Source of the DNA: Lamprocystis purpurea DSM 4197
GTDB lineage: Bacteria > Pseudomonadota > Gammaproteobacteria > Chromatiales > Chromatiaceae
Assembly: GCF_000379525.1 (NCBI RefSeq)
Contig: NZ_KB902441.1
Span: 46,934-96,313 of the forward strand
Direction of reading: 5' to 3'
Length of the DNA stretch: 49,380 nt
A model generated the notes under the pieces. The model was given only the letters and a program-made list of their open reading frames with translations. It searched no databases and had not been told where the DNA came from. This document shows positions 1-49,380 of this stretch, piece after piece. Numbering within the stretch: position 1 is the first letter of the stretch; each line of letters begins with the position of its first letter. The position numbers were made by a program, and so were the translations under genes.

Positions 1-81
1 CGCCCGCAAGCGGGCTCCTACGGAGCTTGATTCTTGATGGCGTCTTATTCGGAATTCGCCTAAAGTCCGACAGGCTGCTAG
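1..81. repeat. 81-bp repeat, left window copy (inverted relative to the right end)
   Basis: This stretch matches the reverse complement of 49291-49371 with two mismatches over 81 bases. The outer 22 bases form a REP-like hairpin (cgcccgcaagcgggc). The match stops abruptly inside, just after the ctag at 78-81. Dispersed intergenic repeat; function not known. Confidence 0.85.
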
Positions 82-173
82 CGCGAAATGCGTGATTTTC
101 ATGTTGTGTTCGGCTTTGGAGATTTAACCAACTTCGGTGGAGACGCGGTTTAAGGTTTATATTTTTCGGACTT

Positions 174-258
174 TAAACCGCGCCAGCTCCAGCAATCGTC
201 GCGTCTGCCGAGGCCGATCCGATCCAAAAACATCGCATACCGCGCAGGGCGCGGTTTA
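174..258 (+). repeat. 85-bp MITE-like element, copy 1
   Basis: The element begins with taaaccgcgcc and ends with the inverse ggcgcggttta, so it has 11-bp terminal inverted repeats. A second copy of exactly 85 bp lies inverted at 2874-2958 with most internal bases conserved. It ends 13 bases before the start of the protease gene, so it forms part of that gene's upstream region. No target-site duplication is obvious. Confidence 0.8.
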
Positions 259-271
259 ACAGGATGTCATC

Positions 272-1183
<912 letters not shown>

Positions 1184-1204
1184 GGTTGTTAGCGCCTGCG
1201 CACC

Positions 1205-1262
1205 TTGGTGTAGGGGCGGGTTTTAAACCCGCCTCTACATCCGACTATCACGTTCGATAGCG
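1205..1262 (+). repeat. Dispersed palindrome (taggggcgggtt...aacccgcctcta), copy A
   Basis: A 27-base near-perfect palindrome at 1211-1237 is followed by the conserved flank tccgactatcacgttcg. Related copies are at about 6121-6200, 9860-9940 and 49230-49293, each just downstream of a gene, so it may serve as a transcription terminator. This copy lies between the stop codons of two convergent genes. Confidence 0.75.
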
Positions 1263-1265
1263 ATA

Positions 1266-1979
1266 TTAACGGTAATCCGCCGCCTTCACCTGCTCGGCAG
1301 GGATGAAACGCGGGGTGAAGTCACTCGCTGTGCCGTCGGTGACCGCACGTCCGCCGCGGTAGTCACGCAGACGCCGGGACACGATCCCGCGCTGTCCATC
1401 GCCTCGCACTACCTCGTCGGCGACCAAACCAAAGGCCTGCTCGCGCGCGTCCCAGGCGAGCGTCAGGCGCACATAGATCAAGCCGTCCGCATTGCTGATC
1501 CAACTCACCGTCAGTTCGCGGTCCGCGATGTCGATCTCGAAGGGGACGGCATCCGGATCACGGTTGATGGTTCCCATGCACTGGACGCAGGGCAGAATGT
1601 CCTCGGCCAGAACCTCGCGACGGTAGACGCCCGCGTCCGTCAGGCTGAAGATCGCCAATGCGCGGCTGCCCGATGGCCGCAGTGGATCATCGCCGAAGGC
1701 CTCGCGCCGGTGTACGAGGATCACCACATCCTCCAAAGCGTCGTCGGTCAGAAGCCCGCCATAGGAGGCCACAGGCGCCCATAAATGGGAGATCCAACGG
1801 CCCGGGTCGATGGGTTCGATCGGCTCCGTTCGCGGCGTCTGCTCCGCGGCCGGGAGCGGTGCCAACCAGCAACCGAGCGCCAGCAGCAACCCTGACCAGC
1901 CGACGCGCGCCGGTTGGCGGATACGGTGCGGCCTGGCCCCATCCCGGACCGGCACGACTGGACCGCGGACCTGATCCAC
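1266..1979 (-). CDS. Hypothetical exported protein
   Basis: The 237-residue protein is not assigned to a family. A hydrophobic segment at about residues 28-44 ending LPAAEQ looks like a Sec signal peptide. The mature part is beta-rich in appearance and has one CxxC pair (PCVQC), which could bind metal or form a disulfide. It starts with GTG ten bases after the stop of the upstream dehydrogenase gene, so the two are probably cotranscribed. No catalytic motif was recognised. The exact start is uncertain because there is no good alternative ATG. Confidence 0.6.
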   Translation of the reverse strand: MDQVRGPVVPVRDGARPHRIRQPARVGWSGLLLALGCWLAPLPAAEQTPRTEPIEPIDPGRWISHLWAPVASYGGLLTDDALEDVVILVHRREAFGDDPLRPSGSRALAIFSLTDAGVYRREVLAEDILPCVQCMGTINRDPDAVPFEIDIADRELTVSWISNADGLIYVRLTLAWDAREQAFGLVADEVVRGDGQRGIVSRRLRDYRGGRAVTDGTASDFTPRFIPAEQVKAADYR

Positions 1980-1988
1980 CCGACCGGC

Positions 1989-2861
1989 TCACCCGCGACT
2001 CAGGGCCTCGTAGATGGCCGAATAGTCCTGGTCACCAAGACCAAGGTCCTGGGCACGGATGCAGGCGGTCTCGATGGCGTCGGACAGGGCGGTATCCAGC
2101 CCAAGCGGCGCGGCCGCCTGCCGGAACAGACGGACGTCCTTCAACAGGTGTTTGAGCGGGAAATTGGCGGCCCCGTAGTCATGACTCAGGTACTTGTCGA
2201 GCTTCTTGTCGAAGGTCTGGGCATAGAGCGCGCTGCCGCGCAGCAGGGTCATGAACTGATCGACGTCGATCCCCTGGGCGCGCACCAGACCCAGGCTCAG
2301 CGCGAAGGTGGCGGTGAGCCCGGCAATCAACTGGTTCAGCGCCAACTTGAGCGCCGCTGCCTGACCGACGGCGCCGATCCGTTGCGGCTGCGCCCCCAGC
2401 CGCTCCAGCACCGGGCGGCACTGCGCGAACAGTGTCTCATCGCCGCCGACCATGATGATCAGCCGACCGTCCCGGACTTCACTCAGGCTGCCTAGGACCG
2501 GGGCCTCCAGGTAGCGGCAACCCAGGGCATCCAGCCGGGCGGCAAGTGCGCGACTCTCCTCCGGGCCGATGGTGCCCATCTGCACGATGAGCCGCCCGTG
2601 CAACGCCGCGGCGGCGGGCGGGGCGAGCAGGGTCGCCTCGATGGCGGCGGCATCGCTGAGCACCAGCAGCACTAAATCCGCGGCGCCGATGGCCGTCGCG
2701 GCATCCTTCGCCACCGCCAGCCCGGCGGCGGCCGCGGCCTGCGACCGCTCGGCACCGCGATTCCAGCCGGTGACCGCGACCCCCTGCGCCTGCAGGCGCA
2801 AGGCGATCTCGGTACCCATCAAACCCAAGCCGAGTACGGCGGTCTTTGGCAGCAACTCCAT
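1989..2861 (-). CDS. NAD(P)-dependent beta-hydroxyacid dehydrogenase (3-hydroxyisobutyrate dehydrogenase family)
   Basis: The 290-residue length is typical of the family. The N-terminus holds a Rossmann dinucleotide motif (GLGLMGTEIA, residues 11-20). The C-terminal helical domain has the conserved catalytic lysine in LKLALNQ (Lys172, Asn176). Members oxidise or reduce beta-hydroxyacids such as 3-hydroxyisobutyrate, tartronate semialdehyde, glyoxylate or succinic semialdehyde. The sequence alone does not settle the substrate; the glyoxylate/succinic semialdehyde reductase branch is possible. The ATG start is clear, and an 85-bp repeat lies 12 bases upstream. The hypothetical exported protein gene follows after nine bases. 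Confidence 0.85.
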   Translation of the reverse strand: MELLPKTAVLGLGLMGTEIALRLQAQGVAVTGWNRGAERSQAAAAAGLAVAKDAATAIGAADLVLLVLSDAAAIEATLLAPPAAAALHGRLIVQMGTIGPEESRALAARLDALGCRYLEAPVLGSLSEVRDGRLIIMVGGDETLFAQCRPVLERLGAQPQRIGAVGQAAALKLALNQLIAGLTATFALSLGLVRAQGIDVDQFMTLLRGSALYAQTFDKKLDKYLSHDYGAANFPLKHLLKDVRLFRQAAAPLGLDTALSDAIETACIRAQDLGLGDQDYSAIYEALSRG

Positions 2862-2873
2862 ACGTTTTGATCC

Positions 2874-2958
2874 TAAACCGCGCCCGGCGCGGTATGCGAT
2901 GTTGTTGGATGGGATCGGCTCCGGCAGACTCGACGATTGCTGGAGCTGGCGCGGTTTA
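2874..2958 (-). repeat. 85-bp MITE-like element, copy 2 (inverted)
   Basis: Same length and same 11-bp terminal inverted repeats (taaaccgcgcc/ggcgcggttta) as the element at 174-258, in the opposite orientation. It sits between aroE and the dehydrogenase gene, so any read-through from aroE passes through it. Confidence 0.8.
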
Positions 2959-2990
2959 CAGTTTCAAAAACCCTCCGAGCGTTGCAAAGC

Positions 2991-3836
2991 TCAGCCGGAC
3001 CTCAGCAGGTCGATTACCGCGGCTGTTTCCGGCCGTATCCCCCGCCACAGGAAAAACGACTCGGCGGCTTGTTCCACCAGCATCCCAAGCCCATCGATGG
3101 CCCGCGCCGCCCCCTGGGCCAGACCCCAGCGGCAGAAGGGCGTCGGGGTATCCGCATAGACCATGTCATAGGTCCAGGCGCCGGGCGCCAGCACCGACGG
3201 CGCGATGGACGGCACCGCGCCGGTCAGTCCGGTCGAGGTGGCGTTGATGATCAGATCGAAGCCCACCGGGCCACGGTCCGCGACGCCGAGGTCCGCGAGA
3301 CCACAAGCACGCACCATGGCGCCGCCGGACTCGAGGTCAGCGACCGCGGCAACCAGCGCGGCGGCCTTGTCCAGGGTGCGGTTGGCGATCACCAGTTCCG
3401 CCAGTCCGCTCTCCAGCAGCGGGCGCAGCACGCCCCGGGCCGCACCGCCGGCCCCGAGCAGCAGGACCCGCCGCCCGGCGAAGTCGAAGCCGTGATTGCC
3501 GGTCAGGTCCCTGACCAGCCCAACGCCATCGGTGTTGTCGCCGCGCAGCCCCCGACCCGGCAGGCGGATCAGCGTGTTGACGGCCCCCGCGGTCGCGGCC
3601 CGCGGGCTGTGCTCATCGACCAGCCGCCAGGCCGGTTCCTTGAACGGCACCGTCACGTTCAGTCCCTGCCCACCATCGCCGAAGAAACACCTGACGGTGT
3701 CGGCGAACGCGTCCGGCGCACTCAAGATCCGGGTGTACTCCAAATCCTGTCCGGTCTGCCGGGCGAAGGCCGCATGGATCAGCGGCGACTTGCTGTGGGC
3801 GATCGGATAACCGATCACGGCATAGCGGTCTGTCAT
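2991..3836 (-). CDS. aroE: Shikimate dehydrogenase AroE
   Basis: AroE reduces 3-dehydroshikimate to shikimate with NADPH in aromatic amino acid synthesis. The 281-residue protein has the substrate-binding SKSP motif near residues 15-18, the catalytic Lys66 in NVTVPFKE and the partner Asp103 in GDNTDG. The NADP-binding GAGGAARG loop follows at about residue 127, with the NRT motif beyond it. It begins 13 bases after the hemB stop, so hemB and aroE form a short operon. Start and length agree with the family. Confidence 0.96.
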   Translation of the reverse strand: MTDRYAVIGYPIAHSKSPLIHAAFARQTGQDLEYTRILSAPDAFADTVRCFFGDGGQGLNVTVPFKEPAWRLVDEHSPRAATAGAVNTLIRLPGRGLRGDNTDGVGLVRDLTGNHGFDFAGRRVLLLGAGGAARGVLRPLLESGLAELVIANRTLDKAAALVAAVADLESGGAMVRACGLADLGVADRGPVGFDLIINATSTGLTGAVPSIAPSVLAPGAWTYDMVYADTPTPFCRWGLAQGAARAIDGLGMLVEQAAESFFLWRGIRPETAAVIDLLRSG

Positions 3837-3849
3837 GGTGCGGTTGAAC

Positions 3850-4923
<1,074 letters not shown>

Positions 4924-5115
4924 CTAGACGCAGCCTGGGTCCAAGCAGGTTCGTCGTCCCCGTCCGCGATGGCAACCGACATCCGCGCTCGATCGCGGCA
5001 GTGCGCCGACTGGGCCGCGCGGGTCGAAACCCATCCGCAATGGGAGAGAACGACCACCGCCCCCCGGTGGTGCTGATACAATCGGCTGTTGGTTGGTTAT
5101 AGTCCGAGAACACGC

Positions 5116-5505
5116 ATGTTGCTTCAATCAGATACCAGTCCCCCGATCTTCGACACCGACCTGACCCGGTTTCAGTCCGCGGTCATCGAGGCCTCCCGGC
5201 AGCACCCGATCCTGGTCGATTTCTGGGCTGATTGGTGCACACCCTGCCATGCCCTGTCGCCCCACCTGGAGCGCGTCGTCAAGGAACTGGACGGCGCCAT
5301 CCGGCTAGCTAAACTGGAGGTAGACGAGGGCGAAAATATGCGCCTTGCCGGCCGCTATTCACTGCGCGGCTTCCCGACCGTGATCTTGTTCGAGAACGGC
5401 GAGGAACGCGGACGTTTCAGCGGGGCGCGCTCCACCCATCAGATCCGGGACTGGCTGCGCGAACACCTGACGGCCCCGGCGGACAGCAATGGTCACCCGC
5501 GCTGA
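5116..5505 (+). CDS. Thioredoxin-domain protein (WCTPC)
   Basis: The 129-residue protein has a thioredoxin fold with active site WADWCTPCH at about residues 38-46, the cis-proline loop GFPTVILF, and a C-terminal helix. The WCTPC centre differs from the WCGPC of classical thioredoxin and suggests altered redox potential or partner choice. It may be related to the thioredoxin half of the chaperone CnoX (YbbN), without TPR repeats. No signal peptide is seen, so it should be cytoplasmic. The ATG at 5116 is preferred over a TTG at 5089. The cNMP-binding gene follows after 50 bases. Confidence 0.85.
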   Translation: MLLQSDTSPPIFDTDLTRFQSAVIEASRQHPILVDFWADWCTPCHALSPHLERVVKELDGAIRLAKLEVDEGENMRLAGRYSLRGFPTVILFENGEERGRFSGARSTHQIRDWLREHLTAPADSNGHPR

Positions 5506-5555
5506 ACGCCGGCCGCGCGGCGCCTGCGTAGCGCCGGTCTGACCAGGAGACACCG

Positions 5556-6113
5556 ATGCCGAGCAACGCCGCGACGTCCGGTTCGAACCAAGCAGTCCCG
5601 AATGTGCCGGATGAACTGGCCCTGCTGCGCGACATGCCCATCTTCGGCGCCGTCCCTGACCGGGCACTGGACTACCTGAATACGCGGGCCGAGCGGGTGA
5701 TCACGCCGGCCGGACACTGGTTCTTCCGTCAGGGAGATCGCGGCGAGACCATGTACGTGCTGCGCTCGGGCCGCGTGGAGGTCCACCGCGCACTTGGGGA
5801 ACGGGCGGAGGTCATCGGCCGACTCGGACCTGGCGATTGCTTTGGCGAGATGGCCTTGATCGACCTCTACCCGCGCAGCGCCGGCGTGCGTGCGGCCGAG
5901 GACTGTCTCGCGCTGGGGATCGGCAACGCCCTGCTCTATCAGCTCTACGCGGCCGATCCTGAATCATTCACCCTGATCATGATGAATCTGGCGCGGGAAC
6001 TGAGTCGCCGCCTGCGCCAGACCGAAGCCCTGCTGTTCCGCCATCGCGGCCCCGCCGGGCACGCGGATCGCCATCATGTCGCCGCGGCGTCCTGCGAGAC
6101 TCCCTACGTCTGA
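5556..6113 (+). CDS. Cyclic nucleotide-binding domain protein
   Basis: The 185-residue protein is essentially one cNMP-binding (CAP_ED) beta-barrel at about residues 25-145. The phosphate-binding cassette appears as FGEMALIDLYPRSAGVRA, with the Glu and Arg expected for cAMP or cGMP binding. No helix-turn-helix follows, so it is not a CRP/FNR-type regulator by itself. It probably acts as a sensor that binds a partner. The start has AGGAG seven bases upstream. It lies downstream of the thioredoxin-like gene and is followed by a dispersed palindrome. Confidence 0.85.
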   Translation: MPSNAATSGSNQAVPNVPDELALLRDMPIFGAVPDRALDYLNTRAERVITPAGHWFFRQGDRGETMYVLRSGRVEVHRALGERAEVIGRLGPGDCFGEMALIDLYPRSAGVRAAEDCLALGIGNALLYQLYAADPESFTLIMMNLARELSRRLRQTEALLFRHRGPAGHADRHHVAAASCETPYV

Positions 6114-6117
6114 GTGT

Positions 6118-6205
6118 AGCCTTCGTGCCTGATATCCAGACAGACCCTTGGTGTAGGGGCGGGTTTGAAACCCGCCCCTACGTCCGGTTATCACGTCCGA
6201 ATGTT
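6118..6205 (+). repeat. Dispersed palindrome, copy B
   Basis: The palindrome at 6154-6180 (taggggcggg ttt g aaa cccgccccta) is perfect over its arms. The left flank cttcgtgcctgatatccag is shared with the copy at the right end of the window, and the right flank ttatcacg with copy A. It follows the stop codon of the cNMP gene by about 40 bases and may terminate transcription. Confidence 0.8.
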
Positions 6206-6286
6206 ATGACTCTCGCGTTTCGATTCATGATCTAAGGACCGCGAAACGACGCGGCGCGAGCGCGCCCCCGCTGGTATCGTCAACGC

Positions 6287-6307
6287 GATTACGACAACGA
6301 CAACGAC
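6287..6307 (+). repeat. gattacgacaacgac short repeat
   Basis: The string gattacga followed by caacgacaacgac recurs at 30850-30876, and its tail recurs at 49198-49211. All are intergenic. No function is known to me. Confidence 0.6.
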
Positions 6308-6317
6308 CGGCAGCCCC

Positions 6318-7133
6318 TCAGTTCACGCCCTCATCCGCGGCCGCATGCGGCTCCCCGCGCAGGTGCACCGGATCCAGCGCCGCCGCGCGCCGCTTGCGCA
6401 CCTGGATGTTGAGCATCTCCACCGCCACCGAGAAGGCCATCGCGAAATAGATGTAACCCTTGGGGATGTGCTGCCCCACGCCCTCGGCGATCAGCACCAC
6501 ACCCACCAGGATCAGGAAGCTCAAGGCCAGCATCTTGATACTGGGATGGGCCTCCACGAAATCGCCGATGGTCTTGGCGGCCATCATCATGACCCCGACT
6601 GCAATGATGATGGCGATCACCATGACCGGCACATGCTGCGCCATCCCCACCGCGGTGATCACCGAGTCCAGCGAGAACACGATGTCGATGATGGCGATCT
6701 GGGCAAGCACCATCCAGTAACGGGAGGGGGCGTGCACCTCGGAGGTGTGCTCATCCCCCTCGAGACTGTCGAAAATCTCATCGGCACTCTTCCACAACAG
6801 AAACAGGCCGCCGAAGACGAGGATCAGGTCACGTCCGGAGACGGCCAGGGCATCACGCAGGTGCACGTCCTGTAGCGTCGCGGCAAACTCCGGCATGATG
6901 GTGAACATGGGCTCGGTGAGGCGCATCATCCACGCGAGGGACAGCAGCAGCGCAATGCGGGTGATCATCGCCAGGGCCAGCCCCTGGATGCGTGCCCGGT
7001 TGCGCTGTACCGCCGGCAGGCGACCCACCAGGATCGACAGGAAGATGATGTTGTCGATCCCCAGAACGATCTCGAGCGCGGTCAGGACGACCAACGAAAT
7101 CCAGGCCTCGGGGCTCGCGATCCATTCGAACAT
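6318..7133 (-). CDS. TerC family integral membrane protein
   Basis: The 271-residue protein has seven or so hydrophobic segments and the hallmark acidic membrane motifs of the TerC family: EIVLGIDNIIFLS near residue 25 and IDIVFSLDSVITAVG near residue 155. Members are proposed metal-ion (Mn) exporters or partners of secretion and tellurium resistance. This short form lacks the CBS and CorC domains found in larger relatives. The C-terminus is a charged cytoplasmic tail. The gene stands alone with no tellurite-resistance neighbours, so a general metal-homeostasis role is more likely. Confidence 0.9.
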   Translation of the reverse strand: MFEWIASPEAWISLVVLTALEIVLGIDNIIFLSILVGRLPAVQRNRARIQGLALAMITRIALLLSLAWMMRLTEPMFTIMPEFAATLQDVHLRDALAVSGRDLILVFGGLFLLWKSADEIFDSLEGDEHTSEVHAPSRYWMVLAQIAIIDIVFSLDSVITAVGMAQHVPVMVIAIIIAVGVMMMAAKTIGDFVEAHPSIKMLALSFLILVGVVLIAEGVGQHIPKGYIYFAMAFSVAVEMLNIQVRKRRAAALDPVHLRGEPHAAADEGVN

Positions 7134-7294
7134 GCGGTATGCCTCTGTGTGCCCGACTCAAGCGATGCAGCGGAGCATCGAGCGGATCAGGGGTTGCTGA
7201 ATGCGCACCCGGGCGATTGCCGGAATTGACTGAAATCGCCTGACGTCGGCGCCGTGGTCGAGACCAGGGTCGCCCGGCGGCTGGAGCCGCTGGA

Positions 7295-7490
7295 TCAGGC
7301 GCCCCGGCCCTGCACCAGCGAGCGGATCCGTTCGGGGTTCGGCAGACCGCGCATCGCCAATTCGGGTTGATCGCCGGTGGTGAAAATCGTCAGATCACCG
7401 ATGTCGAGCATGCGCTGCATCAGGCTCTGGTTGACTTGCAGAGTCCGTAACGGCAGCGCGGCCCGAACCGGGGCGGATACTAGCAGCAAG
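7295..7490 (-). pseudogene. Possible C-terminal remnant of a bacterial PH-domain protein
   Basis: The frame on the minus strand encodes about 55 residues ending in a stop at 7295. Its strings RTLQVNQSLMQRMLDIGD, LTIFTTGDQPELAMRGLPNP and ERIRSLV resemble the last strands and helix of bPH2 (DUF304-type) domains. No start codon with a ribosome site is evident, and farther upstream the frame runs into clsA in a shadow frame. A gene fragment left by deletion is the simplest reading. The rest of the 7134-7524 interval shows no other gene. Confidence 0.4.
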
Positions 7491-7524
7491 CGTCGACAGG
7501 GTGAAGTGCCGCGCGCCTCGGCAG

Positions 7525-9024
7525 CTATAATATCGGGTCCAGCAACCGCGCCGCGCGCACCGCCCAACGGAAGGCCCACCCCCGTTGCGTGAGGTCGGCC
7601 GCGCCGGCGCGACGCGCCCGCCGGAAGTCTTCCTCCAGCATCTCGTGCACCGCGGCGGCCAGGCCCCGATCCACCACGATCGCGGTGATCTCGAAGTTGA
7701 GCCGCAGCGAACGGTTGTCGAGATTGGCGCTGCCGATGCTGGATACCGCGTCGTCGACCAGCACGACTTTCTGATGCGTGAAACCATCCTGGTATCGATA
7801 GATTTGAATACCGGTGCGGTCCGCCGCCGCGAGGAACGCGTAGGACGCCAGGTAGACCAGCAGGTGATCCGGTTTCTCGGGAAGCAGGACACGCACATCC
7901 ACACCGCGCAGGGCCGCCAGTTGCAGGGCCGCAAAGACCGCGGCATCGGGTACGAAATAGGGGCTGGCGATCCACACGCGGCGCCGCGCCCCGACAACCG
8001 CCTGGTGGAAGAACATCGAGCACCGATCGAGGTCGTCCGCCGGTCCGGTGGGATAGACCAGCACCGCCTGTGCGGCGACCGCCTCGCCGGGGCGGTCCGG
8101 CGGCGGCGCCAGTCCCCACATCAACTCGGGGCTGGTTCCGGTGGCCCAGTACCAATCGGCCGCGAAGACCAGTTGCAGCGCCTGGGCGGCGGGCCCCTGC
8201 AAACCCAGGTGGGTATCGCGCCAGTGGCCCAGCGGGCCGCGGCCCAGATACTCATCGCCCACGTTGTGACCGCCCACAAAGGCGGTGTGACCGTCCACCA
8301 CCACGATCTTGCGATGATTGCGGAAATTGAGCTGGAAGCGGTTGCGCCGACCATGGGTGCTGTGGAAGGCCGACACCGCGACCCCGGCAGCACGCAGCGG
8401 GGCAAGGTAGGCTCGGGGCAGCCCATGGCTGCCGATCTCATCGTAGAGCAGGTAGACCCGTACCCCGGCGGCGGCCTTGCGCATCAGCAGTGCTTGCAGC
8501 CGACGGCCCAGATCATCATCCTTGACGATGAAGAACTGCACCAGACAGCAGCGTGCGGCCGACTCGATCGCGGCGAAGATGGCGGCGAAGGTGGCGTCCC
8601 CGTCGACCAACAGCGTCGGTACATTGCCGCTGGTGAAGGGGGTACCGCCGAGTTGCGCGAGCACGTCCAACTCCGCGGCGCGTTCGGCAGGGAGTTCGGC
8701 CCGCACCGACGCCAGTGTCCGCAACAAACCGGCGACCCGCTGATCCGCCCCGGCCAGGGTCAGGGCCCGCAACGGGTCCAGGTAGCCCTGAAAGCGGTCG
8801 CGGCCGAAGATCCAGTACAGCGGCAGGGCCAGATAGGGGAAGGTCACCAGGGACACCGCCCAGGCGATGGCGCCCTGCGGCGTGCGCACCCCGGCCACCG
8901 CATGGATCGCGGACAAGATCCCCAGCGTATGGATCAGGAGCAGCGCACTGCCGGCAGCCAGGATAACATCGTGTTCCAACAAGAGACGCCTCGCCTGCCG
9001 CACTGCGCAGGCGGCATTGACCAT
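7525..9024 (-). CDS. clsA: Cardiolipin synthase A-type phospholipase D protein
   Basis: The enzyme joins two phosphatidylglycerol molecules to cardiolipin at the inner membrane. Two N-terminal hydrophobic segments lie at about residues 18-65. They are followed by two HKD phosphodiesterase motifs: HRKIVVVDGHTAFVGGHN in the first half and THQKVVLVDDAVSSIGSANL in the second. The 499-residue length matches ClsA. Its ATG is only two bases from the start region of the divergent dedA-type gene, so the promoters must overlap the coding ends. Family assignment is strong. Confidence 0.92.
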   Translation of the reverse strand: MVNAACAVRQARRLLLEHDVILAAGSALLLIHTLGILSAIHAVAGVRTPQGAIAWAVSLVTFPYLALPLYWIFGRDRFQGYLDPLRALTLAGADQRVAGLLRTLASVRAELPAERAAELDVLAQLGGTPFTSGNVPTLLVDGDATFAAIFAAIESAARCCLVQFFIVKDDDLGRRLQALLMRKAAAGVRVYLLYDEIGSHGLPRAYLAPLRAAGVAVSAFHSTHGRRNRFQLNFRNHRKIVVVDGHTAFVGGHNVGDEYLGRGPLGHWRDTHLGLQGPAAQALQLVFAADWYWATGTSPELMWGLAPPPDRPGEAVAAQAVLVYPTGPADDLDRCSMFFHQAVVGARRRVWIASPYFVPDAAVFAALQLAALRGVDVRVLLPEKPDHLLVYLASYAFLAAADRTGIQIYRYQDGFTHQKVVLVDDAVSSIGSANLDNRSLRLNFEITAIVVDRGLAAAVHEMLEEDFRRARRAGAADLTQRGWAFRWAVRAARLLDPIL

Positions 9025-9038
9025 CGGTGACCCGAATT

Positions 9039-9839
9039 ATGCACAACCACAGCCCGACGATCCGCTTGGTCTTTCACCTGACCCTGACCTGGCTCTTCCT
9101 GGTCGGGTGCGCGAGCGGTGCCGCGGCAACCGCCGCACCGGCTTCCATCCCGCTGGTCACTGGACCTGCGGACACTGTCTCGGCAGTGACGGCGCCGGCC
9201 GAGCCGCTCGCCCGCCGCGTGACGCAGGAGATCAAACACGAGATCGCCGAGGTCCAGCCCTGGCTCGACCGCTACGGCTACGGCGCAGTCGCCTTGGCCG
9301 TGGGTCTGGAGGGGGTCGGCATCCCGACGCCTGGCCAAACCCTGCTGATGGCCGCCGCCGCCGACGCGGCGACCACCCACAAATTGCAGATCGGCTGGCT
9401 GCTGGCGGCGGCTTTCCTGGCGGCCACGGTCGGCAACACCCTCGGCTACCTGATCGGACGCTGGGGCGGGCGCGCCTTGCTGCGCCGGCTGCGCGTGAGC
9501 GACCGGCATCTGGAACGGGTGGAGGCGGGTTTCGCCCGCTGGGGCGGCTGGCTGATCGTCCTGGCCCGGTTCTTCGACGGACCACGCCAGTTGAACGGCA
9601 TCGCCGCGGGTATTCTGGAAATGCCCTGGCCGCGCTTCGCGCTGTTCAACGCACTGGGCGCCGCCCTGTGGACGGGCACCTGGGCCCTCGGAATTTACTA
9701 TCTGGACGAAAACCTGCACGGCATCCTCGTGGTCATCCGTCAGCTCAATCCGTGGGTGCTTGGGGCAACCCTGGTCGTCACGGCCGGCCTGATCATCCTG
9801 TTCTGGCGCTGGTATCGCGGCTTGGCAACAAAAACCTGA
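9039..9839 (+). CDS. DedA/SNARE-associated family membrane protein
   Basis: DedA proteins are membrane transporters or flippases linked to envelope lipid recycling and proton-motive-force maintenance. The protein has the family core: GLEGVGIPTPGQTLLMAAA at about residue 90, GNTLGYLIGRWGGR near residue 140, and the conserved FARWGGW...RFFDGPRQLNG stretch. A hydrophobic N-terminal segment plus an alanine-rich linker precedes the core, which is unusual. The ATG at 9039 is preferred; a GTG at 9027 is in frame. It is divergent from clsA, and both act on membrane lipids. About 266 residues. Confidence 0.87.
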   Translation: MHNHSPTIRLVFHLTLTWLFLVGCASGAAATAAPASIPLVTGPADTVSAVTAPAEPLARRVTQEIKHEIAEVQPWLDRYGYGAVALAVGLEGVGIPTPGQTLLMAAAADAATTHKLQIGWLLAAAFLAATVGNTLGYLIGRWGGRALLRRLRVSDRHLERVEAGFARWGGWLIVLARFFDGPRQLNGIAAGILEMPWPRFALFNALGAALWTGTWALGIYYLDENLHGILVVIRQLNPWVLGATLVVTAGLIILFWRWYRGLATKT

Positions 9840-9854
9840 GGCGATATAGCCGTC

Positions 9855-9945
9855 GGACGTGAGAACCGGACGTCGGGGCGGGTTTCAAACCCGCCCCTAC
9901 ATCAAGGGTCTGTCCGGATATCAGGTCGGAAGGTGATAACACCGC
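9855..9945 (-). repeat. Dispersed palindrome, copy C (inverted)
   Basis: The palindrome at 9874-9900 (cggggcgggtttc/aaacccgcccctac) is followed by atcaagggtctgtccggatatcagg, the reverse complement of the left flank of copies B and D. It is therefore the same element in the opposite orientation, sitting after the dedA-type gene. Confidence 0.75.
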
Positions 9946-10135
9946 TCTATCAAACCATCGAAAATTGCGATGGAGTTAATTGGTCCCCGCCCTAGCCGCC
10001 GTGCGGTTGCGCAGGTATCTTAGCGACTTCCGATATTCGGACCCGGCAAGGTCCGATACACCCCCGAACGACCGCCCGCACCACGCGCCGCTACCGTCGT
10101 TCCCCTGCCCTGTCCGCGAAGACGGAGGAAGTTCC

Positions 10136-11419
10136 ATGACGGCAGTTGTCGCAACCAACGAGACCATCCTGGTGGTCGGCGGTGGCATCAGCGGGATGAC
10201 CGCTGCGCTCGAAGCCGCCGAGACCGGGAAACGCGTCGTCTTGGTCGAGAAACGTCCCTACCTGGGCGGCCGTGTCTCCCAGCTCTACAAGTATTTCCCC
10301 AAGCTCTGTTTTCCAACCTGCGGGCTGGAAATCAATCAACGCCGCGCCAAGCAGAACCCCAACCTGACCATCCTGACCATGGCCGAGGTCACCGGACTCA
10401 CGGGCGCGAAGGGCAACTACACGGCGACCGTCAAACTCTCCCCCCGTTATGTCAACGCCAACTGCACCGCCTGCGGTGACTGCGCCAAGGCGGTCACGGC
10501 GGAGTTCGACGACGAGTACAACTACGGACTCGGCAAGCGCAAGGGCGCCTACCTGCCCTACCGCATGGCGCACCCGGCGCGCTATGTCCTGGATCCGGCC
10601 ATCATCGGCACACCGGACGCCGAGCGGGCCAAGGCCGCCTGCCGCTACGACGCCATCGATCTCGAGATGCAGGAAGAAACCATCGACTTCCCCTGCGGCG
10701 CGGTGATCTGGGCGACCGGCTGGAAGCCCTACGACGCGGCCAAGATCCAGCCCTACGGCTACGACCGCTTCGCCAATGTCATCACCAGCGTCGAGTTCGA
10801 GCGCATGGCCGACCCCACCGGCCCCACGGGCGGCAAGCTCGTGCGCCCCTCCGACGGCAAGGAGGCGAAGAAAGTCGCCTTCATCCAGTGCGCCGGCTCG
10901 CGCGACCGCAACCACCTGCTGCACTGCTCGCGGATCTGCTGCATGGCGAGCTTCAAGCAGTGCACTTACGTGATCGACGCCTTTGGCGCGGACGCGCAGA
11001 TCAACGTCTATTACATCGACCTGCGCGCCATCGACCGCTTCGAGGACTTCTATCAAAAAGTCCGCGCCAACCAGAACATCAGGTTCATCAAGTCTAAACC
11101 GGCCTCCATCACCCAGGACAAAGACGGCAGTCCGGTCGTCCATGGCGTGGACACCGAGGGCTACCAGCGGTTCGCCGAACCCCATGACCTGGTCGTGCTC
11201 GCCATCGGCATGGAGCCCTCCGTGGACCCGGCCAGTTTCCCGGTGCCCATCGTCCTCAACCGCGAGGGCTTCATCGAGACCGATAGCGCCAATGGCGGAG
11301 TCTTCGCCGCCGGCGGTGCCGCCGATGCGCTCGATGTCAACCGGGCGGTCCAACATGCCACCGGGGCGGCGCTGCGCGCCATCCAGGTCGTCAACAGCGT
11401 TGCCCGAGCGGAGGTTTAA
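10136..11419 (+). CDS. qmoA: QmoA/HdrA-like FAD protein of a Qmo-type complex
   Basis: QmoA is a flavoprotein related to heterodisulfide reductase HdrA and works with QmoB in electron exchange between APS reductase and the quinone pool. The 427-residue protein opens with an FAD-binding GGGISGMTAALEAA motif, then FPKLCFPTCGLEIN, which is typical of QmoA. A cysteine group NCTACGDC and the pair HCSRICCMASF follow. The chosen ATG has a strong GGAGGAA seven bases upstream; longer in-frame readings are unsupported. Only three bases separate it from qmoB. No aprBA or sat gene is present nearby. Confidence 0.88.
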   Translation: MTAVVATNETILVVGGGISGMTAALEAAETGKRVVLVEKRPYLGGRVSQLYKYFPKLCFPTCGLEINQRRAKQNPNLTILTMAEVTGLTGAKGNYTATVKLSPRYVNANCTACGDCAKAVTAEFDDEYNYGLGKRKGAYLPYRMAHPARYVLDPAIIGTPDAERAKAACRYDAIDLEMQEETIDFPCGAVIWATGWKPYDAAKIQPYGYDRFANVITSVEFERMADPTGPTGGKLVRPSDGKEAKKVAFIQCAGSRDRNHLLHCSRICCMASFKQCTYVIDAFGADAQINVYYIDLRAIDRFEDFYQKVRANQNIRFIKSKPASITQDKDGSPVVHGVDTEGYQRFAEPHDLVVLAIGMEPSVDPASFPVPIVLNREGFIETDSANGGVFAAGGAADALDVNRAVQHATGAALRAIQVVNSVARAEV

Positions 11420-11422
11420 GCC

Positions 11423-13708
11423 ATGGCAGCCGAGAAAAAACTAGCCGGTTACATCTGCACCGGGTGCGGCATCGGCGAGCGGTTGGATGCCAAACAGCTC
11501 CAGGCCGTGGCGACCCGCGAGGGCAAACTGCCGAGCGTCAAACAACACCCGATGCTGTGCGGCGCCGAGGGCGTCAAGCTGATTCAGGACGACATCGATG
11601 CGGGCAACGCCACTCACATCATGATCGCCGCCTGTTCGCGGCGCTCCAAGGTCGAGGCCTTCAGCTTTCCGACCGTCGCCATGTCACGCGCGAATTTGCG
11701 CGAGGGCGTGATCTGGGCGCGTCCCGAAGGCGATGAGCACCAGGAGACCACCCAGGAGATGGCGGACGACTACATCCGCATGGCGGCGGCCGAGATCAAG
11801 TTCATGACCGTACCGGAGTCGTCCGGCGAGCAGGAGTTGAACAAGACCCTGCTGGTGGTGGGCGGCGGCATGACCGGCATGACCGCGGCGGTCGAGGCGG
11901 CCAAGGCCGGCTACCCGGTGCATCTGGTGTGTGACGAACCGGTGCTGGGCGGGGTCTGGAAGGATCTCTACAAGCGCGTCCCCTTCCGCGCCGCGGCCTT
12001 CGATGTGCCCGGCGGCAACGATGTCGACCTGCCCCAACCCGAGGACCCGGGCCTGGATGACCTGATCGAACAGGTCATGGCCAACGGGCGCATCACGGTG
12101 CACCTGAACGCGAAGATCACCAAAACGTCCGGCGCGCCGGGGCGTTTTTCAGCCGACCTCAGCATGGAGTCGGGCCGCACCCTGACCGAGAACTTCGGCG
12201 CCATCGTTCAGGCCACCGACTACAAGCCCTACGATGCCAATCAACTCCCCGAGTTCGCCTACGGCACGACGCCGGACGTGCTGACCAATTTCGAGTTCGA
12301 ACGGCTCGCCAAGCAGGCCAATGGCGCCGTCATCAAACGCCCGTCGGACGGCCGCGCGGTCAAGTCCGTCGCCTTCATCCAGTGCGCTGGCCAGCGTTCG
12401 AGCAACGCCGGCCATCTGCCCTACTGCTCCGGCTTCTGCTGCACCGAGTCCATCAAACAGGCGATGTATTTCAAGGCGCAGAACCCGGGCTGCGACGCCA
12501 CCATCCTGTTCGACGACCTGCGCACCCCAGGTGCCGCCGGTGAAGACTTCTATCGGTCCGGTCAGCAGGCCATGGTCACCTTCACCAAGGGCCAGGCGTC
12601 CGCGGTCGTCGCCGCGGGCGGCGACCTGCGGGTCAAGTTCAAAGACCTGATCCTCAACGAAGACACCGAGATGGTCTGCGATCTGGTGGTACTCGCCACC
12701 GGCCAGGTGCCCAACACCGGCCCCGACCCCTATGCCCAGCTTGCGGTCGACGAGGCCCCGACCGAGGAAGAAAAGGCCGCTGCCCGCGCCGCGCTGGCGG
12801 TCGCCCCACCCTCGATCCTTAATCTCGACTACCGCCAGGGCACGGACCTGCCGCACCTGAAGCACGGCTTCGTCGACAGCCATTTCATCTGCTTCCCCTA
12901 CGAGACCCGCCGCACCGGCATCTATGCCGCCGGTCCGGTGCGCCGCCCGATGGACCTGAAACAGGCGATGGACGACGCGGTCGGCGCCACCATGAAGGCG
13001 ATTCAGTCACTGGAGAACGCCGCGCGCGGCTCCGCCGCTCACCCGCGGGTTGGCGATCTCTCCTACCCCCGCTTCCGCAAGGAAGGCTGTACCCAGTGCA
13101 AGCGCTGCACCGTGGAATGCCCGTTCGGCGCCATCAACGAGGACGAGCAGCGTTACCCGCAGTTCAATGAGTCGCGCTGCCGCCGCTGCGGCACCTGCAT
13201 GGGCGCCTGTCCGGTGCGTGTCATCTCCTTCGACAACTACTCGGTGGACACCGTCGGCCAGCAGCTCAAGGCCGTGGATGTCCCGGACGAGTTCTCCGAA
13301 AAGCCGCGCATCCTGTGTCTGGCCTGTGAAAACGACGCTTACCCCGCGCTGGACATGGCCGCGCAATCGGGTGAACACATCACCCCCTTCGCGCGCGTCA
13401 TCCCGGTGCGTTGTCTGGGGTCGGTCAGCCTCTCGTGGGTCACGGATGCGCTCAACTCCGGCTATGACGGCATTGTGCTCATGGGCTGCCGCCGTGATGA
13501 CGACTATCAGTGTCATTTCGTGCGCGGTTCCGCGATGGCGGCCGAGCGACTCTCCAAGGTCGGCGACACCCTCACCCAGTTGAACCTGGAAACCGAGCGG
13601 GTGGCGGTCCATGAGGTTGCCATCACCGACCTGAAACGCGCCCCGGCGATCCTCAACGAGATGGCCGAAACCATCACGCGGATCGGCATGAGCCCATTCA
13701 AATTTTAG
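11423..13708 (+). CDS. qmoB: QmoB/HdrA-like FAD and iron-sulfur protein with MvhD domain
   Basis: This 761-residue subunit has an N-terminal cysteine segment (YICTGCGIGE), then an FAD domain (VVGGGMTGMTAAVEAA at about 145-160). The cysteine motif PYCSGFCCTES follows. Two ferredoxin-type [4Fe-4S] motifs lie at about 555-600 (CTQCKRCTVECPFG and CRRCGTCMGACPV). The last 140 residues are an MvhD-like domain with CLACEND, RCLGS and GCRRDDDYQC. This order is that of QmoB, the Qmo subunit that resembles HdrA fused to MvhD. It is the second gene of the qmoAB-hdrCB operon. Confidence 0.9.
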   Translation: MAAEKKLAGYICTGCGIGERLDAKQLQAVATREGKLPSVKQHPMLCGAEGVKLIQDDIDAGNATHIMIAACSRRSKVEAFSFPTVAMSRANLREGVIWARPEGDEHQETTQEMADDYIRMAAAEIKFMTVPESSGEQELNKTLLVVGGGMTGMTAAVEAAKAGYPVHLVCDEPVLGGVWKDLYKRVPFRAAAFDVPGGNDVDLPQPEDPGLDDLIEQVMANGRITVHLNAKITKTSGAPGRFSADLSMESGRTLTENFGAIVQATDYKPYDANQLPEFAYGTTPDVLTNFEFERLAKQANGAVIKRPSDGRAVKSVAFIQCAGQRSSNAGHLPYCSGFCCTESIKQAMYFKAQNPGCDATILFDDLRTPGAAGEDFYRSGQQAMVTFTKGQASAVVAAGGDLRVKFKDLILNEDTEMVCDLVVLATGQVPNTGPDPYAQLAVDEAPTEEEKAAARAALAVAPPSILNLDYRQGTDLPHLKHGFVDSHFICFPYETRRTGIYAAGPVRRPMDLKQAMDDAVGATMKAIQSLENAARGSAAHPRVGDLSYPRFRKEGCTQCKRCTVECPFGAINEDEQRYPQFNESRCRRCGTCMGACPVRVISFDNYSVDTVGQQLKAVDVPDEFSEKPRILCLACENDAYPALDMAAQSGEHITPFARVIPVRCLGSVSLSWVTDALNSGYDGIVLMGCRRDDDYQCHFVRGSAMAAERLSKVGDTLTQLNLETERVAVHEVAITDLKRAPAILNEMAETITRIGMSPFKF

Positions 13709-13721
13709 TAAAAATTTGAAT
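13696..13721 (+). promoter_or_regulatory. AT-rich perfect inverted repeat at the qmoB/hdrC junction
   Basis: attcaaatttt and its exact complement aaaatttgaat form an 11-bp stem around a four-base loop. It overlaps the last codons and the stop of qmoB. It is the most AT-rich spot of the operon and is not a classical GC-stem terminator. It could act as an RNA processing or stability hairpin, or as an operator; the role is inference. Confidence 0.55.
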
Positions 13722-13758
13722 TATTTCAGGTTTAGAACAAATTTGCGGAGAGCGTCTC

Positions 13759-14397
13759 ATGGGCGAACTGAATACGGCGATGATCGAGCGGTATCGCAAC
13801 AGCTTCTTAAAGGAGGTTGAAGCGAATGTCGAGGAGGGTGAATGGGTCAAGATGTGTATGCAGTGCGGCGTGTGCTCCGGCTCCTGCCCGCTCGGCAAGT
13901 TCTGGGAGCATCCGCCCCAGGAGATCTTTATGATGATTCGCGCCGGCAAGCGCGAGGCGGTGTTGCAGTCCGAATCGGTGTGGATGTGCACCTCCTGCTA
14001 CAACTGCATCGTGCGCTGCCCGCGGGAATTGCCGATCACCCACATCATGCACGGTCTGGCGCACTATGCGAAGCGTCTGGGTCTGGTGCCCAAGACCAAC
14101 CCCACGGCCAAGTTTGCCCAGATGTTCTGGGACAATCTGATGGTCAAAGGGCGCATCAATGAGTTGAAGCTCGGCCTCGCGCTCTATTTCATGAACGGCT
14201 TCGGCGATGGCATCAAGGTCGCGCTCAAGAACCAGAAGCTCGGCATGGCGATGATGAAGACCGGGCGGATGAACCCCAAGGAAGCCTTTGGCGGCCATGC
14301 CGTCAAGGACTTGGCCGGCTTCCACAAGGTGCTGAAAAAAGCGCAGGAACTGGAAGATGCCCGCATTGCCCAAAACGGCCCGCCCGCGGGCGCCTGA
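13759..14397 (+). CDS. hdrC: HdrC-like soluble [4Fe-4S] subunit replacing QmoC
   Basis: The 212-residue protein has two ferredoxin-type clusters at about residues 34-90: CMQCGVCSGSCPLG and CTSCYNCIVRCPRELP. This is the HdrC pattern, which relays electrons to HdrB. QmoC fuses such a module to a cytochrome-b-like membrane domain. Here the remaining part is a basic helical tail without a convincing membrane span, so the subunit should be soluble. The ATG has GGAGAG upstream. The hdrB-like gene starts 15 bases after its stop. Confidence 0.88.
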   Translation: MGELNTAMIERYRNSFLKEVEANVEEGEWVKMCMQCGVCSGSCPLGKFWEHPPQEIFMMIRAGKREAVLQSESVWMCTSCYNCIVRCPRELPITHIMHGLAHYAKRLGLVPKTNPTAKFAQMFWDNLMVKGRINELKLGLALYFMNGFGDGIKVALKNQKLGMAMMKTGRMNPKEAFGGHAVKDLAGFHKVLKKAQELEDARIAQNGPPAGA

Positions 14398-14412
14398 GTA
14401 GAGGACCCATCC

Positions 14413-15312
14413 ATGGCCAAGCGCGAATATTCCTTCTACCCCGGGTGCTCCTCCCAGAAGGGCGCCTCCTCATCCAACTATCTGATCTCGGTTCAGACCA
14501 TGTGCGAGGAGCTGGAGGTCCAGCTCAACGAGATCCCCGACTGGAACTGCTGTGCCGCCTCCATCGGCTATGCCGGCGGCGGCGAACTGCCGCGGCTCAC
14601 ACTCTCGGCACGCAACATCGCGCTCAGCGAGCAGCATCACCCCGGTCAGGACATCGTCGCCACCTGCGCCGCCTGCTGGCTGTCCACCCGCGAGGCCGCC
14701 GAACGGCTGCACGAGGACCAGTCGCTGCTGGCCGAATGCAACACGGCACTGGCCGAAGCCGGTCTCAAGCTGCGCAATGAAACACCGATCAAGCACATGG
14801 CCGAGGTGCTGATCGAAGACTTGGGTTATGACGCACTCAAGGCGCGGGTCAAGAAGCCGCTGGAAGGCATCAAGATCGCTGGCTATGTCGGCTGTCAGAC
14901 CAACCGCCCATTCGGCATCGCCGGCGAGTCCTACGAGAACCCCAAATACCTGGACAAGCTGGTCGAGACGCTCGGCGGCGACTCCATTCCGGACTATGAA
15001 AAGAAGGTCCAATGCTGCGGCGGAGCACTGGCCTTCTCGGAACCGGAGAAGTCCCAGGAGATGGTCAAGGGCATCATTGAGGCGGCTTACGACCACGGCG
15101 CCGACCTGATCGTGACGCCTTGTCCGGTGTGCCAGATGAACGTCGAGGTCTACCAGGATCAGATCAACCAGACCTACGGCACCAAGTTCCAGATGCCGGT
15201 GGTCTATTACTCAACCCTGATGGCGGTGGCCTATGGGCGCTCGGCCAAGGATGCGGCGCTGAACGGGCAGATCATCCCGGCCAAGGCGCTGGATGCGCTG
15301 GCGGCGAAGTAG
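14413..15312 (+). CDS. hdrB: HdrB-like CCG-domain subunit
   Basis: The 299-residue protein carries two cysteine-rich CCG domains. The first has YPGCSSQKG, NCCAAS and ATCAACW. The second has GYVGCQTNRPFG, QCCGGALAF and TPCPVCQMN. In methanogens HdrB holds the noncubane clusters that reduce the CoM-CoB heterodisulfide. In bacterial Qmo/Hdr complexes the substrate is not settled and may be a low-molecular or protein disulfide, or a link to quinone. It is the last gene of the operon and is followed by paired palindromes. Confidence 0.9.
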   Translation: MAKREYSFYPGCSSQKGASSSNYLISVQTMCEELEVQLNEIPDWNCCAASIGYAGGGELPRLTLSARNIALSEQHHPGQDIVATCAACWLSTREAAERLHEDQSLLAECNTALAEAGLKLRNETPIKHMAEVLIEDLGYDALKARVKKPLEGIKIAGYVGCQTNRPFGIAGESYENPKYLDKLVETLGGDSIPDYEKKVQCCGGALAFSEPEKSQEMVKGIIEAAYDHGADLIVTPCPVCQMNVEVYQDQINQTYGTKFQMPVVYYSTLMAVAYGRSAKDAALNGQIIPAKALDALAAK

Positions 15313-15340
15313 CCGCAAGCCGACTCTTCCGAGAGTTGGC

Positions 15341-15420
15341 CTTGATCGTAATCCCGGCCAACGGCGTGCGTAGTCAGGGCTTCCAGCCCTGACCGTGTCA
15401 GGCCAGGATGGCCTGACGAC
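15341..15420 (+). repeat. Dispersed repeat with two adjacent palindromes
   Basis: Two hairpins stand in tandem: gtcagggcttccagccctgac (about 15373-15393) and gtcaggccaggatggcctgac (about 15397-15417), one base in length apart from being the same design. The preceding ggccttgatcgtaatcccgg is shared, with small changes, with about 22704-22729 (inverted) and 21199-21225. It may terminate the qmo-hdr operon. Confidence 0.6.
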
Positions 15421-15475
15421 GCACCCGGCGAGCCCAAGTGGCCGGAATCTTGATCGAGGCCCGAGAGTTGATGCC

Positions 15476-15976
15476 ATGACTGAACTCAGCAACCTGTACC
15501 ACACCGATTACTCGGCCTGGGCGCAGCGTAACGCCGAATTACTGCGCAGCGGCAACTATGACGCGCTCGATACGGCGCACCTCTTGGAAGAGCTCGATGA
15601 CATGGGTAAGAGCGAGCAGCGCGAATTGGAGAACCGCCTGACAATTCTGCTGGCCCACCTGCTGAAGTGGGACTATCAACTGCCGCAGCTGGCGGATAAG
15701 TGGCGCGAGTTCGACGGCCGGAGTTGGCGCTCCACCATCATCGAACAGCGCGACCGGATCGCCAAGCGCCTGAAAAAGACCCCAGGCTTGCGGGCGATCC
15801 TGGTGGAGATCATCGCTGAAGCCTATGCGGATGCCGTCGCGCTGGCCAGCAAAGAAAGCCAGTTGCCCAGTACGACCTTTCCCGCGGTCTGTCCGTATGG
15901 CGAGTCGGAAATTCTCGACGAGGACTATTATCCGGTGGGCCATGATCGCCGGGCCAGCCACAGCGATCACCCGTGA
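15476..15976 (+). CDS. DUF29 family protein
   Basis: The 166-residue protein fits the DUF29 family, common in cyanobacteria and purple sulfur bacteria. Typical stretches are LYHTDYSAWAQRNAELLRSG near the start, HLLEELDDMGKSEQRELENR, and LLAHLLKWDYQ. The function of the family is not known. The ATG at 15476 follows a dispersed repeat. Its stop codon abuts the stop codon of the opposite-strand oxygenase gene with no spacer, so the two genes converge tail to tail. Confidence 0.85.
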   Translation: MTELSNLYHTDYSAWAQRNAELLRSGNYDALDTAHLLEELDDMGKSEQRELENRLTILLAHLLKWDYQLPQLADKWREFDGRSWRSTIIEQRDRIAKRLKKTPGLRAILVEIIAEAYADAVALASKESQLPSTTFPAVCPYGESEILDEDYYPVGHDRRASHSDHP

Positions 15977-16927
15977 TCATGGCCCACGTGAACCGGGAAA
16001 AGCGATCTCCCAAAAGGCCGCAAGCGACGCGCGGTCAGTCGATCGCAGCGATGCCAAAGCGACGTTCAACCGCTGCCAGTGCGCCAGATCAAAGTCATCA
16101 ACATACAGTTGTGCAGCCCACTGGGCTAGGGCAATGGCGGCCGCGGCGGCTGAGTCGATGCCCGGCGCTTCCGCAGGAAAGGCGGCAGCCTGGTAGCCGT
16201 CGCGGATGACCCCCTCCGGCAAACCCCACCGCTGCAGGGCGGTTGCGACGACCAGTGCCCGGTAGGTGTGCTCTTCCGGGAGGGACTGCTCCGCCTCGAC
16301 GCGGATCGGGTCCAGCAGGCTCGGGAGTTCGCCGAATTGCATGTGCGCGAACAGCGCTTTCACCGCATCGCCCAGCGCCGGGCTGTTGCCGACATGCCAG
16401 AAGTTGAAGACCAGCGTACGCCTGGGCTTGGCCGTTTCAGTCACCGAGTGGTAGGAACCCGGATGCATGATGAAGCCCAAGGCGCTGTTGAACCGCGGGG
16501 CCGCAGACGCACAGACACGGGTACCGGCCGCGTCATCATGCACCTGCAGGACACCGCCATCCTCCGCCTGCCAACCCCTGTTCCATTGCGCCACCAGTCG
16601 GACCGCCTCGAAGCCCACCAGCGGCCGGTCGCTATGGACCCCGATCCGCTGGCCCGGCGCCATGGTCTGCGCGGTAACCGCGACCCGTGCGGTAAGCGGC
16701 AGCCCGGTCAGGATGCGCATACGCTCGACCACCGCGGCGAGCAAGCTCGGGTCGATCCGCTCGGTCAGGTCGCAATTGCGGACCTCGTAGAATGAGCCGC
16801 CATGCGCACGCCAAGGCAGATCTTGATCGAAGAGCCCCTCCAGACAAGCACAGACCGCGGGCGAAAATGCCGGCTCCACGGTGAAAAAGGGATAGGGGTG
16901 CCGATGGTGGACAGGGTTGGCGAGCAA
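15977..16927 (-). CDS. 2-oxoglutarate/Fe(II)-dependent oxygenase (prolyl-hydroxylase-like)
   Basis: The protein has 316 residues. The iron ligands are visible as His98 and Asp100 in GVHSDRP and His160 in GSYHSVTE, with Arg169 or Arg170 as the probable 2-oxoglutarate contact before TLVFNFW. The double-stranded beta-helix core spans about 60-180. The C-terminal 130 residues form a separate helical region that I do not recognise. The target could be a peptide, protein side chain or small metabolite. A small winged-helix-like gene lies about 100 bases upstream on the same strand. Confidence 0.8.
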   Translation of the reverse strand: MLANPVHHRHPYPFFTVEPAFSPAVCACLEGLFDQDLPWRAHGGSFYEVRNCDLTERIDPSLLAAVVERMRILTGLPLTARVAVTAQTMAPGQRIGVHSDRPLVGFEAVRLVAQWNRGWQAEDGGVLQVHDDAAGTRVCASAAPRFNSALGFIMHPGSYHSVTETAKPRRTLVFNFWHVGNSPALGDAVKALFAHMQFGELPSLLDPIRVEAEQSLPEEHTYRALVVATALQRWGLPEGVIRDGYQAAAFPAEAPGIDSAAAAAIALAQWAAQLYVDDFDLAHWQRLNVALASLRSTDRASLAAFWEIAFPGSRGP

Positions 16928-17023
16928 GGAGGTCCCTCCGCGGTAGGGTGAGAATCGACAGGAACACTCGTCGTGAACGGTTCCCTATATCGCCCGGGAT
17001 AGCGCAGAGCGCGATGCCGGACC

Positions 17024-17230
17024 CTACCTAAGACGCTGAAGTCTCCGCAACTCGATGATGCCCTCGGGTGTGATCTCGTAATGCCCCTCACGCAGAACCA
17101 CATACAAATCCCACACGAGGATCCGCAGTGACTCACGCAGGGCGGATGGCCATGTGGCCGTCTCACTGACTGTGGTATCTCCGCCGTCCATCAGTTTCAG
17201 CAGGATCGCAGATTGAATATTTTCCAACAT
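17024..17230 (-). CDS. Small winged-helix-like protein (hypothetical)
   Basis: The 68-residue protein has a helical N-terminal part and the string HYEITPEGIIELRRL near its end, which resembles the beta-wing and last helix of winged-helix regulators. It has no cysteine and no leader-peptide look, so a role as a modified peptide precursor for the downstream oxygenase is possible but less likely. It precedes the oxygenase on the same strand by 96 bases. Family not identified. Confidence 0.55.
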   Translation of the reverse strand: MLENIQSAILLKLMDGGDTTVSETATWPSALRESLRILVWDLYVVLREGHYEITPEGIIELRRLQRLR

Positions 17231-17459
17231 TGAACACCTCGTTTACTTGCTCTCTCTATTCCGCTGCAAGTGACCACTAACGAACGCAACAGGGTGAACA
17301 TGATCGCGACCCTCCTGACGCTTGTCCGAACCGGAGCCCGCGGACTCTACAGACACGCAGATAGCCGTTTGTTGTACTGTCTGAAACTGATGCTACATGG
17401 TATTTATATGATAATGCAAGTATCATCTAACACTCATCAAACACCTTAACCAACGACCC

Positions 17460-17654
17460 ATGGAAAACCGTACCGCCCGCCTTACGATCCTGATCGATCC
17501 CGTCAAGAAGCGGATCTTCGAGGAAATCTGCGCGCAACAAGACGTTACCCCCTCGCAGGTCGTTCGCAAACTGATCCGGCAGTACATCATCGAACACGCA
17601 GGGACGCGCGAGTTGCCGGACTGGCTGGCAGCGCCGGTCGTCAAGGCCGAATGA
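17460..17654 (+). CDS. Ribbon-helix-helix (CopG/Arc-type) small protein
   Basis: The 64-residue protein begins with a short beta strand (RTARLTILIDPVKKRIFEEI) followed by two helices (VTPSQVVRKLIRQYIIEHA). This is the ribbon-helix-helix pattern of CopG, Arc and antitoxin-type DNA-binding proteins. No toxin gene follows: the next reading frames are the hemE remnant and the photoreceptor. It is preceded by an AT-richer stretch (17390-17450) that probably holds its promoter. It could autoregulate or regulate the photoreceptor gene. Confidence 0.7.
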   Translation: MENRTARLTILIDPVKKRIFEEICAQQDVTPSQVVRKLIRQYIIEHAGTRELPDWLAAPVVKAE

Positions 17655-17760
17655 AGGTGTCTCTGTGAAGCGGGGTGGACCAACCAGATCATCGCGCGTG
17701 CAGCCCACCCGCCCAAGCGCTTGATCGAATCGAAACCCTGTGACAGCCTAGAAGATCTCC

Positions 17761-17853
17761 ATGTCCACACTGAAGAACGATACGCTATTGCGCGCACTGC
17801 TCCGCCAGCCGACGGAGTACACGCCGGTTTGGATGATGCGTCCGACAGGCTAA
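17761..17853 (+). pseudogene. hemE: 5' remnant of hemE (uroporphyrinogen decarboxylase), 30 codons
   Basis: An ATG at 17761 opens a 30-codon frame reading [20 protein letters not shown] followed by [10 protein letters not shown] and a TAA stop at 17851. The N-terminus of HemE in gammaproteobacteria reads M[16 protein letters not shown]...TPVWMMRQAGRYLPEY, so about 28 residues align nearly without change. The match then stops exactly where RQAGRYLPEY should follow. No downstream hemE sequence was found in the window. It overlaps no other credible gene, because the photoreceptor starts at 17871 in another frame. It is probably a truncated duplicate or a recombination scar. Confidence 0.75.
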
Positions 17854-17870
17854 CCAGACTCGACCAATCC

Positions 17871-20800
17871 ATGAACTTCGACGACGCGATCGACCTGCAC
17901 GACCCTCAGCACTTGGACGCCCTCTCCGAGGAGCAACTGAACCAACTGCCCTGCGGAGCGATCCGGGTCGATACCGACGGGATCATTCTCTTCTACAGTC
18001 GGTCGCAGGCCGAGATCACGAATCGCGAACCGGAGGCGGTGATCGGGCGAAACTTCTTCTCGGACGTGGCGCCCTGCACCATCGTTCCTGAATTCTACGG
18101 ACGGTTCCGCCGGGGAGTTTTGACCGGCAACCTGAACACCACCTTCGAGTTCGTATTCGATTTCGAGATGCGACCGGTGCAGGTGCGCATTGCGATGCGC
18201 GCTTCCAACCGTCCGGGCGAATTCTGGATCGTCGTCGAGCCGCTACGCCGCTTGCCCCCGCGCAACGAACAGGCGGCCTATGACCTGATCTCCGGCAAGT
18301 TTTGCGAAACCATGGCCGGTCTGTCCGCGGCCTCGTTCGATTTTTCCCAGTGCGATGCGGAACCGATTGCGACCTGCGGCCTGATTCAGCCGTTCGGCTG
18401 CCTGCTGGTGCTCGACCCCAAGACGTTGCAGATCGATGCCTGCAGCGCCAACACGGGCATGTATCTCGGGCTGGACCCAGAGCAATTGCTCGGCGCGCCG
18501 GTGAGTCTGGCCCTGACGACAGGCGCTGCCGATCTGCACGCGTGTCTGGGGGCGGGCGCGGACGCCGCCGCCTTTCGTCCGTCTTTTTTCCGCGTAGCGG
18601 CACCCATGGGCAAACTGCCGCTCGAGGTGCGACTGCATCGCTGGCGCAATCGGCTGTTGTTGGAGGTCGAGCCCTGCGGCGAAATGGCGATGGATGAGCG
18701 TCTGCGCGGTTTCGATGTCGAGGCCTTTCAGCAGCGGTTGCACGCTTGCGCCGATGCGGTCGAGGTCTGCGGCGCGGCCGTCGCGGCGCTACGCCATCTG
18801 AGCGGCTTCGAGCGCGTGGTCGCCTACCGGTTCGAAGCCGAGGACGACGGGGTCGTGATCGCCGAGAGTCTGCTGCCCGATGCCTGGCCTTCGATCCTGG
18901 GGCTGCGCTACCCGGCGACCGACATCCCGCGCCAGGCGCGTGCGCTCTATCGCGAAACGCCGCTGCGCTACGCCCCCAGCCGCGATCACTCCGATGTCCC
19001 GCTGTTGAGCCGAACACTGGCCCCCGACACCATCGATATCGGCATCGCCCATCTGCGCGCCCAGTCGCCGACTCACCGCAACTATCTGAAACGCTTTGCG
19101 GTCAATGGCTCCATGTCGCTGTCTCTTATGTTCGAAGAGCGACTCTGGGGACTGCTGATCTTTCATCATCGCGCCCCGCATCCGGTGACCGCCGATGCGC
19201 GCCGCCGGCTGATCGAACTGGGCGGCTGGCTCTCGACCCGGCTGGCCCTGGTCGAGGAACGCGAACACAATCACGCCAGCGAACTGGGCATGGCAGAGGT
19301 CAACCGGATCGTCGGCGAGATCGACATCGAGCAGCCCTTTCCCGAGAGTTTCATCGGCAAAGAGCAACTGCTGCGCGACCTGATCGGCGCCGACGCCGTG
19401 CAGATCTACCATCATGGCCAACCACTGTTCATCGGGCACGACCTTGGTTTGTCGGCGGACGCGACCGCGGCGTTGCTCGTTTTTCTGCAAACCCGTCCCG
19501 GACCCGTCTGGAGCACCGATTGTCTCTCCGGCGAGTTCGAGCCGGCCGCGATCTATCCGCACCGGCTGGCCGGTGTCATGGTCATCTTCGTCGACGAACG
19601 GCGCGAGGACATCCTGGTGTTCGGGCGCCGGAGCACCAACTACGCCGTGAACTGGGGCGCCGATCCGGCCTCGCTGCCGTTTTCCGGCGGGGATAGCGAC
19701 CGTCCTTTCGGTTGGCCGAACCGAGTCTTCACGGTCTGGCAAGAAGAACGGACCCATCACGCGCGGCCCTGGTCGAAGGTCGCGCTGGCCACCGGGCTGG
19801 CGCTGAAAAATCTGATCCAGCAAGTGATCGTCGCCAATGCGGCGCATTTCAAACGGCTGGCCCAGTCGCTGGCGCGTCAAGGCGACCAATTGCGTCAGTC
19901 ACGCGAGGAGATGCGCCATCGCGCCCTGCATGACGCCCTGACCGGACTCCCGAATCGGGAACGCTTCCGCGAGGCACTGGCCGAGGCGATCGAGTCGAGT
20001 CGGCACGATGGCCGCACCTTCTCGGTCGCGCTTCTGGATATCGACCATTTCAAGACCATCAACGACACCCTTGGCCATGACAAGGGCGATATCCTGCTGT
20101 GCGCACTGGCCGAGCGGATCAGCGCGGTCTTGCCTGGCGATGGGCTGGCCGCCCGACTCGGCGGCGACGAATTCGTGCTGCTGCTGCCGCAACAGCCGGA
20201 CGATGATCCCTTCACGCAAGCGGTCCGGGTGGTCAGATCACTGCGCCAGCCGATCACCGTCGAGGGCGACAGTTTCTCCATCACCTGTTCGCTCGGTCTG
20301 GCCATCGGCGGCGCCGACTCCGACCCCGGCGAACTGCTCAAGCAAGCCGATCTGGCGCTCTACCGGGCCAAGGACGAAGGCCGCAACTGTGCGCGTCCAT
20401 TCGATCAGAACCTGGAAACACAGGCACTGAAACGGCTGGAAATCGACCGCGCCATCCTCGGCCGGTCGCCCATGGACGCGATCGAAATCCTGCTCCAGCC
20501 GCAGCTGCCGATCGCCGCCCTGAGCCGGCAACGACGTTTCGAAGTGCTGGCACGGTGGCGCACCGCGGCCGGCGATCTCATCATGCCGGGCGATTTCATC
20601 CCGGCGGCCGAGCGCAACGGGTTGATCCGCCCGGTGACGGCCGCCGTGCTGCGCCAATCCATCCGGCTGTTGCGCGAACTGCTCGAACAAGATAGCGAAG
20701 GCGCACTGCTCGCCATCAATGTCTCGGCCGCCGACCTGGAGGCCCGTTCTTTTTCAGGACGGTTGCTGGCGGACCTGCACGCGGCGGACGTACCGCCGGA

Positions 20801-21206
20801 TCTGCTCGAAATCGAGATCACCGAATCCCTGCTGCTGCGTATGACACCGAGCGTGAAGGCCTCGCTGCAGATCCTGGATCAGGGAGGGATCAAATTGTCG
20901 CTGGACGATTTTGGAACCGGCTTCAGTTCTATGGCCTATCTGCGTGAACTGCCGATCAGCAGCCTCAAGATCGACCGTGAGTTCATTCGCGGCGTCGAGA
21001 CGCCGCGCGACCGCAATCTGGTCGCCGGCATGATCGCGATGGCGCATTCCATCGGTAAAGAGGTGGTGGCCGAGGGCATCGAAACGCAACGGCAACTGAC
21101 TTTGCTCACCGAGCTCGGCTGTGATTGGGGGCAAGGGTATCTCTGGTCACGTCCTGTGCCGCCGGAACAGGCGCTTGCGACCGCGTGGTTAGCGATCAAG
21201 CCTTGA
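17871..21206 (+). CDS. ppd: PYP-bacteriophytochrome-GGDEF-EAL hybrid photoreceptor (Ppd type)
   Basis: The 1111-residue protein starts with a complete photoactive yellow protein domain (1-125). Key residues keep the canonical numbering: Tyr42, Gln46 (Glu46 in the Halorhodospira protein), Thr50, Arg52, chromophore Cys69 in VAPCT, and Met100. A bacteriophytochrome core follows: biliverdin Cys161 in SQCDAEPI, PATDIP with Asp351, His402 in SPTHRNYL, and a PHY domain to about 650. Next come GGDEF (ARLGGDEF, about 764-768) and EAL (EVLARW, DDFGTGFSS, VAEGIET). The known Ppd of Thermochromatium tepidum has this order. It should turn blue and red light into cyclic-di-GMP changes. The ATG at 17871 is chosen because it restores PYP numbering; a TTG at 17721 would read through the hemE remnant. 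Confidence 0.93.
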   Translation: MNFDDAIDLHDPQHLDALSEEQLNQLPCGAIRVDTDGIILFYSRSQAEITNREPEAVIGRNFFSDVAPCTIVPEFYGRFRRGVLTGNLNTTFEFVFDFEMRPVQVRIAMRASNRPGEFWIVVEPLRRLPPRNEQAAYDLISGKFCETMAGLSAASFDFSQCDAEPIATCGLIQPFGCLLVLDPKTLQIDACSANTGMYLGLDPEQLLGAPVSLALTTGAADLHACLGAGADAAAFRPSFFRVAAPMGKLPLEVRLHRWRNRLLLEVEPCGEMAMDERLRGFDVEAFQQRLHACADAVEVCGAAVAALRHLSGFERVVAYRFEAEDDGVVIAESLLPDAWPSILGLRYPATDIPRQARALYRETPLRYAPSRDHSDVPLLSRTLAPDTIDIGIAHLRAQSPTHRNYLKRFAVNGSMSLSLMFEERLWGLLIFHHRAPHPVTADARRRLIELGGWLSTRLALVEEREHNHASELGMAEVNRIVGEIDIEQPFPESFIGKEQLLRDLIGADAVQIYHHGQPLFIGHDLGLSADATAALLVFLQTRPGPVWSTDCLSGEFEPAAIYPHRLAGVMVIFVDERREDILVFGRRSTNYAVNWGADPASLPFSGGDSDRPFGWPNRVFTVWQEERTHHARPWSKVALATGLALKNLIQQVIVANAAHFKRLAQSLARQGDQLRQSREEMRHRALHDALTGLPNRERFREALAEAIESSRHDGRTFSVALLDIDHFKTINDTLGHDKGDILLCALAERISAVLPGDGLAARLGGDEFVLLLPQQPDDDPFTQAVRVVRSLRQPITVEGDSFSITCSLGLAIGGADSDPGELLKQADLALYRAKDEGRNCARPFDQNLETQALKRLEIDRAILGRSPMDAIEILLQPQLPIAALSRQRRFEVLARWRTAAGDLIMPGDFIPAAERNGLIRPVTAAVLRQSIRLLRELLEQDSEGALLAINVSAADLEARSFSGRLLADLHAADVPPDLLEIEITESLLLRMTPSVKASLQILDQGGIKLSLDDFGTGFSSMAYLRELPISSLKIDREFIRGVETPRDRNLVAGMIAMAHSIGKEVVAEGIETQRQLTLLTELGCDWGQGYLWSRPVPPEQALATAWLAIKP

Positions 21207-21262
21207 TCATCATCCCGGCCAGGTCGTTGGCTGCCGGGTCGTTGGTCCGCACAGCGGACCCT
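21190..21262. terminator. Palindromes between convergent ppd and ligase genes
   Basis: gatcaagccttgatc (about 21194-21208) spans the ppd stop, and ggtccgcacagcggacc (21244-21260) lies immediately before the ligase stop. Both are hairpin-forming. They sit where two convergent transcription units end, so a bidirectional terminator is plausible. No U-tract is present. Confidence 0.45.
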
Positions 21263-22496
21263 ACTGCAAATCCCAATCCGTCGACTTACCGAGCCTCGTC
21301 CGCGGCAACTGCGCACCGACGGTGATGGTTCGGGGCCGCTCCGCGGGCGCTAAGCGTTCGGCGAGCCAGGCGTGAAGCCGCTCGGGCAGGTGCTGCGGAT
21401 CGGCACACCCAGCACCTGGAACGACGAATGCTTTCAGCCGTCCGCCCTGCTCGGCACTGGCCAGACGCACGAGTGCGTCAGCAACCTCCGGATGCTCGCG
21501 GATACAACGCTCGACACGCCGCGGAAACACATTGATCCCGCCGACCTGCACCGCGCCGTCGCGCCGTCCCAGAACATGGAAGCGGTCGTCATCGACCCAC
21601 TGGACCTGATCCGGCAACTCGGTCAGCACCGCCTCGCCAACCGCGGACAGGCGGGCGATGCGTGTGTTTGAGCTGCTATCGCGCAACCACTGCGGCAACA
21701 GCCGGAAAGGCGCATCCGGCGCCGTCCGCTCACCGATGCCGGCCGTCTCCGAGGCACCATAGACCTCGATGATCGCGGCGAACCCCGACTCGCCGAGCCG
21801 CCGCCAGACCGGTTCGGGGCAAGGTGCCGTGGATGAAACGGCAACGATATCCGCAGCGACCGAGACCGGACCGCGTGTCGCCAAGTCAAAAAAAGTCGGA
21901 TGGCCGATCAGCAGGTCCCCCGGCTGGGCCTGTCGCAACACGCTGCCCGGCAGCGCGTCACGCAAGTCGATCACCGGGATGCCCAGGGTGGCCGGCAGCA
22001 TCACGGAAAACAGGAAGCCGTAGATGTGGTGACTGGGTACGGCGCAAAGGAGACGTCGCCGGTCGTGCAACCGGTCGGCAAAGAAAGCAATCTCCTGCTC
22101 CAGAAAAGCCATCCGATGAGTACAGATCTTCGGCCGGCCGGTGGACCCCGAGGTCTGGAAGCTGATCGCCTCATCCCAGCGCGCCCGACTGCGCAGGATC
22201 GTTTCCACCCAATGATCCAATCGAGCGTCCGCCATCAGGGCATCATCGAGCCCGGTCTCGTGCAGGTGAAACTGGACCACGACGGCCGTCGCCAGATCCA
22301 AGAACTCCAGCGAGTCGAGACCCAGCGCCCCGAGATCCGAATGCAAGCCGGCGCCCCCCTGCCCGCCCCGCCCCTGGCACGCATCCGGCGCGCGCCGCAC
22401 CCCGAGCAGGCCGGGCCGCAACCGTGACACCTCCGCCGTGATCAGGTCCGACAGCAGACGCGAGACCGGAGCAGGTGCCCACCAGGGTTTCGACAT
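21261..22496 (-). CDS. pcl: 4-coumarate:CoA ligase of the photoactive yellow protein activation family
   Basis: The 411-residue AMP-forming ligase has the P-loop TSGSTGRPK, the adenylate motif EVYGASETAG, LGRRDGAVQVGGINVFP, and a C-terminal catalytic lysine in TRLGKSTDW. It is much shorter than plant 4CL (about 550), as expected for the PYP-type ligases that make p-coumaroyl-CoA for the PYP chromophore. It converges on the PYP-phytochrome gene, which supports this role. An N-terminal LGLDSLEFLDL stretch resembles an acyl-carrier motif. The ATG at 22496 is chosen for GAGG five bases upstream. The tyrosine ammonia lyase that supplies p-coumarate is not in the window. Confidence 0.8.
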   Translation of the reverse strand: MSKPWWAPAPVSRLLSDLITAEVSRLRPGLLGVRRAPDACQGRGGQGGAGLHSDLGALGLDSLEFLDLATAVVVQFHLHETGLDDALMADARLDHWVETILRSRARWDEAISFQTSGSTGRPKICTHRMAFLEQEIAFFADRLHDRRRLLCAVPSHHIYGFLFSVMLPATLGIPVIDLRDALPGSVLRQAQPGDLLIGHPTFFDLATRGPVSVAADIVAVSSTAPCPEPVWRRLGESGFAAIIEVYGASETAGIGERTAPDAPFRLLPQWLRDSSSNTRIARLSAVGEAVLTELPDQVQWVDDDRFHVLGRRDGAVQVGGINVFPRRVERCIREHPEVADALVRLASAEQGGRLKAFVVPGAGCADPQHLPERLHAWLAERLAPAERPRTITVGAQLPRTRLGKSTDWDLQ

Positions 22497-22577
22497 CATG
22501 ACCTCATACGCGCCTGGCCACATCGAGCAACGGCCCTAGAAAGAACATCAAGCCACCCCGGAAGATGACAGTCCCTC

Positions 22578-22671
22578 GTGGGAGCGGCGTCCCGCCGCGA
22601 TGCGGTGTCGCGGTGACCGCGAACGCTGCGGCTGCGCGCCCGGCCCCGTCGCGGCGGGACGCCGCTCCCAC
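22578..22671. repeat. REPIN-like pair of inverted REP sequences
   Basis: gtgggagcggcgtcccgccgcga at 22578-22600 is matched by its near-exact reverse complement tcgcggcgggacgccgctcccac at 22649-22671. Each arm also folds on itself (ggcgtcccgcc). Two REPs facing each other about 48 bases apart are the REPIN design mobilised by RAYT transposases; no such transposase is in the window. It lies between the ligase and membrane-protein genes. Confidence 0.75.
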
Positions 22672-22768
22672 GCAGTCGCTACGCGACTTGCGGACAGGCA
22701 GTCGTTGGCCGGAACGACGATCAAGGCCGCGCGAGCTGGCATAGGATGTGATACGGATCGCCTTCGAC

Positions 22769-23308
22769 TCAGGTTTCGTGATGTTGCGCCGAGCGTTCCT
22801 CGGGAATAATCCGCGCCTCGGGGTTGGGGAACCGCTCGACCACCCAGGCCGGCAATTTTGCCTGGTTGGCGTGATAGAGTGCGTCGGATTCCACGATAAC
22901 CAGCACCAGCACCGTGACCATCACCGGCAGGATGCCGGTTCCGACGACCAGGGCGATCACCGCCTCCTTCATCATTCCGCCATAGGTATGCGCCGCCCAG
23001 CCGAGCACCAGGAACACAAGCAGCATCAGCAGCATGAAGAGAAAGATGCGACTGCGGCGCGCGCACACCTGCCAGTGACACATCACATACCAGGGGTCGC
23101 TGGCCTTGGACCGATTGGCCCGCCATAGAATGTAACCCAACAGGCTGAATGAAATGGCGGGGATGATCGCCATCACCCAGGGGAACGACCCCGCCAGACC
23201 TCCGGCGCCAACGGTGATCAGAATGTGGTTGCCGATCAGGTTGGTCAGAAAGATCTCGTGAGGCACGTTGGCTCGTTTGATCTGGTCGTTGCTGACGTCA
23301 AAGCGCAT
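22769..23308 (-). CDS. Small hypothetical membrane protein
   Basis: From the ATG at 23308 the product has 179 residues (MRFDVSNDQIKRANVPHEIF at its start). About four hydrophobic spans are seen: around residues 25-60 (HILITVGAGG to LLGYILW), 75-95 (IFLFMLLMLLVFLVLGW) and 110-130 (VIALVVGTGILPVMVTVLV). The C-terminus is charged and cytoplasmic or exposed. The longer reading upstream to 23560 is composition-wise non-coding. Family not identified. It is divergent from the sigma54-driven SIR2-like gene. Confidence 0.65.
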   Translation of the reverse strand: MRFDVSNDQIKRANVPHEIFLTNLIGNHILITVGAGGLAGSFPWVMAIIPAISFSLLGYILWRANRSKASDPWYVMCHWQVCARRSRIFLFMLLMLLVFLVLGWAAHTYGGMMKEAVIALVVGTGILPVMVTVLVLVIVESDALYHANQAKLPAWVVERFPNPEARIIPEERSAQHHET

Positions 23309-23476
23309 GATGTGGAACAGGGTCTGCAAAAGGGCTCGGAAGCCGGGAGTCGGATAGGCGGATGGCTTCGCCCGATCAACGCCGCGATGCCTGCCGCCGG
23401 CTCGCCACGCGTGGGCCTGATACATCCTACGCGGTTCAAGCGCAGGATGCTTGCGGACCTGGACCTGGTTCTCGCC

Positions 23477-23492
23477 TGTAATAAAAGCGACA
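23477..23492 (+). promoter_or_regulatory. Candidate NifA upstream activator site
   Basis: TGT-N10-ACA fits the NifA binding consensus. It lies about 214 bases before the sigma54 promoter of the SIR2-like gene, slightly distal but within the known range for NifA. The motif is short, so chance occurrence is possible. Confidence 0.5.
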
Positions 23493-23690
23493 AGGCACGT
23501 CAAGTAACCTGCGAGACACCTCAGCCCATGGCGTGACCCATCTGTCTTAAATCCTCTCACAGCGACACGCAGGCACGCAGAAGAAGCAACTCGCAGCGGC
23601 GCCTTACCTCTCTGAGATCAAGACCAAGAGCGGGTCAGCCAGACGCCGGGCAGCGGCGCGATCAAGACATAGCACGTCGTTCGACATTAC

Positions 23691-23705
23691 TGGCACCGGT
23701 CTTGC
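23691..23705 (+). promoter_or_regulatory. Sigma54 (-24/-12) promoter of the SIR2-like/hemerythrin unit
   Basis: TGGCAC-CGGTC-TTGC matches the sigma54 consensus TGGCAC-N5-TTGC exactly. Transcription should start near 23717, which excludes the GTG at 23706 and supports the GTG at 23748 as the start codon. Confidence 0.85.
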
Positions 23706-23747
23706 GTGATTTCACAATCCACAATAGCAAAAAACAGGAAATCCCCG

Positions 23748-24635
23748 GTGAATCCTCAACTGCATACACTGGCGCAAGGCATCCGTAGCGGTGACATTGT
23801 CCCTTATCTCGGCCCCGGCGCCTTGACCGGCGCGACCGACACGGCCACCGGCCAACCGATGCCTGCGGACAGCGACAGCCTGATCCTCGCGATGAACAAT
23901 GGCAAACCCATGTCGGAAAAGCTCATGTGGGAGTTTCCGCGGGCCGCCATGAACGTCGAGTTGAAACGCGGGCGGGGCGCCATCACCCGCTTCCTGAACG
24001 CGACCTATGCGGAACGCACCTGGACCCGCGCCCCGCTCCACGCCTGGCTCGCCTCCCTGTTGCCGCGCTATGTCATCGACACCAACCGCGACACCCAACT
24101 CCAGACCTCCTACGCCGGAGTACCCCACACCCTGGTGCGCGGGATCAGCCGCGTTGCCGGGACCGATTACCGCTTCCGCATCGACCACTACGACGGCGCC
24201 GCCTATCGTGAAATCGCGCAGGAGGCGGTCGATCCCACGCTGCCGGTGCTGTTCAAACCCATGGGCAGCCCGCTGCCGGATGCCGTCTTTATCGCCTCGG
24301 ACGCCGACTACGTGGACTATCTCACTGAACTGATGGGCGGCTTTGCCATCCCGTCATTCGTCAAGTCGTACCGGCAGGGCCGGCAGTATGTTTTCTTGGG
24401 GTTGCGTCTGTTACGGGATACCGAACGGATGGTGATGTCGGATATCATCTACGGCGCAGGCGCGCCGGCCGGTTGGGCCTTGATCCCGGAGCCCTCGGAG
24501 AAAGAACAGCGGTTCTGCGACCGACAGGGGATTGAGATCATTGCGGCGGATATCCCCGATCTGCTGGCGGCGGCGCAGTCCGGGGCGCGCGCGGCAGCGG
24601 GCGACGCCGACACCCGCCCGCAGATCGGCTCCTGA
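23748..24635 (+). CDS. SIR2-like domain protein in the NifA/sigma54 regulon
   Basis: The 295-residue protein resembles the SIR2-like (SIR2_2) fold seen near nif genes. It opens with HTLAQGIRSGDIVPYLGPGA, a nucleotide-binding-like loop. Farther in are VIDTNRDTQLQTSY, LPVLFKPMGSPLPD and FLGLRLLRDTERM, consistent with the Rossmann-like core of SIR2 relatives. Canonical deacetylase catalytic residues were not found. A role in NAD metabolism or in sensing is inference only. The GTG start at 23748 has AGGA nearby and lies 43 bases after the sigma54 -12 element. The hemerythrin gene follows after 85 bases. Confidence 0.65.
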   Translation: MNPQLHTLAQGIRSGDIVPYLGPGALTGATDTATGQPMPADSDSLILAMNNGKPMSEKLMWEFPRAAMNVELKRGRGAITRFLNATYAERTWTRAPLHAWLASLLPRYVIDTNRDTQLQTSYAGVPHTLVRGISRVAGTDYRFRIDHYDGAAYREIAQEAVDPTLPVLFKPMGSPLPDAVFIASDADYVDYLTELMGGFAIPSFVKSYRQGRQYVFLGLRLLRDTERMVMSDIIYGAGAPAGWALIPEPSEKEQRFCDRQGIEIIAADIPDLLAAAQSGARAAAGDADTRPQIGS

Positions 24636-24720
24636 GACACCAAGACGAATCCAGTTGCCACCAGTCGGGCGCGCGTCGCGCGGCCCGCGGGGCAGTCAAC
24701 ACGGCGCACCCGGAGATGCC

Positions 24721-25149
24721 ATGCCCCTGATTCTCGATTTCGAGTCCCGCTTCCTGCTTGGCATTCCCGCGATGGACCATGTGCATCGTGAGCTGGTGGA
24801 ACTGCTCAACCGCATGGCCGATGCGGGCAACGCCACCTTCGCCTATCTCTATCCCGATCTCGTCAACCACACGCACGCCCACTTCGCCAATGAAGAGGTG
24901 CTGATGCGTCAGAGCGGCTTCCCGGCCATGCAAGAGCACATGGACGAACATGCACGGCTACGCGGCGAATTGGATGCGTTCGGTCAGGCACTCGACGGGA
25001 GGCGCATCGACGCGACCAGGGCCTTTGTGGCTCAGCAACTCCCCGCCTGGTTCGCGCGCCATACCACCACCATGGACAGCGCACTCGCCGCGCATCTGAA
25101 GGGAACCGCACGGATCAAGAAACCACCACCCCAAGAAATCGTTCGCTAG
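24721..25149 (+). CDS. Bacteriohemerythrin
   Basis: The 142-residue single-domain hemerythrin binds O2 at a diiron site. Ligands are visible: His22 in MDHVHREL, His54 and Glu58 in HAHFANEE, His73 and His77 in EHMDEH, and His114 and Asp119 in ARHTTTMD. The first MD-x-x-H motif is intact. There is no fused signalling domain. It is downstream of a sigma54-controlled gene and faces the draG operon tail to tail. A role in buffering or delivering oxygen near nitrogenase is therefore likely but inferred. The ATG has GGAG upstream. Confidence 0.92.
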   Translation: MPLILDFESRFLLGIPAMDHVHRELVELLNRMADAGNATFAYLYPDLVNHTHAHFANEEVLMRQSGFPAMQEHMDEHARLRGELDAFGQALDGRRIDATRAFVAQQLPAWFARHTTTMDSALAAHLKGTARIKKPPPQEIVR

Positions 25150-25170
25150 TCAGCGAAACATGTCCACTTG

Positions 25171-26112
25171 TCATTTCATCATGCAATGCGGCGACATCCG
25201 CAGCAAGGCCCGCGCCTGATCGCGGCAGGCGATTGCCGCCTTAGGCTCCAAGGCCGTCAGCCAGCGTCGGGGAATGGCGTCGTATCCATAGAGCGCACCG
25301 GCGATCATCCCCAGGATCGCGCCCGTGGTATCGGCATCGCCGCCGCGATTCACCACATCGATCAGCGCGCCCTCAAAGGTGTCGGTGGCAAACAGTGCCT
25401 GAAATACGGCCCGCAGGGTCTCGACCAGAAAACCACCGGGGTTTTCCATGCGCCGCCGGTCGTAGCGATAGAGGGGTTGCTCCGCCACCAGCGCCTCGGC
25501 CAAACCCTTGAGATGGCCCATATCGCCCCCGAGTAAGGCGGCCTGCACCATACGGATGACGGTGAGCGTCCCGGTGTCGCCCACGGCACTATGGTGCGTC
25601 GTATGGGACTGAATACGATTGGCTTGAGCGACCAGACTGCTTTCGGCACCCAGCGTGCACAGCGCGATTGGCAATGACCGCATACAGGCGCCGTTGCCCG
25701 CATCGTAGTCGTTCTCCGGCATCTGTGTCGCACCGGTCAGACGGTACTGGGAGATGCCGCGGCGCACCGTATGACCGATGTCCACCGGCTTGCCGCGCAT
25801 CCACTCGCTGAAAGCGGCCGCCACGGCCCCTGCCTCCACCCGCCCCTCGGCCAGGATCGCGGTCCCTAAGGCCAGGCTCATCTCGGTATCGTCGGTCACC
25901 TGGCCCTTACGCAGCCGTAACCAGCCGCCGCCGCGAATATCCTGATGAATACCGAACTGCTCATGGATCTCGCGCGGCGTCAGAAACTCGACCGTGGCGC
26001 CCAAGGCGTCCCCCACGGCCATCCCCACGTAGGCCCCGACCGCCCGCGCTTGCAGCGCGTCGGCCGAACACTCGGACCCGGACAGATCAGCTGTCAGTTC
26101 CAAAACAAACAT
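25171..26112 (-). CDS. draG: ADP-ribosyl-[dinitrogen reductase] hydrolase DraG
   Basis: DraG removes ADP-ribose from an arginine of the nitrogenase Fe protein and so reactivates it after an ammonium or darkness switch-off. The 313-residue protein has the dimetal motifs VTDDTEMSLAL near residue 75 and NRGGDADTTGAILG near residue 255, and the fold signature GMAVGDALGATVEF. The ATG at 26112 is chosen because the longer reading to 26202 adds a low-complexity segment overlapping the preceding gene region. It is the last gene of the nifB operon. Its counterpart draT is not in the window. Confidence 0.9.
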   Translation of the reverse strand: MFVLELTADLSGSECSADALQARAVGAYVGMAVGDALGATVEFLTPREIHEQFGIHQDIRGGGWLRLRKGQVTDDTEMSLALGTAILAEGRVEAGAVAAAFSEWMRGKPVDIGHTVRRGISQYRLTGATQMPENDYDAGNGACMRSLPIALCTLGAESSLVAQANRIQSHTTHHSAVGDTGTLTVIRMVQAALLGGDMGHLKGLAEALVAEQPLYRYDRRRMENPGGFLVETLRAVFQALFATDTFEGALIDVVNRGGDADTTGAILGMIAGALYGYDAIPRRWLTALEPKAAIACRDQARALLRMSPHCMMK

Positions 26113-26173
26113 CGGCTCTGCTCGACTGGTTGAACGGGTCGACGGAATGGGTCGACGACCGGGGCAGACCTGC

Positions 26174-26524
26174 TCAGTATTGCACCAGGAGGTCCTCGTC
26201 ACGCACGATCATCTGGCAGGCCAGGCGCCATTCGGATGGGATGTCGTCCACTGCCATCTGGTCGATGTCTTCCTTGCTGATCTTCCCGAGCTGGCGCAGC
26301 ACCACCTTTTCCTTCTCGGTCAGCAGACCGCCCATGCGCTGGTTCTTGTTGTCCACACTCGTGACGCGCACCACACAGTTCCCGCATTCGCCATCCTGGC
26401 AATCATGATGAACTGGGACCTTATGCTCCTTGGCCAGCTTGAGCAGGGTCTCGGTGTGGCTTCCGGCCACGGCATAGACCGTCTTATCCTTATAGTCAGG
26501 GTTTGAAAACGTAACGAGTGCCAT
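26174..26524 (-). CDS. [2Fe-2S] ferredoxin resembling Shethna protein II (FeSII)
   Basis: The 116-residue ferredoxin has cluster cysteines Cys42, Cys47, Cys50 (DCQDGECGNC) and Cys103. Its end, RLACQMIVRDEDLLVQY, is strikingly close to the end of the Azotobacter FeSII protein (RLACQTIVTDEDLLVEF). The loop between the cysteines also matches FeSII (LLTEKEKVVLRQLGKISK). FeSII binds nitrogenase under oxygen stress and gives conformational protection. The same role here is inferred from sequence memory and from the nif operon context. It lies 61 bases before draG. Confidence 0.85.
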   Translation of the reverse strand: MALVTFSNPDYKDKTVYAVAGSHTETLLKLAKEHKVPVHHDCQDGECGNCVVRVTSVDNKNQRMGGLLTEKEKVVLRQLGKISKEDIDQMAVDDIPSEWRLACQMIVRDEDLLVQY

Positions 26525-26569
26525 AATTCTACTCCGGCAACGGGTGTGTATTGATGGGAATACCGGCGA

Positions 26570-26944
<375 letters not shown>

Positions 26945-28234
26945 TCACCCCAACTCCGAGAAATCAATGACTCGACCCTGCTCGCCACCCACCAGGGCAG
27001 CCGCGAGCTTGCGGCCGAACACCCGACATTCGACAAGTTCCTCATCGGTGGGGATGAGCTTGAGACGCAGCCCGGCCACCGGGACGCGCATCTTCAAACC
27101 GCGCATCCGGTCCTCGATCATGCGGACGGCTTCGCCGCTCCAGCCGTAGGAACCGAAGGCGGCACCGAGCTTGCCCTTGAGGTTGACCACCGCGAGTGAC
27201 GAGAGGAGATCCCATACCGGCTTGACCGCGTCGCCGTTGATGGTGGGTGAACCGAACGCCAGGGCGTCGGCTTCCTCGATCAGGTCCACGAAAGGTTCAG
27301 TCTCACCGCCCTCCAAGTCATAGAGCGAAACCCGTACTCCGGCCTCTTCCTCGGCCCCGGCCCGGATCGCCTCCGCCATGCGGGCCGTGCTGCCGTACGC
27401 ACTCATGTAAAAGACCACTAACGAACGCTCGTCGTTATCGATCTGATCCACCAGACTGGAGGTCGAGAGTTCCCGATAATGCGTCACATAGCGCCGCGGC
27501 CGATCGCGCAGAATCGGTCCATGCGTCGGCGCGATCATCTTCAGGCGCAGCGGCTCGATCAGTTTCAGCGCGTCCATCACATGCGACTTGAAGGGCCGCA
27601 TGATATGGGCATAGTAATAATCGAAAGAAAAGCGGAAATCCCCGACCCGATCGTTGTAGAGGCGGCTGTCACAATAGTGGCAACCAAACACATCGCCGGA
27701 GAAAAGCACCCCGTCCTCAACCAGATAGGTGCATTGCGTATCAGGCCAGTGTAGGAAAGGGGTATGCAGAAACCGCAAGGTCCGGTTGCCGAGCGATACC
27801 TCGTCGCCGGTGCCAACCGTCTCATACTCGAAAGGGCGATCCGCATCCTTCGGTTTGAGGACGGCCTTGAGCATCGACGTGGCACGCGTGGAGATATACA
27901 GTCGCGCCTGCGGCGCCCGGCGCATCAACTCCGGCAGCGCACCGCTGTGGTCTGGTTCCAGGTGATTGAGAACAATGACCCGGATCTCGCTATAGTCGGC
28001 AACCGACTCCAGCCGGCGAAAAAACTCATCGGAAAACTCGAGTTTCACCGTATCCACCACCGCCACACCGGCATCACCCCGAATCAGGAAGGCGTTATAG
28101 GTGGTGCCATTCGCGGTGCGCAGGATGATATCGAAGGTGCGCAGGGACGCGTCGAGGGCGCCGATCCAATGCACACCAGGGGCGATCTCCACTGCGCCCG
28201 GATTCCCGGTCGCATCCCGGCATTCCTTACCCAT
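26945..28234 (-). CDS. Flavodiiron protein (oxygen/nitric oxide reductase)
   Basis: The 429-residue protein has an N-terminal metallo-beta-lactamase diiron domain. Its ligands are His91, Glu93, Asp95 and His96 in HLEPDHSG, His162 in FLHWPD, Asp181 in SGDVFG, and His238 in PTHGP. A C-terminal flavodoxin domain starts near residue 275 (VVFYMSAYGSTARMAEAI). Such proteins reduce O2 to water or NO to N2O with electrons from rubredoxin or another partner; no rubredoxin domain is attached. The ATG at 28234 follows the nifO-like stop by five bases, so translation is tightly linked. Oxygen removal near nitrogenase is the likely role. Confidence 0.93.
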   Translation of the reverse strand: MGKECRDATGNPGAVEIAPGVHWIGALDASLRTFDIILRTANGTTYNAFLIRGDAGVAVVDTVKLEFSDEFFRRLESVADYSEIRVIVLNHLEPDHSGALPELMRRAPQARLYISTRATSMLKAVLKPKDADRPFEYETVGTGDEVSLGNRTLRFLHTPFLHWPDTQCTYLVEDGVLFSGDVFGCHYCDSRLYNDRVGDFRFSFDYYYAHIMRPFKSHVMDALKLIEPLRLKMIAPTHGPILRDRPRRYVTHYRELSTSSLVDQIDNDERSLVVFYMSAYGSTARMAEAIRAGAEEEAGVRVSLYDLEGGETEPFVDLIEEADALAFGSPTINGDAVKPVWDLLSSLAVVNLKGKLGAAFGSYGWSGEAVRMIEDRMRGLKMRVPVAGLRLKLIPTDEELVECRVFGRKLAAALVGGEQGRVIDFSELG

Positions 28235-28239
28235 GGCAC

Positions 28240-28737
28240 TCACCCGGCAACCCCGAGCGCCACCGGCCGGACGGTCAGACCCGGTATCGGGCAGACCGGC
28301 AGCGAACAATCCGCCAGTTGACTGAGACGCGAGCAGGATTGAAGGTCGACCCCCTCGTCCAACACCACACCCAGAGCGTCCAGAAAAGGACCAGGCGCGA
28401 ATCCGCAGGAGCGCAGTTCCCCGGCTTCGATCAGCGGCCGCCGGATCAGCAGCGGATCCGCCACCATCAGCGCGAGCGCGCCCGCCTCGCTGAGGTCCGC
28501 CGGCCGCACCTCCCCGCTCAGTACCCGCGGCGCAGTCGGGTTGAACCAGTCGCAGACCGCCAAGTCACCAAAGAAGGGCCTCAGACGTTCGGGCACCCAA
28601 TGCTCAGTCAGCAGATTACGAACCTCCAGACAGTGTCCGATCTCCACTAACAGTGCCTTCTGTCGCGCGTTCGAGACACAACCGGGCTTCTCGTAGAAGA
28701 CCAGTTCCGCCGGTGTCGGAAGGGTTTGGGTGGCCAT
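28240..28737 (-). CDS. nifO: NifO-like nitrogenase-associated protein (ArsC-type thioredoxin fold)
   Basis: The 165-residue protein begins with FYEKPGCVSNARQKALL, the signature of the nitrogenase-associated ArsC-like family called NifO. That family has a single Cys at the arsenate-reductase position. Two more cysteines lie in the C-terminal half (CSRLSQLADCSLPVC). NifO in Azotobacter affects molybdenum use by nitrogenase versus nitrate reductase; its chemistry is unclear. It sits 17 bases after the 4Fe-4S ferredoxin gene and directly before the flavodiiron gene, an order typical of nifB operons. Confidence 0.82.
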   Translation of the reverse strand: MATQTLPTPAELVFYEKPGCVSNARQKALLVEIGHCLEVRNLLTEHWVPERLRPFFGDLAVCDWFNPTAPRVLSGEVRPADLSEAGALALMVADPLLIRRPLIEAGELRSCGFAPGPFLDALGVVLDEGVDLQSCSRLSQLADCSLPVCPIPGLTVRPVALGVAG

Positions 28738-28754
28738 GGATATCAACCTGGGGT

Positions 28755-29033
28755 TCAACGCGCCTGGATCTCGGCTCTGGCCGCGGCCAGGCGCTCTGGA
28801 GGGATGCCGGTCAGTGACCCTGGCGGGTTCAAGGGCACCCCGAGCGAATCCAGAATGACGCCCTCGATCGGGCAGATGCTCGCGCACTGCGGATCGGGAT
28901 GCTCCCCTGCGCATTCCGTACATAAGACAGAATCGATCAGGAAATGCGGCTTGGCCTCATAGATGGCCTGACTCGGACACAGCGGCGCACAAGCCCAGCA
29001 ATTCACACAGCCTTCGACGATCTGGTATGCCAT
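28755..29033 (-). CDS. 4Fe-4S ferredoxin of the nifB operon
   Basis: The 92-residue ferredoxin has two cluster motifs: CVNCWACAPLCPSQAI at residues 9-24 and CTECAGEHPDPQCASICP at about 38-55. The second has an eight-residue insertion between its second and third cysteines, as in the FdxN/YfhL-type ferredoxins. Such proteins deliver electrons to nitrogenase or to NifB. It starts 24 bases after the nifB stop, which supports a role with NifB. Confidence 0.9.
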   Translation of the reverse strand: MAYQIVEGCVNCWACAPLCPSQAIYEAKPHFLIDSVLCTECAGEHPDPQCASICPIEGVILDSLGVPLNPPGSLTGIPPERLAAARAEIQAR

Positions 29034-29057
29034 CAGTCAGTCTCCTCGAACATGGCG

Positions 29058-30566
29058 TCAGGCGCGCATGCGCAGCGGCGCCGGCGTCGCGCGTTCCAAG
29101 CTCCCGCTCGCCGCCAGTTCGCGATACACCGCCGCGACGGCGTCTTCGATCGGCTCCATCGCGTGCTCACCGTTGGGCTGAATCCCCGCTGCCTCGAGCG
29201 CACCCCAGGGCTCATAGCCGATCTTCGAGCAGAGCACCGCCGCGCAACCGGAGAGCGCCTGGATCGTCTTCGCCAAGGCCGTCTCCGCATCCCCGCAGGT
29301 CTCACCGCCGGAACAATAGAGGTCCACCTTACGGTGACCGATGAAGCGCACGTCCTGGTCGTTGGCCTCGTAGATCAGGAACTCGGCGGCGTGGCCGAAA
29401 TGCTGGTTGATCACGCCGCCCCCTTTGGTCGCCACCGCGATCAGAGCAGGCGGAGTCTCCCGACGCCGGGCCTTGAGGGCGGTAATCGAGATGAAGGTCT
29501 CACCGCTCTTCTTGCGTTGAGCCTCCCGATTGGCTTCAATCGCCGCGTGAACCTGGCGGCGTTCCTCCATGGCCCGGCCATAATCAATGTCCATGGTCTC
29601 GATCTTCTCGAGCGTAAATTCGTGACCGCGATCCTCACCGAGCATGCCCACCGCGTCCGCCCGGCACTGGCGGCAGTGACGCATCATATTCATGTCACCG
29701 GCACAGGCGTCCTGCAGGGTCTGAAGCTCATCATGGGTCGGACCACGCTGGCCCATGACGCCGAAGAAAGTCCCATGCTCGGGCTCGGCGATCAACGGCA
29801 TCACGTTGTGCAGGAAAGCGCCCTTGGACTTGACGACGCGGCTCACCTCCTTGAGGTGCTCGTCGTTGACGCCGGGGATCAGGACCGAGTTGACCTTCAC
29901 CAACACCCCGCGCGCGACCAGCATCTCCAGCCCCTTCTGCTGCTGCTCGATCAGGATCGCCACCCCTTTGCGCCCCTTGATCCGCCGCCCCTGCCAGAAG
30001 ATCCAGGGATAAATCTTGGCGCCCACGTCGGGGTCTACGCAGTTGATCGTGATGGTCACATGATCGATGTTGTGGGTGCAGAGTGCATCGACACAGTCCG
30101 GCAGCGCGAGCCCATTGGTCGAGACACAGAGCTTGATATCAGGGGCTTTTTCCGTCAGTTGCCGGAAGGTTTCGAGCGTCCGTTCGGGGTTGGCCAGTGG
30201 ATCGCCCGGTCCGGCAATGCCGAGCACCGTCATCTGCGGGATATGCGCCGCAACGGCAATCACCTTCTTCACCGCCTGATCAGGGGTCAGCACCTCTGAA
30301 ACAACGCCCGGACGCGACTCATTAGCACAGTCGTACTTACGGTTGCAGTAGTGACATTGGATATTGCAGGCTGGAGCAACCGCCACATGCATCCGCGCAT
30401 AATGGTGGTGCGCCTCCTCCGAATAACAGGGGTGGTTGTGAACCTTGGCCCGGATATGCTCCGGCAGGTGCGCGAGTGCATCGCCGCTGCTGCCGCAGCC
30501 GCTCGCAGAACAGCCGCCGGCAACGGCCGACGCGGATCCACTGTGGTCCGAGACCTTCAGCTCCAT
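29058..30566 (-). CDS. nifB: Nitrogenase cofactor biosynthesis protein NifB
   Basis: NifB is the radical-SAM enzyme that makes NifB-co, the carbide-containing [8Fe-9S-C] precursor of the nitrogenase cofactor. The 502-residue protein has the radical-SAM cysteines Cys67, Cys71 and Cys74 in PACNIQCHYCNRKYDC. The C-terminal part (about 395-490) is a NifX-like cofactor-binding domain with GGGVINQHFGHAAEFLIYE. Cysteine-containing ends (GGCSASGCGSS) precede the core. The ATG at 30566 has GGAGG seven bases upstream. It is the first gene of a seven-gene operon behind a sigma54 promoter. Confidence 0.97.
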   Translation of the reverse strand: MELKVSDHSGSASAVAGGCSASGCGSSGDALAHLPEHIRAKVHNHPCYSEEAHHHYARMHVAVAPACNIQCHYCNRKYDCANESRPGVVSEVLTPDQAVKKVIAVAAHIPQMTVLGIAGPGDPLANPERTLETFRQLTEKAPDIKLCVSTNGLALPDCVDALCTHNIDHVTITINCVDPDVGAKIYPWIFWQGRRIKGRKGVAILIEQQQKGLEMLVARGVLVKVNSVLIPGVNDEHLKEVSRVVKSKGAFLHNVMPLIAEPEHGTFFGVMGQRGPTHDELQTLQDACAGDMNMMRHCRQCRADAVGMLGEDRGHEFTLEKIETMDIDYGRAMEERRQVHAAIEANREAQRKKSGETFISITALKARRRETPPALIAVATKGGGVINQHFGHAAEFLIYEANDQDVRFIGHRKVDLYCSGGETCGDAETALAKTIQALSGCAAVLCSKIGYEPWGALEAAGIQPNGEHAMEPIEDAVAAVYRELAASGSLERATPAPLRMRA

Positions 30567-30632
30567 TCTGTGCCTCCAGAAATCGCGGGCGCCCCGGCCC
30601 GCTGGGTTCAAACTGACTCTGGGGAACACTTA

Positions 30633-30647
30633 GCAATGCTTGTGCCA
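30633..30647 (-). promoter_or_regulatory. Sigma54 promoter of the nifB operon
   Basis: On the minus strand the sequence reads TGGCAC-AAGCA-TTGC, an exact -24/-12 match. The expected transcription start is near 30621, about 55 bases before the nifB ATG. Confidence 0.9.
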
Positions 30648-30743
30648 GATCTTGCTCCGACTCCAGCACGTTGTTTTTCAGTGACTCTTGGCAGTGCCCG
30701 AGGGTCGCTTGTCGTCAAACCGACAGAGCGCGGATGGGGGGGT

Positions 30744-30759
30744 TGTTGGGATAGGAACA
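30744..30759 (-). promoter_or_regulatory. NifA upstream activator site for nifB
   Basis: TGT-TGGGATAGGA-ACA fits the NifA consensus TGT-N10-ACA. It lies 97 bases upstream of the sigma54 promoter, the common distance for NifA action. Confidence 0.7.
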
Positions 30760-30849
30760 GGGCTCAGGCCATGCCTTGGCCCAGTTTTCGGAAAAAATAT
30801 CACTCACGGAGAAACGGAGTTGCTCATGCCCGAAGTGAATCGCTTCTCC

Positions 30850-30876
30850 GATTACGATTACGACAACGACAACGAC
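30850..30876 (+). repeat. gattacgattacgacaacgac repeat
   Basis: Two gattac units are followed by cgacaacgacaacgac. The same string occurs at 6287-6307 in intergenic DNA. Its function is unknown; it may be a trace of simple-sequence expansion or a protein-binding repeat. Confidence 0.6.
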
Positions 30877-30940
30877 ATAAGGTGCGCGAATCGGTCACGG
30901 GCACCGGCCACCCCCTGGCGGCCGGTGCGGACAGTGCCGG

Positions 30941-32014
30941 TTAGCCCCGTTGCAGCAGGGCCCGCAGATCGCCGATTGCGGCATTGGCACGCGAGATATA
31001 GGAGGCCATCACCAGCGAGTGATTGCCCATCGGTCCGAAACCGGTGCCATTGAGGATGAGCGGACTCCAGATCGTATTCTGGGTGTTCCGCAATTCCCGG
31101 TTGATCTGCTTGAGCGAGACCAGGGCATTCTTGTCCGTGAGCACCGATTTGAAATCGATCTCCAGAGCGTGCAGCGTTTGCAGCAACGCCCAGGTGTAGC
31201 CGCGCGCCTCAAAGAAGACATTGTCGATCTCCGTCCAAGGAGTCTTCGTCTGTTTCTCTTCGGAAACCGGTTTGGCCTGGCTCGCACTGGGGTCACCCGC
31301 CAGGTCGGTGTTGAGACGGTTTTGCCCGACCGCATACGACAGACGCTGCGCCAGACTGCCCAACCGCTTCTCGACCACTTCGAGGTAGGCCGTCAAATTG
31401 TCCGCGCGCGCGAAAAACTGGCCATCCAGATCTTTGTTGTCGGTGAGCCGGCCAAAATAGCGATACAGGGCAGCGATACCCTTACGATACTCCGACTCGG
31501 ACGACGGCAGAATCCAGGAGTCCGAGTTGTAATTGAACTGGGGCTGCGCCACGGCCAGATCTTTATCTTCAATCGACTGCGACTGAGCACGGCTGAAATC
31601 GTTGCGCAAGGCATCCGACAGGTCCCGCAACTCGGTCAATGCGCCGAATTCCCAGTTGGGGATATTATCCAGCAAGATACCAGGCGGGGTGATATCGTTG
31701 GTCAGGTAACCCCCGGGCTTGTCGAGCAGCGTCTCGGCGATCCGGATGGCGGCCACCACCGTGGCGGTCCCGTCGACCAGCTTGGCCGGGTCGTTGTTCG
31801 TCAGCAGCAGCGCCTCCTCGCGCACGTCGAAGGGGCCGGGTGAGCGCGACCAGATCATCCCGAGAACGAAGATGACCAGCACATAGGTGACCAGAAAGAG
31901 ACCGACGGTCCACCAAAGACCTTTTTCTTTCCAGACCCGGGGATCGTAGAGGGTGACGACCTTGGTGACCTTTGAGGCCAGGTCCAGTCGTTTCGCGGAT
32001 TCTGAATCAACCAT
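30941..32014 (-). CDS. DUF2333 family membrane-anchored protein
   Basis: The 357-residue protein has one N-terminal membrane span at about residues 34-55 (WWTVGLFLVTYVLVIFVLGM). A large, mostly helical periplasmic domain follows, with WILPSSESEYRKG, LTAYLEVVEKRLGSLAQRLS and a conserved C-terminal stretch LNGTGFGPMGNHSLVMASYI. These fit the DUF2333 family of gammaproteobacteria, whose function is unknown. It stands alone upstream of the nifB control region. Confidence 0.85.
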   Translation of the reverse strand: MVDSESAKRLDLASKVTKVVTLYDPRVWKEKGLWWTVGLFLVTYVLVIFVLGMIWSRSPGPFDVREEALLLTNNDPAKLVDGTATVVAAIRIAETLLDKPGGYLTNDITPPGILLDNIPNWEFGALTELRDLSDALRNDFSRAQSQSIEDKDLAVAQPQFNYNSDSWILPSSESEYRKGIAALYRYFGRLTDNKDLDGQFFARADNLTAYLEVVEKRLGSLAQRLSYAVGQNRLNTDLAGDPSASQAKPVSEEKQTKTPWTEIDNVFFEARGYTWALLQTLHALEIDFKSVLTDKNALVSLKQINRELRNTQNTIWSPLILNGTGFGPMGNHSLVMASYISRANAAIGDLRALLQRG

Positions 32015-32108
32015 TGTGTATTCCTAAAAATTGAAGAGTGTGCTTGAGATATCCCCAAATCCGGCAGGAGATTGGGGTGAATCGACCTGTTCCAAGACGC
32101 CGCCGAAT

Positions 32109-33335
32109 CTAGCGCGGCGCGTGCTGTGCCGGGGGTCGTGATCGGCGATCCGGGTCCGACCGCCGGACGATCCAGTCGCCCAGTGTCCCGCGGCGGCGCC
32201 AGAAACAGCGCTGATCAGCCCGGCTCAGGGTAAAACGATCGCCGCTCCCGTCGTCGATCGTAAGATGGCGCAGCCGTTTGGCCGCCAACTCGGACCATAG
32301 GGTCGCGACCAGAGCGTCCAAGGCATCGAGCCCACGGCGCCAGGCGTCCACGTCACCCGCCGGCACCGCCTGCCACAGGGAGTCCCAGAACACCAGAACG
32401 GTTCCGGTCGCGTCGCGCCACGCGGCGCAATCCAAGGCGTCCAGCCCCCGCCGGGCCCCGCCGCCCGCCAGCGCCAGACCAACCGCCAGCGGATGATCGG
32501 CAATGGTCAACGCGGGCCCCCCGGACACTGCCGACAGGACGCCCCCACCCCAGGTCCAGACGCCGCTGATCACCGGCCGGCCAGCCGTCTCACGCGCCTG
32601 ATTGACCGGATGCCCGTAGAACAGCATCTGCGCCTCGTTCTGCCACCGGTTCCAGGCGCGGGCGTCGGGGCCGCTCGGCAGGCAGGCGTCCAGGTCGCGT
32701 CCAACGACATCATACAGGGGACAAGTCCGCAGGTTCGGGGGTTCGACAACCCGCAGATACCAACGATCCGGCCGGGCGGCGATCAGATAGAGGCCATCGC
32801 CGGCGAAATGCGCATTAAAGGCGGCAACCAGTGCATCCGCCTCATCCGCCCGCGGTGCCAACGCCGGTCCGGCGAACAACAGCAGCCGATCCCGGTCCGG
32901 ACGCAGGTGCACCGGGTCGGCGTGAAACCAACAGCCGTCGCGCGCCCATGCGGGAGCGTCGGCGAGCAGACACAGGGCGGCAGACGGCAGATCGCGGTGC
33001 AGCCCGGTGACCGCCGGCGCCTGGTGCAGCGCGCCCGCCGCAGCCGGGGACTGACCATTCCCGGCGCCGGCGTGCGGCATCCCGCCGACCTGACGGACCC
33101 CTGCCGTGGACGACGCGGCGACGGTCAAACCGAAGGCGGCAGCCAGGGTCTCCAGGGGGTCGGCGGCTGGCGTCGCCGCGCGGTCGGCGCGGGCCAGCAC
33201 GCGGTCCAGGGCCGGAGTGCGGATTGTGCGGTCAAGCGTCCCCGGCGGCGCGGCAAAGAGCGCGGGGCAAATGAGACGGAACTCACCCGGCAACAGACCG
33301 CCGACCAGCGCGGACACGGGGCGGTCAGCCGGCAA
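32109..33335 (-). CDS. Phosphoglycerate mutase/RpfE-like protein
   Basis: The 408-residue protein resembles the cofactor-independent phosphoglycerate-mutase-like (RpfE-type regulatory) family found after hom in some proteobacteria. The recognisable core is CWFHADPVHLRPDRDRLLLF near residue 140, with MLFYGHPVNQARE and PVISGVWTWGGG further on. Activity has not been inferred from clear metal-binding motifs. The TTG start overlaps the hom stop by 11 bases, so the two are translationally linked. The C-terminus is an Arg/Pro-rich tail. Confidence 0.65.
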   Translation of the reverse strand: MPADRPVSALVGGLLPGEFRLICPALFAAPPGTLDRTIRTPALDRVLARADRAATPAADPLETLAAAFGLTVAASSTAGVRQVGGMPHAGAGNGQSPAAAGALHQAPAVTGLHRDLPSAALCLLADAPAWARDGCWFHADPVHLRPDRDRLLLFAGPALAPRADEADALVAAFNAHFAGDGLYLIAARPDRWYLRVVEPPNLRTCPLYDVVGRDLDACLPSGPDARAWNRWQNEAQMLFYGHPVNQARETAGRPVISGVWTWGGGVLSAVSGGPALTIADHPLAVGLALAGGGARRGLDALDCAAWRDATGTVLVFWDSLWQAVPAGDVDAWRRGLDALDALVATLWSELAAKRLRHLTIDDGSGDRFTLSRADQRCFWRRRGTLGDWIVRRSDPDRRSRPPAQHAPR

Positions 33336-34641
33336 GGGTCTCCACCCGAATCCGCATCACCGACCCCTGCACCGACGCCAAGGCCTCGATACGGGCGATG
33401 GCCTGGTTCATCTGGCCCTCGCGCACGCGCTGGGTGAGCATGACCAGCGGCACATGGGTCTCACCCTCGCCGGGGGCCTTTTGCTGGATCGCCTCGATGC
33501 TGATGCCCTGCTCGCCCAGGATACTGGCAATGCGGGCCATGACCCCGGGCTCATCCAGCGCCGTGAGCCGCAGGTAATAGGCGGTCTCCACCTGATCCAT
33601 GGTGAGAATCGGGGTATCGGCCAGTTCATCCGGCTGGAACGCGAGGTGCGGCACCCGATTGTTGGGGTCGGTGGTGAACGCACGCACCACGTCCACCACG
33701 TCAGCCACCACGGAGGAGGCCGTCGGCAAGGAGCCTGCACCGGCCCCATAGTAGAGTGTCGGGCCGACCGCATCGCCCTTCACCAGCACGGCATTCATCA
33801 CGCCGTCCACGTTGGCGATCAGCCGCCGATGGGGAATGAGTGTGGGATGGACCCGTAGTTCGATCCCGTCCGCGTTGCGCCTGGCGATCCCGAGATGCTT
33901 GATCCGATACCCCAACTCCCCGGCATAGGCAACGTCCTGAGACTCGATGCGCGAAATACCTTCCGTGTAACAGCGCTCGAACTGGAGCGGGATACCGAAT
34001 GCCAGCGAAGCCAGGATGGTGAGCTTGTGGGCGGCGTCGATACCTTCGACATCGAAGGTCGGGTCGGCCTCGGCGTAGCCGCGCGCCTGCGCCTCGGCCA
34101 GGCAGTCCGCGAAACTGCGGCCCTTGTCGCGCATCTCGGTCAGGATGAAGTTGCCGGTCCCGTTGATGATGCCGGCCACCCATTCGATATGATTGGCCGC
34201 CAGTCCTTCGCGCACCGCCTTGATGATGGGGATGCCGCCCGCCACCGCCGCCTCGAAACCCACCATCACACCACGCTCACGCGCGGCCGCGAAGATCGTG
34301 TTGCCATGGCGGGCGATCAACGCCTTGTTGGCCGTCACCACGTGCTTGCCGTTGGCGATGGCCCGCATCACCAGTTCAAGCGCCGGGGAGTAACCGCCGA
34401 TCAACTCGATGATGATCTGAATCTCGGGGTCGTCCACCACCGCGAAGGCATCGTCGCCGATCCGGCCGATCTGATCGAGCCCGCTGATCCCCTCGCGCTT
34501 GTACTCGCGGGCCGCGGCATGGGCGATCTCGATATCGCGACCGGCGCGGCGGGCGATCTCCCGGGCATTGCGGGTCAGTACGGTGACCGTGCCGCCGCCG
34601 ACGGTGCCTAAGCCCAACAGACCGATCTTGACCGGTTCCAT
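33325..34641 (-). CDS. hom: Homoserine dehydrogenase
   Basis: Hom reduces aspartate semialdehyde to homoserine for threonine and methionine synthesis. The 438-residue protein has the NAD(P)-binding LGLGTVGGGTVTVL motif near residue 10, and the catalytic-domain signatures VTANKALIARHG, EAAVAGGIPIIKAV and GIINGTGNFILTEM. A C-terminal ACT domain at about 350-430 indicates feedback control by an amino acid. It is encoded 35 bases after alaC and is followed by the mutase-like gene; thrC is not in the window. Confidence 0.96.
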   Translation of the reverse strand: MEPVKIGLLGLGTVGGGTVTVLTRNAREIARRAGRDIEIAHAAAREYKREGISGLDQIGRIGDDAFAVVDDPEIQIIIELIGGYSPALELVMRAIANGKHVVTANKALIARHGNTIFAAARERGVMVGFEAAVAGGIPIIKAVREGLAANHIEWVAGIINGTGNFILTEMRDKGRSFADCLAEAQARGYAEADPTFDVEGIDAAHKLTILASLAFGIPLQFERCYTEGISRIESQDVAYAGELGYRIKHLGIARRNADGIELRVHPTLIPHRRLIANVDGVMNAVLVKGDAVGPTLYYGAGAGSLPTASSVVADVVDVVRAFTTDPNNRVPHLAFQPDELADTPILTMDQVETAYYLRLTALDEPGVMARIASILGEQGISIEAIQQKAPGEGETHVPLVMLTQRVREGQMNQAIARIEALASVQGSVMRIRVETLAG

Positions 34642-34676
34642 ACATGCTCCTCTACGTTCAGTTGGTGGACGATCGC

Positions 34677-35915
34677 CTAAGCTCCAGCCCCGGCACGCGA
34701 CTCGCGCCGGAACATCTCCTTGATGCCGCGAATCGCCTGACGGGTGCGATGCTCGTTTTCGATCAGACCGAAACGCACATGGTCATCGCCGTACTCGCCG
34801 AAACCGATTCCCGGCGAGATGGCGACCCGCGCCTCCGCGATCAGACGCTTGGAAAACTCCAGCGACAGCGAAGCGCCGTCCGGAATCTCGGCGCGCAACT
34901 GCTCCCGAATGAAATCAGGAATACGCGCCCAAACGAACATCGTGGCCTGGGGCGACGGCACCTCCCAGCCGGCCTCGTGCAGCCCCTTGCACAGGACGTC
35001 ACGACGCGTCTGATACATGCCGGCGATCTCGCGCACACAATCTTGCGGACCCTCGAGCGCCGCGATGGCGGCCACCTGGATCGGGGTGAAGGTGCCGTAA
35101 TCCAGATAGGACTTGATGCGCGCCAAGGCCGCGACCAGGTGCTTGTTACCGCACATGAAACCGACCCGCCAGCCGGGCATGTTATAGCTCTTGGACATGG
35201 AGAAGAACTCGACGGCGATGTCCTTGGCGCCTGGAATCTGGAGAATCGACGGGGCCTTGTAGCCGTCGAACACGATGTCCGCGTAGGCCAGGTCATGCAC
35301 CACCCAGATGCCGTACTCCCCGGCGATGTCGATCACCCGCTGAAAGAACTCCAGGTCCACGCACTGCGTGGTCGGGTTACCGGGAAAGTTCAGCACCAGC
35401 ATCTTCGGCTTTGGCCAGGAGTCCTGGATCGACCGCCGCAACTCCTCGAAAAAATCCACGTCCGGAGTCAGGCGCACATGACGCACATCGGCCCCGGCGA
35501 TGATGAACCCGTAGGGATGGATCGGATAGGCTGGATTAGGCACCAGCACGGTATCGCCAGCCCCCATGGTCGCCAGCGCCAGGTGGGCCAGACCCTCCTT
35601 GGAACCGATGGTCACGATCGCCTCGGCATCCGGGTCCAGGTGCACGTCGTAGCGGTCGCGGTACCAGTTGCAGATCGCCCGGCGCAACCGCGGGATGCCG
35701 CGCGACACCGAGTAGCGATGCGTATCCTTGCGCGCCGCCGCCTCGATCAGCTTGTCGACGATGTGCTGCGGCGTCGGCTGATCCGGGTTGCCCATCCCGA
35801 AGTCGATGATATCCTCGCCACGCGCTCGTGCCTCGGCCTTCAACTCGTTGACGATATTGAAGACATAGGGCGGCAAGCGCTTGATGCGGCGAAAATCGGG
35901 CTCGGGCAGGACCAC
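34677..35915 (-). CDS. alaC: Glutamate-pyruvate aminotransferase AlaC
   Basis: This class I PLP-dependent aminotransferase makes alanine from pyruvate and glutamate. The 412-residue protein has the fold-I landmarks [34 protein letters not shown] and [14 protein letters not shown]. The PLP-binding Lys242 is in [14 protein letters not shown]. The AlaC (YfdZ) branch is chosen for the N-terminal [19 protein letters not shown] and the pairing with hom, which is frequent in gammaproteobacteria. The start is GTG. Confidence 0.93.
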
Positions 35916-35989
35916 GGCACTCTCGGAGTTGGAATAAAGCCCTAGAGTTTAACGTGGCGCTCCGGAGATTGAAACCGCGAGGACTAGCG

Positions 35990-38290
35990 CTACGCGTCCG
36001 CAGCCGTGTCCGCCGCCTCCGCCGGCTCGCTGAAACCACACTCTTTCTGCGGGCAGACCCGCTCGGCCCCTTTGCGCTGAGTCGTCTTGAGCGTCATGAC
36101 CGGCCAGCCGCACTTGGGGCAAGGCTCGGCGATGGGTTCATTCCACACCGCGTAGTCGCACTTCGGGTAGGTGGAACAGGAGTAGAAGAACTTGCCGCGC
36201 CGCGATTTTTTCTTCTGCAGCGTGCCCTTACCGCACTTTGGGCAGGCCACGCCGGTGTCTTCCGGACGCTCCAGCGGCTCGATGTGCTTGCACTTTGGAT
36301 AGCCGCTGCACCCGATAAACTTGCCGTAGCGGCCGTTCTTGACCTCCAGGACCGAACCGCAATCCGGGCAAACGCGGCCCTCGATGACCTCTTTCGGTTC
36401 CGGCTCGGCCCCGTCGGCGTTGAGATCGCGGGTGTAGTCACAGTCCGGATAATTGGTGCAGCCGATGAAACGCCCGTTACGCCCGAGCCGGATCGAGAGC
36501 GGACCGCCGCACTTGGGGCACAACTCATCGATGCGCTCCTGGGTCACGTCGCTGCGCTTGACGTGTTCCTGCGTATGGTCGATCCGCTCTTTGAAGGGCC
36601 GCCAGAAATTCTCGAGCAGCGGTACCCATTCCTCTTCACCGCGGGACACCGCATCCAGTTCATCCTCGAGCCGCGCCGTAAAATCGTAATCGACATAGGT
36701 CTTGAAGTGTTCGGTGAGAAACTTGTTCACCACGCGCCCGACATCGGTCGGCTTGAAGCGCTTGGCGTCCAACACCGCGTATTCGCGATCCTGCAAGGTG
36801 GAGATGATCGAGGCATAGGTGGACGGCCGGCCGATCCCGTACTCCTCCAGCGCCTTGATCAGGGTTGCTTCACTGAAGCGCGGCGGCGGTTCGGTGAAAT
36901 GCTGCTCGGACCGAATACCCAGCAAATCGACCAAATCCCCCACTTCCATGGGCGGCAGCATGCTGTCCTCGTCATCATCGCCGGTGCTGGTGTCGTCCCG
37001 ACCCTCCAGATAGACCCGCATGAATCCCGGCTCGGCCACGGTCGAGCCGGTGGCGCGAAAGGTGTTGCCGGTCCCGGCACTCAAATTCACCGACACCTGA
37101 TTGATCAGGGCATGCGCCATCTGACAGGCAAGCGTGCGCTTCCACACCAACTCATAGAGCCGGAACTGCTCCGGACTCAGAAAGGCTTTGATCTCCTTGG
37201 GCTCACGCAGGATCGACGTAGGGCGGATCGCCTCATGCGCCTCCTGGGCGTTCTTCGCCTTGGTCTTGTACAGTCGCGGTTGCTCGGGCAGGTGATTCGC
37301 CCCGTAGCGCTCGCTGACATAGAGACGGATCTCCGCCACGGCCTCCTGGGCCAGATTCACCGAGTCGGTCCGCATATAAGAGATGAGACCGACGGCGCCG
37401 CCGCCGACATCCACACCCTCATAGAGTTGCTGGGCGACGCGCATGGTGCGCTGCGCGGTAAAGCCGAGCTTGCGCGCCGCCTCTTGCTGCAGCGTGGACG
37501 TAATGAAGGGCGGGGCCGGGTTGCGCTTGCGCTGCTTGCGCTCGACCTGTTCGACCCGCAGCTTCCCGGCGGCGGCCGCTTCCAGGGCACCTTGGACCAC
37601 GGCCGCCCGGTCGCCGTCAGTGATGGTGAACTGCTCCACCTTGGCGCCGCCGAATTCGATCAGGCGCGCCATGAAGGGCCGCGCCGCGCGGTCACAATCG
37701 GCCTCGATCGACCAGTATTCCTGCCGGACGAAAGCCTCGATCTCGATCTCGCGCTCGCAGATCAGCCGCAGGGCCGGACTCTGCACGCGCCCGGCCGAAA
37801 GCCCGCGTCTGACCTTCTTCCACAGCAGCGGCGACAGATTGAAGCCAACCAGATAATCGAGGGCGCGGCGCGCCTGCTGGGCGTTGACCAAGTCGTAGGC
37901 CAGCTCCCGCGGATTGGCCACCGCCTCCTGGACCGCGCGCTTGGTGATTTCGTTGAAGACCACGCGATGCACCGGCTTCTTGCCGATCTGACGGCGCGCC
38001 TTGAGCAACTCGTAAAGATGCCAGGAGATCGCCTCCCCCTCGCGGTCCGGGTCAGTCGCAAGATAGAGCGCATCGGCATCCTTGAGCTTCTTGGCGATTG
38101 CCTGGACGTGCTTTTCGTTGCGCTCGATGATCTGGTACTTCATTTCGAACCCATGTTCCGGGTCGACCGCCCCCTCCTTCGGGATCAAATCGCGCACATG
38201 ACCGTAAGACGCGATGACATCGAAGTCCGGGCCCAGGTACTTCTGAATGGTCTTGGCCTTGGCAGGCGATTCGACGATGACGAGATTCAT
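35990..38290 (-). CDS. topA: DNA topoisomerase I TopA
   Basis: TopA relaxes negative supercoils. The 766-residue protein has the Toprim domain (MNLVIVESPAKAKTIQ, and DPDREGEAISW at about 81-91), the active-site Tyr305 in GLISYMRTDS, and four C-terminal zinc-ribbon modules. Three have clean CPxCG...C..YPxC patterns. The last (CPKCGWPVMTL ... CPQKEC) is altered. The ATG at 38290 fits the invariant MxLVIVES start; a longer reading to 38356 is unsupported. It is directly downstream of smg. Confidence 0.97.
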   Translation of the reverse strand: MNLVIVESPAKAKTIQKYLGPDFDVIASYGHVRDLIPKEGAVDPEHGFEMKYQIIERNEKHVQAIAKKLKDADALYLATDPDREGEAISWHLYELLKARRQIGKKPVHRVVFNEITKRAVQEAVANPRELAYDLVNAQQARRALDYLVGFNLSPLLWKKVRRGLSAGRVQSPALRLICEREIEIEAFVRQEYWSIEADCDRAARPFMARLIEFGGAKVEQFTITDGDRAAVVQGALEAAAAGKLRVEQVERKQRKRNPAPPFITSTLQQEAARKLGFTAQRTMRVAQQLYEGVDVGGGAVGLISYMRTDSVNLAQEAVAEIRLYVSERYGANHLPEQPRLYKTKAKNAQEAHEAIRPTSILREPKEIKAFLSPEQFRLYELVWKRTLACQMAHALINQVSVNLSAGTGNTFRATGSTVAEPGFMRVYLEGRDDTSTGDDDEDSMLPPMEVGDLVDLLGIRSEQHFTEPPPRFSEATLIKALEEYGIGRPSTYASIISTLQDREYAVLDAKRFKPTDVGRVVNKFLTEHFKTYVDYDFTARLEDELDAVSRGEEEWVPLLENFWRPFKERIDHTQEHVKRSDVTQERIDELCPKCGGPLSIRLGRNGRFIGCTNYPDCDYTRDLNADGAEPEPKEVIEGRVCPDCGSVLEVKNGRYGKFIGCSGYPKCKHIEPLERPEDTGVACPKCGKGTLQKKKSRRGKFFYSCSTYPKCDYAVWNEPIAEPCPKCGWPVMTLKTTQRKGAERVCPQKECGFSEPAEAADTAADA

Positions 38291-38291
38291 A

Positions 38292-38768
38292 CTAATGCAG
38301 ATACTCGGGTGCTTCGTTGTAAACCAGGTCTTCCATCCGGGTGAAGGCGGCCTCACGGCCCGGACGGTTCAACAGCACCAGGAGTACGACCCACTTGATC
38401 TCATCCACCGAGACTTGGGGGTGATCGATGGCCAGGGCGCGTTCGATCACCAACTCACGGCTGGCCGGATCGAGGATGCCGCTTTGCTCCAGAAACAGCA
38501 GGAAGCCACGCCCTTCCACGTCCAGCTTGGCGCACTCATCGTCCGCGTAGACACGCATGGACCCCGCCGCGTGGCCATGATAGGACGGGGTCTGCGCACC
38601 CTCGGCCAATTCGTCGAGCCAGCAGAGCGCCTTGGCGATCTCGCCCGCGCTGAAGCCGGCCTGGCTCAGTTCGTCTTCCAACTCACCCTGGTCCACCGGG
38701 GGCTGCCCCTCACCATCCATGTAGTTCTCGAAAAGATAGATCAGGACATCAACCATGCTGTCGTACAT
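38292..38768 (-). CDS. smg: Smg protein (DUF494)
   Basis: The 158-residue protein begins MYDSMVDVLIYLFENYMDGE, which is typical of Smg. A helical C-terminal part contains DEIKWVVLLVLLNRPGREAA. Its molecular role is unknown, though it is conserved between dprA and topA in gammaproteobacteria, as here. The ATG at 38768 has GAGG upstream. It ends one base before the topA ATG, indicating translational coupling. Confidence 0.93.
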   Translation of the reverse strand: MYDSMVDVLIYLFENYMDGEGQPPVDQGELEDELSQAGFSAGEIAKALCWLDELAEGAQTPSYHGHAAGSMRVYADDECAKLDVEGRGFLLFLEQSGILDPASRELVIERALAIDHPQVSVDEIKWVVLLVLLNRPGREAAFTRMEDLVYNEAPEYLH

Positions 38769-38964
38769 CAACCAACCTCAGTGAACGGCGCCAGCCCGCG
38801 GGCTGACTGGAACGTGCTCCTTTCGGCGCGGTCGGCTTGCAGCACCGATGCAGATCGACTGGTCACGCCGGGAGGGTCCGCTGACGGCCCGCGGTCCCAC
38901 CGCGCAACCGCCCGGCAACCCGCGGGCCAGGCCCGCGGACAGGGCGGTGAACGCCGCTGCGGAG

Positions 38965-40086
38965 TCATTCCCGGACGCGGCAATAACAGCCTCCGGCACC
39001 GGATGATACATGACCCTCTAACTCCAACACCAATAACATGGACGACACCGCCTCCGCGGGCAGCCCGGTTTCGCGGATCAGCACGTCCGGGGCGACCGGG
39101 TCAAAGCCCAGTGCGGCCAGCAAACGCTGGTAATCCGGGTCCAGGCCGCTGCCCGCGGCGTCACCCCCGACGTCAGCAGCGTCGATGCGCCTATCGATCA
39201 CGCCATCCGCCATGGCCCGACGCAACAGCGGGCTCAACTCGGCCAGCACCTCTGCCGGGTCTTCGACCAGATGCGCGCCGTCGCGGATCAGCGCATGGCA
39301 ACCGCGCGCCAGCGAATTGCGAATCGAGCCCGGCACCGCGAACACCTCGCGACCCTGCTCTCCGGCTTGACGGGCGGTGATGAGCGAGCCGCTGCGCAAC
39401 GCCGCCTCGGTGACCAGGACGCCCAACGACAACCCGGAGATGATGCGGTTGCGCCGCGGGAAGTTGCTGGCCCGCGGCCCTTCGCCGGGGGCGAACTCGC
39501 TCACCAGCGCCCCCTGCTCAGCGATCTGCCTGGCCAGATCGCGGTGGCAGGCCGGATAGACCTGGTCGGGACCCGTGCCCAGCACCGCGATCGTCTTGCC
39601 GTTCTTCAGCGCACCCGCATGGGCGGCGCCGTCGATCCCGGTCGCCAGGCCGCTGGTGATGACCAGCCCACCGGCTGCCAGGCGGCTGGCGAAGTCGCGG
39701 GTGATCTCCCGTCCGGTCGGGGTCGGATTGCGACTGCCGACGATCGCCACCTGGGGCTCGGCCAGCAAGTGCGGATCCCCGCGGACATAGAGAAGGATCG
39801 GGGGATCCGGGATCTCGGCCAGCAAGGGTGGATACCGCGGATCGTCGCGGGCCAGGATGTAGGCATCCGGCTGCGCCGCCCAGGCCAGGACCGCGCCGAG
39901 CCAGTCGCGGTTCGGCTGCTTGATCGCCGTGACCGCGTCAGGTCGCAGCCCCAGTTCGGCCAAAGCGCCGGCCCTGGCCGCCACCACCGCATCCGGACTG
40001 CCGAAGTGGGCGATGAGCCGGGCGCAGGTCCGCGGCCCGACCCCAGGGGCCGCCGTCAGCGTCAGCCACGCGTCGAGGGAGGTCAA
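38965..40086 (-). CDS. dprA: DNA-processing protein DprA (Smf)
   Basis: DprA loads RecA on incoming single-stranded DNA during natural transformation. The 373-residue protein has an N-terminal helix-hairpin region (TAAPGVGPRTCARLIAHFG). The extended Rossmann core follows with VGSRNPTPTGREI, SGLATGIDGAAHAGAL, PRRNRIISGLS and EAALRSGSLITARQA. A C-terminal winged helix (FDPVAPDVLIRETGLPAEAV) completes it. The TTG start lies seven bases after the LysM gene stop. A 196-base spacer with GC-rich inverted repeats separates it from smg. Confidence 0.95.
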   Translation of the reverse strand: MTSLDAWLTLTAAPGVGPRTCARLIAHFGSPDAVVAARAGALAELGLRPDAVTAIKQPNRDWLGAVLAWAAQPDAYILARDDPRYPPLLAEIPDPPILLYVRGDPHLLAEPQVAIVGSRNPTPTGREITRDFASRLAAGGLVITSGLATGIDGAAHAGALKNGKTIAVLGTGPDQVYPACHRDLARQIAEQGALVSEFAPGEGPRASNFPRRNRIISGLSLGVLVTEAALRSGSLITARQAGEQGREVFAVPGSIRNSLARGCHALIRDGAHLVEDPAEVLAELSPLLRRAMADGVIDRRIDAADVGGDAAGSGLDPDYQRLLAALGFDPVAPDVLIRETGLPAEAVSSMLLVLELEGHVSSGAGGCYCRVRE

Positions 40087-40092
40087 ACGGGC

Positions 40093-41379
40093 TCAGGCCG
40101 GCGGCGGGGCGATCTTGTCGTTGATGCGCATCGGCCGCGTGGCGTCCAGGATGATGGCGAAGCTCACCCGCTCGAAGGTACGAAAGACCATGAGGACACC
40201 GGAACGCTCGAAGGGATGGATGAAGGTGCTGCGCGTCCGCCGCATATCGGTGGTAGGCGGAAGCGGCGTGTTGGCATCCGGCTCGTTGGCACGCCAGCGG
40301 CGGGTCGTCCAGTCATTGCCGAACCAGAAGGCGCCGGACAAGGGCGTCTCCTCCTTCCAATTCCAGTTGTAGCCACCCCGACGAACCAGGTCCTGCTCCT
40401 TGTTACCACCTTGATAAATCTCGAAGATATGACCGGACTCCAACTTCTCGCGAGTGCCGAGATTGATGACCACCACATCATACTGACCCACTTGGCTCAC
40501 CCCGTTCAACACGCTCAGAATCTGACCACGCAGCCCGGCGGGGCCTGGCCGTGGATAAAAATTGGAGAGGGTCTCTTCCAGCGCCGCGGGGATGACGCGA
40601 TCACCAATGGCGACCTCACGCTCGGCGCGCAATACCCGCAATTTAGCGGGATCGCCGACCCGTTCGAGCGCCGCATTGGCGACGAAGGTCGCCTCGTAGC
40701 CCAGCACCTCGTTGGTCTTGGGGTCGCGCAAGGCATCACCGGGACGCAGAATCTGAAAACGGTCCGGCGCGGCGCGGTCGATCCGCCGCACATAGACGGT
40801 GTCGCCGATGCCGGCCACGATACCCTCGTCCGGGAAGCCGACGACATAGGGCGCGCGCTTGACCTGATCCGACTCCGCCACGTAAGGCTGCGTCAGGAAA
40901 GGGCCGATGTACGCGATCGGGATGGTGGGAACCGCATCTTTCAGCGAGCTGACCCGCACCCGCGGGTGGAGCTTGACCACCCGCATGCCGCCCTGGTAGC
41001 CGGCGTCCGACGCGCCGCTGCGATCGACGCTGATCCGCGGCCGGCCATCGACCATCGTGAGGCGCAGCACATCGCCCGGGTAGATCAGGTCGGGGTTGCC
41101 GACGTCGCTATTGGAGCGCCAGACGTCGCGCCAGCGCCAGGGGTCCCGCAGGAAGCGGCCGGCGATACTCCATAAGGTGTCGCCGGTTTTCACCTGGTAG
41201 GTATTAGGGGCATCCGGCAGCAGTTCAACCGCCTGCGCCGCGGTCACGCCGACCAGGAGCGCGGCTGCGAACAGCAGCACCAGCCCCCGACGGGCCAAGG
41301 CCGCGCCCGCGTGAAACCGAGCACGGACGCGGGGGCTAACGCGAGCCGGACCAACGACAGTGGGAAAGTGAGCGGGCAT
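40093..41379 (-). CDS. LysM-domain exported protein
   Basis: The 428-residue protein has a signal peptide (LVLLFAAALLVGVTAAQA, about 32-49). One LysM peptidoglycan-binding module follows (TYQVKTGDTLWSIAGRFL ... NPDLIYPGDVLRL, about 58-108). The rest is a beta-rich domain with LRPGDALRDPKTNEVLGYEA and a C-terminal segment FRTFERVSFAIILDATRPM. Such proteins are typically encoded before dprA in gammaproteobacteria. The ATG at 41379 has GGAGG four bases upstream; the longer reading to 41454 overlaps the divergent promoter region. Confidence 0.88.
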   Translation of the reverse strand: MPAHFPTVVGPARVSPRVRARFHAGAALARRGLVLLFAAALLVGVTAAQAVELLPDAPNTYQVKTGDTLWSIAGRFLRDPWRWRDVWRSNSDVGNPDLIYPGDVLRLTMVDGRPRISVDRSGASDAGYQGGMRVVKLHPRVRVSSLKDAVPTIPIAYIGPFLTQPYVAESDQVKRAPYVVGFPDEGIVAGIGDTVYVRRIDRAAPDRFQILRPGDALRDPKTNEVLGYEATFVANAALERVGDPAKLRVLRAEREVAIGDRVIPAALEETLSNFYPRPGPAGLRGQILSVLNGVSQVGQYDVVVINLGTREKLESGHIFEIYQGGNKEQDLVRRGGYNWNWKEETPLSGAFWFGNDWTTRRWRANEPDANTPLPPTTDMRRTRSTFIHPFERSGVLMVFRTFERVSFAIILDATRPMRINDKIAPPPA

Positions 41380-41546
41380 GGATCCTCCGGCGGGGTCGAT
41401 TCCAGATTCACCCGACCCCATTAGGCGTGTAGTATGCATCGGATAGTAGCGCATGGTACCGCGGCGCTTCCAGCAACCAAGCGGGCAACTTCACCCCCGC
41501 GGATGGCCCATGCGCCCGCGGAACCAGCTTCGACCTCAGTTCAGGT

Positions 41547-42080
41547 ATGGCACAGCTCGATATCCTCACCTTTCCAGACACCCGACTGCGCACCCAGGCC
41601 GCGCCGGTGGCGCAGGTCGATGCGCGGGTCCAGCGGATCGTCGCCGATATGTTCGAGACCATGTACGAGGCCCCCGGCATCGGACTGGCCGCGATTCAGG
41701 TCAACATCCCGTTGCAGATCGTTGTCATCGACTGCTCGGAAGAGCACGACCAACCCGTGTGTCTCATCAACCCGCAGATCCTGGAACTCCGCGGGATCGA
41801 GCAGATGGAGGAGGGCTGTCTGTCGGTCCCCGGGTTCTATGAGCCGGTCACGCGCGCCGAGGCCGTGCGGGTCAGTGCGCTGGACCGCACCGGCACACCC
41901 TTTACACTCGACACCGACGGGCTCCTGGCCGTCTGCATCCAGCATGAGATCGATCACCTGCATGGGAAACTTTTTGTCGACCATATCTCGGCCCTGAGGC
42001 GGCAGCGCATCCGCCGCAAACTCGAGAAGGGCCAGCGCCAGAACAAACCCGCGGAACAACCGCGGCGGCGGGTCATCTGA
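41547..42080 (+). CDS. def: Peptide deformylase
   Basis: Def removes the formyl group from nascent proteins. The 177-residue protein has the three catalytic motifs [18 protein letters not shown] (metal Cys) and QHEIDHLHG (two metal His and the catalytic Glu). It has a basic C-terminal tail. It is divergent from the LysM-dprA-smg-topA operon and is followed without spacer by fmt, the standard arrangement. Confidence 0.97.
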
Positions 42081-43034
42081 TTGCGTATCCTATTCGCCGG
42101 AACACCCGAGTTCGCTGTACCCTGCCTGCAGGTCCTGATCGCGGGCGGCCATGATATCGCCGCGGTTTACACCCAGCCCGACCGGCCGGCCGGCCGCGGG
42201 CGCACGCTGCAGCAGAGCCCGGTCAAGCTGCTCGCCCTCAAGCACCGCATCGCCGTGCGCCAACCCGAATCGCTCAAGCGCGACCGGGCGGCAGTCGCGG
42301 CCCTGCGCGATCTCGGTGCCGACCTGATGGTGGTCGTCGCCTACGGTCTGTTATTGCCGCGCGGCGTGCTCGCCGCCCCGCGTCTGGGCTGCATCAACGT
42401 CCATGCCTCGCTGCTGCCCCGCTGGCGGGGTGCGGCCCCCATCCAGCGTGCCGTGCTGGCGGGAGACAGCGCGAGCGGCGTCTGCATCATGCAGACGGAG
42501 GCCGGACTGGATACCGGTCCGGTCTACCACCGACTGAGCATCCCGCTGGCGCCCCGCGAGACCGGCGGCAGCCTGCACGACCGGCTCGCCGCCCTGGGCG
42601 CCCAGGCGCTGAACGAGGCCCTGCCCGGCATCGCCGACGGCTCCCGCCAGGCACAGCCGCAGGACCCGGCGTCGGCAACCTATGCCCATAAGCTCACCAA
42701 GGAGGAAGCCGAGATCGACTGGACTCAGCCGGCCGCCGCCATCGAACGTCTGGTGCGCGCCTTCGACCCCTGGCCGGTGGCCCAAACCCGGTGTCACGGG
42801 GAACCCTTGCGCATCTGGTCGGCCGAGCGCGTCGCACCCGCGGACACCGCGGACACCGCGGGGAGCGCCGCCGACGCACCCGGCACCGTGGTCGCCACCG
42901 ACCGCACGGGGATTGCCGTCGCGACCGGCGACGGCATCCTGAAGATCACCCGGCTGCAGCCGCCCGGCAAGCGCCCCATGGACGCCGCCGATTTCCTCAA
43001 TGCCCGCACGATGGATGGCGTACACCTTGGCTGA
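42081..43034 (+). CDS. fmt: Methionyl-tRNA formyltransferase
   Basis: Fmt formylates initiator Met-tRNA with 10-formyl-tetrahydrofolate. The 317-residue protein starts MRILFAGTPEFAVPCL at a TTG directly after the def TGA. The conserved start sequence shows that this is the true initiation codon. The active-site region is INVHASLLPRWRGAAPIQ, and a C-terminal OB-fold follows (DATGIAVATGDGILKI-like strand, with KRPMDAADFLN). The two adjoining genes act in succession on the N-terminal formyl group. Confidence 0.96.
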   Translation: MRILFAGTPEFAVPCLQVLIAGGHDIAAVYTQPDRPAGRGRTLQQSPVKLLALKHRIAVRQPESLKRDRAAVAALRDLGADLMVVVAYGLLLPRGVLAAPRLGCINVHASLLPRWRGAAPIQRAVLAGDSASGVCIMQTEAGLDTGPVYHRLSIPLAPRETGGSLHDRLAALGAQALNEALPGIADGSRQAQPQDPASATYAHKLTKEEAEIDWTQPAAAIERLVRAFDPWPVAQTRCHGEPLRIWSAERVAPADTADTAGSAADAPGTVVATDRTGIAVATGDGILKITRLQPPGKRPMDAADFLNARTMDGVHLG

Positions 43035-44646
43035 GCGGCGTTCCGGCCCCCCCTCCGACCGCGGACTCGACCGTTCGCCCGACCGTCGCCCCGAGGAGCC
43101 CGAGGCGGCAGGTGGTGCGCCGCGCGCTGCCGACGCCAACCCCTGGCCGCAACGCCTCCCGGACCGTGACCGCCCCCCACAGCGCGGCGGCGCGCAGCGG
43201 GCCGGACCACCCCATCGGGAGTCCGATCGCGGACACCCCAGGGACGACGCCAGGCGCGGCGAGCGCTCAATCTGGGGCCAACCCGCTGGGCCCCGCGGCA
43301 CCACGCGCACCAATGACGGTGCCGACGCACGCGCCGCCGCCGCGATCGCACTGCATCGGGTCCGCGACCGCGGACAGTCCCTGACGCGCGTTCTCACCCA
43401 AGCCACCCTGCCCCACCCGCCGGCCGACCGCGCACTCACCCAGGAGTTGATCTACGGCGCGCTGCGCTGCCTGCCGCGCCTGGAGGCCCTGGTGGGGATG
43501 TTGCTGCATCACCCGGTCAAGCCGAGCGACCGCGACCTGGAGGCCGTGATCCTGATCGGGCTCTACCAGCTCACGGTGCTGGACACGCCGCCCCATGCCG
43601 CGGTCGCCGCCACCGTCGAGGCCGTCCGGCTGATCGGCAAGCCGGAGAAGACCGCGCTGGTCAACGCCCTGCTGCGGCGCTTCCTGCGTGAACGCGAGGC
43701 ACTGCTGGCGGCGGCGGATGCGCTGCCGGGCGCCCGCTGGCTGTTCCCCGACTGGCTGCTCACCGCGCTGCGTCACGACTGGCCGGACGCTTGGGAGGCC
43801 ATCGTCACCGCCAGCAACGCCCGCCCGCCCATGAGCCTGCGCGTCAACCGCACCCGCGTCGACCGGCGGACCTACGCGGGTCTGCTCGCCGCGGCCGGAA
43901 TCACCGCGCGACCGATCCCCGCCACCGAATCCGGACTGATCCTGGACCGGCCGGTGCCGGCCCAGACGCTGCCCGGTTTCGCTGCCGGCCTGGTCTCGGT
44001 CCAGGACGGCGGCGCCCAGCTCGCCGCCCAGATCCTCGATGCGCCACCCGGCAGCCGCGTGCTCGACGCCTGCGCCGCGCCGGGCGGCAAGACGGCCAAC
44101 CTGCTGGAGCGCGCCGGCAATGCCCTGGACCTGGTCGCCATCGACAGCGAGACCAGCCGCCTGGACAGCGTGCGTGAGACCCTGACCCGACTCGGGCTCA
44201 CCGCCACGGTCGCACGCGCCGACGCCGCCGCACCCCACGGCGACTGGATGACGCCGCCCTTCGACCGCATCCTGCTCGATGTGCCCTGTTCGGCCACCGG
44301 GGTGATCCGGCGGCATCCGGACATCAAGTGGTTGCGCCGCGCCGCGGACATCCCCGAACTCTGTGCGTTGCAGGCACGCATCCTGGACGCGATGTGGCCC
44401 CTGCTGCGACCGGGCGGGCGGTTGCTCTATGTCACCTGCTCCCTGCTCGCCGCCGAAAACCAGGACCAGATTGCCGCCTTTCTCGGTCGTTGGCCGGAGG
44501 CCCGCGAATGTCCGCTGGTGCCCGAGCCGGCGGCCGACCAGGCGGCCGCGTGGGGCCGGACCCGCACCCACGGGCGCCAGTTACTACCCAGCCCCGGCGG
44601 CAGCGACGGTTTCTACTTCGCGTTGATCGAGAAGACCGCCCCATGA
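43015..44646 (+). CDS. rsmB: 16S rRNA (cytosine967-C5)-methyltransferase RsmB
   Basis: RsmB methylates C967 of 16S rRNA. The NusB-like RNA-binding domain runs from about residue 103 (DARAAAAIALHRVRDRGQSL) to 235. The methyltransferase domain has DACAAPGGKTANLL, DVPCSATGVIRRHPDIKW and the catalytic Cys475 in VTCSLLAAEN. The family is usually about 430 residues. Here the frame provides an extra Arg/Pro/Asp-rich N-terminal stretch of about 100 residues. The ATG at 43015 overlaps the fmt end; no better downstream start codon was found. Confidence 0.93.
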   Translation: MAYTLAERRSGPPSDRGLDRSPDRRPEEPEAAGGAPRAADANPWPQRLPDRDRPPQRGGAQRAGPPHRESDRGHPRDDARRGERSIWGQPAGPRGTTRTNDGADARAAAAIALHRVRDRGQSLTRVLTQATLPHPPADRALTQELIYGALRCLPRLEALVGMLLHHPVKPSDRDLEAVILIGLYQLTVLDTPPHAAVAATVEAVRLIGKPEKTALVNALLRRFLREREALLAAADALPGARWLFPDWLLTALRHDWPDAWEAIVTASNARPPMSLRVNRTRVDRRTYAGLLAAAGITARPIPATESGLILDRPVPAQTLPGFAAGLVSVQDGGAQLAAQILDAPPGSRVLDACAAPGGKTANLLERAGNALDLVAIDSETSRLDSVRETLTRLGLTATVARADAAAPHGDWMTPPFDRILLDVPCSATGVIRRHPDIKWLRRAADIPELCALQARILDAMWPLLRPGGRLLYVTCSLLAAENQDQIAAFLGRWPEARECPLVPEPAADQAAAWGRTRTHGRQLLPSPGGSDGFYFALIEKTAP

Positions 44647-45248
44647 GACTGGTGGGCGCGGGTCGATGTCGCCGGCCGCGGTGGCGCGCCCCGCTCAACC
44701 AACCGGGACGCTGGTGGTGGCCGCTCCTGGCGCTGCTGCTGGTCGGCAGCGTACTGGCCCAGGAATTCCGTGTCACCCAGGTGCACACCCGCCTGGTCGA
44801 CGGCACCTACACCCTCGACGCCACACTCGCCTTCGATTTCTCGGCGGAGGCGCTGGAGGCGCTGGCCAACGGGGTCCCACTGACCATTCTGGTGCACCTC
44901 CAAGTCCGGCGCAGCAATGCCTGGATTTGGGAGAACAGCGTCACCGACCAACAGGTACGTTACGCCATCCGCCACAAGCCGCTCTCCGAAACCTACGAGG
45001 TTTACCGGCTGCCGGGCACCTCGGGACGCACCTTCGTCACCCGGGAAGCCGCCATGACCGCGCTGGGCGAAATCCAAGACCTGCAATTGGTCGAACAACG
45101 GCGGCTGACCGCCGGGGAAAACTACGCCGTCGAGATCAAAGTGTCGCTGGACATCGAAGAACTGCCCCTGCCGCTGCGGCCGATGGCCTACCTGCGCCCG
45201 GCCTGGAAACTCGCCAGCGGCTGGACCAAATGGCCGCTGACGCCTTAG
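44643..45248 (+). CDS. DUF4390 family exported protein
   Basis: The 201-residue protein has a basic start and a hydrophobic segment (WWWPLLALLLVGSVLA, about 24-39), then a beta-sandwich-like domain with LDATLAFDFSAEALEALANG, PLTILVHLQVRR and RLPGTSGRTF. This fits the DUF4390 family, which is encoded between rsmB and an NtrY-like kinase in many beta- and gammaproteobacteria. Function unknown. Its ATG overlaps the rsmB stop (ATGA), so the genes are translationally coupled. Confidence 0.88.
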   Translation: MRLVGAGRCRRPRWRAPLNQPGRWWWPLLALLLVGSVLAQEFRVTQVHTRLVDGTYTLDATLAFDFSAEALEALANGVPLTILVHLQVRRSNAWIWENSVTDQQVRYAIRHKPLSETYEVYRLPGTSGRTFVTREAAMTALGEIQDLQLVEQRRLTAGENYAVEIKVSLDIEELPLPLRPMAYLRPAWKLASGWTKWPLTP

Positions 45249-45281
45249 CGCTGCAGCCTTCACAAGCCTGATGCATCGGCA

Positions 45282-47477
45282 ATGAATCTGCGCATCCTCG
45301 GTATGGCCCCAGTCGCGGCCCTGGTCGTCGGCTTGTTTGTCGCCCTGGTGCTGATGCGCGATGCGATCGAGAACTCCGAGGCACTGAGCCGTGCCTTCGT
45401 GCCACTGCTGTTCGCGGTCCTGGCCGGGCTGTTGGTCCTGGCCGTGTTGGTGGCGGTGAACGTGATCAAGCTGGTGCGCCGCTACCGGCGCCAGGCGGCC
45501 GGCTCGCGTCTGACCTTGCGTATCGTCACCCTGTTCGCCTTGATCTCGCTCCTGCCGGTCGGCGTGGTCTACTACTTCTCACTGGGCTTTCTGCTGCGTG
45601 GAATCGACAGTTGGTTCGACGTGGAACTCGGCCGTGCCATGCAGGATGCCCTGTCGTTGAATCAGGCCTCGCTGGATCTGAATCAGCGGGTGCTCGGCAA
45701 GTATGTCGAGGCGCTGCTCTCCGGCATCCAGGATCGCTCATCCACCGCCATCGCACTGGCCCTGAACAGCATGCGCCGTCACGCCGGAGCCGAGGAGTTG
45801 ACCGTGTTCGCGGCCGGTGGTCAGGTCCTGGGCACCGCCAATCAGGACCCGGCCAAGCTGGTTCCCAGCTTCGGCGATCGGGCGATCCAGCAGGAGGTCC
45901 GGGCCGGCAACAACTATGTGGGACTGGAGACCGGGCCAAGTGACGATCTGGTGATCCGGGTGCTGGTGCAGGATCCGAGCGGCCGGCCGATGTACATGCA
46001 GGCCATCTTCCCCACCTCGAGCCGGATTTCGGAACTCTCCGAGGGTCTGGAGACCGCCTATAACCGCTACACGGAACTCGCCTATCTGCGCAGTTCACTC
46101 AAGTTCAGTTTTTCGCTGACCCTGTCGCTGGTGCTCCTGTTCGGGCTGATGGCCGCGCTGATCGCCGCCTTCCACACCGCCCGCCGCCTGGTGGCGCCGG
46201 TGGCGGATATCGCCCGCGGCACCCGCGCCATCGCCGCGGGCGACTATGAGCAACAACTGCCGCTGCCCAAACACGACGACGAGTTGGCCTTTCTGGTCGC
46301 CTCCTTCAACACCATGACGCGGCGGATCGCCCAGGCGCGCGATGCCGCGGCACGCAGTCAACAAGCCGTCGAAACCCAGCGCAACTATCTGGAGACGGTG
46401 CTCGGCCGGCTGTCGTCCGGGGTGGTCACCTTCGACGACGCCCAACATCTGCGCACCGCCAACCAGGCCGCCCGGCAAATTTTGAACCTGGAGGTCCGCA
46501 CCGGCGCGGAGCGGACCCTGAGCGACCTCGAACAGGAACAACCCTGGCTCGCCCCCTGGACCGAGGCGGTACGCGTTCACCTGGAATCAGGCCAGGACTG
46601 GCGCGAGGAACTTAGTCTGGCCCGCAGCGAAGGGCGCCAGACGCTGATGTGCCGGGGCAGCACCCTGCCGCTGCCGGGCAGCGCGGGACGCGGGCATGTC
46701 GTCGTCTTCGATGATATCAGCACGCTGATCAGCGCCCAGCGCAATGCCGCCTGGGGCGAGGTCGCGCGGCGCCTGGCGCACGAGATCAAGAATCCGCTCA
46801 CCCCCATCCAGCTCTCCGCCGAACGGCTGCGCCACAAGTTGCTGGCCAAGGCGCAGCCCGCCGATGCCCAGATCATCGACCGCTCCACCAGCACCATCAT
46901 CGCGCAGGTCGAGGCCATGAAGGCCATGGTCAACGACTTCTCGGACTATGCCCGTTCCCCCAAGTCGGAGCAGCAGCCGCTGGTGCTCGACCGATTGGTC
47001 CAGGAAGTCATGGACCTCTACCGCAGCGCGGGGTCCGGGGCCCTGACGCTGAACCTCGGCGCCCCCGGCGTCATGGTCCGTGGTGATGCGCTGCGCCTGC
47101 GCCAGGTGATCCACAATCTGATCAAGAATGCGCAGGAGGCTTTGGAGGGGCGACCCGACCCGCGGATCGACATCAGCACCTGCCGGTACGACCCGCAAGC
47201 GGCCGCCCAACCCGGCAGTTGCAATGGCGCGTCCGGCGGTGACCAGGTGCTGATTCAGGTCGCGGACAACGGCCCCGGCTTTGAGGCCGAGATCAAGGAT
47301 CGCGCCTTCGAGCCCTATGTCACCAGCAAGTCGAAGGGCACCGGACTGGGATTGGCCATCGTCAAGAAGATAATCGAGGAGCACGGCGGTATGATCATCG
47401 CCGAGAACACCGGCAGCGGCGCGATCCTTCGGGTCCGGCTGCCGGTCTGGCAAGCGAGTCCGCACGCGGCGGCATAA
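45282..47477 (+). CDS. ntrY: NtrY-like sensor histidine kinase
   Basis: The 731-residue kinase has two N-terminal membrane spans near residues 8-25 and 40-62, and a third near 82-104. A periplasmic sensor region is followed by a further span at about 280-305. Then come a HAMP domain (RRLVAPVADIARGTRAIAAG), a PAS-like domain, the phosphoacceptor His500 in RRLAHEIKNPLTPI, and an ATPase domain with NLIKNAQEAL, DNGPGF and GTGLGLAIVKKI. This is the NtrY architecture. The ligand is unknown; it precedes its cognate NtrX-like regulator by 24 bases. Confidence 0.92.
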   Translation: MNLRILGMAPVAALVVGLFVALVLMRDAIENSEALSRAFVPLLFAVLAGLLVLAVLVAVNVIKLVRRYRRQAAGSRLTLRIVTLFALISLLPVGVVYYFSLGFLLRGIDSWFDVELGRAMQDALSLNQASLDLNQRVLGKYVEALLSGIQDRSSTAIALALNSMRRHAGAEELTVFAAGGQVLGTANQDPAKLVPSFGDRAIQQEVRAGNNYVGLETGPSDDLVIRVLVQDPSGRPMYMQAIFPTSSRISELSEGLETAYNRYTELAYLRSSLKFSFSLTLSLVLLFGLMAALIAAFHTARRLVAPVADIARGTRAIAAGDYEQQLPLPKHDDELAFLVASFNTMTRRIAQARDAAARSQQAVETQRNYLETVLGRLSSGVVTFDDAQHLRTANQAARQILNLEVRTGAERTLSDLEQEQPWLAPWTEAVRVHLESGQDWREELSLARSEGRQTLMCRGSTLPLPGSAGRGHVVVFDDISTLISAQRNAAWGEVARRLAHEIKNPLTPIQLSAERLRHKLLAKAQPADAQIIDRSTSTIIAQVEAMKAMVNDFSDYARSPKSEQQPLVLDRLVQEVMDLYRSAGSGALTLNLGAPGVMVRGDALRLRQVIHNLIKNAQEALEGRPDPRIDISTCRYDPQAAAQPGSCNGASGGDQVLIQVADNGPGFEAEIKDRAFEPYVTSKSKGTGLGLAIVKKIIEEHGGMIIAENTGSGAILRVRLPVWQASPHAAA

Positions 47478-47501
47478 GGAACGAGGCGAGTAGACAGACC
47501 C

Positions 47502-48869
47502 ATGAGCGCTAACCATATCTTGGTCGTCGATGACGAACCCGACATCCGGCGTCTGGTCCAGGAAATCCTGGAGGACGAAGGTTACCGGGTCAGCGGCGCG
47601 GAGAGCGGTAACGCTGCGCGCCTGGCCCTGCGTGAACGCCGGCCCGATCTGATCCTGCTCGACATCTGGATGCCCGATCTGGACGGCATCAGTCTGCTCA
47701 AAGAGTGGTCCCAGGACGAGGGCCTGCCCTGTCCGGTGATCATGATGTCCGGTCACGGCACCGTCGAGACCGCGGTCGAGGCGACCCGGCTCGGCGCCTA
47801 CGATTTCCTGGAGAAGCCACTGTCCATGGCCAAACTCCTGCTCACGGTGGAGCGCGCCCTGGAGGCCGAGAAGCTGCAGCAGGAAAACATCGGGCTCAAG
47901 CGCCGTACCCCCCAGGTGCAGGAACCCGTGGGCCGCAGCGCGGCGATGCAGCGCCTGCGCGAACAAGTCAAACGCATCGCCGCCCATGACACCTGGGTCA
48001 TGATCACCGGCGAATCCGGCAGCGGCCGCGAGACCTTCGCCCGTTACCTCCATTCACAGAGCGCCCGCCGGGATCGCCCCTTCGTGGACCTCAGCGTCTC
48101 GGCCCTGGCCGGCGGCAACGCCGCGCGCGAACTGTTCGGCAGTGAGCAAGGCGGCCTGACTCACTACGGCAACCTGGAGAAGGCAGCCGGCGGCACCCTG
48201 CTCATCGACGAGGTCGCGGACATGGACCTGGATGCCCAGTCACTCCTGCTGGGTGCGCTCGACAGCGGATCCTTCCTGCGCGTCGGCGGTGCCGAACCGG
48301 TGGCGATCGATGTCCGGATCGTTGCCGTCACCCAGCGCAACCTGGAAGACGAGGTCCGGGCCGCCCGCTTTCGCGAGGATCTGTTCTATCACCTGAACGT
48401 GGTCCCGCTGAACATCCCGGCCCTGCGCGACCACGCCGAAGATGTCTCGGACCTGCTGAACTTCTATCTCGACTACTTTGCCACCCACGAGAAGCTGCCC
48501 TACCGCCGCTTCAGCGTCGGCGCCCAGAACTTCCTGCGCAACTATCTATGGCCGGGCAATGTGCGGGAGCTCAAGAATCTGGTGCAGCGCCTCCTGATCC
48601 TCGGTGCCGGCGATGAGATCAGCCAGAAGGAGGTTGAAAGCGCACTCGGTGCCCCGGCACCGGCGCAGGCGCAGTCACTCGAAGGCTTGGTGTCCTTCGA
48701 CCAACCCTTGCGTCAGGCCCGCGAGCAATTCGAGAAAGCCTACCTGGACTACCAACTCGAAAAGCACGTCGGCAACGTCAGCAAGATGGCCAAGGAGGCC
48801 GGTATGGAGCGGACTCACCTGTACCGCAAGCTGCGGTCGCTGGGAGTGGAGATCAAAGAGCGGCGGTAA
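47502..48869 (+). CDS. ntrX: NtrX-like response regulator with degenerate AAA+ motifs
   Basis: The 455-residue regulator has a receiver domain with phosphoacceptor Asp54 (LLDIWMPD), an AAA+ domain, and a Fis-type helix-turn-helix (NVSKMAKEAGMERTHLYRKL). The Walker A motif reads GESGSGRE with Arg176 in place of lysine, and Walker B is LLIDE. The sigma54-contact GAFTGA loop is replaced by GGLTHY (217-222). It therefore should not remodel sigma54 polymerase and probably binds DNA as an ordinary repressor or activator. NtrX proteins with altered GAFTGA are known. Confidence 0.92.
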   Translation: MSANHILVVDDEPDIRRLVQEILEDEGYRVSGAESGNAARLALRERRPDLILLDIWMPDLDGISLLKEWSQDEGLPCPVIMMSGHGTVETAVEATRLGAYDFLEKPLSMAKLLLTVERALEAEKLQQENIGLKRRTPQVQEPVGRSAAMQRLREQVKRIAAHDTWVMITGESGSGRETFARYLHSQSARRDRPFVDLSVSALAGGNAARELFGSEQGGLTHYGNLEKAAGGTLLIDEVADMDLDAQSLLLGALDSGSFLRVGGAEPVAIDVRIVAVTQRNLEDEVRAARFREDLFYHLNVVPLNIPALRDHAEDVSDLLNFYLDYFATHEKLPYRRFSVGAQNFLRNYLWPGNVRELKNLVQRLLILGAGDEISQKEVESALGAPAPAQAQSLEGLVSFDQPLRQAREQFEKAYLDYQLEKHVGNVSKMAKEAGMERTHLYRKLRSLGVEIKERR

Positions 48870-48872
48870 CCC

Positions 48873-49196
48873 ATGTCCATCATCGACAACTTCGAAGCCA
48901 TGCTCGCCCGCGGTCAGGACTCGGCCCTGTTGCGCTATGGGCTGGGCAACGCCTACCTGAAGGCGCAGCAACCCGACCGGGCCGCCGAGCACCTGGCCTT
49001 GGCCGTCCGTCAGGACCCGGACTACTCCGCGGCCTGGAAGCTCTACGGCCAGGCGCTCGCCGCGCTCGGACAGCACCCTCAGGCCATCGACGCTTTCGAT
49101 CAGGGCATTGCCACCGCGGAACGCAAGGGGGACATCCAGGCCGCCAAGGAAATGCGGGTCTTTCGCAAGCGGGTGGAGCAACTGCCGCGCGACTGA
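48873..49196 (+). CDS. Small TPR-repeat protein
   Basis: The 107-residue protein contains about two tetratricopeptide repeats: ALLRYGLGNAYLKAQQPDRA at 19-38 and YSAAWKLYGQALAALGQHPQ at 50-69. It has no signal peptide. Such proteins usually act as protein-protein adaptors. It starts three bases after the ntrX stop and should be cotranscribed with it, so a role with this two-component system is possible. Confidence 0.8.
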   Translation: MSIIDNFEAMLARGQDSALLRYGLGNAYLKAQQPDRAAEHLALAVRQDPDYSAAWKLYGQALAALGQHPQAIDAFDQGIATAERKGDIQAAKEMRVFRKRVEQLPRD

Positions 49197-49197
49197 T

Positions 49198-49211
49198 CGA
49201 CAACGACAACG
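49198..49211 (+). repeat. cgacaacgacaacg tail of a dispersed repeat
   Basis: This is the shared end of the gattacgacaacgac repeat also seen at 6287-6307 and 30850-30876, here without its gattac part. Confidence 0.4.
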
Positions 49212-49224
49212 CCGCTGTTCGATG

Positions 49225-49293
49225 GTTATAGCCTTCGTACCTGATATCCAGACAGACCCTTAGGTGTAGGGGCGGGTTTGAAACCCGCCCCTA
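49225..49293 (+). repeat. Dispersed palindrome, copy D
   Basis: The palindrome at 49267-49293 and its left flank (ccttcgtacctgatatccag) match copy B closely. The usual right flank is missing; instead the 81-bp end repeat starts at the last bases of the palindrome (ctag). It lies downstream of the TPR gene. Confidence 0.8.
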
Positions 49294-49371
49294 GCAGCCT
49301 GTCGGACTTTAGGCGATTTCCGAATAAGACGCTATCAAGAATCAAGCTCCGTAGGAGCCCGCTTGCGGGCG
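49291..49371. repeat. 81-bp repeat, right window copy
   Basis: Reverse complement of positions 1-81 with two mismatches, ending in the REP-like hairpin gcccgcttgcgggcg. It directly abuts palindrome copy D, giving a composite repeat. Confidence 0.85.
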
Positions 49372-49380
49372 ACGTGACCT

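Follow-up and report, generated by a model that had tools for sequence, protein, structure and literature searches.

The gene at positions 17871-21206 on the forward strand of a 49,380-nucleotide stretch of the Lamprocystis purpurea DSM 4197 genome (the window) raises the question of how a single protein might bring blue and red light to bear on cyclic di-GMP (c-di-GMP). Its product is almost certainly a Ppd photoreceptor enzyme of this purple sulfur bacterium, i.e. a further member of a kind already known, though little studied. As the sequence-only reading had described, the locus encodes a complete PYP-bacteriophytochrome-GGDEF-EAL protein; the frame is intact from ATG 17871 to the stop codon ending at 21206 (1111 residues plus stop, 0 internal stops) and all of its domains are found by Pfam, with TIGRFAM profiles in addition for the N-terminal region. 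An N-terminal PYP domain with Cys69 (residues 1-125, 17871-18245; Pfam PAS match at residues 21-112) precedes a PAS-GAF-PHY module with an N-terminal biliverdin-type cysteine, and the C terminus consists of a GGDEF and then an EAL domain, as is characteristic of Ppd. The cysteine, Cys161 (codon 18351-18353), closes the motif DFSQC that begins at residue 157 and is the presumed attachment site of biliverdin. It is followed by the PAS_2 (residues 161-268, 18351-18674), GAF (residues 297-449, 18759-19217; PATDIP from residue 348, codons 18912-18929), PHY (residues 481-655, 19311-19835), GGDEF (residues 685-839, 19923-20387, E 5e-43; GGDEF motif from residue 764) and EAL (residues 873-1095, 20487-21155, E 8e-60) domains, all on the forward strand and with the motifs in the order first reported, the EAL signature being written EVL (residues 891-893).

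The open frame extends upstream to TTG 17721, yet ATG 17871 is the likely start codon, because about 30 bases 5' of it the resemblance to the two closest relatives tails off. Scanning 17200-21600 for promoters and terminators yielded no signal above shuffled controls. Comparison with two relatives of 93-94% protein identity gives dN/dS values of 0.05-0.21 in every domain, the lowest being those of the GGDEF domain (0.05-0.07); these ratios indicate purifying selection across the whole protein and rule out a decaying gene. The full-length AlphaFold model, built from 9 sequences, has a mean pLDDT of 50.6 and was too poor for use.

Ppd genes are present in 24 of the 194 Chromatiaceae genomes compared, and a phylum-wide sample yielded none in its remaining 397 genomes. 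The description of such proteins as rare thus holds for the phylum, but not for the Chromatiaceae; 15 Ppd-type proteins are counted in PMC12826048. The alignment comprises 22 Ppds, the broken frames L012 of G181 and L056 of G026 being left out, and these 22 form one clade with support of 100/100. Alignment with the Ppd of G166, a genome which by inference is that of Thermochromatium tepidum, gives 66.3% identity over 1105 residues, which bears out the proposed Ppd identity and argues for common descent over the whole length. The T. tepidum protein is described as a PYP/bacteriophytochrome/GGDEF-EAL protein (Kyndt 2004, 2005, cited in PMC12826048), and the G166 Ppd has the domain set and order of that of L. 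purpurea, has likewise lost the PRxSF motif of the phytochrome tongue (PTREF in G166) and is also adjoined by a 4-coumarate--CoA ligase-like gene (pCL). The two differ at residues 46 and 50 (Gln/Thr in L. purpurea, Leu/Ala in G166) and in the placement of pCL, which is convergent with ppd in L. purpurea, but upstream and on the same strand in G166. Other Chromatiaceae Ppds (from Chromatium, Halochromatium, Lamprobacter, Lamprocystis and further genomes) are 53-94% identical to the L. purpurea protein; 22 of the 24 genes share its architecture, the remaining two being the broken frames, whereas the placement of pCL and heme oxygenase varies, as does residue 46. The Ppr of Rhodospirillum centenum also has a PYP domain, of the same fold (1mzu), ahead of PAS-GAF-PHY, but its output is a histidine kinase (PMC2993699) in place of GGDEF-EAL; a Pfam search found no histidine kinase domain in L. 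purpurea Ppd.

Assignment of the N-terminal domain as a PYP, rather than as an ordinary PAS domain, follows from a gapless alignment of residues 15-123 with the Halorhodospira halophila PYP chains (E 1e-33) and from the fold match, which together rule out the latter. The predicted domain matches PYP crystal structures with a best Foldseek E of 1.8e-13 (TM 0.80) and the R. centenum Ppr PYP, 1mzu_B, with TM 0.80/0.90, the model having been built on 10 sequences with a mean pLDDT of 76.8 and three of the five models being poor (50, 37 and 36). The TIGR02373 photo_yellow profile covers the same residues (E 1.2e-36) at 125.5 bits, below its curated cut-off of 143.05; most PYPs of the family score below it, with matches above the cut-off in only 6 of the 194 Chromatiaceae genomes. 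Residues 42, 46, 50, 52, 69 and 100 are Tyr, Gln, Thr, Arg, Cys and Met, just as had been read from the sequence, so that the PYP is canonical in its numbering. It is not so at residue 46 (codon 18006-18008), where Gln replaces the usual proton donor, Glu, which is present in 97.1% of the PYPs surveyed in PMC12826048. Gln46 occurs in 18 of the 23 Cys69-bearing Ppds, a count that includes the PYP ends of the two broken-frame genes, and the residues found at this position among Chromatiaceae Ppds are Gln, Glu, His or Leu. Since the E46Q change moves the absorption of H. halophila PYP to the red (PMC9664959) and Table 1 of PMC12826048 gives 465/358 nm for T. tepidum PYP, the absorption band near 430 nm that had been anticipated is unlikely; by analogy our own guess would be a band at 450-465 nm. 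PMC12826048 describes natural Gln46 PYPs as still awaiting study, and it is of interest that most of the compared Ppds are such proteins and that close relatives offer Glu, His and Leu at the same position.

The phytochrome module departs from the norm at a different point. Cys161 and the chromophore pocket align with those of solved bacteriophytochromes, and Cys161, Asp351, Tyr360, His402, Tyr405, His432 and Trp595 are kept in all 22 full-length Ppds. At the PRxSF site of the PHY tongue, however, L. purpurea Ppd has PNRVF (residues 616-620, 19716-19730), and none of the 22 has both the Arg and the Ser of the motif, in contrast with 30 of 30 other PHY proteins of Chromatiaceae used as controls, these being the best-scoring of a list of more than 150 matches, a choice that favours canonical proteins. 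A second other PHY protein of the L. purpurea genome (L065) also carries PRxSF. Most departures are at the Arg and Ser, the Pro being changed as well in 5 of the 22, and 19 of the 22 have Arg where PNRVF has its third residue; the tongue register is less certain for five Ppds of genus g38. By the bounds of a published trait the Ppd segment is 39 residues long, as against 32 (+7), with Phe, Asp and Leu at three positions, traits that their source paper gives as neither exclusive nor universal. Three Ppr-like proteins of other genomes keep PRRSF together with IHVPG/IHIPG, unlike L. purpurea Ppd. The missing motif also separates Ppd from the PadC-EALs (BphG1 of Rhodobacter sphaeroides and relatives), with which it shares PAS-GAF-PHY-GGDEF-EAL as well as the biliverdin Cys, DIP motif, GGDEF and EXL given for that class in PMC9587094; Ppd adds the N-terminal PYP and lacks the PRXSF that the published definition demands, which rules out its assignment as a PadC-EAL. 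A natural change of PRxSF is described for RpBphP3 of Rhodopseudomonas palustris, which forms a near-red state rather than Pfr and is the only bacteriophytochrome without the PRxSF Pro known to the authors of the accounts concerned (PMC6126659, PMC10834066); there it is the Pro that is altered, whereas L. purpurea Ppd keeps the Pro and has changed the Arg and Ser. Given a tongue without PRxSF, it is doubtful that Ppd works as an ordinary Pr/Pfr switch with a 750-nm band. Departing as they do from the motif as a class, the Ppds would provide a natural test of the extent to which signalling requires the tongue and Pfr.

On balance we favour an explanation in which Ppd is a c-di-GMP enzyme that is driven by red light, gated by blue light and altered in its spectra. 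p-Coumarate activated by the adjoining pCL would be attached to Cys69, and biliverdin made by a heme oxygenase encoded on another contig would be attached to Cys161. Red light would drive the phytochrome, with the helix between PHY and GGDEF raising cyclase activity, while the EAL domain would degrade c-di-GMP, as in PadC-EAL proteins; blue light would mainly alter the lifetime of the phytochrome signal, rather than act on the EAL domain by itself. The changes from Glu46 to Gln and in PRxSF lead us to expect that the PYP is red-shifted (~450-465 nm) and that the phytochrome bleaches or yields little stable Pfr. Blue light reportedly changes the duration of the phytochrome signal in R. centenum Ppr, going by a paper's title, and the role given to blue light in Ppd derives from this title, on another protein. 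The effect of each colour on c-di-GMP is what we infer, and the division of labour between blue and red is put forward tentatively. Equally tentative is the proposal that the Ppd class has rebuilt both photoswitches, the PYP mostly doing without Glu46, with Gln, Glu, His and Leu as a natural series at this colour-tuning position, and the phytochrome doing without PRxSF and signalling by a bleached or near-red state in place of Pfr; blue light would in that case gate how long a brief red-light signal, which sets c-di-GMP, persists.

An unlikely alternative, and the picture given by the sequence-only reading, is that an ordinary Pr/Pfr switch operates despite the changed tongue and that cyclase and phosphodiesterase are driven in opposing senses by the PYP and the phytochrome, each acting independently. 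The conserved pocket residues outside the tongue and the apparently complete catalytic sites of both output domains would fit such an arrangement, and the third residue of PNRVF, Arg, might form the salt bridge instead. However, PRxSF is missing from all 22 Ppds, a Ser-to-Ala change in SaBphP1 abolished its weak Pfr signature (PMC6126659), and the literature compared gives no protein that assigns one colour to GGDEF and another to EAL. The Ppds would be a test case for combining two colours in one c-di-GMP enzyme, and the unusual residues in both light modules make the L. purpurea protein more worth testing than its domain list implies.

The favoured red-driven, blue-gated enzyme presupposes that both chromophores are bound, which we consider probable from the genomic context. 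The pCL gene (21261-22523, reverse strand; AMP-binding domains) is convergent with ppd, with 54 bp between the stop codons, and matches TIGR02372 with E 2.4e-92 at 309.6 bits, the curated cut-off of 334.7 being reached in none of the 194 Chromatiaceae genomes. A pCL gene is present in 25 of the 27 genomes with a PYP or Ppd as against 1 of the 167 without, and heme oxygenase in 22 of the 24 Ppd genomes as against 39 of the 170 others, the Fisher values for both overstating independence, as the genomes are related. Cys69 (codon 18075-18077 in L. purpurea) is kept in 21 of the 22 full-length Ppds, and the sole exception, with Ala69, is encoded by a complete genome (G081) that is one of the two PYP/Ppd genomes lacking pCL. 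We think it improbable, therefore, that in the cell the PYP is empty or carries some other ligase-activated acid, as a structural or chemical sensor; pCL tracks PYP and the Ala69 domain has none next to it, even if the loss of Cys69 in that one protein could also be cited in favour of such a role. So could the lack of an aromatic ammonia lyase (PF00221) in L. purpurea and in 22 of the 23 other Ppd genomes, the lyase of the exception, G125, being encoded on the contig of a stand-alone PYP and a pCL, not on that of ppd. PMC9664959, however, puts the share of functional PYPs with an adjoining lyase at only 10% or more and suggests other routes to p-coumarate.

For biliverdin the context is supportive in a less specific manner. 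Heme oxygenase has no exclusive tie to Ppd: PHY proteins occur in 76 of the 194 Chromatiaceae genomes, and PF01126 goes unmatched in five genus mates that do have PHY matches. The sole PF01126 match of the L. purpurea genome is on another contig (C157) and is weak, at 20.6 bits alone and 36.4 bits with its neighbours in frame (cut-off 23). A heme oxygenase beside ppd was considered and rejected, the reverse-strand frames at 22548-23126 and 22769-23560 being without Pfam match. In three genomes the order ppd-pCL-heme oxygenase is found on one strand.

With respect to output, the GGDEF catalytic positions are kept in all 22 full-length Ppds, and so are those of the EAL domain except for one D1013N; an alignment check found the RxxD I-site to be absent from the GGDEF domain of L. 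purpurea Ppd. Whether cyclase and phosphodiesterase activities are both real is an evenly balanced matter. It is nonetheless improbable that only the EAL domain counts in the cell, as a phosphodiesterase with little or no sensitivity to light and with the GGDEF domain in a regulatory role, given that the GGDEF catalytic positions are universally kept and its dN/dS is the lowest of all, although one domain is inactive in many GGDEF-EAL tandems and in PadC-EALs the EAL activity may be the more important (PMC9587094), and other enzymes of this type abound in the genome. The latter encodes many other GGDEF/EAL proteins, with 54 further matches to Ppd that lie mostly over its GGDEF/EAL part; in the PDB, a search with Ppd matched full-length IsPadC (5llw).

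The ppd gene (window 17871-21206, + strand) encodes, in a frame without interruption, a protein of 1111 residues whose Pfam domains follow in the order PAS (the PYP), PAS_2, GAF, PHY, GGDEF and EAL. The residues by which the sequence-only reading had recognized a PYP-bacteriophytochrome-GGDEF-EAL receptor all lie at their assigned positions in the translated frame, and the PYP fold is borne out both by a gapless alignment of H. halophila PYP with the PYP part and by the predicted model of that part, which finds matches among PYP structures, one of them the PYP domain of Ppr, the PYP/bacteriophytochrome/histidine kinase of Rhodospirillum centenum. Each domain is under purifying selection in comparison with two close relatives. 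The nearest named relatives are in the metagenome assemblies 'Chromatiaceae bacterium ppb02' and 'uncultured Lamprocystis sp.'; both share 95% of the first 140 residues with the window's protein, and their full-length identities to it are 94 and 93%. These names suggest that the host is a purple sulfur bacterium of the Chromatiaceae. The observation is sound and the receptor is of a known kind; what makes it interesting is a pair of class-wide changes, at PYP residue 46 and in the phytochrome tongue, on which the sequence-only reading did not comment.

Of 194 genomes sampled from the host's family, 24 encode a Ppd-type PYP and three more a stand-alone PYP only; in 35 others the best match to the PYP model was no better than E 2e-6, and these were counted as having other PAS domains. 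Phylum-wide, 5 of 398 sampled genomes, the window's included, have a PYP match at E <= 1e-15, three of them in Ppr-like frames of 900-910 residues (the kinase part judged by eye) and the fifth in a frame of 185 residues. PMC12826048 lists 15 proteins of the PYP-phytochrome-GGDEF/EAL type and 37 of the PYP-phytochrome-kinase type. In a midpoint-rooted tree of the photosensory part, the 22 full-length Ppds group together, apart from the three Ppr-like proteins (support 100/100).

Cys69 is present in 23 of the 24 Ppds; among these, residue 46 is Gln in 18, Glu in three, His in one (Chromatium weissei) and Leu in one (genome G166). Among 984 PYPs, Glu46 accounts for 97.1% and Gln46 for 2.6% according to PMC12826048, which describes natural Gln46 PYPs as awaiting study. 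The enrichment of Gln46 in Ppds is not wholly new, because PMC9664959 had earlier pointed to a concentration of E46Q in the Ppd-bearing clade. Gln46 together with Thr50 argues for a window PYP that would be red-shifted and blue-absorbing, and for a photocycle that would run without the usual proton donor. The 24th Ppd, that of genome G081 (locus L062), combines Gln46 with Ala69 and is probably a natural case of blue-pigment loss.

The reaction-centre M subunit of G166 has 1 difference in 325 residues from PDB chain 3wmm_M, which belongs to a T. tepidum structure. The PYP of G166 has Leu46 and Ala50; PYP residue 50 of T. tepidum is Ala in PMC12826048, and an E46L class is named in Fig. 3 of PMC9664959. 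From these agreements we infer that G166 is T. tepidum, and the proposed alignment to the T. tepidum Ppd, run on this genome, gave 66.3% identity over 1105 residues.

At the place of the bacteriophytochrome tongue motif PRxSF the window Ppd has PNRVF. Among the 22 full-length Ppds the Arg is kept in two, the Ser in one, both in none and the Pro in 17, the register resting on the neighbouring WG, F and W and being less certain for the five Ppds of one genus (g38). PRxSF is kept in all 30 of the family's top-scoring PHY proteins other than Ppds, in the three Ppr-like proteins and in both other PHY proteins of the window's genome (6,904,778 bases, 211 contigs), one of which is also among the 30. 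According to PMC6126659, the Arg bridges to the PASDIP Asp in Pr, the S474A variant of SaBphP1 loses its weak Pfr signature, and RpBphP3, with Thr in place of Pro, forms a near-red state. A search confined to the open-access literature found no statement of PRxSF loss in Ppds: PMC12826048 and PMC9664959 mention neither PRXSF nor the tongue nor Pfr; PMC9587094 uses PRXSF as an entry criterion and leaves PYP unmentioned; and PMC10834066, the one examined among six papers that name both photoactive yellow protein and PRXSF, mentions neither Ppd nor tepidum. Since residue 46 and the tongue are both changed class-wide, the spectra expected in the sequence-only reading are doubtful, both the PYP band near 430 nm, given the red shift for which Gln46 and Thr50 speak, and that of the phytochrome.

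The positions compared in the output domains are the catalytic ones of GGDEF and EAL and the inhibitory RxxD site. All 22 Ppds retain an intact GGDEF motif with its catalytic neighbours, and likewise the EAL catalytic positions except for one D1013N; the EAL signature reads EVL, and Pro takes the Arg place of RxxD, throughout. Cyclase and phosphodiesterase activities are both possible from these motifs, without product inhibition via the usual site. By analogy with Ppr, we favour a scheme in which blue light would tune phytochrome recovery, as Kyndt 2007 reportedly describes for that protein. Light would raise cyclase activity against a standing phosphodiesterase, on the model of PadC-EAL (PAS-GAF-PHY-GGDEF-EAL) proteins in PMC9587094.

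A 4-coumarate--CoA ligase-like gene (pCL) lies on the opposite strand 54 bp beyond ppd in the window, and within 0.9 kb of 15 of the 24 Ppd genes, this one included; in G185 it is 6 kb away, and at locus L014 just a weak 38% ligase match stands beside ppd. At E <= 1e-40, pCL occurs in 25 of 27 genomes with a PYP or Ppd versus 1 of 167 without, a few matches being fragments; those lacking it are G081, whose Ppd has Ala69, and G190 (83% complete). G081 has no pCL match at E <= 1e-30 either. One of the two Ppd genes with broken frames (L056 7461-8776, genome G026) has lost its middle part and matches only residues 1-307 and 964-1103, yet pCL still lies directly upstream. The aromatic ammonia lyase profile PF00221 is matched in two of the three PYP-only genomes and in 1 of the 24 Ppd genomes, each lyase sharing a contig with a stand-alone PYP; p-coumarate is therefore without an evident source in most Ppd bacteria.

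Heme oxygenase occurs in 22 of the 24 Ppd genomes versus 39 of 170 others in the family. It lies near ppd in three genomes only (G119, G137 and G098; order ppd-pCL-heme oxygenase), contrary to the 'always' of PMC9664959. A Ppd-specific heme oxygenase is favoured by G156 and G119, which have one PHY match each (in G119 the Ppd itself) and a heme oxygenase; it is disfavoured by the presence of PHY proteins in 76 of 194 genomes and by five genus mates (G035, G079, G107, G127 and G142) with PHY matches and no match to the heme oxygenase profile PF01126. In the window's genome, the heme oxygenase is on contig C157 (L064 5064-10267), where its last four bases are shared with the start of a 1516-residue frame that finishes in GGDEF-EAL; the earlier part of that frame appears CheB/CheR- and PAS-like by eye.

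Directly upstream of ppd, a 30-codon frame (17761-17853, +) resembles the hemE 5' end and is ~81% identical at the DNA level, across 69 columns, to the intact hemE that the window's genome carries on contig C14; it is absent upstream of ppd at loci L009 and L017 and is probably a rearrangement relic. Also upstream is a small ribbon-helix-helix gene (17460-17654, +; RHH_9, E 1.4e-38), with no match near ppd among the relatives searched. On contig C33 of the window's genome, frames that overlap one another and contain pieces resembling phytochrome and EAL (L066 3725-5077) look like a broken phytochrome-EAL gene. The window also holds a row of heterodisulfide reductase-like genes (HdrA-like, HdrC-like and HdrB-like; 11423-15312, +) and an ADP-ribosyl-[dinitrogen reductase] hydrolase gene (25171-26202, -) scoring above the TIGR02662 cut-off.
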